64,000 bases of DNA from contig JABWCF010000016.1 in the NCBI GenBank assembly GCA_013359255.1, positions 1 through 64,000 on the forward strand. The letters are read 5' to 3'. This document shows, piece after piece, positions 1 to 64,000 of this stretch; the stretch's first letter is position 1, and every line of letters starts with the position of its first letter. The translations under genes and the position numbers were made by a program. The stretch comes from Flavobacteriales bacterium (GTDB lineage Bacteria > Bacteroidota > Bacteroidia > Flavobacteriales_E > Vicingaceae). The notes under the pieces are model-generated. The model had not been told where the DNA came from and ran no database searches. It was given only the letters and a program-made list of their open reading frames with translations.

Positions 1-944
1 GGCTGCCCTTTAAACGTGCCATCCCAGCCTGTTTCTTTTTGGTTGGTGTAAAATACCTCCTGCCCCCAGCGGTTATACACCCGCAGCTCTATGCTTTGCA
101 CATACTTTGCTCCCAATACACTAAACACATCGTTTTGCCCATCTGCGTTGGGCGAAAAGGCGGTGGGCAGGTTTAAGTAGGCGGTATCTTTAGGTACAGG
201 GGGCGGTAGGGTATCGTTGCAACGGTAAATGCTTACTTCGTCTAGGTAGTAGTAGGCTAATATCCTATTTGGGTTTGTTATTGTATTTTCTTTATAGTAA
301 AAAATTATTGTATTTGTTGGAGCAAAATTTCCTATGATAAAATACGTTTCCCCCCCCTTTGCTTTGTAGGTGGTTTTAAGTTCTGTCCATCCGCTATCAT
401 TTTCCAAGTAAAACGTATCAGGAACGAAAGCTATTTTTTGTTGTATAAACGGCAGGCTATCATTTAGTGTTACTGTGGGTGGATAACCACCCTTGTAATT
501 AATAAACCATACACCTATGTGTTTGGCATTAATGTAATAATTTGAACTATCTGCATGGCTAATCCAAAAGGAAATACAATAGATGGAGTCTTTTAATAGT
601 GGGAGAGATAATTTTCCTTGAACGAATTCATTATCATAACCTGGCATTGCTGAATTTAAAGATATAATACCAGCGTAAACCTGACCTCTTTTAGCAAACC
701 TTCGCCCTATGAAATTTTGAGGAACACCAAGTGCATCATTTTGACCGTTTTGACATTCTTGAAATAAGTCGGGAGTTAAAGTATCTGGAGATGACCAATA
801 CATGGATATCTCATCCCTAATCCCACCTTGTTGTGGGCAAGCGGTAGTTCTATCTTCAAAAGATGGATTTAATGCCAAATTGTTTTGCCCAAAGCATAAC
901 ATCGGCAGAAAAAGTAATACAAATAAAAATTTTAAATATTTCAT
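1..944 (-). CDS. Secreted protein with T9SS type B (CHU_C, gliding-motility-associated) C-terminal domain, 3' end outside window
   Basis: The frame is open from an ATG at 944 to the window edge, giving about 314 residues without the C-terminus. It starts with a signal peptide (KYLKFLFVLLFLPMLCFGQ, cleavage after GQ). The next part has a conserved N-terminal pattern, NPSFE followed by TPDLFQEC, which from memory is common in large secreted Bacteroidota proteins and probably forms a beta-sandwich ligand-binding module. From about residue 265 comes the CHU_C/type B sorting domain, with motifs LPTAFSPNADGQNDVF, YNRWGQEVFY and GWDGTFKG. This predicts export by Sec and then type IX secretion to the surface. 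It lies 34 nt after the decayed gene 979-1628 on the same strand. An 8-base G run (minus strand, 350-357) lies inside the coding region. The substrate cannot be told. Confidence 0.85.
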   Translation of the reverse strand, partial: MKYLKFLFVLLFLPMLCFGQNNLALNPSFEDRTTACPQQGGIRDEISMYWSSPDTLTPDLFQECQNGQNDALGVPQNFIGRRFAKRGQVYAGIISLNSAMPGYDNEFVQGKLSLPLLKDSIYCISFWISHADSSNYYINAKHIGVWFINYKGGYPPTVTLNDSLPFIQQKIAFVPDTFYLENDSGWTELKTTYKAKGGETYFIIGNFAPTNTIIFYYKENTITNPNRILAYYYLDEVSIYRCNDTLPPPVPKDTAYLNLPTAFSPNADGQNDVFSVLGAKYVQSIELRVYNRWGQEVFYTNQKETGWDGTFKGQ

Positions 945-978
945 AAAAAAACAGATGTCTTTAACACCTGCTATATTA

Positions 979-1628
979 TTAATGTTGTATGTTTATTTTG
1001 TAATTTTTTCCAATATCTCCTGTACGTATTTTTATTATATACAATCCTGTTGGCATATTAACTACATTTACTGATGTACGTTGGTTTACAGAATAATGTG
1101 ATAATACTTTACGACCTACCATATCAAATATATCAATGTGCAAGGGCTGTTTACCGCTTGATTCTATATGTATGCTTTCATTGGCAGGGTTGGGGTAAAC
1201 GCTTATACTATCTTTGCTTGAAATAGCTTCAAACGTAATTTCGTTTTCTTCTTCACTGCTGAAAATTCTCAGGTTGTTTCCGTTTGCTTCTTCACAACTA
1301 TTCAGGTATTCTGTATCGTTTACTTCCTGCAACAGAAAACGAGCCAAGTAAACACCCAATCCATCATCAAATGGGCAAAGCCAGGCTATGTTTTCCAAAT
1401 CAGAAATTTGCTGGGGGGTGTAAATACCGTTGTTACTTATGCGAGAGTTTATATAAATTTCAGTAGCCGTTTGTATGTGCTGCTCTACGTGGTTTTGGGA
1501 TGTAATATTTTGGCAAGTACTTAGCAAGAGTTGTTGTTTTGTGCATGGAGCATGCTGGTAACATTAATAAATACAGCAAACACAAGGGTTTTTAGTGTCC
1601 CGAAAATGGGGGGTAAGTATTTTATAAT
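979..1628 (-). pseudogene. Decayed T9SS type A cargo gene: signal peptide and sorting tail in different frames
   Basis: Two pieces of one gene are visible. At 1628-1521 a frame encodes a signal-peptide-like segment (TLKTLVFAVFINVTSMLHAQ) and stops right after NNNSC. The only start-like codons are a GTG at 1583 or non-standard codons upstream. A second frame, open from 1563 to the stop at 979, continues with a region containing YTPQQISDLENIAWLCPF and LNSCEEANG. It ends in a type A sorting domain (SVYPNPANESIHI, then PTGLYIIKI). The second frame has no ATG start. In related proteins, from memory, this region follows several hundred residues of passenger, so an internal deletion plus frameshift is likely; a single frameshift in a short gene is the alternative. 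A consensus promoter lies at 1652-1682. A sequencing error cannot be excluded. Confidence 0.6.
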
Positions 1629-1651
1629 GAGTGCTTTATAAAGGTGTGGTA

Positions 1652-1682
1652 CAAAGATAGAGAAAAATAAAGCAGAGAACAA
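1652..1682 (-). promoter_or_regulatory. Bacteroidota-type promoter of the decayed cargo gene
   Basis: On the minus strand the -7 element TATCTTTG (1659-1652) matches TAnnTTTG exactly. A TTG (1682-1680) lies 20 nt upstream as the -33 element. Transcription would start near 1645 and run into the split signal-peptide frame, so the promoter has outlived the gene. Confidence 0.6.
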
Positions 1683-1719
1683 GAATTATGTTGCAATTAT
1701 TATTGCTTTTGGTGTTGGC

Positions 1720-2772
1720 TCATGTTTTATTTAATTCCATAATAAAAACTTTCAGAATAGTGTATGTTGGAATAGCCACCATCATAGCCCCAATGCCACC
1801 TGCAGTTCCTGCTGCTAAAAGAATAATAAATATTTCTAAGGGATGAGCCTTAATACTATTCGAATAAATATAGGGTTGCAATAACAAATTATCTATTAGT
1901 TGAACACTTGTAAAAACAATAATATATTTTATAGCCAAAGGTAGAACAACCGAAATTAAATCTTCAGAAAGATGATAATAAACCCCCAGCAGTGTACACA
2001 CAAAAGCGGCTATTAGTGGACCCAGATAGGGAATTAGGTTTAGAATTCCGGCCAAAAATGCAATTAGTAAAATGCTTTCGGAACCAATGATAAACATACC
2101 TGTAGCGGTTAAAATACTTACGGCAATTACTTCTAAAAATAATCCTACAACGTATCGCTGAAACAGTTGTTGAGCACGATGCAGAGAGGTGTAAATCTTT
2201 TCTCTTTTGCTTTCCGAAAAAAGATGAATAAGGTTCAATTTAATTTTTTCGTAATCTTTTAGGCAAAAGAAATATATAAAAAGTACGGCAAAAATTCCCA
2301 CAAAAATATCGCCTGTAATACCTACAATATTACGGAGCAACAACGGAATGTTTCCTAAATTTATTAGGCTTATAAGTTTTTCCTGAATGTATTGTTGGTG
2401 CAATTCGTACTCCGAAAGGTTGAGTGTATCTATGTACGCTTTAAGTTGAATAAATAAATGTTCGAAATTAGAAACAATAGCACCGGTATCGGTTGTATAT
2501 ATTTTTTTTGCCTCTGTTACTACTAACGGAATAAATATAAAAAATGAGCCAGCGAAGAAAAGTAGCACTGTACATACAATACATAAAGCGGAAAACCATT
2601 TGTGTTTTTCGAAAAATGGAAACTGTAATAGGAATCTGCGAACAGGCGATGTAAGAATAAGTAACACAAAAACAATAGCTAAGTAAACCACTACTTTAAA
2701 CAAAAAAGAGGCGAGTAGTAAAGCACAAATAAGAAGAAAGGAGTACCAAAAATATTTTGTATAGCGTTCCAT
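1720..2772 (-). CDS. AI-2E family transporter (PerM/YtgP-type membrane protein)
   Basis: A 350-aa polytopic membrane protein of the AI-2E/PerM family (PF01594). It has the typical pattern: paired N-terminal helices (about residues 8-28 and 60-85), a soluble stretch to about 145, then clustered helices. Those include ILLIAFLAGILNLIPYLGPL near 230-250 and a C-terminal GGIGAMMVAIPTYTI segment. The family contains exporters of autoinducer-2 and Na+/H+ antiporters, so the substrate cannot be assigned. It lies 21 nt downstream of rodA on the same strand and is probably the last gene of the rod-elongation operon, which may reflect only shared transcription. Confidence 0.85.
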   Translation of the reverse strand: MERYTKYFWYSFLLICALLLASFLFKVVVYLAIVFVLLILTSPVRRFLLQFPFFEKHKWFSALCIVCTVLLFFAGSFFIFIPLVVTEAKKIYTTDTGAIVSNFEHLFIQLKAYIDTLNLSEYELHQQYIQEKLISLINLGNIPLLLRNIVGITGDIFVGIFAVLFIYFFCLKDYEKIKLNLIHLFSESKREKIYTSLHRAQQLFQRYVVGLFLEVIAVSILTATGMFIIGSESILLIAFLAGILNLIPYLGPLIAAFVCTLLGVYYHLSEDLISVVLPLAIKYIIVFTSVQLIDNLLLQPYIYSNSIKAHPLEIFIILLAAGTAGGIGAMMVAIPTYTILKVFIMELNKT

Positions 2773-2793
2773 TTTAGAGCTAAGTTATCTAAT

Positions 2794-4098
2794 TTACCTA
2801 AACACGAGTAAGCGGTCGCGGTCTAGTTTTATTAATATAAAAAGTAAAATGGTAAAAGACCAAAGCGAAGAGCCACCGTAACTAATAAAGGGCAATGGTA
2901 TTCCTATAACGGGTGCCAATCCTATAGCCATGCCAATATTTACCATAAAATGAAAGAAAAGAATTGAGGCTACCGAATAGCCGTAAATACGGGTAAAGGT
3001 AGAACGTTGCCTTTCTGCCACTATAATTATCCTTATAAATAAAGTTAGGAAAAGAGCAATTAGAAAGAGTGAGCCGACAAAACCCCATTCTTCACCAATA
3101 GTGCAAAAAATAAAGTCGGTACTTTGCTCAGGTACAAAGTTAAATTTCGTTTGAGTACCTTCTAAAAATCCTTTGCCTAAAAAGCCTCCGGAGCCAATGG
3201 CAATGAGGCTTTGGTTTACGTTGTAGCCGGCTCCTTTTGGGTCGCTTTCTATACCTAGTAATACATTTATTCTGGTAGCCTGATGTGGTTCTAGTACTTT
3301 TTCAAAAATATAATCTACGCTAAAAATGAGTCCGGCAGAAAAAATCCAGGCTAAAAGAATTACAATCCAAATGCGTTTAATTTTTCGGGTAATAGAATAC
3401 ATAAGGAGAGCAATGCTTCCTAAAATTCCAATCAGAAACCAATCGCCCGAAAGGGTAATTCCAAAAGGGAGCGAAAAAGTACTTAACCGCATAAGCAGAG
3501 AGAGGATAAAGAGTGTGGCGGTGTACAATCCAAGAATCATTATATTTCCGGATAACCCTTCGCGATAAAGAACAAAAATAAATGCGAAAAATACCAAGGT
3601 AGAACCGGTATCATTTTGAGCAAGTACCATAACAGCGGGTAATAAAATAATGAAGGTTGCCGTTATTTTTGTTCTTAAGTTTTCCATCCGAATACCCAGA
3701 GTGCTTAGATATTTTGCGAGAGCCAGTGCGGTAGCGAATTTTGCAAATTCCGATGGCTGAAGGGCAAATCCACCAATTTCGAACCACGATTTAGAGCCTT
3801 TAACAACCTGTCCGAACACTAACACTCCAAAAAGTAAAATCAGAATAAAGGCATAAATAGGGTAGGCAAACGATGGAAAAAAGTTTTGATCTATTACTAA
3901 AATAAGAATAGCAATTAGCAGTGAAGTGCCAATCCATAATAATTGTTTTCCGTAGCGTTGCGAAATGTCAAAAATACTCTGATGTTCTTCGTTATATACT
4001 GCGGCATATACACTAAGCCAACCAATAAAAACAAACACAAGGTAGAGAAGCGTGAGTACCCAGTCTATGTTACCGAATATATTGTTGGTATTTCTCAT
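2794..4098 (-). CDS. rodA: Rod-shape SEDS peptidoglycan glycosyltransferase RodA
   Basis: A 434-aa polytopic SEDS protein. RodA polymerises lipid II into glycan strands during elongation and works with PBP2. Family signatures are GSKSWFEIGGFALQPSEFAK near residue 105-125, the periplasmic FNFVPEQSTDFIFCTIGEEW segment near 315, and PLPFISYGGSSLW near the C-terminus. It overlaps the end of mrdA by 4 nt (ATGA), a sign of translational coupling, and sits at the end of the mreBCD-mrdA series. FtsW, the divisome paralogue, is excluded by this context rather than by sequence alone. Confidence 0.95.
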   Translation of the reverse strand: MRNTNNIFGNIDWVLTLLYLVFVFIGWLSVYAAVYNEEHQSIFDISQRYGKQLLWIGTSLLIAILILVIDQNFFPSFAYPIYAFILILLFGVLVFGQVVKGSKSWFEIGGFALQPSEFAKFATALALAKYLSTLGIRMENLRTKITATFIILLPAVMVLAQNDTGSTLVFFAFIFVLYREGLSGNIMILGLYTATLFILSLLMRLSTFSLPFGITLSGDWFLIGILGSIALLMYSITRKIKRIWIVILLAWIFSAGLIFSVDYIFEKVLEPHQATRINVLLGIESDPKGAGYNVNQSLIAIGSGGFLGKGFLEGTQTKFNFVPEQSTDFIFCTIGEEWGFVGSLFLIALFLTLFIRIIIVAERQRSTFTRIYGYSVASILFFHFMVNIGMAIGLAPVIGIPLPFISYGGSSLWSFTILLFILIKLDRDRLLVFR

Positions 4099-5909
4099 GG
4101 ATTTTGTATCAAATTGGCTTTTAACATACGTTCTTCAATATGAGGACGGGTAATGGTATCGGTTACGTATTTTTCTATGATTAAACTGGCAATAGGGGCC
4201 GCCCATGTGCCTCCAAATCCGGCATTTTCTACTACTACAGCAATGGCAATTTTAGGATTTTCGCGTGGGGCAAATGCAACGAAAACAGAATGGTCTTTTC
4301 CGTGTGGGTTTTGTGCTGTACCTGTTTTACCGCACATATTTATATCTTTTATTTTTGAGGCTGCGGCTGTACCCATTTGTACAGCCATTTCCATACCGTC
4401 TATTACTACATCGTAGTATTTTTCGTTAACACTAGCATGGTTTTTCTTTAAAAATTCTGCCTTGGTATATGGGGTGTCGTTCAATTTTTTAATAATATGC
4501 GGAATATAGTAATAGCCCCGGTTGGCAATAATGCACATTACGTTGGCCATTTGCACAGGTAAAATGCCTAGTTCTGCTTGGCCTATTCCAAGAGATACAA
4601 TGGTAGAAGATTTCCAACCATTTTTGCCAAAGTATTTATTATAGTATTCAACCGAAGGAACATTTCCGCTTAGTTCGTGCGGGAGGTCGGTACCTAATTT
4701 TTTTCCTATTCCAAAACTTAGAATGTGGTTTCTCCAATTGGTGTAGCTTTCTTCAAAGGTTTTAAATCCTTTTTTATCTACAATACTTCGGAATACGTAA
4801 CTGTAATACGAGTTGCACGATGTTCGGATAGACCCTCTCAAATCGGAGGGAGAAGCATGAGGGTGGCATTTGGGTTTGCCTCCTAATAGTGGATATCCGC
4901 CATGACAGGGGTATCGAGTTTCGGGAAACAGTACTTGTTCTTGTTGCCCTATTAAAGCATCTACCAATTTAAATATAGAACCGGGAGGATATTGTGCCAT
5001 TAAGGCTCTGTTGAAAAGTGGCTTTAGTGAGTCTTTTGCCAATTCAGGAAAATTTTTACTTCTTGCTCTTCCTACCAGTAAATTAGGGTCGTATGTTGGA
5101 CTGGTTATAAAGGCCAGTATTTCTCCGGTAGAAGGTTCTATGGCTACGATGCTGCCTTTTTTGTTTTGCATTAATTTTTCTCCGTATTCCTGAATTTGTT
5201 CATCAATGGTAATGTGCATGCTTTTTCCGGAAACGGCCAGTGTGTCAAATTTTCCATTGAGGTATTTTCCTTTTTCTCGGTTATGCACATCAACCATCAA
5301 GTAATTTATTCCTCTAATTCCACCTAAAATCTCTTCGTACGATTTTTCTATTCCACTCATGCCAATATAATCGCCCATGCGGTATTTCGGATTTTTTTTA
5401 ATGGTGTTTTCATCTACTTCGCCAATATAGCCCAACAAGTGTGCTGCAATGGATTTGGGGTATTTACGTAAGGTACGCCATTGCACGTAAAATCCGGGGT
5501 AATACATTAATTTTTCTTGTATTTCGGCATACGATTTAGATGAAATTTCTTTTTCGAAAACCGATGATTTATAGCGAGAATATTTTTTTGCTTTATGAAT
5601 TCGTTCTATGAATTGTTCTTTACTAATTCCAATTAATTTACAAAAAGCGAGCGTGTCTATAGGTTGTAGCTGGTTAGGGATTACCATTAAATCGTAAGCG
5701 GCTTCGTTGTATACCATTAATTTGCCGTTACGGTCGTATATCATACCCCGTGCAGGGTATATAATAACCCTGCGAAGTACATTATTGCTTGCTTCTAATT
5801 TATACTGATTATCCGGAATCTGAAGGTAAAACAAGCGGACCAGGAAAATAAAACAGAGCAAAGAGAAAATAAAGAAGATTACAATTTTTCTGTTTTCTAA
5901 ACCGTGCAT
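4095..5909 (-). CDS. mrdA: Penicillin-binding protein 2 (elongasome transpeptidase)
   Basis: A 604-aa class B PBP that cross-links peptidoglycan during cell elongation as partner of RodA. One N-terminal membrane anchor (about residues 8-27) is followed by a dimerisation/pedestal domain (PARGMIYDRNG, then YPKSIAAHLLGYIGEV). The transpeptidase domain has SxxK as PGSIFK near residue 310, SCN in RTSCNSYYSY as the SxN motif, and KTGTAQ near 528. The long YPCHGGYPLLGGKPKCHPH insert is typical of PBP2, where cysteines and histidines bind a metal in some homologues. It lies 4 nt after mreD and overlaps rodA by 4 nt. Confidence 0.96.
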   Translation of the reverse strand: MHGLENRKIVIFFIFSLLCFIFLVRLFYLQIPDNQYKLEASNNVLRRVIIYPARGMIYDRNGKLMVYNEAAYDLMVIPNQLQPIDTLAFCKLIGISKEQFIERIHKAKKYSRYKSSVFEKEISSKSYAEIQEKLMYYPGFYVQWRTLRKYPKSIAAHLLGYIGEVDENTIKKNPKYRMGDYIGMSGIEKSYEEILGGIRGINYLMVDVHNREKGKYLNGKFDTLAVSGKSMHITIDEQIQEYGEKLMQNKKGSIVAIEPSTGEILAFITSPTYDPNLLVGRARSKNFPELAKDSLKPLFNRALMAQYPPGSIFKLVDALIGQQEQVLFPETRYPCHGGYPLLGGKPKCHPHASPSDLRGSIRTSCNSYYSYVFRSIVDKKGFKTFEESYTNWRNHILSFGIGKKLGTDLPHELSGNVPSVEYYNKYFGKNGWKSSTIVSLGIGQAELGILPVQMANVMCIIANRGYYYIPHIIKKLNDTPYTKAEFLKKNHASVNEKYYDVVIDGMEMAVQMGTAAASKIKDINMCGKTGTAQNPHGKDHSVFVAFAPRENPKIAIAVVVENAGFGGTWAAPIASLIIEKYVTDTITRPHIEERMLKANLIQNP

Positions 5910-5913
5910 AATA

Positions 5914-6435
5914 CTATGATTTAGAATCGGCCTTTTTGAAAATAAATAATTGAGAAATAAGAATAAGAATAAACGTAAACAAGGTGCTGCTTATGCTTCG
6001 GCCAAGTGTGGTAAAAAAATGAGAAAAACGAAATACTTCGGTATAAAATAAAAAAAGATGGTGCAACAATGTAAGTGTAAAAGCATAAATGATAAACCAC
6101 TTAACACCCATATCTTGAAGGCGGGGGCGGGTGGTTGTATCATACCCTTCGCGGGGAGCAATTACACGTAAAATAAATGGCCGGAAAAAGGCCATAAACA
6201 CACTAGCTGAGGCGTGCACTCCTGTGGTTCCTAAAAAAATATCGACACATAAACCGAGTAAAAATGAAAGCAGTAATAAAGCATATTTCGAAATATCGAA
6301 AGGTAAAGAGAGGATAAAAAGAATATATAAATAGGGGTTTAAATACCCGCTTAGTTGAACATTGTTTAGCACAAACGATTGTAATAAGATGAGAAAAATA
6401 AAACTGAATATGTATCGAAATAAGTTGCTGTTCAT
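5914..6435 (-). CDS. mreD: Rod shape-determining membrane protein MreD
   Basis: A 173-aa very hydrophobic protein with about five membrane segments. It sits exactly where MreD belongs, with its start overlapping the end of mreC by 4 nt and its end 4 nt before mrdA. Visible family-like features are the N-terminal helix, the PYLYILFILSLPFDIS stretch, and LLSFLLGLCVDIFLGTTGVH, which matches the GxxxD pattern of MreD. It is part of the MreBCD elongasome complex. Sequence conservation is low in this family, so the assignment leans on position. Confidence 0.9.
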   Translation of the reverse strand: MNSNLFRYIFSFIFLILLQSFVLNNVQLSGYLNPYLYILFILSLPFDISKYALLLLSFLLGLCVDIFLGTTGVHASASVFMAFFRPFILRVIAPREGYDTTTRPRLQDMGVKWFIIYAFTLTLLHHLFLFYTEVFRFSHFFTTLGRSISSTLFTFILILISQLFIFKKADSKS

Positions 6436-7262
6436 TGTTCTTCGGTTAACTTTTCAAGTTCCTTTATTTCTTCTTTCAAGAGGTTTTTCACAACGTAAAC
6501 ATAATTTATGTTTTTATAATCTTGTGTAAATTGTATTTTAACCGTATAAAAATTCTTTTCGGGAGGCAATTCAAAAGAGAGAACGGTACCTATGTTTATA
6601 TTTTCAGGAAATACAGTAGAGTATCCGGTAGTAATAATTGTATCGCCTCTTTTTATTTTAATATGGCTTGGAATATCTTCTACAATACCTGTTTGGTAAT
6701 GGTTGCCATCCCAATAACAAGAACCAAAAAAACCGGTATTTTTTACTTTGGCACTAGCTCTGAAATTAGTGTGGAGAACGGAAACTACTGTAGAAAAATT
6801 AGGCGAAACATGTTTTACAATTCCAATAATTCCGTTGGGGCCTATTACCCCCATTTCGGGTTCAATTCCGTTTAATGCTCCTTTATCTAAGGTTATGTAA
6901 TTACTCGATTTGTTTACGGAATTATTAATTATTTTACAGGTTATGTAAACGTACTTTTGTTTAAAAAGTGTATCGTTGATAAGGTAATTTTCTCCAAATA
7001 ATTTCATTTTCGATTCTAAAGCCGAAATTTTTAGCCGGGCATTTTCTTCGGCTAGTTCTTTATTAATATTTTTTAGGTTTAGGTATTCGGTAATTGCGGC
7101 ATACCTATTTTGTATGGAGCCCGATGTTTCGTAAAACAAATTAAGAAAAGAACTGCGTTGATAATGGTTGTTCTGAACGATTAGAAAGAAGCAAATTAAT
7201 TCAAACAACAGAAATAAAATAAAAAACGAATACCGGATTAAAAGCTTTATTAAATTGCTCAT
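6432..7262 (-). CDS. mreC: Rod shape-determining protein MreC
   Basis: A 276-aa bitopic protein. It has one membrane helix (about residues 10-29), a coiled coil near 60-95 (NLKNINKELAEENARLKISA), and the beta-barrel MreC core with GPNGIIGIVKHVSPNFSTV and GDTIITTGYSTVFPENINIG. MreC is the periplasmic scaffold that links cytoplasmic MreB to PBP2 and RodA. It lies 22 nt downstream of mreB and overlaps mreD by 4 nt. The length is normal for the family. Confidence 0.95.
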   Translation of the reverse strand: MSNLIKLLIRYSFFILFLLFELICFFLIVQNNHYQRSSFLNLFYETSGSIQNRYAAITEYLNLKNINKELAEENARLKISALESKMKLFGENYLINDTLFKQKYVYITCKIINNSVNKSSNYITLDKGALNGIEPEMGVIGPNGIIGIVKHVSPNFSTVVSVLHTNFRASAKVKNTGFFGSCYWDGNHYQTGIVEDIPSHIKIKRGDTIITTGYSTVFPENINIGTVLSFELPPEKNFYTVKIQFTQDYKNINYVYVVKNLLKEEIKELEKLTEEQ

Positions 7263-7284
7263 TTATGCTCCGGTTTATGTATTT

Positions 7285-8307
7285 TTATTTAATCAGAAAA
7301 GGTAGTTTATCAATATTTTTTAGGGCAATTCCTGTTCCTCTGGCAACGGCTCTTAGAGGGTCTTCGGCAACGTGTACCGGAAGTTTTGTTTTAATGGAAA
7401 TTCTTTTATCTAAGCCTCTAAGTAAAGAGCCTCCACCTGCCAAATAAATGCCTGTTTTGTATATATCGGCCGATAGCTCTGGGGGAGTAAGTTCGAGGTT
7501 GTTTAAAACAGCTTCTTCAATTTTTGAAATGGATTTATCTAATGCGTGTGCTATTTCTTGGTAAGAAACAATAATTTCTTTTGGAGTGCCTGTCATTAAA
7601 TCTCTACCTTGAACGGCATAGTCGGCTGGCGGATTGTCTAATTCGGGAAGGGCTGCTCCAACTTCAATTTTAATTTGTTCGGCCGAGCGTTCGCCTATCA
7701 TCAGGTTGTGCTGCCTTCGCATGTAGTCCATAATGTCGCTGGTAAATTCATCACCTGCTACCCGTATAGATTTATCGCAAACAATACCGCCTAAGGCAAT
7801 TACGGCAATTTCGGAAGTGCCACCGCCAATATCAATAATCATATTTCCCATGGGTTCTAGTACATCAATGCCAATTCCAATGGCTGCGGCCATGGGTTCG
7901 TGAATTAAATAAACATCTTTTGCTCCGGCATGTTCGGCCGAGTCTTTTACGGCACGTTTTTCTACTTCGGTTATTCCAGATGGAATACAAATGACCATAC
8001 GCAGGGAAGGAGAAAAAAATCTTCTCTTAGGGTTTATCATTTTAATAAGCATCCGAATCATGTGTTCGGCAGCGTAGAAATCGGCAATAACTCCATCTTT
8101 AAGCGGACGAATGGTTTTGATGTTTTCGTGTGTTTTGCCATGCATTTGCATAGCCTCTTTGCCAACAGCTATAATTTTTCCTGTTCTTCGGTCTTGTGCA
8201 ACAATAGAGGGTTCGTCTACCACTACTTTGTCATTGTGTATAATTAGGGTATTTGCGGTACCCAGGTCAATTGCAATTTCTTGTGTTAAAAATTCGAATA
8301 GTGCCAT
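7285..8307 (-). CDS. mreB: Rod shape-determining actin homologue MreB
   Basis: A 340-aa MreB of standard length. ATP-binding motifs of the actin fold are visible: phosphate 1 IDLGTANTLI at residues 13-22, phosphate 2 IDIGGGTSEIAV near 158-169, and the adenosine loop LAGGGSLLRG near 288. It polymerises under the membrane and directs the PBP2/RodA machinery encoded just downstream. It follows purH by 46 nt; a -7 type box lies at 8349-8356, so it may have its own promoter as well as read-through from purH. Confidence 0.97.
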   Translation of the reverse strand: MALFEFLTQEIAIDLGTANTLIIHNDKVVVDEPSIVAQDRRTGKIIAVGKEAMQMHGKTHENIKTIRPLKDGVIADFYAAEHMIRMLIKMINPKRRFFSPSLRMVICIPSGITEVEKRAVKDSAEHAGAKDVYLIHEPMAAAIGIGIDVLEPMGNMIIDIGGGTSEIAVIALGGIVCDKSIRVAGDEFTSDIMDYMRRQHNLMIGERSAEQIKIEVGAALPELDNPPADYAVQGRDLMTGTPKEIIVSYQEIAHALDKSISKIEEAVLNNLELTPPELSADIYKTGIYLAGGGSLLRGLDKRISIKTKLPVHVAEDPLRAVARGTGIALKNIDKLPFLIK

Positions 8308-8348
8308 ATTTTTAATATCCTTTTATTTTAGGAGGGTATAAGTTTACG

Positions 8349-8356
8349 CAAAATTA
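8349..8356 (-). promoter_or_regulatory. Possible -7 element before mreB
   Basis: TAATTTTG on the minus strand matches TAnnTTTG and overlaps the purH stop codon. I see no TTTG at the right distance upstream, so this is only a candidate for a promoter separating the mre-mrd-rod genes from purH. Confidence 0.35.
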
Positions 8357-9883
8357 ATGTTTAAAATGCCTGTTTCCTGAAAAAACCATAGATATATTAT
8401 TTTTATTACAATACTCTATCGAATCTTTATCCTTAATAGAACCCCCGGGTTGAATAACGGCAGAAATGCCCGCATAACCACCAATTTCAACACAATCCGG
8501 AAAAGGAAAAAAAGCATCGGAGGCCATTACTGCTCCATTCAAATCAAACCCGAAATGTTTTGCTTTTTCTATGGCTTGCTTCAAGGCATCTACTCTTGAG
8601 GTTTGGCCGGTTCCGCTGGCTAGTAATGTTTTATTTTTGGCTAAAACAATAGTATTCGATTTGGTATGCTTAACCAATTTGTTGGCAAAAAGTAAATCTT
8701 CTGTTTCTTTGGGGCTTGGTGTTTTAGTAGTCACTGTAACAAGGTTTTCTGGGTTTTCGGTTATTAAATCCTTCTCTTGAAGTAAAACACCATTTAAAGC
8801 CGAACGAAACTGTATTTTATGGAGCGATAGCGGTTTTTGTAAAAGAATAATTCTGTTTTTTTTCGATTTTAGAATTTCCAATGCTTTATTTTCGTAGCCC
8901 GGTGCAATAATTACTTCACAAAATAATTGATCGATTTCAGAGGCTGTTTTTATGTCAATGTTAGAGTTGCTTACCACAATTCCACCAAATGCGGAGAGGG
9001 GGTCTGCGGCAAGGGTGTGGTGCCAGGCTTCAAGCAGTGTGCTTCGGCAAGCCATGCCGCAGGCATTGTTGTGTTTTAATATGGCAAAAGTAGGAGGCTC
9101 ATTTTCAAAATCTTTTATTAAAGCAATGGCGGCATCAATGTCTAGAAGGTTGTTATAGGATAATTCCTTACCGTTTAACTGGTCAAAAAGTTCGTTTAGT
9201 TTCCCAAAGAATACACCCTTTTGGTGCGGATTTTCTCCGTACCTAAGTTGTTGAGATTCTAAAATGCTTTGTTTAAAACAGGAGGTTTCAGAGGGATTGA
9301 AATAGTTGAAAATTTTAGTATCGTAATGCGAACTTATGTTGAACGCTTCGGCTGCAAATGCTTTTCGTTGAGAGAAGGAACTTTTTCCGTTTTGTTCGTT
9401 GAGTAATTGCAGCAAACCCTCATACTGATTTCGATGTGAAACGACAAGCACATCGTTAAAATTTTTGGCTGCTGCACGAATTAGTGAAATTCCTCCAATA
9501 TCAATCTTTTCAATAATTTCTTGTTCGGTAGCACCAGAACTTAACGTCTCCTCGAAAGGATATAAATCAACAATAACTAAATCAATTTCGGGTATTTCGT
9601 ATGTTGCGAGTTGTACTTTATCCTCTCCTAAATCTCTGCGATTTAATATGCCTCCAAAAATTTTAGGGTGCAGTGTTTTTACTCTGCCTCCTAATATTGA
9701 AGGGTAAGAAGTGAGCGTTTCTACCGGAATGGCTTTAATGTTTAAACTTTCAATAAATGATAAAGTTCCCCCGGTTGAATAAATAGTAATGCCCAGTTGA
9801 TTTAGTTTTTCTACCACGGGGGCTAAATGATCCTTATAAAAAACCGATATAAGTGCATTTTTAATTGTGCGTTGCGTATTCAT
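8354..9883 (-). CDS. purH: Bifunctional AICAR transformylase / IMP cyclohydrolase
   Basis: A 509-aa two-domain enzyme that performs the last two steps of IMP synthesis: formyl transfer from 10-formyl-tetrahydrofolate to AICAR, then ring closure. The N-terminal MGS-like cyclohydrolase domain shows YSTGGTLSFIES and GGRVKTLHPKIFGG. The C-terminal transformylase domain shows LRYGENPHQKG and the catalytic KHNNACG near residue 271. The end matches the family (GGSIKDKDSIE, then MVFSGNRHFKH). It is the first gene of the minus-strand cluster leading into mreB and has a plausible promoter at 9910-9939. Confidence 0.97.
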   Translation of the reverse strand: MNTQRTIKNALISVFYKDHLAPVVEKLNQLGITIYSTGGTLSFIESLNIKAIPVETLTSYPSILGGRVKTLHPKIFGGILNRRDLGEDKVQLATYEIPEIDLVIVDLYPFEETLSSGATEQEIIEKIDIGGISLIRAAAKNFNDVLVVSHRNQYEGLLQLLNEQNGKSSFSQRKAFAAEAFNISSHYDTKIFNYFNPSETSCFKQSILESQQLRYGENPHQKGVFFGKLNELFDQLNGKELSYNNLLDIDAAIALIKDFENEPPTFAILKHNNACGMACRSTLLEAWHHTLAADPLSAFGGIVVSNSNIDIKTASEIDQLFCEVIIAPGYENKALEILKSKKNRIILLQKPLSLHKIQFRSALNGVLLQEKDLITENPENLVTVTTKTPSPKETEDLLFANKLVKHTKSNTIVLAKNKTLLASGTGQTSRVDALKQAIEKAKHFGFDLNGAVMASDAFFPFPDCVEIGGYAGISAVIQPGGSIKDKDSIEYCNKNNISMVFSGNRHFKH

Positions 9884-9909
9884 GGTAGTAGATAAATTTT
9901 AAGGGAGTG

Positions 9910-9939
9910 CAATGTTAGGAATAATGCAGCAAGGCACAA
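9910..9939 (-). promoter_or_regulatory. Probable purH promoter
   Basis: On the minus strand TTG (9939-9937), 19 nt, then TAACATTG (9917-9910), one mismatch to TAnnTTTG. It lies 27 nt before the purH ATG. Confidence 0.5.
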
Positions 9940-10027
9940 TGCTTTAGAGTATGCATTTTCGCACATGTTGATAATTTGCATCAATTGTTTATAACCGAAA
10001 TAAACCTTTTTCGCAATTTGTTTTATC

Positions 10028-10035
10028 TACTTTTG
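10028..10035 (+). promoter_or_regulatory. -7 element before the FtsX/MacB-type permease
   Basis: TACTTTTG matches TAnnTTTG exactly. The -33 region is poor (only a T run). The predicted start of transcription is close to 10042, only about 9 nt before the ATG at 10051, and it rules out the longer in-frame start at 9976. Confidence 0.45.
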
Positions 10036-10050
10036 TGGTTTAAAATAGAA

Positions 10051-11340
10051 ATGCCAAAGGAATACACATTAAAAGAACAATGGAAGAATAAATTTCTGTT
10101 GGTGCTTCGCATATTAAACGAAAGCATTGCCTTTGCAAGGCAGGCATTGATTGTAAATAAGCTGCGCACCATGCTTTCCTTGTTGGGCGTAACCATTGGT
10201 ATTTTTTGTATTGTAGCGGTTTTCACTGTGGTAGATTCTTTAGAAAGAAATATTAAAGGTAGCATTGAATCTCTGGGCGATAATGTGGTATTTGTGCAAA
10301 AATGGCCATGGACTTTTGGTAACGATTACCCTTGGTGGAAATATTGGCAAAGACCTGTAGCATCGTATGATGATTTAAAGGCTATAGACAAAAACTCAGA
10401 CTTGGCGATGGCTTCGTGCTTTAAAATAGATGCCCAAAAAACAGTACAATATCAAAGTGATATAGTAGAAAATGTGGCATTAGAGGGAGTGTCGCACCAT
10501 TATTCTTTGGTAAATAATTTAAACTTACAAAACGGTCGTTTCTTTACCGACTTGGAATCGGCTGGAGGGGCTGCCGTGGCTATTTTAGGTTTCAATTTGG
10601 CCGAAACCTTTTTTTTACAAAACAACCCGATTGGGAACACTATAAAAATAGACGGACATAAGTTTGAAGTAATAGGCGTTCTTAAAAAAGAAGGCGAAAG
10701 TATATTCGGAAATTCAAGCGATAACAAAGTAATTTTTCCTATTCAATTTGCAAGAAAATTATACAAACTGGATAACGAAAACTTAAATCCTACTGTAATG
10801 GTTAAAGCAAAACCATTGGTAACAAACGAAGAATTAATTAATGAATTAACCATGATTTTACGTGCTCACCGAAAACTAAAACCTGGGGTAGAAGATAATT
10901 TTGCCCTCAATCAAACCAGTATGATAGCACAAGGGTTTTCATCTATTTTTGATATTGTAAATATTGCAGGTTTTGTAATAGGTGGGTTTTCTATATTAGT
11001 GGGAGGCTTTAGCATAGCAAACATTATGTTTGTTTCGGTTAAAGAAAGAACCGGACAAATTGGTATTCAAAAGGCATTGGGTGCAAAAAACTATTTTATC
11101 CTTTTACAATTTTTGTTCGAGTCGGTTTTTCTTTGTTTAATTGGTGGCGTTGCGGGTATATTGTTTATTTTTTTACTTACTCTATTAGTGAGTGCAGTTA
11201 CTGAATTTAGCGTATCTATGAGCTTTTACAATGTGCTGATGGGTATTAGTTTTTCTGTAATCATAGGCATTGTTTCAGGAATATTTCCTTCTATGCAGGC
11301 AGCCAAATTAAATCCGGTAGATGCCATGCGTTCAAAATAA
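10051..11340 (+). CDS. ABC transporter permease, MacB/FtsX family
   Basis: A 429-aa protein with the MacB architecture. One membrane helix (about residues 38-62, LRTMLSLLGVTIGIFCIVAV) precedes a periplasmic MacB_PCD domain. An FtsX domain with three helices (about 300-415) follows, containing GGFSIANIMFVSVKERTGQI, QIGIQKALGAK and the closing AAKLNPVDAMRSK. Such permeases couple cytoplasmic ATP hydrolysis to export or to lipoprotein and signal handling. The ATPase subunit is not adjacent here. The start at 10051 was chosen because the upstream 25-codon extension overlaps a -7 box and is unlike the family. The substrate is unknown. Confidence 0.88.
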   Translation: MPKEYTLKEQWKNKFLLVLRILNESIAFARQALIVNKLRTMLSLLGVTIGIFCIVAVFTVVDSLERNIKGSIESLGDNVVFVQKWPWTFGNDYPWWKYWQRPVASYDDLKAIDKNSDLAMASCFKIDAQKTVQYQSDIVENVALEGVSHHYSLVNNLNLQNGRFFTDLESAGGAAVAILGFNLAETFFLQNNPIGNTIKIDGHKFEVIGVLKKEGESIFGNSSDNKVIFPIQFARKLYKLDNENLNPTVMVKAKPLVTNEELINELTMILRAHRKLKPGVEDNFALNQTSMIAQGFSSIFDIVNIAGFVIGGFSILVGGFSIANIMFVSVKERTGQIGIQKALGAKNYFILLQFLFESVFLCLIGGVAGILFIFLLTLLVSAVTEFSVSMSFYNVLMGISFSVIIGIVSGIFPSMQAAKLNPVDAMRSK

Positions 11341-11345
11341 AAAAA

Positions 11346-11353
11346 TACATTTG
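11346..11353 (+). promoter_or_regulatory. -7 element before the lipoprotein gene 11371
   Basis: TACATTTG matches TAnnTTTG exactly and sits 18 nt before a GTG start. No clear -33 TTTG is visible in the end of the permease gene. Confidence 0.4.
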
Positions 11354-11370
11354 TTTTTTCGATTACAAAA

Positions 11371-12231
11371 GTGAAATTCAAAAGCCGATATATTTTGTGC
11401 ATTTTTTTGCTTACACTCTTTTCGTGTACATTTCGTGCAAAAAAAACGAGCGAAAATGTTTTGGCAGATACATTGAATGCGCAGGAGAATAGTCTGCCCG
11501 AATTTATAGATTTATCCCTGTTTCATACTCCTTATTTATATGGAGCTTACTTTCATGGAATTTTTGAATATAAACTTATGGGCGATACGTTGGGCGATTT
11601 GTTTCAGTATATAGAAATAGATACAAAACTTGAAAAAAAACAAAGAATCAGTAGTTTCAATATGTACGATTATTACCTGAATCCATCAAACTCTTACAAA
11701 GAGGAAGTGAAGGATAATATTGTAAGGCTTTTGGCATACGTAATTTTTGAGCCGGATAACAACGGAACACCCCACCCGGCTATTGCCGATAGTTTAGTCG
11801 CATTTCCCTACCAAATAAAGTTTCCGGTTAAAGATACACTTAGCGTTTCTTTTCGTTTTGATTCCCCTTCTCAGCCCGATTTTTACGCAGTTTTTAATGA
11901 TAAGAACTGGGTGGGGTGGTTAGAGAAATCTACCTGGAAAAACAGAGAAGTTCCAATACTTATAATGATGGGTAATTTTAAGTTTAGTTACAAACAAAAA
12001 CATTTTACCTATAACAATGAAATGAATTGTTCTAAAACCTATTATTACGCACAAGGGATTGGTTTAGTCCGTTATTCATTCAAATGCGATGACGGCAGAA
12101 ATAATACATACGAACTCAACCGAATCATTAGTCCTAAAGAATTTCAAGAAATGCAACTTAATCCGCCTGTACCTCCTTTGCCAGAGCCAGATACAAGCCC
12201 TTCGGAAATGTTTGTGCCATTGAATAAATAA
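11371..12231 (+). CDS. Predicted lipoprotein of unknown function
   Basis: 286 aa starting at GTG. The N-terminus is a lipoprotein signal (KSRYILCIFLLTLFSCTF) with a lipobox-like LFSC, Cys near residue 19, so it should be anchored in an outer or inner membrane. The mature part is rich in aromatic residues and ends in a Pro-rich stretch (NPPVPPLPEPDT). I do not recognise a domain. It lies 30 nt after the permease but has its own -7 box, so a link to the transporter is only suggested by position. The coding frame is long, uninterrupted and similar in codon use to its neighbours. Confidence 0.75.
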   Translation: MKFKSRYILCIFLLTLFSCTFRAKKTSENVLADTLNAQENSLPEFIDLSLFHTPYLYGAYFHGIFEYKLMGDTLGDLFQYIEIDTKLEKKQRISSFNMYDYYLNPSNSYKEEVKDNIVRLLAYVIFEPDNNGTPHPAIADSLVAFPYQIKFPVKDTLSVSFRFDSPSQPDFYAVFNDKNWVGWLEKSTWKNREVPILIMMGNFKFSYKQKHFTYNNEMNCSKTYYYAQGIGLVRYSFKCDDGRNNTYELNRIISPKEFQEMQLNPPVPPLPEPDTSPSEMFVPLNK

Positions 12232-12385
12232 AATTTAGCGTATTTTATTTTTCGAGTTCAAAAAGTGTTTATAACGTGTTTATAAATCTGTATTTCCCAC
12301 CCTTTTTTAATTAGTATCTTTAGGCTTTCCAAAAAAAAAGTATGGCTAGTTTTAAGTATTTTAAAATTAGACAAATAGTTTAGAT

Positions 12386-13066
12386 ATGAAAACAATATAT
12401 TACGGTCATTCTTGTTTTTTAGCCGAAGTAAACGGCAAAAAACTACTGTTCGATCCATTTATTAGTTTTAATGAAAAGGCAAAAGATATTAACATTACCG
12501 ATGTTAAACCGGATTACATTCTAATCTCTCATGGTCATTTCGACCATATTGCCGATACGGTTCAAATAGCTAAACAATCTAATGCAAAAGTAGTTTGTTC
12601 TTGGGAAATACATGAATGGCTGAATAAACAGGGCGTAACCAATACGCACCCCATGAATATTGGAGGAAAGTGGAACTTTGATTTCGGAAAAGTAAAGTGT
12701 GTGTTGGCTGTTCATTCCAGCGGGCTTCCTGATGGAAGCTACGGAGGCAATCCAATGGGTTTTGTAGTTTATTCGCAAGAGTGTACTTTTTATTTTGCCG
12801 GAGATACTTCCCTTACCTACGACATGAAGCTGATAGGAGAATTTGATAATATAAACAGGGCATTTTTGCCTTTAGGTGGTAACTTTACTATGGATGTAGA
12901 TGATGCCATTATTGCTGCCGAGTTTGTAAATTGCAGAAACATTGTGGGTATGCATTTCGATACCTTTCCATATATCGAAATAAACCACAGAGAAGCGGAA
13001 GAAAAGTTTAAACAAAAAAATATAAATCTAACCTTACCCGAGTTGGGTAAAACATACGAAGTATAA
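12386..13066 (+). CDS. UPF0173 metal-dependent hydrolase (metallo-beta-lactamase fold)
   Basis: 226 aa, the usual length for UPF0173. The metal-binding motif HGHFDH is at residues 49-54. Further family elements are YYGHSCF at 5-11, [16 protein letters not shown] near 133-148, [14 protein letters not shown], and a late histidine in [11 protein letters not shown]. The fold binds two metal ions; the physiological substrate of this family is not established. A box TATCTTTA at 12315-12322, one mismatch to the -7 consensus, may be its promoter. parA starts 4 nt after the stop, so the three genes may be co-transcribed. Confidence 0.92.
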
Positions 13067-13070
13067 ATTT

Positions 13071-13889
13071 ATGGGAAAAATTATAGCTATTGCTAATCAA
13101 AAAGGAGGAGTAGGAAAAACCACAACAGCCATTAACCTTGCTGCTGCATTGGGCGTGTTGGAGTACAAAGTGTTATTAGTAGATGCCGACCCACAGGCCA
13201 ATTCAACCTCAGGGGTAGGGTTCGATCCTCGTAACGTAAAATCCGGAATATACGAGTGTATTATAAATGATTTAGACACCAAAGAGCTTATCTTAAAAAC
13301 AGATTCGCCCAATTTAGATTTAATTCCTACCAACATCAATTTAGTGGGAGCCGAATTGGAAATGATTGATTTACCCAACAGAGATAAGATGCTAAAAAGA
13401 ACACTTTCTAAAATAAAAGATAACTATGATTTCATCTTTATAGACTGTGCTCCATCATTAGGTTTAATTACCGTAAACTCACTTACTGCCGCCAACTCTG
13501 TAATTGTTCCGATACAGTGCGAATATTTTGCATTAGAAGGTTTAGGTAAATTATTAAATACCATTAAAATTGTACAAAGCCGTTTAAACCCCGATTTAGA
13601 AATTGAAGGATTGCTTTTAACTATGTACGACATGCGTTTGCGTTTAGCCAACCAAGTAGTAGAAGATGTAAAAACGCACTTTCAACAAATGGTATTCGAC
13701 ACCATCATACAGCGTAATACCACACTGGGCGAAGCCCCTAGCCACGGCAAAACAGTTATTATGTTCGATGCAGCCAGCAAAGGCTCTGTGAACTATTTAA
13801 ACTTAGCTAGAGAAATACTTCAAAAAAATTCGCTTACTAAAATAAATGAAAACGAGAAAATAATAGACATTACCGATGAGCAGCAGTAA
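13071..13889 (+). CDS. parA: Chromosome partitioning ATPase ParA (Soj)
   Basis: A 272-aa Walker-type ATPase. The deviant Walker A motif KGGVGKTT lies at residues 11-18, the switch DADPQANST near 40-48, and Walker B-like FIDCAPSLG near 124-132. ParA forms an ATP-dependent gradient on the nucleoid that moves ParB-bound origin regions. There is no N-terminal helix-turn-helix extension, as expected for chromosomal rather than P1-type plasmid ParA. The end overlaps the parB start by 14 nt, so the pair is translationally coupled. The surrounding genes are chromosomal housekeeping genes. Confidence 0.95.
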
Positions 13890-14784
13890 AAAACCGGCAT
13901 TAGGAAGAGGGCTTAGCGCCCTTTTAGAAAATGCATCAACCGACATTACCACCAAAACACAGGTAGATGGGGAGCTAAGAATAGTAGGCTCCATTTCATC
14001 TATTCCCATAGAGCAAATAGAAGCAAATCCCTTTCAGCCACGAACAAAGTTCGATATGGAAGCCATAGAAGAATTGGCTGAATCCATAAAGCAATTAGGA
14101 ATTATTCAACCCGTAACCGTTCGAAAACTTGGATACGATAAATACCAACTGATTTCGGGTGAAAGACGTTTTAGAGCTTCGCAGTTAGCAGGGCTTAAAG
14201 AAATTCCAGCATACATTCGTATAGCAAACGACCAAGCGATGTTGGAAATGGCGTTAGTGGAAAATGTACAGAGAGAAAACTTAGATGCCATTGAAATTGC
14301 CATTAGTATGAAACGCCTTATTTCCGAGTGTAATTTAACTCAAGAAAACTTAAGCGAGAGAATTGGAAAAAAGAGAACTACGGTAACTAATTTTTTGCGT
14401 CTTTTAAAACTTCCGGCCGAAATTCAAATGGCTATTAGAAAAAAAGCCATTAGCATGGGGCATGCCAGAGCATTAGTAAATATTGACGATGAAAAACAGC
14501 AACTCGAAATTTGCAACGCCATTATTGAAAACGGTTTATCGGTAAGGCAAGCCGAAGACATGTCGAGAGGATTCACGCCTCAAACACGAAAACTAACTAA
14601 GGCAACGAAAGTGGCTAAACAGAGGGGAACTTCTTTTTCTCAGCAAAAAATTAAAAACGATTTAAGTTCTTTTTTTAAGGTAAATGTTGAACTATCGGCT
14701 AATAAAAAAGGGAAAGGAAAAATTGTTATTCCATTTGCTTCTGAACAAGAATTAGAGAATATTGTAGAACTTTTAAATTTGTAA
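13876..14784 (+). CDS. parB: Chromosome partitioning protein ParB (Spo0J)
   Basis: A 302-aa ParB. The N-terminal [13 protein letters not shown] box (ParA contact region) is at about residues 7-19. The ParB/sulfiredoxin CTPase domain shows [28 protein letters not shown] and [15 protein letters not shown]. The central helix-turn-helix includes [20 protein letters not shown] and [14 protein letters not shown]-terminal dimerisation region follows (about 235-302, [20 protein letters not shown]). It loads at parS and spreads as a CTP-dependent clamp. I found no parS-like palindrome by eye in this window. Confidence 0.96.
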
Positions 14785-14815
14785 AAAAAAGTTTTTATCT
14801 GAACCATAAACATTG

Positions 14816-15373
14816 GTGAAATTTTTTTTCATACTTCTCTTTTCTCTCGCTTCTCTTACAATATTTGCACAGCAAAAAGAGAAAGTAAAAAAGGAACGCC
14901 CTATTTCAGATACCTTAAAAACTCCGGCCGATTCGTTAAAAAAACACTCGCCCAAAAAGGCAACATTGTATTCGGCTGTTATTCCCGGCCTAGGGCAGGT
15001 GTATAATCGGAAATACTGGAAAGTGCCCATTATATACGCAGGTATAGCTACTGCAGGTTATTTTGCAGTGAATGAAAATAACGATTTTGTACGCTATAAA
15101 AATGCATACCTATTGAGGCAAAAGGGAGAAGCCGATGAGTTTTCTACTCAAAGTGAGCAATGGATACTGAGCAACATGGAAATTTCCAGACGAAATCGCG
15201 ATTTAATGATTATTGCTACCACAGCCGTTTATGTACTAAATGTGGTAGATGCAGCTGTAGATGCCCATCTTTTTTATTTCGATGTAAGCGATGATTTAAG
15301 TATGCAATGGCAGCCTGTTTTTTATACTACAAAAGGTTTTTCGGCCGGTATTTCTTTTTCGTTGAGGTTTTAA
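14816..15373 (+). CDS. DUF5683 domain membrane protein
   Basis: 185 aa from a GTG at 14816; an adjacent TTG at 14813 is the alternative start. A signal peptide (KFFFILLFSLASLTIFAQ) precedes a charged linker. The conserved core is LYSAVIPGLGQVYNRKYWKV with two hydrophobic segments, then YVLNVVDAAVDAHLFYFDVS. This matches DUF5683, a Bacteroidota family commonly found just after parB. The function is unknown; the PGLGQ-YNR motif resembles TM2-type small membrane domains. A TAAATTTG box at 14774-14781 inside the end of parB could drive it separately. Confidence 0.8.
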   Translation: MKFFFILLFSLASLTIFAQQKEKVKKERPISDTLKTPADSLKKHSPKKATLYSAVIPGLGQVYNRKYWKVPIIYAGIATAGYFAVNENNDFVRYKNAYLLRQKGEADEFSTQSEQWILSNMEISRRNRDLMIIATTAVYVLNVVDAAVDAHLFYFDVSDDLSMQWQPVFYTTKGFSAGISFSLRF

Positions 15374-15377
15374 TTCA

Positions 15378-15402
15378 GGTTGTTTTTACAACCATTTTTT
15401 TA
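15378..15402 (+). terminator. Terminator of the DUF5683 gene, inside the 3' end of corA
   Basis: Stem GGTTGT (15378-15383) / ACAACC (15388-15393), a TTTT loop, then a run of seven T. It overlaps the last codons of the convergent corA gene. The stem is short, so this is a moderate call. Confidence 0.5.
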
Positions 15403-16447
15403 CTTTAAAGTATACCAACATTGCTACGGCAATAAGCAACATAATTCCCCAAACAATTGGGTAGGCATAAGGCTTGTCAATTTCGGGCATATATTTAAAA
15501 TTCATGCCGTAAACACCCACTAAAAAAGTAAGCGGAATAAAGATAGTTGAAATAATAGTTAATGTTTTAATTACCTCATTCATTTTATTGCTTACGGTAG
15601 ACATATAGAATTCGGTTAATCCCGAAGCAAGTTCTCGATATGTTTCTAATGTTTCGATAATTATTAAACAATGGTCGTACACATCGCCTAAATAACGCTC
15701 GGTTTCTGACGAAAGAAGGCCCGCATCATCTTTTATTAATTTGTTTAAGGCTTCTCTTAAAGGGTATATGTTTTTTCGAATAATAATTAATTCTCTTCGC
15801 AATTCATGTATTTTGTTAACCGATATTCTGCTCGGTTTATTCATTTCATTTTCCAAAAGTTCTATTCTTTCGCCTAACTTTTCTAAAATAGAAAAATAAC
15901 TATCTACAACATGGTCTAATAAACGGTAAAATAAGTATTCTGTGTTTTTATTTCGAACATTAGAGCCGGTTGTGTTAAGCCTGTTTCTAATGTTCGAAAA
16001 CATATCTCCTTCTTTTTCCTGAAAAGAAATAATATAATTTTTACCCAACACCAAACTAATTTGTTCGTACTCTATATTTTCATTTTCCAATTTATTTAAG
16101 ACCTTAAGTGTAATGGAAATCTGTTGTTCATACACATCAGATTTAGCCCTTTGGTCGGTATTTAAAATATCTTCCAATAATAAATGATGAAGCGAAAAAT
16201 AACTTCCAATTTTAGAGATGGTTTCAATTTGGGTAAGCCCTACTACATTGAACCATGATTGGTGTGCCGGATTAATTTTTTTTAAAACTTCATCGGCATT
16301 TTCTGATGAATAGAAAAAATATTCCGAATCCGTGTACGATATAAGCTCTATTAAATGCTTTTGTTGTTTTTCTGCTCCAATATAAACTAAACTTCCGGGT
16401 GGTAGACCGGCTTTTTCCGATACTTTTTTTCTTATTTTTTTGGACAT
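15386..16447 (-). CDS. corA: CorA-type magnesium/cobalt channel
   Basis: 353 aa. A large N-terminal cytoplasmic alpha/beta domain and a long helical stalk (about residues 180-290, FYRLLDHVVDSYFSILEKLG then ELRRELIIIRKNIYPLREAL) precede two C-terminal membrane helices. The selectivity motif YGMNFKYMPE lies between them. The protein ends with a basic tail (YFKVKKWL). CorA forms pentameric Mg2+ channels in the inner membrane. It is convergent with the DUF5683 gene (12 nt apart) and divergent from htpG. Confidence 0.94.
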   Translation of the reverse strand: MSKKIRKKVSEKAGLPPGSLVYIGAEKQQKHLIELISYTDSEYFFYSSENADEVLKKINPAHQSWFNVVGLTQIETISKIGSYFSLHHLLLEDILNTDQRAKSDVYEQQISITLKVLNKLENENIEYEQISLVLGKNYIISFQEKEGDMFSNIRNRLNTTGSNVRNKNTEYLFYRLLDHVVDSYFSILEKLGERIELLENEMNKPSRISVNKIHELRRELIIIRKNIYPLREALNKLIKDDAGLLSSETERYLGDVYDHCLIIIETLETYRELASGLTEFYMSTVSNKMNEVIKTLTIISTIFIPLTFLVGVYGMNFKYMPEIDKPYAYPIVWGIMLLIAVAMLVYFKVKKWL

Positions 16448-16579
16448 CTGTTTTAATTAGAACTTGCGTAAAGTTAGTTTTTTCTTAATTGAGTAAACTG
16501 TTGGCTGCGTCATTTTGTCAGAAATACACAAATGGCATAGGTATTGAAAAATACAAATATCAAAAAAAAATAATTCATT

Positions 16580-18448
16580 ATGAGTACAGGAAGCATACGA
16601 GTTCAAACGGAAAACATTTTTCCCATTATCAAAAAATTTCTTTATTCTGACCAAGAAATTTTTCTTCGCGAATTAATCAGCAATGCCACCGATGCTACAT
16701 TAAAATTAAAAACACTGCTTTCGGTGGGCGAATTTAAGGGCGAATTGGGCGAAACGACCATCGATATTACGCTTGATACAAAAAAGAAAACCTTAACTAT
16801 TTCAGATAAAGGTATTGGTATGAGTGCCGAAGATGTAGAAAAATACATTAATCAGGTGGCCTTTTCGGGTGCCGAAGAATTTGTAAAAAAATACGAAGGC
16901 AAAACCAATATTATTGGGCATTTTGGATTAGGTTTTTATTCTGCGTTTATGGTAGCCGATAAAGTAGAAATAATAACTAAAAGTTATACCGATGTTCCTG
17001 CCGTAAAGTGGGTATGCGAAGGAAATACCGAATACAAACTGGAAGAATATAAAAAGAAAAAAGAAAGAGGAACTGACATTGTGCTGCACCTCTCTGACGA
17101 ATCTTCCGAGTTTTTAGAAGAAACCAGAATACAGAATTTACTCGATAAGTACTGTAAATTTATGCCTATTCCCATTCGCTTTGGAAAAAAGAAAGAATGG
17201 GTAAAAGATGAAGAAAATAAAGAAAAAGATAAGGAAATTGAAGTAGATAACATTATAAATAATCCCGAACCTGCATGGACCAAAAGCCCGCAGGACTTGA
17301 AGGAGGAAGATTATCAAAAGTTTTACAAGGAGTTATACCCTTACCAATTCGAAGAGACATTGTTCCATATACACCTGAATGTTGATTACCCTTTCAATTT
17401 AACTGGTATTTTATATTTTCCCAAAATAAAAAATAAGCTGGAGCTACGAAAAGAAAAAATTCAGTTGTATTGCAATCAGGTTTTTGTTACCGATAACGTA
17501 GAAGGTGTAGTGCCGGAATATCTAACCCTCATACACGGGGTACTCGATTCGCCCGATATACCATTGAATGTTTCCCGTTCTTATTTACAAAGCGATGCCA
17601 ATGTAAAAAAAATATCATCACACATTAGTAAAAAAGTGGCCGACAAGTTAGAGGAAATGTACAAAACCGATGCAGAAGATTTTAAAAAGAAATGGGATGA
17701 TATTAGAGTGTTTATTGAGTACGGTATGCTTACCGATGAAAAGTTTTTTGAACGAGCTCTTAAATTCATGCTCTTAAAAGATACCACAGGAAACTGTTTA
17801 TCGTTTGCCGAATACAAGGAAAAAGTGAAGCCATTGCAAACAGATAAAGACAAAAAAATAATTTTCCTTTACGCCAATCATACCGAAGACCAACATTCGT
17901 ACATTCAAATAGCAAATGAAAAAGGTTATAACGTGTTGGTGATGGATACACCGCTTACAGCACACTTGCTAGAAAGACTTGAACGACACGATAGCGAAAT
18001 TCATTTTACACGCGTAGATGCTGATATCATAGACAAGCTAATAAAAAAAGAAGAGCAAATACCTTGTAAACTTTCAGAAGAAGAAAAAGAAAAAATAAAA
18101 CCCTTGTTCGAAGCCGTATTGAGTAAAGAAAAGTACAGCATTAGCATAGATAGTTTAAGCGAAACAGATGCACCCATTACCATTACCCAACCCGAATTTA
18201 TGCGAAGAATGAAAGAAATGAGTGCCTTAGGAGGAGGTGTTGGTTTCTATGGAGCATTGCCAGAAATGTTTAATGTGGTAGTAAATGCCAATCACCCTTT
18301 AGCGTCTAAAATACTAAACGAGGGGAACGAAGAAAAAAAGAAAAAAATAGCCAAACAGGCTGCCGACTTAGCACTTCTTTCTCAAGGTATGCTTAAAGGA
18401 GAAGAGCTTACCAGGTTTGTAAAACGTAGTTTCGATTTAATAAAATAA
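16580..18448 (+). CDS. htpG: Molecular chaperone HtpG (Hsp90)
   Basis: A 622-aa bacterial Hsp90. The N-terminal GHKL ATPase domain has ELISNATDA, SDKGIGM and NIIGHFGLGFYSAFMVADKV. The middle domain includes NVSRSYLQSD, and the C-terminal dimerisation domain ends LLSQGMLKGEELTRFVKRSF. The standard LISNASDA motif reads LISNATDA here, a mild change. A charged, Lys/Glu-rich stretch after the ATPase domain (about residues 208-230) resembles the short linker of this phylum. No heat-shock operator or strong promoter was recognised in the 132-nt divergent gap to corA. Confidence 0.97.
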   Translation: MSTGSIRVQTENIFPIIKKFLYSDQEIFLRELISNATDATLKLKTLLSVGEFKGELGETTIDITLDTKKKTLTISDKGIGMSAEDVEKYINQVAFSGAEEFVKKYEGKTNIIGHFGLGFYSAFMVADKVEIITKSYTDVPAVKWVCEGNTEYKLEEYKKKKERGTDIVLHLSDESSEFLEETRIQNLLDKYCKFMPIPIRFGKKKEWVKDEENKEKDKEIEVDNIINNPEPAWTKSPQDLKEEDYQKFYKELYPYQFEETLFHIHLNVDYPFNLTGILYFPKIKNKLELRKEKIQLYCNQVFVTDNVEGVVPEYLTLIHGVLDSPDIPLNVSRSYLQSDANVKKISSHISKKVADKLEEMYKTDAEDFKKKWDDIRVFIEYGMLTDEKFFERALKFMLLKDTTGNCLSFAEYKEKVKPLQTDKDKKIIFLYANHTEDQHSYIQIANEKGYNVLVMDTPLTAHLLERLERHDSEIHFTRVDADIIDKLIKKEEQIPCKLSEEEKEKIKPLFEAVLSKEKYSISIDSLSETDAPITITQPEFMRRMKEMSALGGGVGFYGALPEMFNVVVNANHPLASKILNEGNEEKKKKIAKQAADLALLSQGMLKGEELTRFVKRSFDLIK

Positions 18449-18472
18449 GTTTACCTTAGCAAAAAAATAAAA

Positions 18473-19063
18473 ATGAAAAAAACATGGATTACTATAGGAG
18501 TAGTTGCATTAATTGTAATTATTCTATACTCTATAACCATAGGAGCATATAACAGTATGGTTGAAAAAGATGAAGCTGTATCAGGCGCTTGGTCACAGGT
18601 AGAAAATGTGTATCAACGCAGAGCCGACCTTATTCCTAATTTGGTAGAAACGGTTAAAGGGTACGCTGCACACGAAAAAGAAGTGCTTACCGGAGTGGTA
18701 GAAGCCCGTAGCAAAGCAACCTCCGTAAATATAGATCCTTCTAATCTCAATGCCGAGTCAATCAAAAAATTTCAGGCTGCACAAGAGGGAATCAGTTCGG
18801 CACTTTCTCGTTTAATGGTAGTAGTAGAGCGTTACCCCGATTTAAAGGCCAATCAAAATTTTCTTCAACTTCAGGCTCAGTTAGAGGGCACAGAAAATCG
18901 CATTACGGTTGAACGACAAAAATTCAACGATACGGCTAAAGAATATAATACATACATCAGAAAGTTTCCAAAAAATATAATTGCCGGAATGTTTGGATTT
19001 GAAAAAAGAGCCTATTTCGAAGCCGAAATCGGTGCAGAAAAGGCACCACAGGTAAAATTTTAA
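18473..19063 (+). CDS. lemA: LemA family protein
   Basis: 196 aa. One N-terminal membrane helix (about residues 5-25) precedes a helical LemA domain with the family signature SGAWSQVENVYQRRADLIPN followed by LVETVKGYAAHEK. The C-terminal motif KFPKNIIAGMFGFEKRAYFE is also typical. LemA proteins are membrane-anchored helical bundles of uncertain function, often beside TPM-domain genes, as here. It is followed after 4 nt by the first TPM gene; the three form an evident operon. TACCTTAG just upstream is a weak -7 candidate. Confidence 0.93.
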   Translation: MKKTWITIGVVALIVIILYSITIGAYNSMVEKDEAVSGAWSQVENVYQRRADLIPNLVETVKGYAAHEKEVLTGVVEARSKATSVNIDPSNLNAESIKKFQAAQEGISSALSRLMVVVERYPDLKANQNFLQLQAQLEGTENRITVERQKFNDTAKEYNTYIRKFPKNIIAGMFGFEKRAYFEAEIGAEKAPQVKF

Positions 19064-19067
19064 TAAA

Positions 19068-19508
19068 GTGTCGAATACATTATTCTCGAAAGAACAACAG
19101 CAAAAAATTGTTGAAGCTATTAAGGTAGCCGAAACAAATACATCGGGCGAAATAAAAGTACATATAGAAAAAAGGTGTAAAGAAAATGTTCTAGAACATG
19201 CAATACACATTTTTGAAAAACTAAAAATGCATCAAACCCAGCAGCGTAATGGTGTACTTTTTTATTTGTCTGTAAACGACCATAAACTGGCCATCTTGGG
19301 CGATGAGGGAATCAATAAAAAAGTGCCGGAAGACTTTTGGAACGAAGTGCGAAACCACATGATACAATGTTTTAAACAAGAACAATTTACTCAAGGTTTA
19401 TCCGAAGGAATCATGATGGCGGGCGAACAGTTGAAAAAACATTTTCCATATAAAAGCCAAACCGATCAGAATGAACTAAGCGATGAAATTTCTTTTGGAG
19501 GAAACTAA
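19068..19508 (+). CDS. TPM domain protein, cytoplasmic type
   Basis: 146 aa from a GTG start, 4 nt after lemA. It has no signal peptide or membrane helix. TPM-domain features are NTSGEIKVHIEKRCKENVLE, RNGVLFYLSVNDHKLAILGD and EGIMMAGEQLKKHFP. This is the shorter, soluble member of the TPM pair found in Bacteroidota LemA operons. The TPM domain (TLP18.3/Psb32/MOLO-1) has been tied to photosystem repair in plants and to acid phosphatase activity in some homologues, but its role in this operon is unknown. It ends directly at the next start (19509). Confidence 0.88.
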   Translation: MSNTLFSKEQQQKIVEAIKVAETNTSGEIKVHIEKRCKENVLEHAIHIFEKLKMHQTQQRNGVLFYLSVNDHKLAILGDEGINKKVPEDFWNEVRNHMIQCFKQEQFTQGLSEGIMMAGEQLKKHFPYKSQTDQNELSDEISFGGN

Positions 19509-20309
19509 ATGAAGGAGGGAAGTAAAAAAATAGTAAGTAATTGCATTATCTTAAGAGCCATTTTGGTGGCTTTTGTTTTCTCCTTGTTCTTTTCACTAAA
19601 AATGGTTTCAGCCAAGGAATGTTTCCCGGAAAAGCCTACTCCTGCTCGTTTTGTAAATGATTTGGCCAATGTATTTACAATAGCTCAAAAAAATGAATTG
19701 GAGAATAAAATAGGAATATTCAGCGATACGAATTCCACTCAAATTTTAGTAATTACCGTTTCTGATTTATGCGGATATGACAAGTCGGCCTTTGCACAAC
19801 AGATTGGAGAAAAATGGGGTGTTGGAAATAAAGATTTCAATAACGGAGTTGTTATTTTAGTAAAACCAAAAGAAATAGATGGAAAAGGAGAGGCCTTTAT
19901 TGCCAGTGGATATGGCCTTGAGGGGGCTTTGCCCGATGCAATTTGCTGGGATATTGTGCAAAATGAAATGATACCCCTATTTAAGAAAAAGGCATATTTT
20001 GAAGGAGTAGATGCTGCTGTAAACATAATTATGGGTATTGCTACGGGCGAATTTAAAACATATGAACCAGATAGAACTCCTCAAATTTCGGGTTTAATTG
20101 TTTTTTTTCTCATCATAGCTATATATGTTGCATTAGCCGTTTATCGTTCAAGAAAATATGGAACTATCTCGAGTGCCGGCAGAAGAGGGGGATCTATTTT
20201 TTATGGGGGAGGAGGGTTTTCTGGAGGTGGCTCTTCTTCGTGGGGCGGAAGTTCTCGTAGTTTTGGAGGAGGCAGCTTTGGTGGAGGAGGAGCTGGTGGA
20301 AGCTGGTAA
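19509..20309 (+). CDS. TPM domain protein with signal peptide, membrane helix and Gly/Ser-rich tail (YgcG-like)
   Basis: 266 aa. A signal sequence (about residues 12-35) is followed by a TPM domain with RFVNDLANVFTIAQKNELEN, QILVITVSDLCGYD, NNGVVILVKPKEID and YFEGVDAAVNIIMGIATGEF. A membrane helix follows near 195-213, then a tail dominated by Gly and Ser ending GGGGAGGSW. This layout is standard for YgcG-type proteins. GGAGG at 19497-19501 lies 7 nt before the ATG, but it is also the Gly-Gly codon pair ending the previous gene, so it may be coincidence. The operon ends against the convergent nuclease gene. Confidence 0.9.
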   Translation: MKEGSKKIVSNCIILRAILVAFVFSLFFSLKMVSAKECFPEKPTPARFVNDLANVFTIAQKNELENKIGIFSDTNSTQILVITVSDLCGYDKSAFAQQIGEKWGVGNKDFNNGVVILVKPKEIDGKGEAFIASGYGLEGALPDAICWDIVQNEMIPLFKKKAYFEGVDAAVNIIMGIATGEFKTYEPDRTPQISGLIVFFLIIAIYVALAVYRSRKYGTISSAGRRGGSIFYGGGGFSGGGSSSWGGSSRSFGGGSFGGGGAGGSW

Positions 20310-20314
20310 TTTTT

Positions 20315-21334
20315 TTATTTTATTCTAAGATCCAAAAGTATGGGAAGGTGATCGGAATAACCTCCTGTATAATTCTTTCCATTGAATGTTTTAAAAGGAA
20401 ATGTTTCGCCTTTGCTGTTGGTTTGCAACAGCCAGTCTTTACTAAAAATTTGATGTTGTTTATATACCAACTTTAATATACTTGTTTTTCGAACTATAGA
20501 AAATGAAACAATAAACTGGTCTAAACAACCCCACTCCTTGTTAAAATAATAAGTGCCTTTTTTGTTTAAGTGTTCGCTGTACATGAGGTTAAGCAGTTTG
20601 TGTTTTCTGCTTTTTTTATTGCCTGTTGCATTCAATACCTCCGAAATACTTTTGTTGGTAGGGTAATCGTTAAAATCACCAGTAATAATTAAAGCTGCAT
20701 TGGGAGACGATTTATAAATAGAATCGCAATAAAATTTTAATGTTTGTGCTGCCCATATTCTTTTAGGTTCGCTATTTGCTTCACCTCCCAATCTCGATGG
20801 CCAGTGATTTACAAATAAGTGTACCGTATCGTTACGTATGGTTGTATATTTAAAATAAAGTATATCGCGAGTGCGAAGTTTCATGGTATCGTTTTTAGGA
20901 ATTCTAATGTAATTGTGTTTAAGGTAGTTTACTTCGTTTGGGCGATAAATAAGAGCAATATCAATTCCGCGTGGGTCTTCGCTGTTACTGTGTATAATTT
21001 TATAATTTCCGTTTTTTAAAGGATTGGAGTTTATTAAATCTTCGAGTACCATCTCATTTTCAACTTCGCATAAACCTACAATTTCGGGCAGTTCATTATT
21101 GCTCATAGCAGCAATTACGCTACTTAAATTTTTAATTTTTGTATTATATTTTTGAGTATTCCATTGGTGTGTGGAACTTGGTAAAAAATCGTTGTCGTTG
21201 GTATTGGGATTATCTATGGTATCAAATAAATTTTCTACATTGTAAAAAGCAATGCGAAAATTTTTGGTATGCTGAGAAAACGAAGTGGTGTAGAGAAAAA
21301 TCATCAGCACAAGTAGTTGAATTTTCCTTTTCAT
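20315..21334 (-). CDS. Secreted endonuclease/exonuclease/phosphatase family protein
   Basis: 339 aa with a signal peptide (KIQLLVLMIFLYTTSFSQ). The mature part has the EEP fold motifs FRIAFYNVENLFDTIDNPN, EIVGLCEVENEMVLEDLI, VNHWPSRLGGEANSE, LIITGDFNDYPTNKS and a final GGYSDHLPI. These supply the metal-binding Glu, Asp/Asn pair and catalytic His of the superfamily. Substrates in the family range from DNA to phospholipids and inositol phosphates. Export points to extracellular or periplasmic use, for example scavenging phosphate or nucleotides. It follows pbpC by 17 nt. Confidence 0.87.
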   Translation of the reverse strand: MKRKIQLLVLMIFLYTTSFSQHTKNFRIAFYNVENLFDTIDNPNTNDNDFLPSSTHQWNTQKYNTKIKNLSSVIAAMSNNELPEIVGLCEVENEMVLEDLINSNPLKNGNYKIIHSNSEDPRGIDIALIYRPNEVNYLKHNYIRIPKNDTMKLRTRDILYFKYTTIRNDTVHLFVNHWPSRLGGEANSEPKRIWAAQTLKFYCDSIYKSSPNAALIITGDFNDYPTNKSISEVLNATGNKKSRKHKLLNLMYSEHLNKKGTYYFNKEWGCLDQFIVSFSIVRKTSILKLVYKQHQIFSKDWLLQTNSKGETFPFKTFNGKNYTGGYSDHLPILLDLRIK

Positions 21335-21351
21335 TTTAATGTGTTTTAGAA

Positions 21352-23700
21352 TTATTTTTTATTTTCTATCATAATTTTTTTTAAAATACTTTCCCCATTT
21401 TCGTCAATAAGCGTAAGGGTATATTTTCCTTCTGTAATGTAAAGAGCAATTTGGTGTAAGTTTTTTGTGCTGCCGACAAAGGTATTATTTAGATGCCAGA
21501 AAATAGTAATATTAACATTTCGGTGTGCTGCTTCAAATATAACTTTTCCGGGTTTTCCGTCAATCTCTTTAGGAATATAGATTCTAGATGTTTCTTTTGG
21601 ATAGATTAATTCCATGTTATTTTTTTCTGCCGAGGGGGGGCAATCACTCCGGTATGGAGGAGTTTTTTGATACCATGGGTTTCTTTTAGTAAAATAGAAC
21701 TCCATTACAGGAGGTAATACAAACCATGCTTTATGCTGCATATTTTCCGGATTTTCGCAGTAGCTGTTTACCCGATGTAGTCCGTTACTGCTTAAGTGTA
21801 CAATGGTATGGTAGGAACATATCTTTGTTTTTACTCCTTTAGGCAATACTTCAGAGGCTAAAGTATCGGGGCAAAGTGGAGAGGCTTTAAAACCACTTTG
21901 TCTACATGTTTTTATTGTTTTAAACTCATCATATGGTTTTTCAAACCAAGGCGAGGAGGGTAATGCACTAAAAATATCAAAGAGAGCAGGGGCTGCTGCA
22001 GAGATACCACTTAAGCCTTTTCTTCCTTCGCCATCGGCATTGCCTGCCCAAACGGCTACCACATATTTGGCCGTGGTGCCAATGGCCCAGGCATCGCGAA
22101 ATCCAAAACTGGTACCTGTTTTCCAAGCAATTTTTTGATTAGAGTGGTAGTGTATCCAACCCGATTCAAGGTCGGGGCGATTCACTTCTGCCAAGGCTTC
22201 GAAGGTTTGATAAATGGATCCGGCAGAAAACACGGGATAATTTATACGTAAAGAATTCTTGTGGTTTTCTTTTTCGTATGTTGGAAAACGAAAATCATAA
22301 GAATTGTATTTCCCATTGTATTTTGCATAGTGGTTTAATGTGCGAGCCATAGAGGCATAGCATCCGGCTAATTCCCACAAGGTATTTTCAGCCCCTCCCA
22401 ATATGATGGAAAGTCCGTAATGGGCTGCATTTTTTTGAATGGTACTGAACTTTATTTTTTGAGTTAGCAGAAGATGAAATTTTTCTATGCCATGCTCTTG
22501 CAACAATTTAACGGCCGGAACATTCAATGAACGTGCTAAAGCCCTTTTAGATGGCACGGCTCCATCGTATTCCAAATCGAAATTTTTTGGCGAGTAGCCC
22601 GATATTTGAGTGGGAATGTCGGCAATAAGCATATCAGGAAGCAAAGAGCCTTCATCAAGCATCGAAGCGAATAAAAGGGGTTTTAAGATACTTCCGGGGC
22701 TTCGGGGTGCTTTAATTATATCAACATCACCTTCGTTTTCTTTTCCGGCCGAGGGGCTGTTTCCTACATATGCAAGTACTTGTCCTGTTTCCACATCAAC
22801 TACTAATGCAGCCATATTTTGTATTTCGTTTTGTTGTAATTCTATGCTGTGTTTTAAAATAATGTCGTTTACTTTTTTTTGTAAACGGTTATCTATAGTA
22901 GAGTATATGGTTTTACTTTTTTGTTCTTTATATATCAGGGTTGAAAAGTGAGGTGCCCATTTTGGAAAAGACAATACACTAGAGGGAAGCGATTCGGAAC
23001 ATGCCAACTGAAAGGTAAGAAGGTCTATTTTTTTTTTGAGATACAGTTTGGTAAGTAGTTTATTTCTTTTTTTTATTAGTAATCGCTGATTTTTTCCGGG
23101 AAAAATTAATGAGGGAGCATTGGGAAGTACGGCTAGCAAAGCTGCTTCAGCCCACGATAGATTATCCGAACTTCTTCCGAAATATTTCTGCGAAGCGGTT
23201 TCTAAGCCCACAATATTTCCTCCGTACGGTGCATTATTGGCGTATAACTGAAGTATTTCTTTTTTAGAATAAGTTAATTCTAGGCGGGTAGCTATAAACA
23301 CTTCAATTAATTTTTCGATAAGGGTTCTTTTTTTATTTTTACGAGCTAAGCGGATGGTTTGCATACTTAATGTGCTACCCCCACTTGTAATTTTTTTGTA
23401 TTTTAAATTTTGCCAAAATGCTCTTGCTACCGATAAGGGATTTATACCGGGGTGAAAATAAAAATATTCATCTTCAAAAAATACAATACAGGTAGAAACC
23501 TTATGAGGCAAAGAGGATGAATTACGAAATCGCCACTGTCCGTCACTGGCAATAAGAGTTCCGGCAAGTTCGTTGTTACGGTCGTAAACAACGGTACTAT
23601 AAGGCTCATTAAAAAGAGGAGCAGGTAGGCAAAGAAGCCAGCATAGCAATACTAACCCAACTGCAATGAAACTTAAAAGACTTCTTTTCTCTTTAAACAT
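21352..23700 (-). CDS. pbpC: Penicillin-binding protein 1C
   Basis: A 782-aa class A-like PBP. After one membrane anchor (about residues 8-28) comes a GT51 glycosyltransferase domain with FFEDEYFYFHPGINPLSVAR and GGSTLSMQTIRLARK. The transpeptidase domain has SxxK as PGSILKP, RSLNVPAVKL, and KTGTSFGFRDAWAIG. A C-terminal BiPBP_C domain follows (GKPGKVIFEAAH to the end). In E. coli PBP1C the transferase domain is active and the peptidase role is unclear. The ATG at 23700 is preferred; the longer frame to 23805 would overlap the divergent gene at 23774 and adds a basic, non-family extension. Confidence 0.93.
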   Translation of the reverse strand: MFKEKRSLLSFIAVGLVLLCWLLCLPAPLFNEPYSTVVYDRNNELAGTLIASDGQWRFRNSSSLPHKVSTCIVFFEDEYFYFHPGINPLSVARAFWQNLKYKKITSGGSTLSMQTIRLARKNKKRTLIEKLIEVFIATRLELTYSKKEILQLYANNAPYGGNIVGLETASQKYFGRSSDNLSWAEAALLAVLPNAPSLIFPGKNQRLLIKKRNKLLTKLYLKKKIDLLTFQLACSESLPSSVLSFPKWAPHFSTLIYKEQKSKTIYSTIDNRLQKKVNDIILKHSIELQQNEIQNMAALVVDVETGQVLAYVGNSPSAGKENEGDVDIIKAPRSPGSILKPLLFASMLDEGSLLPDMLIADIPTQISGYSPKNFDLEYDGAVPSKRALARSLNVPAVKLLQEHGIEKFHLLLTQKIKFSTIQKNAAHYGLSIILGGAENTLWELAGCYASMARTLNHYAKYNGKYNSYDFRFPTYEKENHKNSLRINYPVFSAGSIYQTFEALAEVNRPDLESGWIHYHSNQKIAWKTGTSFGFRDAWAIGTTAKYVVAVWAGNADGEGRKGLSGISAAAPALFDIFSALPSSPWFEKPYDEFKTIKTCRQSGFKASPLCPDTLASEVLPKGVKTKICSYHTIVHLSSNGLHRVNSYCENPENMQHKAWFVLPPVMEFYFTKRNPWYQKTPPYRSDCPPSAEKNNMELIYPKETSRIYIPKEIDGKPGKVIFEAAHRNVNITIFWHLNNTFVGSTKNLHQIALYITEGKYTLTLIDENGESILKKIMIENKK

Positions 23701-23773
23701 ACCATAAAATTCCGATTTAAGGTTTATGTATCGATATTTGCGAAAAAAATAAACCCAAATAAAAACCAATCTT

Positions 23774-24124
23774 ATGAAAAAATTATGCTTTTTAATTCTT
23801 GCCATATTTAGTGTGGTTTACTCTTATTCTCAAGAGTTTTTACAAATTACCACAGTAGAATCGGTTGTTCCAGGAGGCTTGGGACGTTCAAGGATGATTA
23901 TGACTGATGAAAAAGGAAATTTATCGGAACAGGGTATGGAGAATTTTTTTAGCATGGTGGGCATCAATTTTGGAAACATTCGTAAAAACGACCAACAAAT
24001 TACAGACAAAATTACTCAGCTCTACAAAGAAGGTTGGGAACTTGTAGCAGTAACCCCAGGTGTATACAGTGCCGATAAAAGCACCGGTATTTTTATTACC
24101 CGCTATTTGTTTAAGAAAAATTGA
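23774..24124 (+). CDS. Small exported protein, DUF4177-like C-terminus
   Basis: 116 aa with a signal peptide (KKLCFLILAIFSVVYSYSQ). The mature part has a short Gly-Arg-rich start and ends with YKEGWELVAVTPGVYS, then IFITRYLFKK. This GW-LV followed by a basic aromatic strand is the pattern of DUF4177-type small beta proteins; that similarity is inferred from the motif alone. It is divergent from pbpC, and the next gene starts 9 nt downstream. The function is unknown. Confidence 0.7.
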   Translation: MKKLCFLILAIFSVVYSYSQEFLQITTVESVVPGGLGRSRMIMTDEKGNLSEQGMENFFSMVGINFGNIRKNDQQITDKITQLYKEGWELVAVTPGVYSADKSTGIFITRYLFKKN

Positions 24125-24133
24125 TCTTTTTTT

Positions 24134-25348
24134 ATGCGGCTATTCAAGAATTTTGCCTATGTCTGCTTCACTGTTTGCATTTTATCTTTTGCTTGTAATT
24201 CTTCATCAGAACCAAATACAGCTAATATAATTGAAAACAGAAATACTGTAAATACGCCTCAACAATTTTTAGAATGGGTAAAAAAGGAGCGAACAGAAGT
24301 TGAGAAAAATACTTCAGGTTTTGAAATTGAAGGCGAAATATTTTTTATAAACTCTGATAGTAGTTTGGTAATTTATAACTTTATAGAAACATTTGATGAG
24401 TGGCAATTAAATTGCAAATATTCTATTTGTATGGGATATGAAGAATTGGTTGAAAACATTTCTGAAAACGAGAAATATTCCGCTTTGTACAATAACATAA
24501 GAGAGCAGGGGCTTAATACTACTTTTTTTAAAGGAAACTTCAGTCATGCTTGCGATTTTTTGCTCGATCATTCCAATGATTTTTTACTCACAAACGAAAA
24601 GTTTAAAGGAATGGAAACTTTTACAAACGAACAGATTATTTTATATGATGGAAAAAATACACTTTATCCTACACAAATAAAATCCCAATCAAACTTTCAC
24701 ACCGAAAACGAAACTACTATACCTTACGTAAAAGAGGAATTGAAGTTTATTGAAAAAGAAGGATCTCCTCCAACCATTTTTTTATCACATAATAGCAGAA
24801 GTATATATACAGAAACCTTTTTAGACGATAAATACAACGAAGTAAAAATTAATCTCTCTTACCAATTAACATGGAGATGGTCTAAGGAAAATATGGTATG
24901 GGAAACTGGTTTAATTTGCACAATTCCCGGAAATGAAAAATTTGAAGTGTATTCTTCAAAATACACTCAATTGAACGAAAGCGAAGAGGGGTATTTCGTT
25001 CAAGAAAATTGCCAAAATGGAGGGGTGAATTTTTTTCAGCTGAAAAAATATAAAACCGATTTATCGGATTATTACATGATAACAGATAACGAAGATGATG
25101 TGGCTTATTACGCAGTGCTTAAATTGGTAAATATAAACGATAATAATCAATTATTATTGGTGGCCAGAGGAGGAGAGTCTGCTTTGGAAAGTAATAGGTC
25201 AGGATATCCAGAAATTGGATTCCCTTTATTAAAATGGTTTATACATAGAGAAATAGACGAGGATAATAGGGATATTTTTAAAATAACAGGTATAAATGCC
25301 CTTTATACCGATAATCCTGAAAAATATAAGTACAACGCCTGCAAGTAG
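24134..25348 (+). CDS. Predicted lipoprotein of unknown function
   Basis: 404 aa. A lipoprotein signal (FAYVCFTVCILSFACNSS) has lipobox LSFAC with Cys near residue 21. The mature protein is acidic and Asn-rich with no motif I recognise: a segment near residues 35-60 (TPQQFLEWVKKERTEVEKN), a beta-rich middle, and a C-terminal EIGFPLLKWFIHREIDED. It starts 9 nt after the small exported protein, so the two are probably co-transcribed. A 150-nt AT-rich gap separates it from rpsU. Confidence 0.7.
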   Translation: MRLFKNFAYVCFTVCILSFACNSSSEPNTANIIENRNTVNTPQQFLEWVKKERTEVEKNTSGFEIEGEIFFINSDSSLVIYNFIETFDEWQLNCKYSICMGYEELVENISENEKYSALYNNIREQGLNTTFFKGNFSHACDFLLDHSNDFLLTNEKFKGMETFTNEQIILYDGKNTLYPTQIKSQSNFHTENETTIPYVKEELKFIEKEGSPPTIFLSHNSRSIYTETFLDDKYNEVKINLSYQLTWRWSKENMVWETGLICTIPGNEKFEVYSSKYTQLNESEEGYFVQENCQNGGVNFFQLKKYKTDLSDYYMITDNEDDVAYYAVLKLVNINDNNQLLLVARGGESALESNRSGYPEIGFPLLKWFIHREIDEDNRDIFKITGINALYTDNPEKYKYNACK

Positions 25349-25448
25349 GGTAACAAACTGAAAAATTAGATATTTAAAATGAAATTGCACCTAAAGATAT
25401 AACCAGAGCCAATATTTTTTTTATATCTAACGTATTTTATAAATAAAG

Positions 25449-25479
25449 TTTGCAACTTAAAACAAATTCAGTAATTTCG
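25449..25479 (+). promoter_or_regulatory. rpsU promoter
   Basis: TTTG (25449-25452), 19 nt, TAATTTCG (25472-25479), one mismatch to TAnnTTTG. Transcription would begin near 25486, giving a leader of about 16 nt with no SD sequence before the rpsU ATG. Confidence 0.6.
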
Positions 25480-25501
25480 CAACCTATTTAATTTAAAAAA
25501 C

Positions 25502-25696
25502 ATGATAGTAGTACCAGTTAAAGAAGGCGAAAGCATTGAAAAAGCACTAAAAAAGTATAAAAAAAAGTTTGAAAAAACCGGAGTGGTAAAAGAACTAAGA
25601 GAAAGACAACATTTTACAAAGCCTTCTATTATCCGCAGACAAGAAATTATAAAAGCGGTGTACGTACAAGGATTGCGTAGAAAAGAAGAAGCTTAA
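25502..25696 (+). CDS. rpsU: Small ribosomal subunit protein bS21
   Basis: A 64-aa basic protein with the bS21 pattern: VVPVKEGESIEKALKKYKKK at the N-terminus, RERQHFTKPSIIRRQE in the middle and a basic helical tail. In Bacteroidota ribosomes bS21, with bS18 and bS6, covers the 3' tail of 16S rRNA so that the anti-SD is not available. A Tyr at residue 54 is at the position I recall as contacting that tail. Unlike the strong SD reported for rpsU in Flavobacterium, the upstream sequence here has none. A strong hairpin terminator follows at 25721-25770. Confidence 0.96.
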   Translation: MIVVPVKEGESIEKALKKYKKKFEKTGVVKELRERQHFTKPSIIRRQEIIKAVYVQGLRRKEEA

Positions 25697-25720
25697 CATT
25701 TTTTAATATAAATACCCAAA

Positions 25721-25770
25721 AAGGTAAGGTAGTTTTTACGAAATTTGTAAAAACTACCTTGCCTTTTTTT
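25721..25770 (+). terminator. Strong hairpin terminator/attenuator between rpsU and the recombinase gene
   Basis: A 19-bp stem (25721-25739 with 25747-25765, one G-T wobble) has a 7-nt loop and is followed by T residues up to 25770. The next base is the A of the recombinase ATG. The hairpin therefore ends rpsU transcripts and forms the whole ribosome-entry region of the downstream gene in read-through transcripts. Confidence 0.85.
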
Positions 25771-26655
25771 ATGCCTGTAAGTTCCTTTATAATCTACCTG
25801 CAAACAGAAAAACGGTATTCTAAGCATACCATAGCTGCATACAAAAACGATTTATTTACCTTTCAACAATTTTTGCAAAAAGAATTTTCGCTAATCGATA
25901 TTTCTCTTTGTACCCATCATATTGTGCGTTCTTGGGTTGCGTATTTAATGGAAAACAAAAATGAAGCAAAAACAATCAATAGAAAACTATCCGCATTAAA
26001 ATCATTTTTTAATTTTTTAATAAAGAATAATGTAGTACAAACCAATCCAATGTTAAAGGTAATAGCACCCAAAATACCTAAGCGTTTGCCAACCTATGTT
26101 CCCGAAAGTAACATGAACAACTTGCTTCAGAAAGGCTTATTTTCCGAGGACTTTAATGGCACAAGAGATCGTATGATTTTGGAATTTTTGTACAATACAG
26201 GAATTCGTTTAAGTGAGTTAATAGGAATAAAAATGCAAGATGTAGATATAACAGAATCTAAAGTTAAAGTTTTAGGAAAGCGCAATAAGGAAAGAATTAT
26301 CCCTTTTAATCATTACTTATTAGAAATAGTAAAAGAATATATTGAAGCTCGAAATGCAAAATTTCCAAACACCGAATATGAAGAAATGTTGCTTACGAGC
26401 AAAGGAAGCCCACTGTATCCTAAGTTTGTGTACAGAATAGTAAATAAATATTTAAGCGAGGTAACCACCCTAAGCAAAAAGAGCCCACATGTAATTAGGC
26501 ATACCTTTGCAACGCATATGCTTAACAATGGTGCGGATATAAATGCAATAAAAGAATTGCTCGGGCATAGTAGTTTAGCGGCCACTCAAGTGTACACACA
26601 CAATTCAATAGAAAAATTAAAAAACATATATAAACAAGCCCACCCAAAGGCATAA
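25771..26655 (+). CDS. xerC: Tyrosine recombinase, XerC/XerD type
   Basis: 294 aa. An N-terminal SAM-like DNA-binding domain (FIIYLQTEKRYSKHTIAAYK, then NRKLSALKSFFNFLIKNN) precedes the catalytic domain. Catalytic residues are Arg in YNTGIRLSEL near residue 145, HxxR in HVIRHTFATHML near 241-244, and LLGHSSLAATQVYTH with the nucleophile Tyr near 275. These enzymes resolve chromosome dimers at dif. The chromosomal rpsU-recombinase-hpf-tRNA-tuf order is, from memory, conserved in this phylum, arguing against a phage integrase. Choosing C or D needs phylogeny. The ATG at 25771 lies directly behind a terminator T run. Confidence 0.9.
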   Translation: MPVSSFIIYLQTEKRYSKHTIAAYKNDLFTFQQFLQKEFSLIDISLCTHHIVRSWVAYLMENKNEAKTINRKLSALKSFFNFLIKNNVVQTNPMLKVIAPKIPKRLPTYVPESNMNNLLQKGLFSEDFNGTRDRMILEFLYNTGIRLSELIGIKMQDVDITESKVKVLGKRNKERIIPFNHYLLEIVKEYIEARNAKFPNTEYEEMLLTSKGSPLYPKFVYRIVNKYLSEVTTLSKKSPHVIRHTFATHMLNNGADINAIKELLGHSSLAATQVYTHNSIEKLKNIYKQAHPKA

Positions 26656-26659
26656 AAAG

Positions 26660-26666
26660 AAGGAGG
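26660..26666 (+). promoter_or_regulatory. Strong Shine-Dalgarno sequence before hpf
   Basis: AAGGAGG, 7 nt before the ATG at 26674. Seven contiguous matches to the usual 16S 3' end is unusual in this phylum, where most starts, and most genes in this window, lack any SD. Confidence 0.75.
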
Positions 26667-26673
26667 AAACATT

Positions 26674-26970
26674 ATGAAAGTACTGGTAAAAGTGCAATCA
26701 ATACATTTTGATGCAGACAAGAAATTGCTTACATTCATCCAAAAACGAATGGATAAACTGACCCAATTTTACGATAAAATTGAAGGAGCTGAAGTGTTTC
26801 TGAAATTGCAAAAAACCAGCAGCGATGAGAATAAAATAGCAGAAATTAAGTTGAATATACCTGGCAACGATTTGTTTGCCAAAAAGCAATCAAAAACTTT
26901 TGAAGAAGCGGTAGACTCTGTATCAGAGGCGCTACTTAAGCAAATTAAAAAACACAAAGAAAAAAAGTGA
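26674..26970 (+). CDS. hpf: Ribosome hibernation promoting factor, short form
   Basis: 98 aa, HPF/RaiA fold: VQSIHFDADKKLLTFIQKRM near residues 6-25, DKIEGAEVFLKLQKTSSDEN, VEI-type strands, then DSVSEALLKQIKKHKEKK. It lacks the C-terminal dimerisation domain of long HPF, so it would bind the decoding centre of idle 30S subunits and depend on a partner for 100S formation. It follows the recombinase by 18 nt and has a clear AAGGAGG site. A perfect 17-bp hairpin terminator follows at 26987. Confidence 0.93.
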   Translation: MKVLVKVQSIHFDADKKLLTFIQKRMDKLTQFYDKIEGAEVFLKLQKTSSDENKIAEIKLNIPGNDLFAKKQSKTFEEAVDSVSEALLKQIKKHKEKK

Positions 26971-26986
26971 GAACTACCTGATAAGC

Positions 26987-27026
26987 AAAAAAATGAAAAA
27001 AACAAAAAAGTTTTTTTCATTTTTTT
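26987..27026 (+). terminator. Perfect hairpin terminator after hpf
   Basis: A 17-bp perfect stem (26987-27003 / 27010-27026) has a 6-A loop; its right arm is T-rich. The right arm runs into the -33 element of the tRNA promoter (27024-27027), so termination and new initiation are packed back to back. Confidence 0.75.
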
Positions 27027-27054
27027 GAAACGTATTTATTTTTTACTACATTTG
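27024..27054 (+). promoter_or_regulatory. Promoter of the tRNA-tuf operon
   Basis: TTTG (27024-27027), 19 nt, TACATTTG (27047-27054): an exact match to the TTTG/TAnnTTTG consensus. Transcription would begin near 27061, 34 nt before the first tRNA. Confidence 0.75.
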
Positions 27055-27094
27055 CAGTCCTTAAAAAAAAGGGGTAGTAGTAAATACGTTCTTT

Positions 27095-27168
27095 GCCGGT
27101 GTAGCTCAGTTGGCCAGAGCAGCTGATTTGTAATCAGCTGGTCGGGGGTTCGAATCCCTCCACCGGCT
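27095..27168 (+). tRNA. tRNA-Thr (anticodon TGT)
   Basis: A cloverleaf is visible: acceptor GCCGGTG / CACCGGC, D arm with AGCTCAG, anticodon stem GCTGA / TCAGC with loop TTTGTAA (anticodon TGT), and T arm with GGTTCGAATCC. CCA is not encoded. It is the first of four tRNAs before tuf. Confidence 0.95.
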
Positions 27169-27192
27169 CTGGGCAGAAGATTTAGAAAAGTA

Positions 27193-27275
27193 GGGGAGTT
27201 ACCAGAGTGGCCAAATGGGGCAGACTGTAAATCTGCTGGTTTATACCTTCGGTGGTTCGAATCCATCACTCCCCA
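27193..27275 (+). tRNA. tRNA-Tyr (anticodon GTA)
   Basis: An 83-nt class II tRNA with a long variable arm. Acceptor GGGGAGT / ACTCCCC, anticodon stem CAGA / TCTG with loop CTGTAAA (anticodon GTA), and T arm GGTTCGAATCC. Confidence 0.95.
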
Positions 27276-27356
27276 CAAATTGTTTTGAAGCGTACATTGA
27301 AAGAAAAACGTTCTTTAAAAGTTGAGAAAAATAAAGTAACCAAATACAAAAAAAAT

Positions 27357-27429
27357 GCGGAGGTAGCTCAGTTGGTAGAGCATCAGCCTTCCAAGCTGAG
27401 GGTCGCGAGTTCGAATCTCGTTCTCCGCT
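27357..27429 (+). tRNA. tRNA-Gly (anticodon TCC)
   Basis: Acceptor GCGGAGG / TCTCCGC (one G-T pair), anticodon stem TCAGC / GCTGA with loop CTTCCAA (anticodon TCC), and T arm with GTTCGAATC. Confidence 0.95.
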
Positions 27430-27490
27430 CTAAATTGTAATAAGCAGGGTAGCTTTTATGCTAAAAATAAAACACTGCTCGCTGCTTCAT

Positions 27491-27562
<72 letters not shown>

Positions 27563-27625
27563 CTAAAGAATAAAAATGAAATATAAGTTAAACCAAATAA
27601 TAAACAATAAAAAACAATAAAACTC

Positions 27626-28813
27626 ATGGCTAAGGAAACATTCGACCGTTCTAAACCGCACGTTAATATCGGAACTATTGGTCACGTAGACCACGGTAAA
27701 ACTACATTAACCGCTGCTATTACCACTGTTCTTGCAAAGCAAGGATTTGCAGAAGTTAGAGACTTTTCTTCTATCGACAACGCTCCGGAAGAAAAAGAGA
27801 GAGGTATTACCATTAATACATCGCATGTAGAGTATCAAACAAAAAATCGCCACTACGCTCACGTAGATTGCCCTGGCCATGCTGACTATGTTAAAAACAT
27901 GGTAACAGGTGCCGCCCAAATGGACGGAGCTATTTTAGTTGTAGCCGCTACCGATGGTCCAATGCCACAAACAAGAGAACATATTCTTTTGGCTCGTCAG
28001 GTTGGTGTGCCTCGCATCGTTGTGTTTATGAACAAAGTTGACATGGTAGATGATGCTGAGCTTCTAGACCTTGTAGAAATGGAAATAAGAGAACTTTTGA
28101 ATTTTTATGAATTCCCTGGTGATGAAACCCCTATTATTAGAGGCTCTGCCTTAGGTGCATTAAATGGAGACGATAAATGGGTTAAAACAGTTGAAGAATT
28201 AATGGATGCTGTTGATTCTTTTATTCCCGTACCTCCCAGAGATGTAGATAAAGCTTTCTTAATGCCCGTAGAAGACGTGTTTACCATTACAGGTCGTGGT
28301 ACTGTAGCCACAGGTCGTATTGAAACAGGTGTTATCAACGTAGGCGAAGAAATTGAAATTATTGGGATGAGAGATGAGAATATGAAATCTACAGTTACAG
28401 GTGTAGAAATGTTCAGAAAACTACTCGATAGAGGAGAGGCTGGAGATAACGTAGGTTTACTATTACGCGGTGTTGAAAAGAAAGATATTTGGAGAGGAAT
28501 GGTTCTTGCTAAACCAGGTTCTATCACACCTCATACCGAATTTAAGGCCGAAATCTATGTATTGAAAAAAGAAGAAGGTGGTCGTCATACTCCGTTTCAC
28601 GATAAATACCGCCCACAATTTTACCTACGTACAACAGACGTAACTGGCGAAATATACTTGGGAGAAGGCCGAGAAATGATTATGCCCGGAGATAATGTAA
28701 CCATTACAGTAAAATTAATTGTGCCGGTGGCAATCAACAAAGGACTTCGTTTTGCTATAAGAGAAGGAGGAAGAACAGTTGGAGCAGGCCAGGTTATTGA
28801 AATTATTAAATAA
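27626..28813 (+). CDS. tuf: Elongation factor Tu
   Basis: 395 aa. GTPase motifs are GHVDHGKTT at residues 19-27, [12 protein letters not shown] (switch I), [12 protein letters not shown] and NKVDMVDD, followed by the two beta-barrel domains ending [16 protein letters not shown]-Tu carries aminoacyl-tRNA to the ribosome. It is transcribed together with the tRNAs before it and probably with tRNA-Trp behind it; no separate promoter was seen. No SD precedes the ATG. A hairpin follows the stop. Confidence 0.98.
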
Positions 28814-28835
28814 GAAAGACAAATAATAAGCTAAA

Positions 28836-28863
28836 AAAGGTGTTCCGTTTTCGGAATGCCTTT
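28836..28863 (+). terminator. Hairpin after tuf (weak terminator or processing site)
   Basis: A 12-bp stem (28836-28847 / 28852-28863, two wobble pairs) has a TTTT loop. There is no proper T run behind it, so partial termination or a processing point before tRNA-Trp is more likely than a full stop. Confidence 0.5.
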
Positions 28864-28888
28864 CTTGGCATAAAAAACAAACAACATT

Positions 28889-28959
28889 ACGGGCATAGTT
28901 CAATGGTAGAATAGCGGTCTCCAAAACCGTTGATCTTGGTTCGAATCCAGGTGCCCGTG
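28889..28959 (+). tRNA. tRNA-Trp (anticodon CCA)
   Basis: Acceptor ACGGGCA / TGCCCGT, anticodon stem GCGGT / ACCGT with loop CTCCAAA (anticodon CCA), and T arm GGTTCGAATCC. The position between tuf and secE is common in bacteria. Confidence 0.95.
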
Positions 28960-28988
28960 CAGGAGACCCAAATTTAAAAAACAAACGA

Positions 28989-29180
28989 ATGTCAAAAATT
29001 AGGGCATATATAGACGAGTCAGTAGATGAACTTCTGAATAAGGTATCATGGCCCACATGGAGTGAATTGCAAAGTAGTTCGCTAATTGTGTTGGTTGCAT
29101 CGGTTATTATTGCACTTATTGTTTTTGTGATGGATTCTTCTTTTAACAAGCTAATGGAATTCATTTACAGCATATTTTAA
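28989..29180 (+). CDS. secE: Preprotein translocase subunit SecE
   Basis: 63 aa with one C-terminal membrane helix (about residues 33-52, IVLVASVIIALIVFVMDSSF) behind an amphipathic segment containing KVSWPTWSEL, the conserved SecE motif. It clamps the SecY channel. This is the short single-helix form usual outside Enterobacteria. It is followed by nusG after 14 nt. Confidence 0.94.
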   Translation: MSKIRAYIDESVDELLNKVSWPTWSELQSSSLIVLVASVIIALIVFVMDSSFNKLMEFIYSIF

Positions 29181-29194
29181 TTGAAGTAATTATT

Positions 29195-29746
29195 ATGGCG
29201 GCAGAATCAAAAAAGTGGTACGTAGTTCGAAGCATTAGCGGAAAAGAAAGAAAAGTGAAAGAAGCTATTTTAGACGAAATTGCTAGAAATGGCCTTTCTG
29301 AAAACCTTTCTCAAGTACTCATTCCAACCGAAAAGATTTACCAAATTCGGAATGGAAAAAAGGTAAGTAAAGAAAGAAGTTTTTTTCCGGGATACGTTCT
29401 TATAGAGGCAGAACTTACCGGAGAAGTGCCACATATTATTAAAAATATAAATGGTGTTATAGGGTTTTTAGGTGCCGAAAAAGGAGGAGTTCCGCTTCCA
29501 CTCCGCCAATCAGAAGTTAACCGGATACTTGGAAAAGTAGATGAGTTAGCCGATACCGAGGCCGAACTCAATATACCGTTTATTATAGGTGAGTCAATAA
29601 AGGTAATCGATGGACCTTTCAACGGTTTTACCGGAACTATCGAAAATATTAATGAAGAAAAGAAAAAACTTGAAGTAATGGTTAAAATCTTCGGACGAAA
29701 ACAACCCTTGGAACTTAGCTATTTGCAAGTAGAAAAAGAATCTTAA
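29195..29746 (+). CDS. nusG: Transcription antitermination factor NusG
   Basis: 183 aa. The NGN domain has [33 protein letters not shown] and [14 protein letters not shown]. The C-terminal KOW domain has [20 protein letters not shown]. NusG binds RNA polymerase and couples it to the ribosome or Rho. It lies in the conserved secE-nusG-rplK order. Hairpins downstream in the same operon (before rpoB and before rpoC) would be natural places for its action. Confidence 0.96.
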
Positions 29747-29759
29747 AAAAAATAAACGT

Positions 29760-30197
29760 ATGGCAAAAGAAATAACTGGAATGATTAAATTGCAAATCAA
29801 AGGAGGAGCCGCTAATCCATCTCCACCCGTAGGACCTGCTTTAGGTTCTAAAGGGGTAAATATAATGGAGTTTTGCAAGCAATTTAATGCCAGAACACAA
29901 GATAAACCAGGAAAAATACTACCCGTAGTAATTACGGTTTATGCCGATAAATCATTCGATTTTATTGTAAAAACCCCACCCGTAGCAGTACAGCTAAAAG
30001 ATGCGGCAAAACTAAAATCAGGATCGGCAGAACCAAACAGAAAAAAAGTAGCTAGCGTTTCTTGGGAAGACGTAAAAAGAATTGCTGAAGATAAAATGCC
30101 CGATTTAAATTGCTTTAAAATAGAATCGGCAATGAGTATGGTTGCAGGAACAGCTCGCAGCATGGGAATTACCGTGAAAGGTGATGCTCCATTTTAA
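29760..30197 (+). CDS. rplK: Large ribosomal subunit protein uL11
   Basis: 145 aa. Family motifs are [20 protein letters not shown] near the N-terminus (the Pro-rich linker region), [16 protein letters not shown], and the C-terminal rRNA-binding [15 protein letters not shown]. It forms the GTPase-associated centre with the L10/L7-L12 stalk encoded two genes later. Spacing to rplA is 21 nt. Confidence 0.97.
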
Positions 30198-30218
30198 ATG
30201 TAAAAAGAAGTAAGAATT

Positions 30219-30911
30219 ATGGCCACATTAACAAAAAACAAAAAAGCAGCATTAGGAAAATATAATCCTGATAATGTGTATTCTATAGAAGACGCATCAA
30301 AAATTGTGAAACAAATTACCTTTACAAAATTTGACGCCTCTGTAGACTTAGATATTCGTTTAGGTATTGACCCTAGAAAAGCAAACCAAATGGTAAGAGG
30401 AACGGTAGCTTTGCCACATGGAATAGGTAAAACAGTTCGTGTGTTAGCATTAGTTTCGCCCGATAAAGAAGCGGAGGCTAAGGCTGCAGGAGCAGATTAC
30501 GTAGGATTAGATGAGTATGTAGAAAAAATTAAAGGCGGATGGACAGATATTGACGTAATTATTACCATGCCCAGTGTAATGGGCAAGGTGGGTGCTTTAG
30601 GTAAAGTATTAGGTCCAAGAGGATTAATGCCAAATCCCAAATCAGGTACCGTTACCCTTGAAGTAGGTAAAGCAGTTACCGATGTAAAAGCTGGTAAAAT
30701 AGATTTTAAAGTAGATAAAACCGGAATTGTACATGCTAGCATTGGTCGAGTATCATTTGATGCAGAAAAAATCGCAGATAATGCAAAAGAACTGCTTCAA
30801 ACCATTGTAAAATTAAAACCCACATCGGCAAAAGGTACATATGTAAAGAGTGTTACGCTTTCCAGTACTATGAGTCCAGGTGTAATAGTTGATGTGAAAA
30901 ACATGAACTAG
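30219..30911 (+). CDS. rplA: Large ribosomal subunit protein uL1
   Basis: 230 aa. It has [35 protein letters not shown] (the signature loop) and the final [17 protein letters not shown]1 forms the mobile stalk at the E site and in many bacteria represses its own rplK-rplA mRNA; I could not identify the target fold here. Confidence 0.97.
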
Positions 30912-30962
30912 TTAAATCATAATGCTTCCAGAAAAAAGTAAATTAAATTTAAAAAACAAAAA

Positions 30963-31484
30963 ATGAACAGGGAACAAAAGAATACCGCAATAGCCCTGCT
31001 AACAGAAAAGCTCAATAGTAATAATGTACTTTACATTGCAGATATTTCCGCGTTAGATGCTGAAAAAACAAGTTCTTTAAGAAGAATGTGTAACAGCAAA
31101 AACGTGAAATTACACATGGTAAAGAATACATTGCTTAAAAAAGCTATGGAGCAAGCAAACGGAAATTACGAAGGCCTTTACGATGTGTTAAAAGGAAATA
31201 GTTCAATTCTGTTTGCCGAAGTGGGAAATGCCCCCGGAAAAATCATTAAAGAATTTCGAAAGAAAAACGACAAACCGGTTCTAAAAGGAGCATATATTGA
31301 TGAAGCTGTTTTTATTGGTGATAACCAATTGGAAACACTAGCCAACTTAAAATCTCGCGAAGAACTTATTGGCGATATTGTTATGTTGCTTCAATCTCCT
31401 GCAAAAAATGTTATTTCAGGTTTATTATCAGGAAAAAACAAAATTGCCGGTTTAGTGAAAACATTACAAGACCGAGCAAACTAA
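30963..31484 (+). CDS. rplJ: Large ribosomal subunit protein uL10
   Basis: 173 aa. The N-terminal rRNA-binding domain includes LYIADISALDAEKTSSLRRM and MVKNTLLKKAMEQ. The C-terminal helix, which docks L7/L12 dimers, ends the protein. It starts 51 nt after rplA. The upstream leader is AT-rich and I cannot define the L10 autoregulatory fold seen in other bacteria. Confidence 0.96.
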   Translation: MNREQKNTAIALLTEKLNSNNVLYIADISALDAEKTSSLRRMCNSKNVKLHMVKNTLLKKAMEQANGNYEGLYDVLKGNSSILFAEVGNAPGKIIKEFRKKNDKPVLKGAYIDEAVFIGDNQLETLANLKSREELIGDIVMLLQSPAKNVISGLLSGKNKIAGLVKTLQDRAN

Positions 31485-31530
31485 AAACAACAATTAAAAA
31501 TTAATAATTAACCAATTAAAATTAAATACA

Positions 31531-31905
31531 ATGGCAGACGTAAAAGCTCTAGCAGAACAGTTAGTAAACCTAACTGTAAAAGAAGTAAACGATTTAGCAG
31601 ATATCTTAAAATCTGAATATGGTATTGAACCAGCCGCAGCCGCAGTTGCAGTAGCAGCTCCGTCAGGTGGTGGTGGCGAAGTGGCTGAAGTAAAAACATC
31701 TTTCGATGTAATACTTAAAAGTGGCGGTGCTCAAAAATTAGGCGTTGTTAAAATCGTAAAAGATCTTACCGGTCTTGGTTTAAAAGAAGCAAAAGATTTA
31801 GTTGACGGAGCACCAAAACCAATAAAAGAAGGTGTTTCGAAAGAAGAATCAGAATCAATTAAAAAACAATTAGAAGAAGCCGGAGCTGAGGTTGAAGTTA
31901 AGTAA
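31531..31905 (+). CDS. rplL: Large ribosomal subunit protein bL12
   Basis: 124 aa: an N-terminal dimerisation domain ([20 protein letters not shown]), an Ala-rich hinge ([16 protein letters not shown]) and the globular C-terminal factor-binding domain with [20 protein letters not shown]. It is present in several copies on the ribosomal stalk. A hairpin attenuator follows, as is common between rplL and rpoB. Confidence 0.97.
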
Positions 31906-31931
31906 ACCAAATAACTCCCTTTTATACTAAA

Positions 31932-31970
31932 GGTTTAGGTCCTCAAGTCTGGAGGGACCTAAACCCTTTT
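31932..31970 (+). terminator. Attenuator hairpin between rplL and rpoB
   Basis: A perfect 11-bp stem, GGTTTAGGTCC (31932-31942) with GGACCTAAACC (31955-31965), and a short CTTTT tail. The weak tail fits partial termination that keeps ribosomal protein output above polymerase output. Confidence 0.7.
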
Positions 31971-32009
31971 GTTGTTATATTCGGACACCACTTTTAATAC
32001 CCTTTTGTA

Positions 32010-35000
32010 ATGAGCGCTTCGCTAGCCAAGAAAGACCAACGTATCAATTTTGCTACTGCAACCAAACAACTTGCTTACCCCGATTTCCTTGAAGTACAGT
32101 TACAATCTTTTAAAGATTTTTTTCAAATAGATACTACGCATGAAAACCGCACTGATGAAGGTTTATTCAAGGTGTTTAGTGAAAACTATCCGATTACCGA
32201 TGCCCGTAACCAATTTGTACTCGAATTTCTAGATTATTTTGTCGATCCTCCCCGTTATTCAATCAACGAATGTATAGAGCGTGGATTAACCTACTGCGTT
32301 CCATTAAAAGCGAAACTAAAATTATATTGTACAGACCCCGAACATGAAGATTTTGAAACCATCGTTCAGGATGTTTACTTAGGAACAATCCCCTATATGA
32401 CACCTAGAGGAACTTTTGTTATTAATGGTTCAGAAAGAGTCATTGTTTCTCAGTTGCACAGATCTCCAGGAGTGTTTTTTGGTCAAAGCCGCCACGCAAA
32501 TGGCACTAAATTATATTCTGCAAGAGTAATACCTTTTAAAGGTTCTTGGATAGAATTTGCCACCGATATTAATAACGTGATGTATGCGTACATCGACCGT
32601 AAAAAGAAACTTCCGGTTACAACACTCTTAAGAGCAATTGGTTTCGAGAGCGACAAAGATATTTTAGAAATTTTTAACCTTGCCGAAGAAGTAAAAGTAA
32701 GTAAGTCAGGTCTCAAAAAAGTAGTAGGTCGTAAACTTGCCGCAAGAGTTCTAAAAACATGGATAGAAGACTTTGTAGACGAAGATACCGGTGAAGTGGT
32801 TTCAATTGAAAGAAACGAAATTATTATAGATCGCGAAACCATTTTGGAAGATGAACACATTGACCAAATCGTTGATGCCAATATAAAAACCATACTTCTG
32901 CACAGAGAAGATATAAATTCCACAGATTTTGGAATTATATATAATACACTTCAAAAAGACCCCTCAAACTCTGAAAAAGAAGCCGTAGAGCATATTTACC
33001 GCCAGTTAAGAAATGCAGAACCACCAGACCAAGAAACAGCAAGAGGAATCATTGATAAGCTATTCTTCTCTGAACAACGTTATGACTTAGGAGAGGTAGG
33101 CAGATACAGAATAAATAAAAAACTTGGCTTAAGTACTCCACAAGAAACAAAAGTACTTACAAAAGATGATATCATTTGTATTATAAAGTACTTAATAGAA
33201 CTTATAAATTCTAAAGCAAACGTGGATGATATTGACCACCTAAGCAATAGAAGAGTACGCACGGTTGGAGAGCAACTTTATTCTCAATTTGGCGTAGGTT
33301 TAGCACGTATGGCTCGTACAATACGAGAGCGAATGAACGTAAGAGACAACGAGGTGTTTACACCGGCCGATTTAATTAATGCAAAAACACTTTCCTCTGT
33401 TATCAATTCGTTTTTTGGGACTAATCAGCTTTCTCAGTTCATGGACCAAACTAATCCGCTTTCCGAAATTACCCATAAAAGAAGAATGTCGGCATTAGGA
33501 CCAGGTGGATTATCTAGAGAAAGAGCAGGGTTTGAAGTCCGAGACGTTCATTATACACACTACGGAAGACTTTGCCCAATTGAAACACCTGAAGGACCAA
33601 ATATTGGACTTATTTCTTCTCTCTGCGTGTTTGCTAAGGTAAATCGTTTGGGATTTATAGAAACCCCTTACAGAATGGTAAATAAAGGCAAAGTAGATTT
33701 ATCAAGAAATGTTATTTACCTAAGTGCAGAAGAAGAAGATAACCAAACCATAGCACAAGCCAATGCCAAAATAGACGAAAAAGGCACTTTTTTAACCAAT
33801 AGAGTTAAAGCTAGGTATGAAGGAGATTTTCCCATCGTAGAGCCGGATAAGCTCACATTAATGGATGTTGCCCCAAATCAAATAGCTTCCATTGCCGCCT
33901 CATTAATTCCTTTTTTAGAACACGATGATGCAAACCGTGCTTTAATGGGGTCAAATATGCAACGTCAAGCGGTTCCGCTTCTTCGTCCGCAAGCTCCCGT
34001 TGTTGGCACAGGATTAGAAGAACAAATTGCCAAAGATTCTAGAGTATTACTAGAGGCAGAAACTGAAGGTGTTGTAGATTACGTTGACGGAAATAAAATT
34101 GTTATTAAATATAAAATGTCTGATGAAGATAAAATAGCAAGTTTTGATGGAGACGCTGTAACCTACGATATTGTTAAATTCAGGAAAACCAATCAAAATA
34201 CATGTGTTTCTCTAAGACCCATCGTGAAAAAAGGCGATAAAGTAGTAAAGGGGCAGATATTATGCGAAGGGTATGCCACCGAAAAAGGAGAATTAGCTTT
34301 AGGAAGAAACCTGAAAGTGGCTTTTATGCCATGGAAAGGATATAATTTTGAAGATGCTATTGTTATTTCAGAAAGAGTAGTGAGAGATGATATTTTTACA
34401 TCGCTACACATCGAAGAATTTTCAATAGACGTTCGCGATACTAAAAGAGGTTTAGAAGAACTTACTTCTGATATTCCTAATGTGAGCGAAGAGGCCACAA
34501 AAGATTTAGATGAAAACGGACTTATTAGAATTGGTGCAGAGGTAAAAGAAGGAGATATTTTAATAGGAAAAATCACCCCTAAAGGAGAATCAGACCCTAC
34601 ACCCGAAGAAAAACTTCTGAGAGCTATTTTTGGAGATAAAGCTGGCGATGTAAAAGACGCCTCGCTTAAAGTACCGCCATCAATTTACGGAGTAGTAATA
34701 GATAAAAAACTTTTTGCCAGAGCAGTAAAAGACCGTAAAGCAAAAGCCGAAGAAAAAGTTATTTTAGATAAGCTCGATGCCGAATTTAATAACGAAATGG
34801 CCGATCTTAAGAATACTCTAATCGAGAAACTGCTTAAATTGGTTGAAGGAAAAACCTGTCAGGGAGTTTATAATTACTACAAAGAAGAGATTATTTCTAA
34901 AGGAACAAAATTTAATGCCAAAGTTTTACAAAAAGTAGCCGATTATACTTCGGTTGATGGAAATAATTGGACAAACGAAGCAAACACAAACGAAACCATT

Positions 35001-35828
35001 AAAAAAATACTTTTTAATTATCGTAAAAAATCCAACCAAATTTTAGGAGTTTACAAGCGTAAAAAGTATGTGATTTCTATAGGAGATGAATTACCTGCCG
35101 GAATTATAAAATTAGCCAAAGTATATATTGCCCAAAAACGAAAATTAAAAGTGGGAGATAAAATGGCCGGAAGACATGGTAATAAAGGAATTGTTGCAAA
35201 AATAGTGCGAGATGAAGATATGCCATTTTTAGAAGATGGAACTCCCGTTGATATCGTTTTAAATCCTCTTGGGGTACCATCGCGTATGAACCTTGGCCAA
35301 ATTTACGAAACCGTTTTAGGCTGGGCAGGAATTAAATTAGGAGTGAAATTTTCTACTCCAATATTTGACGGAGCCTCTGTTGACCAAATCAATGAATGGA
35401 CAGATAAGGCCGGAGTGCCTCGCTACGGAAAAACATATCTTTATGATGGAGGAACAGGCGACCGTTTTCACCAACCAGCCACGGTAGGAGTAATCTACAT
35501 GATTAAGCTTGGCCACATGGTAGATGATAAAATGCATGCCCGTTCCATTGGACCGTACTCACTTATTACACAACAACCATTGGGAGGTAAAGCTCAGTTT
35601 GGTGGTCAGCGTTTTGGTGAAATGGAGGTTTGGGCTATCGAAGCATTTGGTGCAGCCAATATCTTACAAGAGATTTTAACCATTAAATCTGATGATGTAG
35701 TTGGCAGAGCAAAAGCTTACGAAGCCATAGTGAAAGGCGATAATATGCCTACTCCAGGCATACCCGAGTCGTTTAATGTATTATTGCATGAACTAAGAGG
35801 CTTAGCCCTAAATATTACTTTAGATTAA
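32010..35828 (+). CDS. rpoB: RNA polymerase beta subunit
   Basis: 1272 aa. N-terminal protrusion and lobe domains ([36 protein letters not shown]) are followed by the rifampicin-binding fork ([38 protein letters not shown]), [20 protein letters not shown]-type sequence and the hybrid-binding [15 protein letters not shown]. The C-terminus has [18 protein letters not shown]. The Ser, His and Arg residues of the rifampicin region look wild type, with Asn-Pro-Leu after QTN. Codons are typical for the window. A terminator-like hairpin separates it from rpoC. Confidence 0.98.
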
Positions 35829-35833
35829 CGATA

Positions 35834-35874
35834 CTTGTACACCTCTATTAAGAGGTGTACAAGATACTTTTTTT
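35834..35874 (+). terminator. Terminator-like hairpin between rpoB and rpoC
   Basis: A perfect 13-bp stem (35834-35846 / 35851-35863) has a 4-nt ATTA loop. Four nt later a run of seven T follows (35868-35874). It begins 6 nt after the rpoB stop. The two subunits are needed in equal amounts, so complete termination here is not expected; attenuation or mRNA stabilisation is more likely. Confidence 0.65.
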
Positions 35875-35903
35875 AACAATTAAATAAATAAAACTACTAT
35901 ACT

Positions 35904-38900
35904 ATGGCATTTAAGCGCGAATTAAAAGCAAAAAGCAATTTTTCGAAAATAACCATAAGTTTAGCTTCGCCCGAAATGATTTTAGAAAAATCGTTTGGTG
36001 AGGTTTTAAAACCGGAAACTATTAATTATCGCACCTACAAGCCCGAAAGAGATGGTTTGTTTTGTGAAAGAATTTTTGGACCCGTTAAAGATTGGGAATG
36101 TCATTGCGGTAAATATAAAAGAATTCGTTACAAAGGAATTGTTTGCGACCGTTGCGGTGTAGAGGTTACAGAAAAAAAAGTGCGAAGAGAAAGAATGGGA
36201 CATATAAATTTAGTGGTTCCAGTTGCACACATTTGGTATTTCCGATCTTTACCCAATAAAATTGGCTACCTATTAGGTTTGCCAACCAAAAGACTTGATG
36301 CTATTATCTACTACGAACGCTATGTGGTTATTCAAGCCGGTTTGGCCAAAAATAAAGAAGGTCAACCTATTAATTACCTTGACTTTTTAACTGAAGAAGA
36401 GTACTTAGACATTGTTGATGCTCTTCCCAAGGATAACCAATATTTAGATGATAATGACCCCAATAAGTTTATTGCTAAGATGGGGGCAGAATCATTATAT
36501 GAATTACTAAAACGATTAGATTTAGATTCCTTATCATACAATCTACGCCACCAAGCCAACACAGAAACATCGCAACAAAGAAAAAACGAAGCACTAAAAC
36601 GTTTGCAGGTAGTTGAATCATTCAGAAATTCTCAAAAAAATACAGATAACAGACCTGAATGGATGATTATAAAAGTAGTGCCCGTTATTCCACCAGAACT
36701 TCGCCCATTAGTTCCATTAGATGGGGGGCGATTTGCTACTTCCGATTTAAATGATTTGTACCGAAGAGTGATTATTAGAAACAATCGTTTAAAAAGACTC
36801 TTGGAAATAAAAGCTCCCGATGTAATTCTTCGAAACGAAAAAAGAATGTTACAAGAAGCGGTAGATTCGCTATTGGATAACTCCAGAAAATCGAGTGCCG
36901 TAAAAACAGAATCAAACAGAGCCTTAAAATCACTTTCTGATTCGTTAAAAGGAAAACAAGGCCGTTTTCGCCAAAATTTATTAGGAAAACGTGTTGACTA
37001 TTCTGGTCGCTCCGTTATTGTGGTAGGTCCCGATTTACAACTACATGAATGTGGCTTACCGAAAGACATGGCTGCCGAATTGTTTAAGCCGTTCATTATT
37101 CGTAAACTCATCGAAAGAGGAATTGTTAAAACCGTAAAATCAGCTAAAAAAATAGTAGATAAAAAAGATCCTGTAGTTTGGGATATTTTAGAAAATGTAA
37201 TGAAAGGACACCCTGTTTTATTAAACCGTGCTCCAACATTACACCGTTTAGGTATTCAGGCTTTTCAGCCAAGATTAATAGAAGGGAAAGCCATTCGTTT
37301 ACACCCATTGGTTTGTACCGCATTTAATGCCGACTTTGACGGTGACCAAATGGCCGTTCATGTTCCGCTTGGGCATGCTGCTATCTTAGAAGCACAAATT
37401 TTAATGTTAGCATCTCATAACATTTTAAATCCGGCTAATGGTTCTCCTATTACGGTTCCTTCGCAAGATATGGTGTTGGGTTTATATTACATCACTAAAG
37501 GTAAAAAGAGTACGCCTGAAGAACCTGTGAAAGGAGAAGGAAAAACGTTTTACTCTCCGGAAGAAGTAGTAATTGCATATAACGAAGGAAAATTAGATTT
37601 GCACGCTTGGATTAAAGTGCGTATTCGCTTAAAAGAGGCCGATACATACGTTCATAAAATTATTGAAACCACAACAGGCCGTGTAATTTTTAATAAGTGT
37701 GTTCCTGAAGAGGTAGGATACATCAATGATTTATTAACCAAAAAATCTTTACGCGATATTATTCATGATATTTTAAAGAAAACAAACAATGCTAAAACTG
37801 CTCGTTTCTTAGACGATATTAAAGCATTAGGTTATGATATGGCGTTTAAAGGAGGTCTTTCCTTTAATTTGTCTGATGTGGTTATTCCGGCAGAAAAAGA
37901 AAAACTTATAGATGCCGCTCTTGTTCAGGTAGAAGAGGTAATGTCGAACTATAACATGGGGTTCATTACAAACAACGAGAGATACAATCAAATCATCGAT
38001 ATCTGGACACACACCAATACCCGACTTACTAATATTTTGATGGACAGATTAAAGAACGATAAACAAGGCTTTAATTCCGTGTATATGATGTTCGATTCTG
38101 GTGCCAGAGGCTCTAAGGAGCAAATTCGCCAGCTTGCAGGTATGCGTGGTTTAATGGCCAAACCTCAAAAATCAGGAGCATCAGCTCAAGAAATTATAGA
38201 AAACCCTATTTTATCTAACTTTAAAGAAGGTTTATCAATATTAGAATATTTTATTTCCACCCACGGTGCACGTAAAGGATTAGCAGATACAGCCCTAAAA
38301 ACAGCCGATGCCGGTTATTTAACAAGAAGACTAGTAGATGTATCGCAAGATGTAATTGTAGGTGTCGAAGATTGTGGCACATTAAGAGGTATTATAATGA
38401 CCGCACTTGTAAACAACGATGAAATAGTAGAAAGTTTATCGGATAGAATTTTAGGAAGAGCTTCTGTTCACGATGTATATCATCCTCTAACAGGAGATTT
38501 AGTGGTAGCTTCCGGTGAAATAATAAACGAAGACATTGCTGCAGCCATAGAATCATCACCTATTGAAGAAGTAGAAATAAGATCTGTACTTACTTGCGAA
38601 GCAAAAAAAGGAGTTTGTGCAAAATGTTACGGACGTAGCCTAGCTACAGGAAAAATGGTTCAAAAAGGCGAAGCCGTTGGGGTTATTGCAGCCCAATCTA
38701 TTGGCGAGCCAGGCACCCAATTAACACTACGTACTTTTCACGTTGGTGGTACAGCTTCTAAAATTACATCAGAATCTAAAATAGAAGCCAGATACGAAGG
38801 GAAAATAGAGTTCGAAGAACTAAAAACAGTTGCTAAAGAAAGCAAAACCAAAGAAAAAGCCGAAATCGTAATTGGTCGTTCGGGTGAAATGAGAATTATT

Positions 38901-40202
38901 GATACAAGCACCAACATTGTGCTTTATAACTCAATCATTCCTTATGGAGCAATGTTGTATGTTAAAAATGGAGCAAAGGTTAAAAAAGGCGATTTAATTG
39001 CCGATTGGGATCCTTATAACGCTGTCATTATCTCAGAATTTTCGGGAACCATAGAGTTTGAAAACTTCGAAGAAGGGGTAACATATAGGGAAGAATCGGA
39101 CGAGCAAACCGGCTTTACGGAAAAAGTAATTATCGAGTCGAGAGATAAAAAGAAAATACCGGTAATAAAAGTATTGAATAAAAAAGATGTATTAAAAACA
39201 TACAATGTTCCTGTTGGGGCACATATTGCTATTAACGATAAAGATAAAGTTATCAGTGGCGATATTTTAGTTAAAATACCTCGTTTGTCTGGTAAATCTG
39301 GTGATATTACGGGCGGATTACCTAGGGTTACCGAGCTTTTTGAAGCACGTAACCCTTCTAATCCTGCTGTAGTTTCCGAAATAGATGGTATTGTTACATT
39401 CGGAAAAATAAAACGAGGTAATCGGGAAGTCATTGTTGAATCTCGTACAGGAGAAACAAAGAAATACATGATCCCATTAGCCAAACATGTATTGGTGCAA
39501 GAAAACGATTTTATTCGTGCAGGAGCCCAGTTATCAGAAGGTTCTATAGCTCCATACGATATCCTTGCCATAAAAGGCCCTACAGCTGTTCAGGAGTATT
39601 TGGTAAATGAAGTGCAAGAAGTATATCGCTTACAAGGTGTAAAAATAAACGATAAACACTTTGAAGTTATTGTTAGACAAATGATGCGTAAAGTTGAAAT
39701 TGTTGATGCGGGAGATACCACATTCTTAGAACAACAAATTGTAAATAAGAGCGAGTTTATGGAAGAAAACGACAACATCTACGGCAAAAAAGTAGTGGTT
39801 GATTCGGGAGATTCTGATACATTCAAAGCAGGGCAAATTATCTCCATACGAAAACTAAGAGATGAAAACTCTAAACTAAAACGAATGGATAAAAAACAGG
39901 TTGAAGCAAGAGAGGCCATACCTGCTACATCTAATCAGGTTTTACAAGGCATTACCCGAGCATCGTTACAAACAAAAAGTTGGATTTCGGCTGCATCTTT
40001 CCAAGAAACAACAAAAGTATTAAACGAAGCTGCGGTTAGTGGTAAAGTAGATTTCTTAGAAGGCTTAAAAGAAAACGTAATTGTGGGGCATTTAATTCCT
40101 GCTGGTACAGGTTTGCGCGATTATAAAAATTATGTTGTGGGTTCTAACGAAGAATACGAACAGCTACTTTCTGCTAAAGAAGAAGTAGAATCAGAAATAT
40201 AA
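35904..40202 (+). CDS. rpoC: RNA polymerase beta' subunit
   Basis: 1432 aa. The N-terminal zinc ribbon has cysteines 66, 68, 81 and 84. The active-site loop [12 protein letters not shown] is near residue 475 and holds three Mg2+-binding Asp. The second zinc site shows [13 protein letters not shown] near 895, followed by the trigger loop region [20 protein letters not shown]. The C-terminal part contains [17 protein letters not shown] and [16 protein letters not shown]. It starts 75 nt after rpoB and is followed after 5 nt by the DUF3467 gene. Confidence 0.98.
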
Positions 40203-40207
40203 ATCGT

Positions 40208-40534
40208 ATGGCAGACGAAAAAAATAATAATCAACCTCAGGAAAATCACCTGAATATAGAGTTAACGGAGGATGTTGCAGAAGGGATTTATTCGAATTTA
40301 GCCATCATCAGTCATTCTAATTCGGAGTTTGTTCTAGATTTTATTAAAGTGATGCCCGGTGTTCCAAAAGCAAAGGTAAAAAGCCGGATTTTGATGACTC
40401 CTCAGCATGCAAAACGGTTGCTCCATGCCTTAGGAGAAAATATTTCTAAGTTTGAAGCAATGCATGGTGTGATAAAAGAAATGGAGCAACCATCGGTTCC
40501 CATAAATTTTGGAGGCCCCACAGCACAAGCATAA
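40208..40534 (+). CDS. DUF3467 domain protein
   Basis: 108 aa, soluble and acidic at the N-terminus. The DUF3467 core is EGIYSNLAIISHSNSEFVLD followed by FIKVMPGVPKAKVKSRILMT and PQHAKRLLHALGENI. In Bacteroidota this gene often follows rpoC directly; here the gap is 5 nt and a strong terminator closes the unit. The function is unknown. Its fixed place as the last gene of the polymerase operon is the only clue. Confidence 0.9.
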   Translation: MADEKNNNQPQENHLNIELTEDVAEGIYSNLAIISHSNSEFVLDFIKVMPGVPKAKVKSRILMTPQHAKRLLHALGENISKFEAMHGVIKEMEQPSVPINFGGPTAQA

Positions 40535-40570
40535 AAACAAAACCCACAGCATGCTGTGGGTTTTGTTTTT
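40533..40570. terminator. Bidirectional terminator between the DUF3467 gene and the acyl-CoA dehydrogenase gene
   Basis: A perfect 18-bp inverted repeat (40533-40550 / 40553-40570) has a GC-rich top (CCCACAGC) and A/T runs at both ends, so it can stop transcription from either side. It ends the rpoBC operon and the convergent minus-strand operon that begins at 43264. Confidence 0.88.
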
Positions 40571-40613
40571 TATTTCAAATTCGTTATTTTTCTGTTATTA
40601 AAAAAAGTGTTTT

Positions 40614-41753
40614 TTACCGAAGCTCTTGTCGGGATATTACCAGTTTTTGAATTTCAGAAGTCCCCTCTCCTATAGTACATAATTTACAATCGCGATAAAA
40701 TTTCTCAGCTGGAAAATCTTTGGTATATCCATAGCCTCCAAAAATTTGTACGGCTTCGTTGGCTGCTTTACAGGCAATTTCAGAGGCATAGTATTTGGCC
40801 ATGGCCGAAATCTTAGTTACGTTTTGTCCTTTGTTTTTTAAATAGGCCGATTGGAATATCAGCAATTCAGCAGCCTCAATTTCGGTGGCCATATCGGCTA
40901 GTTTAAAAGCAATACCCTGAAATTGAGAAATGGGTTTTCCGAATTGTTCACGTTCTTTAGAATATTTTAATGCACACTCGTAGGCTCCTTTTGCAATACC
41001 AAGAGCTAATGCCGCAATAGAAATTCTACCCCCATCAAGCACTTTCATGGCTTGTATAAAGCCCTCACCCACTTTTCCAATTAAGTTTTCTTTAGGAATG
41101 CGGCAATCGCTGAAAATAATTTCGGTTGTTTCAGAGGCTCTCATTCCTAATTTGTTTTCTTTTTTTCCGGCTGTAAATCCTGGGGTTCCTCTTTCTACAA
41201 TAAATGCTGACATTCCGTGTGAGTCGCCTTTTTTTCCTGTGCGTGCAATTACTACCGCAACATTGCCCGATTTTCCATGTGTAATAAAATTTTTTGCACC
41301 ATTTAATATCCAATAATTTCCATCTTCTATGGCTGTGGTATTCATACCTCCTGCATCAGATCCGGTATTATGTTCTGTTAATCCCCATGCTCCTATCCAC
41401 TCGGCAGTAGCCAATTTAGGTAAATATTTTTTCTTTTGTTCTTCATTTCCAAATTGTAGAATATGCCCTGTACACAAAGAGTTATGGGCTGCTACAGATA
41501 GACCAATAGAACCGCATACTTTGGCAATTTCTGAAATGGCTGTGGAATATTCTAAATAACCCATTCCGGCACCACCGTACTCCAAAGGAACTAATACGCC
41601 CATTAATCCCAGTTCACCCAATTTTTTAAAAACAGGGAGGGGAAATTCCTGCGTTTCGTCCCACTGCATAAAATAAGGTCGTATTTCTTTTTCTGAAAAA
41701 TCATGCACCATTTGTGCAATCATTTGTTGGTTTTCTGTTAAAGCAAAATTCAT
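40614..41753 (-). CDS. Acyl-CoA dehydrogenase (short/branched-chain type)
   Basis: A 379-aa FAD enzyme of the acyl-CoA dehydrogenase family, which oxidises acyl-CoA to trans-2-enoyl-CoA and passes electrons to ETF. Motifs are [58 protein letters not shown], and [19 protein letters not shown] followed by GEGTSEIQ, which carries the catalytic Glu of the butyryl-CoA class. Chain-length preference cannot be read reliably. It is the last gene of the operon containing the HhH protein and apt (gap to apt 12 nt). Confidence 0.93.
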
Positions 41754-41765
41754 GGTAATAAAAAA

Positions 41766-42296
41766 TTAATAATGTACAAGACTAAAGATATTGTTAGAAT
41801 ATTTTTTCAAACGATTGGCACCATTCAAAAAATCGAGTGCAACCACAAAAGAAAACCCAGCCACTTCGCCTTCCTGCATTTTTACTAATTCTGCGGCAGC
41901 AATTGCAGTACCTCCTGTAGCAAGCAAATCATCGTGTATTAAAACTTTGCTCCCTTTTGCAATGGCATCTTCGTGAATTTCTACGGTGGCCGAACCATAT
42001 TCTAAATGATAGCTGTATGAAATGGTTTTATAGGGAAGTTTGCCTTTTTTGCGAACCGGAATAAAAGGAATATTAAAGTGCAAGGCCATCATCATTCCAA
42101 ATAAAAAACCTCTGCTTTCTATAGCCATTATGGCATCGGGTTTAAGTTGGAGAATTTGATCTTCAAAGGCATGTATTATTTCCTTGCAAAGGGAGGGGTC
42201 TTTTAATATAGGTGTAATATCTTTGAAAACGATGCCCTGTTTAGGAAAATCCTGAACATCGCGAATTACTGTTTTTATTTTGTTTTCAAGGCTCAT
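41766..42296 (-). CDS. apt: Adenine phosphoribosyltransferase
   Basis: 176 aa. IRDVQDFPKQGIVFKDITPI near the N-terminus, ESRGFLFG, PVRKKGKLPYKT, and the PRPP-binding motif VLIHDDLLATGGTAIAAAEL. It converts adenine and PRPP to AMP (purine salvage). Its start overlaps the end of the helix-hairpin-helix gene by 4 nt, so the two are translationally coupled. Confidence 0.96.
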   Translation of the reverse strand: MSLENKIKTVIRDVQDFPKQGIVFKDITPILKDPSLCKEIIHAFEDQILQLKPDAIMAIESRGFLFGMMMALHFNIPFIPVRKKGKLPYKTISYSYHLEYGSATVEIHEDAIAKGSKVLIHDDLLATGGTAIAAAELVKMQEGEVAGFSFVVALDFLNGANRLKKYSNNIFSLVHY

Positions 42297-43219
42297 TCAG
42301 TTCGAATATAGTGTGCAATTTTACTATATAATTCGGCTGTTACCAAATGTATTTTTCTAACATCTTCTACCTTTTTATAATCTCCGTGTTGTTGGCGATA
42401 GGACACAATTGCGTTAGCCAACGTATGATTTATATAAGGATGTTTTTTTAACATTTCGTATGTGGCCGTATTAATATTTATTTTATTAGGAGAAAACAAA
42501 TGGTCTATATATACAAAACTTTCAATTTGTGTAATAACCTCAGGCTTTAGGCCATATATTTCGCTTAATTGGGATTTGTTTATATAACCACCTAATTCGT
42601 TTCTGTGTTTTATAATTCGTGCCGCAAGCACAGGGCCAATTCCTTTTAGTGTGTTGAGTTCAGAACTATCAGCCTTATTTAAATTAAGAGGGTTTGTTTT
42701 TTTATGAAATTGGGTGGTGTTATTTGATTCTTTTTTCTTGTTTTCATAGTGTGAGATTGTTTTGTACTCTCTATTGGGTATTTGAATATAGGGCTCAATT
42801 TTTTTGTACATAACCGAGTCTATGGAGTACATTTTTTGTACATCTTTTTTAGAATAAAATTTACCGCCTTTGCGTTTGTAATTAAAAATTGATTTTACTT
42901 GCTTTGGTAAAAAGCCAAGTTTTAACCATGTAGAACTATCAATCGTATTCGGGTTAAAATTAAATAGTGTAGTGGTGTCGGTGGGGTACGGTTCTATGTT
43001 ATTGTTTTCTGAAATTTTTACGGTATTTTTTAATTTTATTTGGCTTTCGAAAAGATTTATGTCTTCTTCAAATTCACTGTAGTCTGTAGGTATAAGTTTT
43101 GTGCCATTATTAGATAGCATAAGATAGAGGATAAGAATAGAAATGATTAGGAGTAAAACTGAAACGCCAATGCTTTCTCTGCGAGTAAATGCAAAATAGT
43201 TTTTTATAAATTTTTTCAT
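42293..43219 (-). CDS. Membrane-anchored protein with three helix-hairpin-helix (ComEA-like) domains
   Basis: 308 aa from the ATG at 43219. One membrane helix (about residues 20-38, IGVSVLLLIISILILYLML) is followed by a spacer and three ComEA-type HhH modules. These are FNFNPNTIDSSTWLKLGFLP (about 105-150), LNLNKADSSELNTLKGIGPV (about 180-240) and INTATYEMLKKHPYINHTLA (about 245-305). Such modules bind double-stranded DNA without sequence preference, so an envelope DNA-binding or uptake role is possible. The start at 43219 is preferred over 43261 because the -7 box (43235-43242) lies between them. Confidence 0.85.
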   Translation of the reverse strand: MKKFIKNYFAFTRRESIGVSVLLLIISILILYLMLSNNGTKLIPTDYSEFEEDINLFESQIKLKNTVKISENNNIEPYPTDTTTLFNFNPNTIDSSTWLKLGFLPKQVKSIFNYKRKGGKFYSKKDVQKMYSIDSVMYKKIEPYIQIPNREYKTISHYENKKKESNNTTQFHKKTNPLNLNKADSSELNTLKGIGPVLAARIIKHRNELGGYINKSQLSEIYGLKPEVITQIESFVYIDHLFSPNKININTATYEMLKKHPYINHTLANAIVSYRQQHGDYKKVEDVRKIHLVTAELYSKIAHYIRTE

Positions 43220-43234
43220 CAGTAAAATGTTGGA

Positions 43235-43264
43235 CAAAATCAGTGTGTTTGCACACACCACAAA
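43235..43264 (-). promoter_or_regulatory. Promoter of the HhH-apt-acyl-CoA dehydrogenase operon, with inverted repeat in the spacer
   Basis: On the minus strand TTTG (43264-43261), 18 nt, TGATTTTG (43242-43235), one mismatch. The spacer contains an inverted repeat GTGTGT-TTGC-ACACAC (43243-43258 on the plus strand), a place where a dimeric regulator could bind. Confidence 0.55.
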
Positions 43265-43284
43265 GAGATGTGCTTATCCTTTAA

Positions 43285-43428
43285 TTACCGAGGGTCTGAA
43301 TCGTTTTCTATATAGGAATCGGGTTCTGGATTGGGTTTTGTTGTTAATACTTTATAAAAAAGGTAGCCTGTAATAGCAGTAACAGTGCCTTGTACTAATA
43401 ACATCATTATAATAGCAGAAGTTGACAT
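43285..43428 (-). CDS. 47-aa small subunit of the NSS transporter (MetS/MaAIMP-type)
   Basis: A short frame, MSTSAIIMMLLVQGTVTAIT then GYLFYKVLTTKPNPEPDSYI, ending in an acidic tail. It has one membrane helix (about residues 5-27) with the N-terminus presumably outside. The opening MSTSAIIMM matches the pattern I recall for MetS, the small partner of the methionine/alanine NSS importer MetP in Corynebacterium (MaAIMP_sms family). It begins 6 nt after the transporter stop, on the same strand, so it would be co-translated. The likely role is assembly or stability of the transporter. Its short length makes it easy to miss. Confidence 0.78.
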   Translation of the reverse strand: MSTSAIIMMLLVQGTVTAITGYLFYKVLTTKPNPEPDSYIENDSDPR

Positions 43429-43434
43429 GTTTGT

Positions 43435-45093
43435 TTATTTATGTTCTACGGGAATTTTGTTTTTTCTCTTTTTAGATGCAATGAAAACTAAATAACACAC
43501 GAATAAAAAAGTTAAAGTTAAAAGAAGTCTGCTCATATCTACAAAAAATAAGGAGGTAGGGCTGCCTTCAACAAACCACTTAAGTTCTGATGATGGAGTA
43601 TTAAAACGAAAAATTTGATTTAGAATACTTCCATTATCAAAAATCCATCCGTTACCGGAAGAAAAACTATTCCATGCATCTGCCCATTGATCTCCATTGG
43701 GTTTAATAAGGGCACCAATAAAAACAACGGAAATAAAAAGAGGAGTTACCCATTTAATAAAGAATTTGAAAATAATAGGTATTTTAATATCGGCTCCGTG
43801 TGTAACTTCATGCCATGCTTTATCTATTCCAAACACCCATCCAAAAATTATTACCTCAGCTAAAGCAAAAACAACCAGCGACACGGTTCCAGACCAATAG
43901 TCGTACTCATCAAACACGCCTTGTTGGAATAAAACGATGGGAGGTATTGCCAGTACAAATACTATGCAGCCAAAAACAAAGGCTGCTTTTTTTCTGCTCC
44001 AGTCAAATTCGTGCTCCATAAAGCCCATCCATGGGGTGCCCATAGCTAAAGAAGAGGTAACACCTGCAAAAAAGAGCAAACCAAACCACATTACACCAGC
44101 TGCAATACCAAGGGTAGCACCCCAGTTGTCAAATAAAAAGGGCATAGTTTTAAATGCCATCATAAAGCCTGCATTTTCCATTACCCAATCCATCCCTAAG
44201 TACCCAACTGCGATAGGAATAACAATAGAAGCTCCCAATACAATTTCTACAAATTCGTTCATAAAACCTGCACTAACGGCATTTAGCGCAATATCATCTT
44301 TTGATCGAATGTAAGATGCATAGCACTGAATGGTTCCCATTCCTACCGAAAGGGTAAAAAATACTTGTCCGGCTGCTTCTAGCCATGTTTTAAAATTCCA
44401 TAAACCGTTTAAACTAGGCTCCCAAATAAAGGCTAATGCTACATTAGAATCACATCCAACACATTCGCCAGTTTTGCCAAGAGTTAGTCCTCTTATTGCT
44501 AAAAATAAACCAAAAACTAGCAATAGGGGCATGGCAATTTTGGCTGCTTTTTCAATTCCCCCACTTAATCCTTTAGATAAGATGTAGATGTTTATTGCCA
44601 ATGTGATAGTGAAGAATATAATGGCTTTCATTGGCCAGTTAAATATACTTCCATCGCTTTTGATATCTACATATTCATTAAAAAAGTTGCCAACGGCTTG
44701 AATGTCCATTCCTACAAAGGTTCCCTTTATAGATTCGAAAACGTAGGCTAAAGTCCATGATTCAATGTAAGTATAATATGCAATTACTCCGAAGTTGGTA
44801 AAAATACCGAACACTCCAAAGTACTTCCAAAAATTCTTTTTGGTCATATTGTTGAGTATAAATGGGGTAGAGTGGTCTCCAAATTTTCCACCATATCGTC
44901 CCATTCCCCATTCAACAAAGAGCAAGGGTAGCCCCATTACAAAAAAACAAACTAAATAAGGAATAATAAATTCTCCTCCTCCATTTTGAACGGCTTTAAC
45001 CGGAAATCGGAGAAAATTGCCTAAACCAACCGCATTGCCGGCCATTGCTAATATCAGACCTATACGAGAACCCCATGCTTCTTTAACTGCCAT
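43435..45093 (-). CDS. Sodium-dependent transporter of the NSS (SLC6/LeuT) family
   Basis: 552 aa with about 12 membrane helices. The LeuT-fold first helix is WGSRIGLILAMAGNAVGLGN followed by FLRFPVKAVQNGGGEFIIPY, which carries the unwound Na+/substrate site. Further family stretches are YASYIRSKDDIALNAVSAGF and FFAGVTSSLAMGTPW. It imports an amino acid with Na+. The adjacent MetS-like subunit suggests methionine or alanine, but this is inference. A -7 box (45113-45120) precedes it. Confidence 0.92.
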   Translation of the reverse strand: MAVKEAWGSRIGLILAMAGNAVGLGNFLRFPVKAVQNGGGEFIIPYLVCFFVMGLPLLFVEWGMGRYGGKFGDHSTPFILNNMTKKNFWKYFGVFGIFTNFGVIAYYTYIESWTLAYVFESIKGTFVGMDIQAVGNFFNEYVDIKSDGSIFNWPMKAIIFFTITLAINIYILSKGLSGGIEKAAKIAMPLLLVFGLFLAIRGLTLGKTGECVGCDSNVALAFIWEPSLNGLWNFKTWLEAAGQVFFTLSVGMGTIQCYASYIRSKDDIALNAVSAGFMNEFVEIVLGASIVIPIAVGYLGMDWVMENAGFMMAFKTMPFLFDNWGATLGIAAGVMWFGLLFFAGVTSSLAMGTPWMGFMEHEFDWSRKKAAFVFGCIVFVLAIPPIVLFQQGVFDEYDYWSGTVSLVVFALAEVIIFGWVFGIDKAWHEVTHGADIKIPIIFKFFIKWVTPLFISVVFIGALIKPNGDQWADAWNSFSSGNGWIFDNGSILNQIFRFNTPSSELKWFVEGSPTSLFFVDMSRLLLTLTFLFVCYLVFIASKKRKNKIPVEHK

Positions 45094-45112
45094 ATAAAAT
45101 TTGTTTACTTTT

Positions 45113-45120
45113 CAAATATA
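45113..45120 (-). promoter_or_regulatory. -7 element of the NSS transporter gene
   Basis: TATATTTG on the minus strand fits TAnnTTTG. The -33 is not convincing (TTTA, 16 nt upstream). Transcription would start near 45106, about 13 nt before the ATG. Confidence 0.4.
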
Positions 45121-45244
45121 TAAAAAATATATTACCTAAATAATTTTTGCTTAGGAGAGTAAGCTATCCTTTTGTTATGATGTTTATGTAAAACAAACAA
45201 ACGAATGGAGTATTTAAATGTTTTTTTTGTGAGGGGGCTAAAAA

Positions 45245-45275
45245 AATAAACCCCTTTAAGAAAGGGGTTTATTTA
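45245..45275 (-). terminator. Terminator after icd
   Basis: A perfect 14-bp stem (45245-45258 / 45262-45275) has a 3-nt loop and a CCCC/GGGG core. The minus-strand side ends in a run of T (complement of 45241-45247). It separates icd from the transporter gene downstream. Confidence 0.85.
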
Positions 45276-45294
45276 AGGTTATGGAAATTTTTAT

Positions 45295-46521
45295 TTAGGC
45301 TAATTTATTTTGAAGAAGTTGATTAATAGCTTCTAAAAAGTTTTCGGTTGTAAGGTATTTGTCGGATGCTACTTCGTTTCCGTAAATACATACGGCTAAA
45401 TCTTTGGTCATTTTGCCGCTTTCTACGGTTTCAATGCAAACTTTTTCTAATGTTTCGGCAAAGCGAATTAATTCGTTATTTCCATCAAATTTGCCACGGT
45501 AATATAATCCTCTTGTCCATGCAAAAATAGAAGCAATAGGGTTTGTAGAGGTAGGCTTGCCTTGTTGGTGCATGCGGTAATGGCGTGTAACGGTTCCGTG
45601 GGCAGCTTCTGCTTCCACTGTTTTTCCATCGGGTGTAATGAGTACAGAAGTCATTAAACCAAGAGAACCAAAACCTTGAGCCACGGTATCGCTTTGTACA
45701 TCACCATCGTAGTTTTTACATGCCCATACGTACCCTCCGTTCCATTTCATAGCCGAGGCTACCATGTCATCAATCAGGCGGTGTTCGTACACTATTCCTT
45801 TTTCGGAAAATTTGGTTTTAAATTCTTTTTCGTACACCTCTTGAAAAATGTCTTTAAATCTTCCATCGTATGCCTTAAGAATCGTGTTTTTGGTGGAGAG
45901 GTAAAGAGGCCATCCTTTATCAAGAGCAAGATTGAAACAGGAGTGTGCAAATCCATAAATCGACTCATCGGTATTGTACATACTCATGGCAACCCCATCG
46001 CCTTTGTAGTTGAATACTTCCCATGTTTGTGCTTCTCCATTTTCGGGGGTAAAAGTCATAGTAAGTGTTCCTTTTCCTTTTACAACAACATCGGTGGCTT
46101 TGTATTGATCGGCATGTGCGTGACGACCAATTACAATAGGTTGAGTCCAATGTGGAACAAGGCGTGGCACATTGCTGCAAATGATAGGTTCTCTGAAAAC
46201 GGTTCCCCCCACAATATTTCGTATAGTTCCGTTGGGTGATTTCCACATTTTTTTTAACTTGAATTCTTCTACCCTTGCTTCGTCTGGGGTAATGGTGGCA
46301 CATTTAATACCCACTCCATATTTTTTTATTGCTTCAGCAGCATCAATCGTAACTTGGTCGTTTGTTTGGTCTCTGTATTCTATCCCTAAGTCGTAATACT
46401 TTATATCAATTTCTAAGTAAGGTAGAATGAGTTTGTCCTTAATAAATTTCCATATTATTCTGGTCATTTCATCTCCGTCTAGTTCTACTACAGGATTATT
46501 CACTTTAATTTTTTTACTCAT
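45295..46521 (-). CDS. icd: NADP-dependent isocitrate dehydrogenase (eukaryote-like homodimeric type)
   Basis: 408 aa of the subfamily shared with eukaryotic cytosolic/mitochondrial IDH. It begins [20 protein letters not shown] and has [40 protein letters not shown] (substrate Ser, Asn, Arg), [19 protein letters not shown] (metal Asp), and the NADP loop [20 protein letters not shown]. It oxidises isocitrate to 2-oxoglutarate in the TCA cycle and supplies NADPH. It has its own promoter overlapping the end of the M16 gene and a strong terminator. Confidence 0.97.
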
Positions 46522-46558
46522 CTTTTTTAATTTTATTGTTTGTGAAAAATTTTACCGG

Positions 46559-46590
46559 CAAAAGTTATCATTCTATTTTTAGTATCCAAA
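46559..46590 (-). promoter_or_regulatory. icd promoter
   Basis: On the minus strand TTTG (46590-46587), 20 nt, AACTTTTG (46566-46559), one mismatch to TAnnTTTG. The -33 lies inside the last codons of the M16 protease gene. Confidence 0.6.
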
Positions 46591-49515
46591 AATTTGTTCG
46601 AGAGTTAAGAATTCTACTTTTCCGTATTTTTTTAGGGTATTTAGGTTGAGTTCGTTTTTCTTGCCTAAAACCATTATGTTGTAATGATTCGATTTTATGT
46701 TTTGTGCATGAAAATTTTCTAAATCCTGAAACGAAAATTTAGGAAGTTGCTCAAAAATATCTTTACGAGTATCGTGCGTAATTCCTTTTCTTTCGTTATC
46801 AATAAAGTTGAATAGTAGAGAGGTTCGTGTTATACGAGAGGTGCGTATTTTCTGTAAGGCGGCATCTACAGATAGTTTAAAATTTTTATCGGATTTAGGC
46901 ATGTTTATCAAAAGTTCGTTCATGCTTTTCATGGCTTCGGGCAATTTATCGGCTTGTGTTCCAATGTAAGCATAACAAATATTGTTTTTATCTTTTTTAG
47001 CACCTAAACTAAATGTAGAAAAAGCACTGTAGGCGAGTGCTTTTGCTTCGCGTATTTCTTGAAAAACAATACTCGACATTCCGCCTCCGAAATATTCGTT
47101 AAAAAGTGTGGTGATAGGAATTAGTTGGGGGTCGAATTTTTTTCCGTTCGAGAAGAAAAGAATTTCGGCTTGTTTCATATCGTAATCTACTACAAATACG
47201 TTGGTTTGGGTATGGGCTTCAAGTGCAAATTCTTTTTCGGGAAGTAATTCAAGCAGAGGAGAGGTTGGATTGTGCCATTTATTTATAGAGGTAGAAATAT
47301 TCTCTATGCTTTCCGGACCGTAGTAGAGTACTTTATGTTTGTATGCGGTAAGTAATTTAATAACTTCTATAAGTTGTTCAGATGTTATATTTTTTAATTC
47401 TTCATTACTTAGTACGTTATTGAAAGGTGATTTTTCTCCGTATTTGGCGTAATTCATAAGGCCGTTCCAAAAAATATAGCTTTTATTTTTTTTATTATCG
47501 CTTCGTGCTTTTAATTCGTCAGAAATTAAATTTCTAAGAGCCTCTTCATTAGGCTGTGCATTAGCCAGCAAGTGTTCAAAAAGTTGAATAGATTCCTCAA
47601 AATTTTCTTGCAAACCTTCTAGATAAATATATGTCCTGTCTTCTGAAGACGAAACATGGAATTCGCAGCCAATGCGATAAAATTGTTGTTTTATTTCTTC
47701 GGCAGTATATTTTGTGGTACCTAAAAATTCTAAGTAGTTCACGGCATATTGCAGTAAGGGGTTATGGTTCGAGCCCATCTCGTTTACATAGTATAGAGAA
47801 AAAAGTTTGTTCTCTTTATTGTTTGAATAGTAAAGTGGGGCTGTGCATTTTAAAGAGAGTGTTTTAATATCTTTATTATAATCAATAAAAACGGGTTCTA
47901 TTTCTTTGGGGGTGTTTGCTAAAATAGTTGTAAGAAAGGGCGACTCGTCTTCTCGGTTAACAGATACCTCAGTAATAGACGGTTTTTCAACTTTTTTTGT
48001 ATTGCTTTTTTCTCCTTCGCGTTTATAAACCACCACATAATTGTTTTGGTAATATTTATTGGCAAAATCAATAATTTCTTGTTTGGTAATTTTGGCCATT
48101 TCGTAAGGTTTAGCCATGTACTGGTTTATGGGCATATTGGCTGAAAATGCTTCTACCATGAGGTGTGCCCGTGAATTATTATTTTGTAATTGCTTTAGTT
48201 GCGACAACTTAAAATCGTTGGCCACAGCCTGTGGAAGCCAATCGGGAAAGTTGCCTTTTTTAATTTTTTCAATTTCGGCAAGCAGTATTTCTTTTACGTT
48301 TTCTAGTTTTTGATTTTCCTTGGTTACACCTTCTAGAATGTGGGCAGAGTAATCATTCATTACACTTAGATAGGAGTACGCTTCCAGCACTTTTTGTTGT
48401 TGTATAAGGTTTAGGTCGAATAGTCCGGCTGTGCCATTATGTAACATCGCACTTATTAATTCTGCAATAAGAGCATCTTTTGTGCCTTGTCCGGGTAATC
48501 GGTATCCAATCATTACAAACTCGGCATCGGGGCCACTTATTTCTTTTTCTATGGGAGAAGAAATTGTTTTTTCTTCAGGGAGTGTAAGAGGGGAGACCTC
48601 TTTATTTTTGAAAGATCCAAAGTGAGCTTCAATGAGTTTAATTGTTTTATCGGGATCAATATCGCCCGAAATGCAGATGGCCATATTGTTAGGCACATAA
48701 TAGGCTTCGTAATATTCTTTGATTCTTTTAAGCGAGGGGTTTTTAAGATGCTCTATTGTGCCAATAGTAGTTTGTGTACCGTAAGGATGATTGGGAAAGA
48801 GGTTTAGCATAAGGGTTTCGTAGGCTTGGTCGCCATCTCGGTCTAAACTCATGTTCTTTTCTTCGTAAACGGCTTCTAGTTCTGTATGAAAGAGACGAAG
48901 CACTGGGTTTCTGAAACGCTCCGCTTCAATGGTAATCCAGTTTTCTAGTTGATTAGAGGGAATGTTGTTTATGTAAACAGTTCTTTCTTCGGAGGTATAG
49001 GCATTCGTGCCTTTAGCTCCAATGCCCGCAACCATTTTATCGTATTCGTTGGCAATGGCAAACTGAGAAGCTAGAAAAGATACACTATCTATATTTTTGT
49101 AGATTTTTTTTCTCTCGGATTCATCGATAGTATTTCTGTACACTTCGTACAAACTGTCTATTTTGTTAATTAATATAGTTTCTTTTTCAAAATCTTTTGT
49201 GCCAAACTTGTCGGTACCTTTAAACAGCATATGTTCCAGGTAATGAGCCAACCCGGTAGCATCGGCAGGGTCGTTTTTGCTGCCGGCTTTAACGGCTATG
49301 TAGGTTTGTATTCTAGGTTCTTCTTTATATACCGAGAGGTAAACCTTTAAACCATTTTTAAGGGTGTACATTCTTGTGTTTAATGGGTCAGAGGGAATTG
49401 AGTCGGAACCGTTCGAAAAACTTTTATGCTCTCCGCATGCCGCAATACCTGAAATAATTACAATGGAGGATAAGCCCACTATATGACGAATTGTCTTTTT
49501 TAAAAAAATATTCAT
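46579..49515 (-). CDS. M16 family zinc metallopeptidase, two-domain lipoprotein
   Basis: 978 aa. A lipoprotein-like N-terminus has SGIAAC with Cys at residue 27. The active M16 module carries the inverted zinc motif HYLEH at residues 91-95 in GLAHYLEHMLFKGTDKFG. Further signatures are YEEKNMSLDRDGDQAYETL (zinc Glu) and YYVPNNMAICISGDIDPD. The second half (about residues 540-978) repeats the fold without HxxEH, as in single-chain pitrilysin-type enzymes, and ends in a region with GGGMSSIVFQEIREAKALAY. It is likely an envelope peptidase. It starts 28 nt after dnaX. Confidence 0.92.
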   Translation of the reverse strand: MNIFLKKTIRHIVGLSSIVIISGIAACGEHKSFSNGSDSIPSDPLNTRMYTLKNGLKVYLSVYKEEPRIQTYIAVKAGSKNDPADATGLAHYLEHMLFKGTDKFGTKDFEKETILINKIDSLYEVYRNTIDESERKKIYKNIDSVSFLASQFAIANEYDKMVAGIGAKGTNAYTSEERTVYINNIPSNQLENWITIEAERFRNPVLRLFHTELEAVYEEKNMSLDRDGDQAYETLMLNLFPNHPYGTQTTIGTIEHLKNPSLKRIKEYYEAYYVPNNMAICISGDIDPDKTIKLIEAHFGSFKNKEVSPLTLPEEKTISSPIEKEISGPDAEFVMIGYRLPGQGTKDALIAELISAMLHNGTAGLFDLNLIQQQKVLEAYSYLSVMNDYSAHILEGVTKENQKLENVKEILLAEIEKIKKGNFPDWLPQAVANDFKLSQLKQLQNNNSRAHLMVEAFSANMPINQYMAKPYEMAKITKQEIIDFANKYYQNNYVVVYKREGEKSNTKKVEKPSITEVSVNREDESPFLTTILANTPKEIEPVFIDYNKDIKTLSLKCTAPLYYSNNKENKLFSLYYVNEMGSNHNPLLQYAVNYLEFLGTTKYTAEEIKQQFYRIGCEFHVSSSEDRTYIYLEGLQENFEESIQLFEHLLANAQPNEEALRNLISDELKARSDNKKNKSYIFWNGLMNYAKYGEKSPFNNVLSNEELKNITSEQLIEVIKLLTAYKHKVLYYGPESIENISTSINKWHNPTSPLLELLPEKEFALEAHTQTNVFVVDYDMKQAEILFFSNGKKFDPQLIPITTLFNEYFGGGMSSIVFQEIREAKALAYSAFSTFSLGAKKDKNNICYAYIGTQADKLPEAMKSMNELLINMPKSDKNFKLSVDAALQKIRTSRITRTSLLFNFIDNERKGITHDTRKDIFEQLPKFSFQDLENFHAQNIKSNHYNIMVLGKKNELNLNTLKKYGKVEFLTLEQIFGY

Positions 49516-49543
49516 AATAAATTATCTTAAAGTAGTTTATAAT

Positions 49544-51292
49544 TTAGTTAAAGGTATTTACGTTGAAATCTAAGTCTAATTGTTCTCTAAGTGTATTGAG
49601 CAACGGATTTTCTGTAGCCATTTCTTTAAATTTATCGGACGAGGTGTAAGCTTTTCTAGTTTTTTCATTTTTATTTACGGTAGTACAAATTTGAATTTTA
49701 TAGTTATTTAGGCTCGTTCTTAAAAGATTTAATATTTCTATTTTTTCTGCATTCAGTTCCTCTTCTTGCACTTTGTTATCAATTACGATTTCTACCAAGT
49801 AATTTTCGTGTAAAATAGGTTTGCGAACTGTAAAAGTGGAATACAAGCTGATATTATTCTTTAAGCGGTACGCATTGGCAATTTGTTGCCAACATTCCAT
49901 AAAGGCTTCGAGAGTGTATACATGTTCTTTTTCACTTTCAACCAAAAGAGGTTTTGTTTCTTTTTTTTCTGTTTGCTTTGTTCGGTTTTTTAAAGAAAAA
50001 CTGGAGGTAAGAATGGGCTTTGTTTGTACAGAAGATAATGGTTGCACAAGGTTTTCTGTTTCTTTCGGCCGAACCGGGTTTTGTGGTTCAGCAGATATTG
50101 ATTCTAAAACGCTTTGAGAAAGTGGTTTATTTTCTGCTCCGTTATTGGGCGGAATTATGTAATTAGTGTTTTTTTTTTCTTCGGTTACCGAAGTGGAAGA
50201 ATTGGAAAAAGAAGCAAGTTGCATTAGGGTTATTTCTACAAGCAAGCGTTGGTTCTTGGCTATTTTGTAGTTTAAATCGCAGGTACTCGAAATTTCCAAT
50301 GCTTTTAATAAAAAGAGCGGAGCACACTGTTGTGATTGATTTTTGTATTTCTCTTTAATATTTTTTCCAACATCTAACAGGTTTAGCGTATTTTCATTTT
50401 TACAAACCAACAAATTACGTAAATGATTGGATAATCCGTTGATAAAATTGTGACCATCGAATCCCTTATATAAAATTTCATTAAAGGTTAGTAGTAAACT
50501 GCTGATATCGTTTTTCAGCATGGCATTAACACAGCCGAAATAATAATCGTAATCCAACACATTAAGGTTTTCAATTACTTTTTCATAACTTATGTTATTT
50601 CCTGAAAAACTAACAACTTGGTCGAAAATAGATAAAGCATCTCTTAAAGCTCCATCGGCTTTTTGGGCTATAATATGCAGTGCATCGGGTTCGGCAGTAA
50701 TACCTTCTTTTGCGGCAATTTCGGCAAGATGCTTAGCCGTATCATCGGCTGTAATTCTGTTAAAATCAAAAACCTGACAACGAGATAAAATGGTAGGAAG
50801 AATCTTGTGTTTTTCGGTTGTAGCGAGTATAAAAATAGCATGTTTGGGTGGCTCCTCTAGAGTTTTTAGAAAGGCGTTGAAGGCTGCCTGAGAGAGCATA
50901 TGCACCTCATCTATAATATATACTTTGGTTGTGCCTACCTGAGGGGCGTAACGCACCATATCAATCAAATTCCTTATGTCATCAACGGAATTGTTGGAAG
51001 CGGCATCTAGTTCATAAATATTTAACGATTGCCCTTGATTAAAAGAGATACAACTTTCGCAAGTATCGCAAGGTTCAATTTTATGGGTGCGGTTTATACA
51101 ATTGATAGTTTTAGCTAAAATGCGGGCACAAGTTGTTTTTCCAACACCTCTGGGGCCGCAAAATAGAAAGGCTTGTGCCAAATGGTTGGTTTGTATGGCA
51201 TTTTTTAATGTGGAAGTAATGGAATGCTGCCCAACTACCGTATCAAATGTAACCGGACGGTACTTACGTGCCGATACTACAAAATTTTCCAT
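49544..51292 (-). CDS. dnaX: DNA polymerase III subunits gamma/tau
   Basis: 582 aa. The clamp-loader AAA+ domain begins SARKYRPVTFDTVVGQHSIT. It has Walker A GPRGVGKTT at residues 46-54, a zinc module (CINRTHKIEPCDTCESC), Walker B in VYIIDEVHMLS, the SRC sensor, and domain III. The C-terminal third is poorly conserved and ends in a tau-like region. ATP-driven DnaX loads the beta clamp. The start at 51292 is chosen because the dnaX promoter (51311-51340) lies downstream of the longer in-frame start at 51328. Confidence 0.95.
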   Translation of the reverse strand: MENFVVSARKYRPVTFDTVVGQHSITSTLKNAIQTNHLAQAFLFCGPRGVGKTTCARILAKTINCINRTHKIEPCDTCESCISFNQGQSLNIYELDAASNNSVDDIRNLIDMVRYAPQVGTTKVYIIDEVHMLSQAAFNAFLKTLEEPPKHAIFILATTEKHKILPTILSRCQVFDFNRITADDTAKHLAEIAAKEGITAEPDALHIIAQKADGALRDALSIFDQVVSFSGNNISYEKVIENLNVLDYDYYFGCVNAMLKNDISSLLLTFNEILYKGFDGHNFINGLSNHLRNLLVCKNENTLNLLDVGKNIKEKYKNQSQQCAPLFLLKALEISSTCDLNYKIAKNQRLLVEITLMQLASFSNSSTSVTEEKKNTNYIIPPNNGAENKPLSQSVLESISAEPQNPVRPKETENLVQPLSSVQTKPILTSSFSLKNRTKQTEKKETKPLLVESEKEHVYTLEAFMECWQQIANAYRLKNNISLYSTFTVRKPILHENYLVEIVIDNKVQEEELNAEKIEILNLLRTSLNNYKIQICTTVNKNEKTRKAYTSSDKFKEMATENPLLNTLREQLDLDFNVNTFN

Positions 51293-51310
51293 TCTTATTT
51301 TTAAAGAGAA

Positions 51311-51340
51311 CAAATTTACTTTTTTCAAATGGCATACAAA
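51311..51340 (-). promoter_or_regulatory. dnaX promoter
   Basis: On the minus strand TTTG (51340-51337), 18 nt, TAAATTTG (51318-51311): exact consensus boxes. Transcription would start near 51305, 13 nt before the ATG. Confidence 0.65.
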
Positions 51341-51390
51341 GGGTTATTTATTAACATCATTTGAATAACAAGGATGATTTTGTGAAAATA

Positions 51391-51422
51391 TTTGAAATGA
51401 ACGAATGTTTTTATTACTTTTG
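51391..51422 (+). promoter_or_regulatory. Promoter of the rpsF-rpsR-rplI operon
   Basis: TTTG (51391-51394), 20 nt, TACTTTTG (51415-51422): both boxes match the consensus exactly. The leader to the rpsF ATG is about 30 nt. Confidence 0.75.
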
Positions 51423-51457
51423 CCGTCCTAAAATTTAAAACTAAAAAAGTTCAACTT

Positions 51458-51796
51458 ATGAAAAATCGTTACGAGACTGTCTTCATTTTAACTCCCGTTT
51501 TGTCTGATGCCCAGACAAAGGAGACAGTACAAAAATTTAAACAATTGCTGAAGGAAAATGGGGCAACTCTCCTTCATGAAGAAAGTTGGGGATTACGCAA
51601 ATTAGCATACCCCATTCAAAAGAAAAGCACAGGATTCTACTTTTTATTCGATTACGAGGCCGAAGGAACAATAGTAGACCCATTAGAAGTGAATTTTCGA
51701 AGAGACGAACGTGTGATGCGTTTTTTAACCGTAAAAATGGAAAAACATCATGCAGAATATGCAGAAAAACGTAAAACAAAATTAAAAACAGCTTAA
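51458..51796 (+). CDS. rpsF: Small ribosomal subunit protein bS6
   Basis: 112 aa with [20 protein letters not shown] at the N-terminus, [20 protein letters not shown], and [18 protein letters not shown]. bS6 pairs with bS18 on the 30S platform. In Bacteroidota this pair, with bS21, holds the 16S 3' tail. No SD precedes it, in contrast to the next gene. Confidence 0.96.
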
Positions 51797-51801
51797 GGAG
51801 G
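51795..51801 (+). promoter_or_regulatory. Strong Shine-Dalgarno sequence before rpsR
   Basis: AAGGAGG, 8 nt before the rpsR ATG at 51810, starting at the rpsF stop codon. This is the strongest type of SD in the window. It stands before the gene for bS18, one of the proteins that block SD recognition in this phylum. Confidence 0.8.
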
Positions 51802-51809
51802 AAAATAGT

Positions 51810-52073
51810 ATGGCCGCAGACGATATCAGGTATTTAACACCACCCAACATTGAATTAAGAAAAGAGAAGTATTGCCGTTTTAAAAAAATGGGCATAAACT
51901 TTATTGATTACAAAGACCCAAATTTTTTATTGAAATTTGTAAACGAGCAAGGAAAAATACTCCCTCGCAGGGTTACCGGAACCTCATTAAAGTTTCAAAG
52001 AAAAGTAAACCAAGCAATAAAAAGAGCTCGCCATTTGGCTTTATTGCCCTATGTTGCCGACCAATTAAAATAA
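51810..52073 (+). CDS. rpsR: Small ribosomal subunit protein bS18
   Basis: 87 aa: [20 protein letters not shown], then [20 protein letters not shown] and [18 protein letters not shown], the standard bS18 signature. It binds 16S rRNA with bS6. Aromatic residues near 60 (Phe62) lie where the Bacteroidota platform contacts the 16S 3' tail. The AAGGAGG site before it makes SD-dependent autoregulation a concrete possibility. Confidence 0.96.
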
Positions 52074-52079
52074 AAGGAG
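52073..52079 (+). promoter_or_regulatory. Shine-Dalgarno sequence before rplI
   Basis: AAAGGAG ends 8 nt before the ATG at 52088 and begins on the last base of the rpsR stop codon. Seven contiguous matches to the anti-SD region. Confidence 0.65.
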
Positions 52080-52087
52080 AAACGAAC

Positions 52088-52534
52088 ATGGAAATCATTT
52101 TAAAACAAGATATAGAAAAACTTGGCTTTAAGGACGAGTTAGTGAAGGTAAAAGACGGTTATGGTAGAAATTTTTTAATACCCAGAGGAATGGCCGTTAT
52201 TGCAAACTCTTCAAATAAAAAAGTTCTTCAGGAAAATCTTAGACAACGGGCAAAAAAAGATGCTAAACTAAAAGATGAAGCAACTAAATTGGCTGAAACA
52301 TTGAAAACACAAATTGTTTCTGTAGCTGTAAAAGCAGGAGAAAAAGGTAAAATATTTGGTTCCGTAAATACCATTATGCTTGCCGATGCTCTCCAAAAAG
52401 CGGGTCATAACGTAGACAGAAAGTATATAACTATTAGAGGTGAAGCTATAAAACAACTTGGAAAGTACGATGCGGATATTCGATTACACAGAGAAGTTTC
52501 TGCAACATTTAAGTTTGAAGTGGTAGCGGAATAA
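52088..52534 (+). CDS. rplI: Large ribosomal subunit protein bL9
   Basis: 148 aa. The N-terminal domain has ILKQDIEKLGFKDELVKVKD and GYGRNFLIPRGMAVIAN (family signature), followed by a long helix and the C-terminal domain (GEKGKIFGSVNTIMLADALQ). It is the last gene of rpsF-rpsR-rplI and is followed by a terminator. Confidence 0.96.
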   Translation: MEIILKQDIEKLGFKDELVKVKDGYGRNFLIPRGMAVIANSSNKKVLQENLRQRAKKDAKLKDEATKLAETLKTQIVSVAVKAGEKGKIFGSVNTIMLADALQKAGHNVDRKYITIRGEAIKQLGKYDADIRLHREVSATFKFEVVAE

Positions 52535-52553
52535 TAATAAAAATAATTAAATT

Positions 52554-52582
52554 AAAAAGCCCCAATTTTGGGGCTTTTTTTT
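52554..52582 (+). terminator. Terminator of the rpsF-rpsR-rplI operon
   Basis: Stem AAAAAGCCCC (52554-52563) / GGGGCTTTTT (52570-52579) has a 6-nt loop and a continuing T run. Confidence 0.9.
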
Positions 52583-52627
52583 ATACTCTACATCTTGCTT
52601 TTAGTACTCTATTTCAAAGATTAACAC

Positions 52628-52635
52628 TACTTTTG
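52628..52635 (+). promoter_or_regulatory. -7 element of the M1 aminopeptidase gene
   Basis: TACTTTTG, an exact TAnnTTTG. No TTTG at the usual distance. The start of transcription would lie near 52642, so translation should begin at the ATG 52654 and not at the in-frame TTG 52633. Confidence 0.45.
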
Positions 52636-52653
52636 TCCGCTAAAATTTATACA

Positions 52654-55062
52654 ATGAAAAATGGTGTTTTACTTTGGGTAATTCTTTTAATAACAACATC
52701 TGGGCTTGTATCACAGGTAAAAACTCGTTCGTATATTTACGATGAAGCCTTGACACCCCGAGAGCACAACGTAGATTTTGAACACCTGAAGTTATCGGTA
52801 GATTTTGAACCGGAAAAAGGCTTGGTTAAAGGAAGCGTTTGGCATTCATTTGTTACGCTCCAACAAAATGTAGATTCTATTTTTTTAGACGGAATAAACA
52901 TAAATGTCAAGTCAGTCAAGCTGAACGGAATTAATGTGGAATATAAAACGTACGAAAATGGTGTTACGCTTTACTTTAATCCCCTTGCTTGGAAAAGTAA
53001 ACACCTTATAGAAATTACTTATGAGTGTACGCCCAAAAAAGGTATTTATTTTATTGGCTGGAACGACCCCAAAGGAATTTGCCGTAAACAAATTTGGACT
53101 CAAGGGCAGGGTATCGATAATAGACATTGGATTCCGATGTATGATGAACAAAACGATAAAATAACATCAGAAATTATTGTAAAATTCAATAATAAATACA
53201 AGGTACTATCCAATGGCGTAAAGCTAGAAGAAAAACCCCAAAAAGATGGCACTACCCTTTGGCATTACAAAATGAATAAACCTCACACATCATACCTTAT
53301 CATGTTGGGAATAGGTGAATATAAAATCAAAAATATAAAATCAAAGAGCGGAGTAAATATTAATCTTTGGTATTATCCCGATTGGGAAACAAGGGTAGAA
53401 CCCACCTACCGCTACAGTGCCGAAATGGTAGATTTTTTTGAAAACGAGATAGGAGTAAAATATCCATGGGAGAATTATTCTCAAATTCCTGTACAGGATT
53501 TTATGTTTGGAGCCATGGAAAATACTACAGCTACTATTTTTGGCGATTTTTTTATGGTAGATGAAAAAGCCTATAACGATAGAAATTATGTTTCCGTAAA
53601 TGCCCATGAGTTGGCACACCAATGGTTTGGCGATATGGTTTCTGCACGTTGTGCTGCACACCACTGGCTTCAGGAAAGTTTTGCCACTTTTTACAATTGG
53701 CTATATGAATATGAAGTATTTGGAAAAGAGCACTACGATTGGAACCGAAGGAATGCTGCCAATGCCGCTATTTCTGAAACAAAAAAAGATTACAAGCCCA
53801 TTGCCAACAGCAGTGCTGGCAGCACACGCCATTACCCCAAAGGTGCTCATGTGTTACATATGCTTCGGTACGTAGTAGGAAGAGAACAATATAATTCCTC
53901 AGTTAAATATTATTTAGAAAAACACGGTTATAAAAATGTTGATTCCGAAGATTTACTTATAGCTTTTCACGAAAATTTAGGATTATCCTTAGATTGGTTT
54001 TGGGAGCAGTGGGTTTATAAAGGCGGTGAACCTCATTATCAGGTTCGTTTTTACGAAAGTATTGAAAATAATCAGAAAAACAGTGTATTTGAGGTAGAAC
54101 AAACACACTCAACAAACGAAGTGGTGGGTCTATTTAAAATGCCCATTTGGTTTGAAGTTTATTATGCAGATGGCTCAAAGGATTCATTAAAAGTTTGGAT
54201 TGAGAATAAAAATCATGTCGTAAAAATTCCAAATAAAAAAGGAAAAGAAATTGCTTTTGTTTTGTTTGACCCTAATGCCAACATAATGAAAGAATGTTCT
54301 TTTATTAAATCCTTTGAAATGCTCAAAAAACAAGCGTTACAAGCTCCTAGTATGATAGACCGATACGATGCCGTGGTTGCCATGCGAGAGATATCTATAG
54401 AGCAAAAGAAACCTCTTTTCTTAGAAATATTTAACAAAGAAGTATTCTATGCCGTAAAGACCGAAATTGTAAGTCAGTTGTTCGCGAATAACAACGTAGA
54501 TATAGATTTTATACGAAAAGCTCTTTCCGATAAAAGAACAGAAGTAAAGAAAGCCGTTTTGGAAAATACGTCAACCATTCCGGCCTCATTGGTTTCTGAA
54601 TACGAAAAATTGCTAAACGACCAATCCTATTCGAATATAGAATTAGCCTTAGAATTACTCTGTTACCATTTTCCTGAAAATGCCGGAAAATATATTGAAA
54701 AAGTGAGCGATACAGAAGGGGCTGTTGGAAAAAGCACACTCATAAAAAGACTGGAGTTGGAATATTTTTACACAAATAAAACGGAAGCAGTGAACCAACT
54801 CGTTGAATTTACCTCTTCATCATACGAATTCAGAACGAGAGTAAATGCCGCAAACGCTCTTAAAAAACTGAATTATTTTAACGAGAAACTATTGAAAAAT
54901 CTTGTAGAAGCGAGTACAAAAGCAAATAACCGTTTAGCTCAGCCTAGCCTTGATGCGATACACTACTTTTCAGATCAAAAAAAATATTCAAAAACGGTTG
55001 CAGACTATTTTAAATTAAACCCCATATATTCCTCTTACACACAGTTTAGTAGATGGTATTAA
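52654..55062 (+). CDS. M1 family zinc aminopeptidase, exported
   Basis: 802 aa. A signal peptide (GVLLWVILLITTSGLVSQ) is followed by the M1 beta-sandwich domain. The catalytic domain has GAMENTTATIFGDFF (substrate N-terminus recognition), the zinc motif HELAH at residues 318-322, and the distal Glu in HHWLQESFATFYNWLYE. The C-terminal part (about 540-802) is a helical repeat region of HEAT type. It should remove N-terminal residues from peptides in the periplasm or at the surface. It stands alone behind the rplI terminator. Confidence 0.93.
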   Translation: MKNGVLLWVILLITTSGLVSQVKTRSYIYDEALTPREHNVDFEHLKLSVDFEPEKGLVKGSVWHSFVTLQQNVDSIFLDGININVKSVKLNGINVEYKTYENGVTLYFNPLAWKSKHLIEITYECTPKKGIYFIGWNDPKGICRKQIWTQGQGIDNRHWIPMYDEQNDKITSEIIVKFNNKYKVLSNGVKLEEKPQKDGTTLWHYKMNKPHTSYLIMLGIGEYKIKNIKSKSGVNINLWYYPDWETRVEPTYRYSAEMVDFFENEIGVKYPWENYSQIPVQDFMFGAMENTTATIFGDFFMVDEKAYNDRNYVSVNAHELAHQWFGDMVSARCAAHHWLQESFATFYNWLYEYEVFGKEHYDWNRRNAANAAISETKKDYKPIANSSAGSTRHYPKGAHVLHMLRYVVGREQYNSSVKYYLEKHGYKNVDSEDLLIAFHENLGLSLDWFWEQWVYKGGEPHYQVRFYESIENNQKNSVFEVEQTHSTNEVVGLFKMPIWFEVYYADGSKDSLKVWIENKNHVVKIPNKKGKEIAFVLFDPNANIMKECSFIKSFEMLKKQALQAPSMIDRYDAVVAMREISIEQKKPLFLEIFNKEVFYAVKTEIVSQLFANNNVDIDFIRKALSDKRTEVKKAVLENTSTIPASLVSEYEKLLNDQSYSNIELALELLCYHFPENAGKYIEKVSDTEGAVGKSTLIKRLELEYFYTNKTEAVNQLVEFTSSSYEFRTRVNAANALKKLNYFNEKLLKNLVEASTKANNRLAQPSLDAIHYFSDQKKYSKTVADYFKLNPIYSSYTQFSRWY

Positions 55063-55070
55063 ACTTTCAA

Positions 55071-55099
55071 TTTGAAAAAGGCAACCTGATATAATTTTT
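55071..55099 (+). promoter_or_regulatory. Candidate promoter of the PKD surface-protein genes
   Basis: TTTG (55071-55074), 17 nt, TAATTTTT (55092-55099), one mismatch. It lies between the aminopeptidase stop and the first PKD gene. Confidence 0.4.
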
Positions 55100-55136
55100 T
55101 ACGTCTTGGGTGTGTATTCAAATAAAACATTTTACC

Positions 55137-58106
55137 ATGCGTATTAAAAATATTCTGCTTTCTTCAATTTTTCTTTTAGCAATCTTTTTTAATTCGAATC
55201 AAGCGTTAGCGTGTCACGGTATGCCCTTGGTAAACTTTACGATTACCCCAGGTCCATTAGGAATTACCATTAATGGAAGTTCCGATTCGCCTACTTGCGG
55301 TTGTGGGCCTTACTATATGCAAGCCGAATTAGCATGCAACCCCAATAATTTTAATGGAAATGTTTCGTATCAGTCCTTGTTAAATGTGCCGAATTACGGT
55401 CCGCCAAACTGGCCAGACCAATGTGCCGTAGAACCTTACCACCCTATTTTTATTCCATATGCCAACCTAAATGCGGGATGCACATATTATTTAAGAGTAA
55501 GAGAGAATCCCACCGGGGGAGGAACCCCGGGTCCATGGATGCCCACTTACCAGTTTACTGTTCCCGGTCAAGCACCTGCACCTTTTGTGGTTACTCAATC
55601 TCAAACAGCGGATACCATATGTATAGGAGGAAATTCTACTTTATGCGTGAATGCCACAGGGGGCTGTTTTACTCAAGGTAATTACACCTATACATGGAAT
55701 GGTGGAGCTACTACTCCTTGTATAAATGTTTCTCCAACAGTTACCACCGGTTATAATGTGATTGTTTCAACCGGATGTGAAGATACTACATTATTTTTTA
55801 CGGTAGTAGTAGATTCTATGCCATCTGCAGGTCCTGCAGCAATAAATAATGGAAGTATATGTTTAGGACAAAATGATACACTAACATTAGGAGTTTCTAT
55901 CGGTCAAATTCAATGGCAATGGGCTCCTACCGCAAATGGACCATGGACGGATATTCCCGGAGCAAACGGAAACATGCATATTTTAGTTGCCCCTCAATCG
56001 AGTTTATGTTATAGAGCCCAACTTACCTCTTGCTTTGGTACTCAATTTGCCTATTCAAACGTAGTATGCCTAACTGTTACTCCTCCTCCTACTGTAACTG
56101 TTGCAGATAAATATATTTGTGAAACAAAATCGGGTACCTTAGAGGCTGTGGTTAGTACTCCGGGAGGAACCTACAATTGGATTCCGGGAAATATTACAAC
56201 ACCCACTATGACAGATAGTCCACAGTGGACTACCACGTATACGGTTACTTATTCTGTAGGTCCCTGTAAAGTGCCGGCTCAAGGTACTATATTTGTTAAT
56301 GCAAAACCTTATGTAGACTTTTTCTCGGACACGGTTTGTTTGGGAAATAAAACATCTTTCATTGATAATACTAGTTTGGGTCTGGGTTCTTTCATTAATA
56401 CATGGCAGTGGTATTTTGGTGATGGAAACACTTCAAACACTCAAAATAACCTTTACACTTATGGTACTTATGGTTATTTTAATGTAAAATTAGTGGTAAC
56501 ATCTGATAGTGGATGCGTGGATTCTATTACCAAACAAGTGCGGGTTTATGATAAACCAATTGCTGATTTTACAACAAAAAATATCTGTATTTACGAAACG
56601 GCAAATTTTTTAAATCAATCAACTGTTAATAGTGCAAATATTGTGCTTAATAAATGGACGCTAGGTAATGGAACAGATACTACGGCTCAATCTTTTAATT
56701 ATAATTATCAGTACTATGGGGCATATAATGTACAGTTAATAGTAGTTACCAACCAAGGGTGTGCTGATACAGTAGTTAAGCCCATCGTTGTAAATCCTCA
56801 ACCCTCATCAATTTTTACTGCAACCAATGTATGTGAAACCTATGCAACAACTTTCCAAAATTACTCTATAATACCCCAAGGGGGTATTACAGGTTGGCTT
56901 TGGTATTATGGAAATGGTGGGTCTAGCAATGCTTTTAACGATAGTTATACATATAACACGTGGGGGAACTATAAAGTTACTTTAATTGCTATTTCCGATA
57001 GTGGATGTAAGGATACCTCAGAAGTATATGTTGATGTATTTCCAAAACCAGTACCTGATTTTTCGTTAAGTACTACTTGTCAAAACGATACTATCTTATT
57101 TAATGATTTATCAACAATAGGATCAGGAACTATTTCTTCTTGGTATTGGAATTTTGGCGATGGCTCACCCACTAGCAGCCAAACAAACCCCAAAAATATT
57201 TTCTATACATCAGGCACTTACAATGTACAATTAGTAATTACTTCAGATAAAGGTTGCGTGGCAGAAATAATTAAACCTACCGACATTTATCCGAAACCAA
57301 AGGCCGAATTTTCATATTCAGATGAGTTATCGGGTTGTTCGCCTTTGTGTGTAAACTTCTTCGATCAAAGTACTATTACCAACGAATTTAATAGTACTAT
57401 TCAATATTACAAATGGACATTCAACGATGGAGAACTTTCTGCAGCAAAAAACCCGGTACATTGTTTTACTAATCGTTCTAAAGACAGGAAGATTTTTACC
57501 GTAGAATTGGAAGTTGTTTCAGACTATGGATGTAAAAGCTACTACATTGTAAAGGATTTGGTAGATGTTTACCCTCAACCTATAGCAGAATTTACGTTTG
57601 ATCCTGCTGTTTCCACAATTTTAAATCCTTTGTTTCACTTTAAAAATCACTCTCATTACGAATCTTCTTTAAGTTGGGATTTTGGAGATGGAAATTCTAC
57701 CAATATTGAAAATCCGAAGCATACATACGGAGATACTGGAACCTATAATGTTACATTAGTGGTGAAAAACGATTGGGGTTGTGCCGACACCGTAGTTTAT
57801 AAGGTAGTTGTAAAACCTGATGTAATCTACTACATTCCAAATTCATTTACACCAAATGGTGATGGAATCAACGATGTGTTTAACCTTAAAGGAAGATTAG
57901 AATTAATTCAACCAGAAACATTCAAAATGAAAATCTACGACCGTTGGGGTGAATTAATTTTTGAAACCAACGACATAGCTGCCGGATGGAATGGAACCGT
58001 TAATAACAAAAAAGTAGAAACCGAGGTTTACGTATATGTTTTCTCATTCAAAGATAAAACAGACGAATCGCATAATTTAAAGGGAACCGTTACGGTTGTA
58101 AGATAA
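55137..58106 (+). CDS. Giant secreted PKD-repeat protein with CHU_C (T9SS type B) C-terminus, first copy
   Basis: 989 aa. A signal peptide (MRIKNILLSSIFLLAIFFNS to QALA) precedes an N-terminal Cys-rich region and Ig-like segments (GGNSTLCVNATGG, GSICLGQNDTL). About six PKD domains follow, recognised by cores such as WYFGDGNTSNTQNN, WNFGDGSPTSSQTN and WDFGDGNSTNIENPKHTY with VTSDSGC-type ends. The last about 90 residues are the type B sorting domain: YIPNSFTPNGDGINDVFNL, MKIYDRWGELIFETND and GWNGTVNNKK, ending GTVTVVR. Such proteins are exported by Sec, then T9SS, and act as adhesins or surface scaffolds. It is a clear paralogue of the gene at 58604. Confidence 0.92.
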   Translation: MRIKNILLSSIFLLAIFFNSNQALACHGMPLVNFTITPGPLGITINGSSDSPTCGCGPYYMQAELACNPNNFNGNVSYQSLLNVPNYGPPNWPDQCAVEPYHPIFIPYANLNAGCTYYLRVRENPTGGGTPGPWMPTYQFTVPGQAPAPFVVTQSQTADTICIGGNSTLCVNATGGCFTQGNYTYTWNGGATTPCINVSPTVTTGYNVIVSTGCEDTTLFFTVVVDSMPSAGPAAINNGSICLGQNDTLTLGVSIGQIQWQWAPTANGPWTDIPGANGNMHILVAPQSSLCYRAQLTSCFGTQFAYSNVVCLTVTPPPTVTVADKYICETKSGTLEAVVSTPGGTYNWIPGNITTPTMTDSPQWTTTYTVTYSVGPCKVPAQGTIFVNAKPYVDFFSDTVCLGNKTSFIDNTSLGLGSFINTWQWYFGDGNTSNTQNNLYTYGTYGYFNVKLVVTSDSGCVDSITKQVRVYDKPIADFTTKNICIYETANFLNQSTVNSANIVLNKWTLGNGTDTTAQSFNYNYQYYGAYNVQLIVVTNQGCADTVVKPIVVNPQPSSIFTATNVCETYATTFQNYSIIPQGGITGWLWYYGNGGSSNAFNDSYTYNTWGNYKVTLIAISDSGCKDTSEVYVDVFPKPVPDFSLSTTCQNDTILFNDLSTIGSGTISSWYWNFGDGSPTSSQTNPKNIFYTSGTYNVQLVITSDKGCVAEIIKPTDIYPKPKAEFSYSDELSGCSPLCVNFFDQSTITNEFNSTIQYYKWTFNDGELSAAKNPVHCFTNRSKDRKIFTVELEVVSDYGCKSYYIVKDLVDVYPQPIAEFTFDPAVSTILNPLFHFKNHSHYESSLSWDFGDGNSTNIENPKHTYGDTGTYNVTLVVKNDWGCADTVVYKVVVKPDVIYYIPNSFTPNGDGINDVFNLKGRLELIQPETFKMKIYDRWGELIFETNDIAAGWNGTVNNKKVETEVYVYVFSFKDKTDESHNLKGTVTVVR

Positions 58107-58134
58107 AGATGAATTTAAACTAAAAAAGAACCAT

Positions 58135-58580
58135 ATGAAAAGATTTTTTCTATCCCTAATCACACTCACATTTATTAGTATCAGTGCTTTTTCTCAAAAC
58201 TGGACCAACGCTAATTTACGTGCCGATGGGCAATATATTTTAGGTGGAGTTGAAGCTCTCTACGAAAAGGTTACTTGTGGTAATGATGAGTATGTACTTG
58301 TAAAGTTCATCAATGTAATGATGAGTATGTACTTGTAAAGTTCATCAATCATACTTCCACTAAAGTATCGGTAGAGTGGATTGACGCAGTTTATGAGAAT
58401 GGAGGTTGGACATACGAAAAAAACAATACTCTTAAAACACTTATCCTACAGCCAAATCAAGAAATAGAAGGTAAATGCAACGAACAAAGTGTCTTGAAAA
58501 TTAAGATAAGTTCTATTATTGATTCTCCTGAAAAATTTGAACATTACATGGTTTCAGGACTTAACGTAAAAAATATTTAA
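58135..58580 (+). pseudogene. Small secreted protein gene disrupted by an exact 35-bp tandem duplication
   Basis: The frame from the ATG at 58135 has a signal peptide (RFFLSLITLTFISISAFSQ) and runs to VTCGNDEYVLVKFIN. There a 35-bp unit (58280-58314) is repeated exactly (58315-58349), shifting the frame so that it stops at 58338 after 67 codons. Removing one copy restores a continuous 136-aa reading frame to the stop at 58580: GNDEYVLVKFINHTSTKVSV, then EWIDAVYENGG, ending GLNVKNI. The restored mature protein looks like a small all-beta domain, which I do not recognise. It lies 28 nt after the first PKD gene and 23 nt before the second, so it belongs to their operon. Confidence 0.88.
58280..58349. 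repeat. Exact tandem duplication of 35 bp
   Basis: Two identical 35-nt copies lie head to tail (58280-58314 and 58315-58349). 35 is not a multiple of three, so each gain or loss of a copy shifts the frame of the host gene. The absence of any difference between copies implies a recent event or an assembly artefact. Confidence 0.97.
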
Positions 58581-58603
58581 ACCCAATCTATAACATTTTC
58601 ATT

Positions 58604-61600
58604 ATGAAAAATATTTTCAATAAGAACAAAATACAAGCTCTTTTAATTGCTTCTCTTTTGTTTATACTGCCCTCTTTGGCCTATTCACAATGTAGTACAG
58701 TAACGGTTACATGGTCAACCGGATGGTGTAGTATTTGTAATGGTAATACAGGAAACTACTCGTGCAATCCACCATGGTCCGGCAGCGGAATGTGGAATAA
58801 TGGAATTAGAACCTTTGCCGACCCTGTTCCTCCGGGAAATATTGTTACTTCCGTTAGTATAATAGTAGAAAAAGTAAACTGTGGATACACCAATTTATGT
58901 GTTACATTAAATGGTGCACCTGTTCAGTGTTTAGCTCCGGTTGGAGGTAATTGTGGCTGTGGTACATGCTGGCCACAAACATTTACCAATACATGGCCAT
59001 GCCCCACAGGAGCTCCAAACTACGTTTACGGAGGCATTAATCAAATACAATTAATTAATACGGGTACCATTTGCGTAAGCAGTGCCATTATTACCATTTG
59101 TTATCAGCCTTGCTGCCCCCCCCCTCCCGCTATCCCTAATATGAACGGACCAACTACAGTTTGTGAAGGTGGTACTTATACTTATAGTGTTCCTACAATG
59201 CCTTTAGCCCAAAGTTATAACTGGACAGTACCAACAGGTGCAACAGTTCAAAGTGGGCAAGGAACAAATACAGTAACCGTTCAGTTTGGAAACACAAGTG
59301 GAAATATCTGTGTAAACTATACTGATACTTGCACAAACAGCCCTGATTTATGCGTACCCATACAAGTAGATTTAAAACCCTCCCCTTCCAATGCAGGTCC
59401 TGACCAATTTATTTGCGGAGCGGTTGGCCAGTTAGCAGGAAATATACCAGGAATAGGCACAGGGTTATGGAACGTATTATTCGGAGGAAGTACCGTTAAC
59501 AACCCAACTCAAAACAATTCAATAGTAAATAACCTTTCCGTTGGACCTAATTCTTTTGAATGGGAAATAACAAACACTCCGGCATGCCCTTCTTCCAGAG
59601 ATACAGTAGTACTGACAAGATATGCCCAACCTCAAGCAGATTTTGTTGCAACTACCGTTTGTTTTGGAAGCCCAACTGTGTTTGTAAACACAACCAATAA
59701 CAATGGGGCAAACATAGCCAGCTACGAATGGGATTTAAACAGCGATGGAATAATGGATTATTTTGTTCCCAACTTCTCACACACATTTGCTCTGCCTGGT
59801 ATTTATAATTCTTGCTTAATAGTTACCTCTACCGATGGATGCAAGGATACAATATGTAAACCTGTAGTAGTAAACCCAATGCCAATTGCTGACTACACTG
59901 CCAATAATGTTTGCGATGGAGCAACTATGAGTTTCTTTAACACTTCGAATATTCTTTCAGGAACCATAGATGTTTATGACTGGCAATTTGGTGATGGCAG
60001 CTCTTCAAATCTTGTAAATCCTACACATTTATATGCAGGACCAGGCTTATATACAGTAACCCTAACCGTTACATCTGATAGTGGTTGCACCTCTTCCATT
60101 ACTAAAACCATTCAGATTTACTCTAATCCTACGGCAAATTTCTCTGCTCCAAACCGATGCTTATATGATGCGGTTAACTTTTTTGACCAATCCGTAGTGG
60201 GTAACGCAACCATTGCTGCGTGGGATTGGAATTTTGGAGACAATAGCACATCAAATGTTCAACACCCCTCTCATTTGTATTCCTTCTACAATAACTATCA
60301 AGTTCAGTTAATTGTTACCTCTTCTCAAGGTTGTAAAGATACCATCATAAAAACGGTTGTAGTTCACCCTATACCTACAGCAAACTTCACGGCCAACAAT
60401 GTTTGCTTAGGAGATCCTACAAACTTTGTTAATCTCTCAACAATCCCTCAGGGTTCTTTTAGCGAACAATGGTTTTTCGGTGACGGAGGCAATACAAATA
60501 CATTTAATGCAACACATAACTATCTGCAACCAGGTAATTTTATACCTTACTTGGTTATTACCTCAGACAGTGGCTGTAAGGATACGGCTTTCCTAAACAT
60601 TGAAGTATGGGCTATTCCTGAACCACAGTTTTCTTTAAACAATACTTGTGAAAATGATACAGTAATCTTTACGGATCTTTCACAAATTGTTCTTGGCAAT
60701 ATTGTAGGTTGGACATGGGATTTTGGCAATGGATTACCCGTTAGCAACCAGCAAAATCCATTTAATTTTTATTATGCACCAGGAGGGTATACTGTGATTT
60801 TAACAACCACTTCCGACAAAGGATGTGTTAAAACACTAACCAAACAAATTGATATTTTCCCTTCTCCAAAAGTTGATTTTGCATATTCTGATGAATTGGT
60901 GGGCTGTTCTCCTCTTTGCATCGACTTTTTCGACCAAAGTACCATTAATCCTATGTACAATAGCACACTACAGCACTACTTATGGAACTTTGGTGATGAA
61001 ATCAGTTCTGTAGAAAAAAACCCAAATCACTGCTATTCTAACAGAACACCTGATAAAAAAATATTCTCCGTAGATTTAACTGTAAAGAGCAATTTGGGTT
61101 GTAAAGGATACTTTATTATCAAAGACTTGGTAGATGTTTACCCACAGCCAACTGCCGAATTTACTTTTGACCCTTTTGCCACAACCATCTTAAACCCAGA
61201 ATTTAGATTTACTGATCATTCATGGGGGCATGATTCTCTAAGTTGGAATTTCGGAGATGGAAATACCTCTTCTGTACAAAATCCAAAGCACACATACGAA
61301 GATACAGGCACATTTAATGTTAGTCTTGTTGTAAAAAATGCCTATGGTTGTACAGATACTGTTTCTTACAAAATAATCGTTCGTCCGGAATTCCAATTCT
61401 ATATCCCCAATGCCTTTACCCCTGGTGGAGACGGTGTAAATGATGTATTCAGAGGTACTGGGTTTGGATTCGATTTCTCTAAACCTGAAAACTACAATAT
61501 GAAAATTTACGACAGGTGGGGTGAACTTATATTCGAAACAAATGAATACGCCAACGGTTGGAATGGAATGGCTAATGGTAAAAAACTAAAACCAGATGCA

Positions 61601-61678
61601 TTTGTTTACTTTATTACTGTTATTGATTCTTATGGAATGGAACACGAATTCAGAGGCACTGTAACTCTTGTTCGTTAG
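58604..61678 (+). CDS. Giant secreted PKD-repeat protein with CHU_C (T9SS type B) C-terminus, second copy
   Basis: 1024 aa. A signal peptide (IQALLIASLLFILPSLAYSQ) precedes a Cys-rich N-terminal region. An Ig-like module near residues 185-250 (TVCEGGTYTYSVPTMP) is followed by about seven PKD domains (WQFGDGSSSNLVNPTHLY, WNFGDNSTSNVQHPSHLY, WNFGDGNTSSVQNPKHTY). A CHU_C sorting domain ends the protein (YIPNAFTPGGDGVNDVF, YDRWGELIFETNE, GTVTLVR). The last about 600 residues run parallel to the first copy, for example YPQPTAEFTFDP against YPQPIAEFTFDP. A nine-C homopolymer (59116-59124) encodes part of CCPPPPAIPN and could slip. A bidirectional terminator follows. Confidence 0.92.
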   Translation: MKNIFNKNKIQALLIASLLFILPSLAYSQCSTVTVTWSTGWCSICNGNTGNYSCNPPWSGSGMWNNGIRTFADPVPPGNIVTSVSIIVEKVNCGYTNLCVTLNGAPVQCLAPVGGNCGCGTCWPQTFTNTWPCPTGAPNYVYGGINQIQLINTGTICVSSAIITICYQPCCPPPPAIPNMNGPTTVCEGGTYTYSVPTMPLAQSYNWTVPTGATVQSGQGTNTVTVQFGNTSGNICVNYTDTCTNSPDLCVPIQVDLKPSPSNAGPDQFICGAVGQLAGNIPGIGTGLWNVLFGGSTVNNPTQNNSIVNNLSVGPNSFEWEITNTPACPSSRDTVVLTRYAQPQADFVATTVCFGSPTVFVNTTNNNGANIASYEWDLNSDGIMDYFVPNFSHTFALPGIYNSCLIVTSTDGCKDTICKPVVVNPMPIADYTANNVCDGATMSFFNTSNILSGTIDVYDWQFGDGSSSNLVNPTHLYAGPGLYTVTLTVTSDSGCTSSITKTIQIYSNPTANFSAPNRCLYDAVNFFDQSVVGNATIAAWDWNFGDNSTSNVQHPSHLYSFYNNYQVQLIVTSSQGCKDTIIKTVVVHPIPTANFTANNVCLGDPTNFVNLSTIPQGSFSEQWFFGDGGNTNTFNATHNYLQPGNFIPYLVITSDSGCKDTAFLNIEVWAIPEPQFSLNNTCENDTVIFTDLSQIVLGNIVGWTWDFGNGLPVSNQQNPFNFYYAPGGYTVILTTTSDKGCVKTLTKQIDIFPSPKVDFAYSDELVGCSPLCIDFFDQSTINPMYNSTLQHYLWNFGDEISSVEKNPNHCYSNRTPDKKIFSVDLTVKSNLGCKGYFIIKDLVDVYPQPTAEFTFDPFATTILNPEFRFTDHSWGHDSLSWNFGDGNTSSVQNPKHTYEDTGTFNVSLVVKNAYGCTDTVSYKIIVRPEFQFYIPNAFTPGGDGVNDVFRGTGFGFDFSKPENYNMKIYDRWGELIFETNEYANGWNGMANGKKLKPDAFVYFITVIDSYGMEHEFRGTVTLVR
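59116..59124 (+). repeat. Nine-base C homopolymer in the second PKD gene
   Basis: Nine consecutive C in a low-GC coding sequence. Slippage by one base would truncate the protein shortly after residue 172, before the PKD and sorting domains. Confidence 0.9.
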
Positions 61679-61694
61679 TCACATACATACTTAT

Positions 61695-61735
61695 AAAATA
61701 GAAAAGGGCATTTTTTAAATGCCCTTTTCTATTTT
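61695..61735. terminator. Bidirectional terminator between the PKD operon and the aminotransferase gene
   Basis: A 17-bp inverted repeat (61695-61711 / 61719-61735) has core GGGCAT / ATGCCC and A/T runs on both sides. It serves the convergent genes at 61678 (plus) and 61752 (minus). Confidence 0.88.
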
Positions 61736-61751
61736 TATGAAAGTTAAAATT

Positions 61752-62975
61752 TTACAGAGCTTCCATTTTTTTATTCTTTTCTACTCTATTCGGATATACT
61801 TTCAATGCCTCTTCTAAACAAACCAATGCATTCTTTAAATCTTCTCTTTTAAGCACGTAAGCCATTCTAACTTGATTTTTTCCGTTTCCTTTAGTTGCGT
61901 AAAAACCCGTTGCCGGTGCCAACATAACCGTTTGTTTTTTGTATTCAAAACTTTCGAGCATCCATTTACAAAAATTATCTGCATCATCTATTGGTAATTC
62001 TGCTACTGCATAAAATGCTCCGCTAGGCGTGGGACAAATTACTCCTTCTATTTTATTCAATCCGTTAACCAAAACCTTCCTTCTTTCATCGTATTCGGAA
62101 ATTACTTCATCAAAATACTTTTGAGGAGTTTTTAAAGCGGCTTCTGCAGCAACTTGTCCAATAGTTGGTGGGCTTAATCTTGCTTGTGCATATTTAAGTG
62201 CCGTTTGCATTACCTCCTTATTTTTAGATATTAACGCACCTATTCTTGCACCACACATACTATACCGTTTCGAAACTGAATCAACCACAACGGTATAATC
62301 GTCTATTCCTTCTAACTGAAGTACCGAGATATGCTTTTTACCATCGTAGCAGAATTCTCTGTAAACCTCGTCTGAAAATAAAAACAAACGATACTTTTTA
62401 ACAATTTCTTTCAAACTTTCCAACTCATTTTCTGAATATAAATACCCGGTTGGATTACCTGGATTACAAATTAATATGGCCTTTGTATTAGGGGTTATTA
62501 ATTTTTCAAACTCTTCTATCTTGGGCAATGAAAAACCTGTATCTATATATGATGTAATGGGCTTAATTTTAACTCCCGCGGTTGTGGCAAATCCATTATA
62601 ATTTGCATAAAATGGTTCAGGAATAATCACTTCATCTCCGGGATTTAAACATGTAAAAAATGCAAACAACAGAGCTTCTGAACCACCTGTGGTTACAATA
62701 ATATTTGTGTAATCGATGTTTAATTTATAAGAGTTGTAATATGCTGCCAACCCTTTTCTATAGCTTTCTATGCCGGCAGAGTGGCTATATTCTAATACTT
62801 CTAATTTGTTGTTTTTAATTGCATCTAAAGCCACTTCAGGTGTTTTAATATCGGGCTGACCGATGTTTAGATGATATACTTTTACCCCTCTCTTTTTAGC
62901 TGCTTCGGCATAGGGAACTAATTTTCTGATGGGGGATTCGGGCATTTCAGCTCCTCGGTTTGATAATAATGGCAT
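61752..62975 (-). CDS. Class I/II PLP-dependent aminotransferase
   Basis: 407 aa, aminotransferase fold type I. It has YHLNIGQPDIKTPE, VTTGGSEALLFAFFTCLNPG, EPFYANYNGFA, ILICNPGNPTGYLYSENELE, LFSDEVYREFCYDG, and the PLP lysine in VDSVSKRYSMCGARIG (Lys near residue 236). The final NQVRMAYVL carries the carboxylate-binding Arg. The sequence resembles the aspartate/aromatic subgroup (I-gamma). The donor amino acid cannot be fixed. It is a single-gene unit that ends at a bidirectional terminator. Confidence 0.92.
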   Translation of the reverse strand: MPLLSNRGAEMPESPIRKLVPYAEAAKKRGVKVYHLNIGQPDIKTPEVALDAIKNNKLEVLEYSHSAGIESYRKGLAAYYNSYKLNIDYTNIIVTTGGSEALLFAFFTCLNPGDEVIIPEPFYANYNGFATTAGVKIKPITSYIDTGFSLPKIEEFEKLITPNTKAILICNPGNPTGYLYSENELESLKEIVKKYRLFLFSDEVYREFCYDGKKHISVLQLEGIDDYTVVVDSVSKRYSMCGARIGALISKNKEVMQTALKYAQARLSPPTIGQVAAEAALKTPQKYFDEVISEYDERRKVLVNGLNKIEGVICPTPSGAFYAVAELPIDDADNFCKWMLESFEYKKQTVMLAPATGFYATKGNGKNQVRMAYVLKREDLKNALVCLEEALKVYPNRVEKNKKMEAL

Positions 62976-63390
62976 GATGGTATGTTTTTTTGCAAAAGTC
63001 CTAAATTACAATCATAAAATAAGAATTTGCCGGGCAGAAACTTTCTTCATTTTCCTAAACTCCTTTTTTGTTTTTCCACTAGCCTTGCTATTCCTTTAAA
63101 TTCTAACATATAGCTTCATTGTATTAGTGGTTATTTCTTCTTCTCTTCATTAATAACCCATTTTACTTGGAGATATTAAAAGATATGAAGATAATATCTT
63201 GGGTATTTGTAAAATTAGATGTTTTGGAAATTCTGCTTTTGTACAGTTACAAGATGTATTGTTGTTCTTAAAAAGAATAGGTATGCTACGGTTGTTTACG
63301 AAAGAGAACTAGAATTTTAATCTTCCGCCTTCAATTGTTTTTTTTAGTTTTATTTCTTAATTAACAAATTGCAGCGTCTTATTTTTTACA
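62976..63390. other. Intergenic region without recognised gene
   Basis: About 415 bp of AT-rich sequence between the aminotransferase start and the terminator of the DUF1573 gene. A box GACTTTTG (minus strand, 63000-62993), one mismatch to the -7 consensus, may belong to the aminotransferase promoter, but no -33 was found. I see no tRNA, repeat or convincing reading frame; the longest ATG-started frame is 28 codons. Confidence 0.6.
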
Positions 63391-63426
63391 AAAAAAAGGC
63401 TTACTGGAAATAACAGTAAGCCTTTT
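63391..63426 (-). terminator. Terminator of the DUF1573 gene
   Basis: Stem AAAAGGCTTACTG (63394-63406) / CAGTAAGCCTTTT (63414-63426) has a 7-nt loop. On the minus strand it is followed by a run of T (complement of 63391-63397), 22 nt after the stop codon. Confidence 0.9.
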
Positions 63427-63447
63427 AAAATAACTTTACAACATTCA

Positions 63448-63900
63448 TTAAGGCTCAATAGGAGCTCCACTTGGGGTTTGTTTTTCCGGTGAAGTTTGAG
63501 GAGCCACTACATTTCCTTTAATTCTTAACACCTTAGTTGGCTCACTGGCATTTGAAGTAATAGTAATAGATTTATTTATAGGCCCTAAACGTTTTGTATC
63601 GTATTTTACAGAGATAGAAGCACTCTCTCCTGGTTTTACGGGATTGGTTGGCCAAGTAGGTACGGTGCACCCACAAGAGCCTCTGGCATTTGATATAATT
63701 AGAGGCTCTTTGCCTGTATTGGTAAACTTAAATTCACGAGTTCCATCTGCACCTTGTTCGATGGTTCCGTAATCTACAACTTCTGTTTCAAAATTTAAAA
63801 CAGCTGCATTTGGATTCTCAACAGCAACAGGAGTTTCCTGAGCCTTTGCCCCAAAAAATGTGAAGGCCGCTACTCCTAGTGATAAAATGGCTTTTTTCAT
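63448..63900 (-). CDS. DUF1573 exported protein (ASH/HYDIN-like beta domain)
   Basis: 150 aa. A signal peptide (KKAILSLGVAAFTFFGAKAQ) precedes one DUF1573 domain: VDYGTIEQGADGTREFKFTN, TGKEPLIISNARGSCGCTVP, PGESASISVKYDTKRLGPIN and KSITITSNASEPTKVLRIKG. A Pro-rich tail follows. The SCGCT motif is typical of the family. The fold is an immunoglobulin-like beta-sandwich; the function in Bacteroidota is not known. It has its own promoter and terminator. Confidence 0.9.
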   Translation of the reverse strand: MKKAILSLGVAAFTFFGAKAQETPVAVENPNAAVLNFETEVVDYGTIEQGADGTREFKFTNTGKEPLIISNARGSCGCTVPTWPTNPVKPGESASISVKYDTKRLGPINKSITITSNASEPTKVLRIKGNVVAPQTSPEKQTPSGAPIEP

Positions 63901-63923
63901 AATACTTATAAATTTTAGTAGTT

Positions 63924-63954
63924 CAAATGTAATACTATTTATTTTATATTTAAA
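63924..63954 (-). promoter_or_regulatory. Promoter of the DUF1573 gene
   Basis: On the minus strand TTTA (63954-63951), 19 nt, TACATTTG (63931-63924): an exact -7 box and a -33 with one mismatch. The ATG follows 23 nt later. Confidence 0.55.
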
Positions 63955-64000
63955 ATGCTTAACATTTCATTAACACCAAGCACTAAACACTTTTAACTCT

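Follow-up and report, generated by a model that had tools for sequence, protein, structure and literature searches.

Ribosomes of Bacteroidia are reported not to recognise Shine-Dalgarno (SD) sequences, in vivo as well as in vitro, and protein bS18 forms part of the anti-SD pocket (PMC9976891). In Flavobacterium johnsoniae, mutation or depletion of bS21 leads to increased translation of reporters with a strong SD and not of others. Autoregulation of bS21 has been tied to an extended rpsU SD with an energy below −13 kcal/mol that is the strongest among the ribosomal genes, and energies of −14 to −21 are given for rpsU SDs (PMC9976891). Strong SDs before rpsR (bS18), rpsU (bS21) or both, with possible self-control, have been reported for other Bacteroidia orders; those before rpsR come from Bacteroidales, Cytophagales and Sphingobacteriales, and control of bS18 through the rpsR SD has already been suggested (PMC9976891). 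Our account of this rpsR-SD class draws on the findings of Jha 2021, as relayed by McNutt 2023 (PMC9976891) and PMC8710568. The core idea of the original prediction for the DNA analysed here, a feedback through bS18 and the SD of its own gene, is therefore already in print (PMC9976891). In E. coli, the S6:S18 complex binds a structured RNA leader before rpsF and controls that operon (PMC4647458), and bL9 lowers immature 16S rRNA in 30S particles (PMC4399890).

The rpsF-rpsR-rplI operon and the anti-SD pocket

The window, by which we mean the whole analysed stretch of 64,000 nucleotides from a Vicingaceae genome, contains the rpsF-rpsR-rplI operon at positions 51458-52534 and a separate rpsU gene:

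25502..25696, forward strand: rpsU (bS21), without an SD (+1.8 kcal/mol), Tyr54 present; TIGR00030, 57.5 bits
51458..51796, forward strand: rpsF (bS6), without an SD (−1.0 kcal/mol); TIGR00166, 81.4 bits
51795..51801, forward strand: SD AAGGAGG of rpsR, spacing 8 nt; from the sequence, −11.1 kcal/mol, rank 7 of 419, level with rplF
51810..52073, forward strand: rpsR (bS18); TIGR00165, 106.2 bits; top PDB chains 9i5v_I and 7jil_w
52073..52079, forward strand: SD AAAGGAG of rplI, spacing 8 nt; from the sequence, −9.3 kcal/mol, rank 13 of 419
52088..52534, forward strand: rplI (bL9); TIGR00158, 137.7 bits

The AAGGAGG of rpsR overlaps the rpsF stop codon (51794-51796) and lies 8 nt before the ATG at 51810; the AAAGGAG of rplI ends 8 nt upstream of the ATG at 52088. 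Both sites are thus present as originally described. Duplex energies with the 16S tail also bear out that rpsF, rpsU, tuf, secE, nusG, rplK, rplJ, rplL, rpoB and rpoC have no comparable site, the leaders of the last eight genes and of rplA lying within −2.7 to +2.9 kcal/mol.

A single 16S rRNA gene was found in the genome. Its 3' end, GGAACACCTCCTTTCT, has the canonical CCUCC core, so that a tail without CCUCC, which the original prediction had named as counter-evidence, does not apply. The sequence TGGANCACCTCCTT is present in 15 of the 23 family genomes searched, the remaining eight giving no match; the tail of the window's genome was applied to all genomes, so that lineages with a different anti-SD are miscounted. 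For bS6, bS18 and bS21 the top PDB matches are chains of 9i5v, an entry for which the match listing gives no organism, followed by chains of 7jil (F. johnsoniae). The bS21 of the window has a tyrosine at position 54. All three proteins, Tyr54 and the canonical tail fit the bS21/bS18/bS6 pocket on which the original prediction was built; sequestration of the tail in this organism is predicted from these sequences. Chains of bS18 and bS6 from 9i5x, 9oyv, 9ozz and 9p0e also matched and no bS21 chain from those entries did; the four entries may be structures of bS21-free ribosomes.

The locus shares several properties with the published rpsR-SD class. The energy of its rpsR leader (−11.1 kcal/mol) lies below the −7 kcal/mol that delimits the class and inside the published range of −7 to −14 with a mode of −11, our values being ViennaRNA duplex energies with the 16S tail and the published ones having been computed by another program, free_scan; the genome has a canonical anti-SD, and rplI is among the published SD genes (PMC9976891). 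It differs in that the rpsR SD is found in one genus of a family otherwise without it in the loci read, that an rpsU SD is absent, and that SDs stand before hpf, Hsp20 and HU as well. With F. johnsoniae bS21 autoregulation it has the pocket proteins and the tail in common, which would make the same physical switch possible; however, the rpsU leader pairs at +1.8 kcal/mol instead of below −13, and only 2 of 23 family genomes have an rpsU SD at ≤−9 kcal/mol. The E. coli S6:S18 system controls the same operon and answers to the S6:S18 complex (PMC4647458), but acts through an RNA structure before rpsF. At gathering scores, Rfam returned only tRNAs for window positions 24900-52700, and hence no match to the S6:S18 rpsF leader, a search that a diverged or unlisted structure could escape.

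Strong SDs in the genome of the window

SD strength was ranked in a 464-kb sample of the genome (the window and twenty 20-kb stretches) that holds 419 gene models. Start codons were assigned by an in-house gene model or by homology; among the 14 highest-ranking genes two have GTG starts, which may be wrong. At ≤−10 kcal/mol there were nine genes, one of them with a doubtful GTG start, compared with one mock window of 419. The excess at ≤−7 kcal/mol was small (26 genes versus 16 mock windows of 419), and thus only the strong end is informative. The rpsR gene ranked seventh of 419, level with rplF, and rplI 13th, level with two genes. Counting rpsR, seven genes pair at its energy or more strongly. 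The six others are hpf (−12.6 kcal/mol), an ECF sigma factor gene, rplF, two adjoining genes of locus L174 and one gene of locus L181 with the leader GGAGGAGG; four of them have no obvious link to the ribosome. With these six genes, the claim that the genome otherwise lacks strong SDs is not confirmed, and the occurrence of many unrelated genes with equal SDs, likewise anticipated as counter-evidence, is partly borne out in the 464-kb sample.

The two adjoining genes (L174:1309-5091 and 5128-6030, minus strand) have the common leader GAAAGCGAGGTAA, which contains no plain AGGAGG, and show the strongest tail pairings of the 419-gene sample (−13.9 kcal/mol). The ECF-type sigma factor gene (L184:14520-15113, minus strand) has AAGGAGG at −12.6 kcal/mol. 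In the window, a gene of 266 aa (19509-20309) is preceded at a distance of 8 nt by GGAGG (−9.3 kcal/mol); an NCBIfam search with this gene at 1e-10 gave no match.

Genome-wide, AAGGAGG followed by 3-9 nt and ATG occurs at 46 places, and the reversed control pattern at 100. By inspection, seven of the 46 places are clear gene starts of at least 35 codons, belonging to rpsR, hpf, rplF, HU, Hsp20, the ECF sigma factor and a gene with an FGE-sulfatase domain, which is presumably GldK-like. Of 395 genes that could be placed among the 419, SDs at ≤−9 kcal/mol precede 11 of 174 with an upstream gap of ≤30 nt and 5 of 221 others (p 0.07).

The strongest site among the gene models of the window, absent from the original prediction, belongs to hpf:

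26660..26666, forward strand: SD AAGGAGG of hpf, spacing 7 nt; −12.6 kcal/mol
26674..26970, forward strand: hpf, ribosome hibernation factor, short form, 98 aa; Pfam Ribosomal_S30AE, 70.0 bits (cut-off 23.7)

It sits in an 18-nt gap after an xerC-like gene, in a cluster of rpsU, the xerC-like gene and hpf. Against NCBIfam yfiA the hpf product scored 37.5 bits, under the cut-off of 40.9.

Distribution in the family and across Bacteroidia

All 39 genomes of the window's order that were searched belong to one family with 14 genera. The gene for bS18 was found in 38, and 30 of these loci were read, a strong SD being defined as ≤−9 kcal/mol. A strong rpsR SD occurs in 2 of the 30 loci, both of the window's genus, and in none of the 28 elsewhere in the family, whereas rplI has one in 20 of 29 scored genomes; a further locus, L039, which was not among the 29, shows AGGAGG before rplI by eye. 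The rpsF gene has none in 30 loci. For rpsU the count is 2 of 23 genomes, both of them outside the window's genus. SDs precede rplF in 2 of 22 genomes and HU in 2 of 23 best homologues, in each case only in the window's genus, which rules out both as family-wide SD genes. The rpsR site is therefore peculiar to one genus, alongside others, and the rplI site is widespread in the family. An SD before hpf was present in 9 of the 20 family genomes in which hpf was seen, in three genera.

Two further genes of the family carry SDs at ≤−9 kcal/mol. For Hsp20 (L016:1501-1517, L388-L396), 11 copies were obtained from 10 family genomes and six of these copies have one, 13 of the 23 genomes searched having given no match and the count covering the family only. 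For rplE (L196-L217) the figure is 17 of 22 family genomes, with −7.5 kcal/mol in the window's genus. The rplE SD is a GGGGAGG or similar run within the end of rplX, where protein constraint and SD selection are entangled; codon choice at the rplX end may reveal selection for it.

For the class, a sample spread evenly over Bacteroidia was used. Of 99 genomes searched for hpf, 95 had the gene and leaders were read for 90; the window's own leader and those of G040, G062, G065 and G104 were dropped, and the better-scoring of two hpf matches was used. For rpsR, 80 of 92 chosen genomes were searched; 78 matched, and two of the window's family brought the set back to 80. Among the other 12, four were genomes whose hpf locus had not been read; in six more the locus as read did not include rpsU, and in two (G045, G134) it did. 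Strong sites (≤−9 kcal/mol) were found before rplI in 26 of 80 genomes (16 of 45 families), before hpf in 23 of 90 (14 of 50 families), before rpsR in 14 of 80 (8 of 45 families) and before rpsU in 13 of 58 (10 of 38 families). The controls gave 0 of 79 for rpsF and 3 of 70 for xer, the upstream neighbour of hpf that lies between it and rpsU and whose start codons are less certain. Mononucleotide shuffles led us to expect 3.0 sites for rplI, 3.45 for hpf, 2.55 for rpsR, 2.3 for rpsU, 0.15 for rpsF and 1.45 for xer. With a threshold tightened from −7 to −10 kcal/mol, the counts went from 28 to 23 (rplI), 24 to 21 (hpf), 14 to 14 (rpsR) and 16 to 11 (rpsU), and few leaders fell between −9 and −6 (three, one, two and six, respectively). 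The rplI, hpf and rpsR sites thus recur across families.

Sites of rpsR and rplI co-occur at the family level (7 both, 1 rpsR only, 9 rplI only, 28 neither; p 0.0016), as do those of hpf and rplI (9 both, 5 hpf only, 7 rplI only, 24 neither; p 0.016); p values are guides only, as the genomes are related. No association was seen between hpf and rpsR sites (family level p 0.69), and rpsU sites showed no relation to rpsR, rplI or hpf sites in the class sample. Over the 54 class genomes with both scored, rpsU and rpsR SDs showed no mutual exclusion and no association (2 both, 10 rpsU only, 11 rpsR only, 31 neither; p 0.7), with no sign of a trade-off between the two; none was seen between rpsU and hpf SDs either (family level p 1.0).

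Among named loci, the best 80 of 590 candidates chosen by similarity to the family's bS18, 36 have a strong rpsR site and 24 a strong rplI site. The 36 are made up of all ten loci titled Mucilaginibacter, Pedobacter or Parapedobacter, one MAG titled Flavobacteriales (L156) and 25 loci whose titles give Bacteroidales, a group belonging to that order, or no more than Bacteroidia or Bacteroidetes. A Pedobacter-like lineage with rpsR, rplI and hpf SDs is represented by G112, which at this operon shares 88.7% identity with Pedobacter psychrodurus over 1180 bases. None of the Flavobacterium, Myroides and Chryseobacterium loci in this set of 80 has a strong rpsR site. In 11 of the 80 (L092, L096, L099, L101, L105, L112, L116, L118, L128, L154 and L164) the final codons of rpsR are GACCTCCTT or GACCTTCTT, which are complementary to an SD, and all 11 are without a strong rplI SD.

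The recurrent strong SD before hpf across Bacteroidia families is new here. No report of it was found in the titles and abstract starts searched, weak evidence of novelty since subscription papers and supplements were mostly outside the search, and 'HPF' is absent from the main text of PMC9976891.

Possible readers of the strong SDs

The rpsR and rplI SDs are real and of a kind already described in print, the rpsR site being genus-restricted in this lineage. The reading that we favour, tentatively and at slightly under even probability, is that they are genuine SDs of a small set kept by Bacteroidia and that the 30S subunits best able to use them are those whose 16S tail is free, as reported for rpsU in F. 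johnsoniae (PMC9976891). Bacteroidia would keep such a set although the mature 30S hides the anti-SD; its mRNAs would be initiated best by subunits whose tail has left the bS21/bS18/bS6 pocket, as on incomplete or aged platforms, and bS18, bL9, HPF and some other proteins would rise when these subunits accumulate. We favour this reading because strong sites exceed the mock windows at −10 kcal/mol (nine versus one of 419), because the top PDB matches of the pocket proteins are chains of 9i5v and of F. johnsoniae 7jil, because the rplI, hpf, rpsR and rpsU sites exceed the shuffles while the rpsF and xer controls are low, and because rpsR and rplI sites, like hpf and rplI sites, co-occur. The rise of strong-SD reporters upon loss of bS21 in F. 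johnsoniae argues in the same direction (PMC9976891). That freed-tail subunits are the readers in this organism, with feedback as the outcome, is what we infer from these points. Several observations weaken the feedback: it predicts neither the four of the six other genes without an obvious ribosome link nor HU and the FGE-sulfatase-domain gene; the leaning of strong SDs to gaps of ≤30 nt also fits help for internal cistrons; the rpsR site is weaker than the published rpsU SDs (−11.1 against −14 to −21; PMC9976891); and hpf sites show no association with those of rpsR.

Instead, the SDs may be plain, unregulated boosters of constitutive initiation for close downstream genes and some abundant proteins, used by a fraction of ordinary ribosomes, which we regard as doubtful but a serious possibility. 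The rpsR, rplI, hpf and rplF genes are internal cistrons with short gaps, in keeping with the somewhat greater frequency of strong SDs at such gaps, and the rpsR, rplF and HU SDs of the window's genus are missing from the other genomes examined. Several unrelated genes of the window's genome pair as strongly, and the four without an obvious ribosome link make constitutive boosting more credible and the freed-tail reading less so. However, 163 of the 174 close downstream genes have no strong SD, and for xer, which follows rpsU in the cluster, the count is only 3 of 70 genomes (with less certain starts); the AAGGAGG-N-ATG pattern is rarer than its reversal (46 versus 100), and Bacteroidia ribosomes are reported to be blind to SDs, whether in vivo or in vitro (PMC9976891). 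That bS18-deficient ribosomes prefer rpsR mRNA and so replace bS21 autoregulation in this lineage, as the original prediction proposed, is improbable. The strong SD at rpsR with none at rpsU, the canonical tail and the place of bS18 in the pocket (PMC9976891) speak weakly for it, but within the family the rpsR SD is limited to the window's genus (2 of 30 loci), where alone, among the genomes examined, the rplF (2 of 22) and HU (2 of 23) SDs occur as well; the SDs of six further genes in the 464-kb sample equal or surpass that of rpsR, and the class shows no trade-off between rpsU and rpsR over 54 genomes. The rpsR site here looks like one of several genus-peculiar sites and not like an element dedicated to taking over from rpsU control. 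Purine runs that arose by chance, the genome being A-rich, would agree with the 39 of 46 AAGGAGG-N-ATG places that are not clear gene starts and with the slight difference between real and mock windows at −7 kcal/mol (26 versus 16); as the same genes recur across families, rpsF is without sites and the counts exceed the shuffles, chance is a very remote explanation.

Under the freed-tail reading, an SD at rplI could make sense if bL9 lowers immature 16S rRNA as it does in E. coli (PMC4399890), and through the hpf site subunits with a broken platform would summon the factor that parks them. A broader version, in which the freed tail switches on a stress-and-repair set in many Bacteroidia consisting of hpf, rplI, rpsR and sometimes Hsp20, is unlikely. 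If true, 30S subunits with a defective platform would call up both the missing part and a ribosome-parking factor, a link at the level of translation between subunit quality and hibernation that was not found in the literature searched. The recurrent hpf SD is the part most worth following; through it, the hibernation of ribosomes would be linked to an exposed anti-SD. Within one family, genera differ in which genes have an SD site, while the core of the anti-SD is retained.
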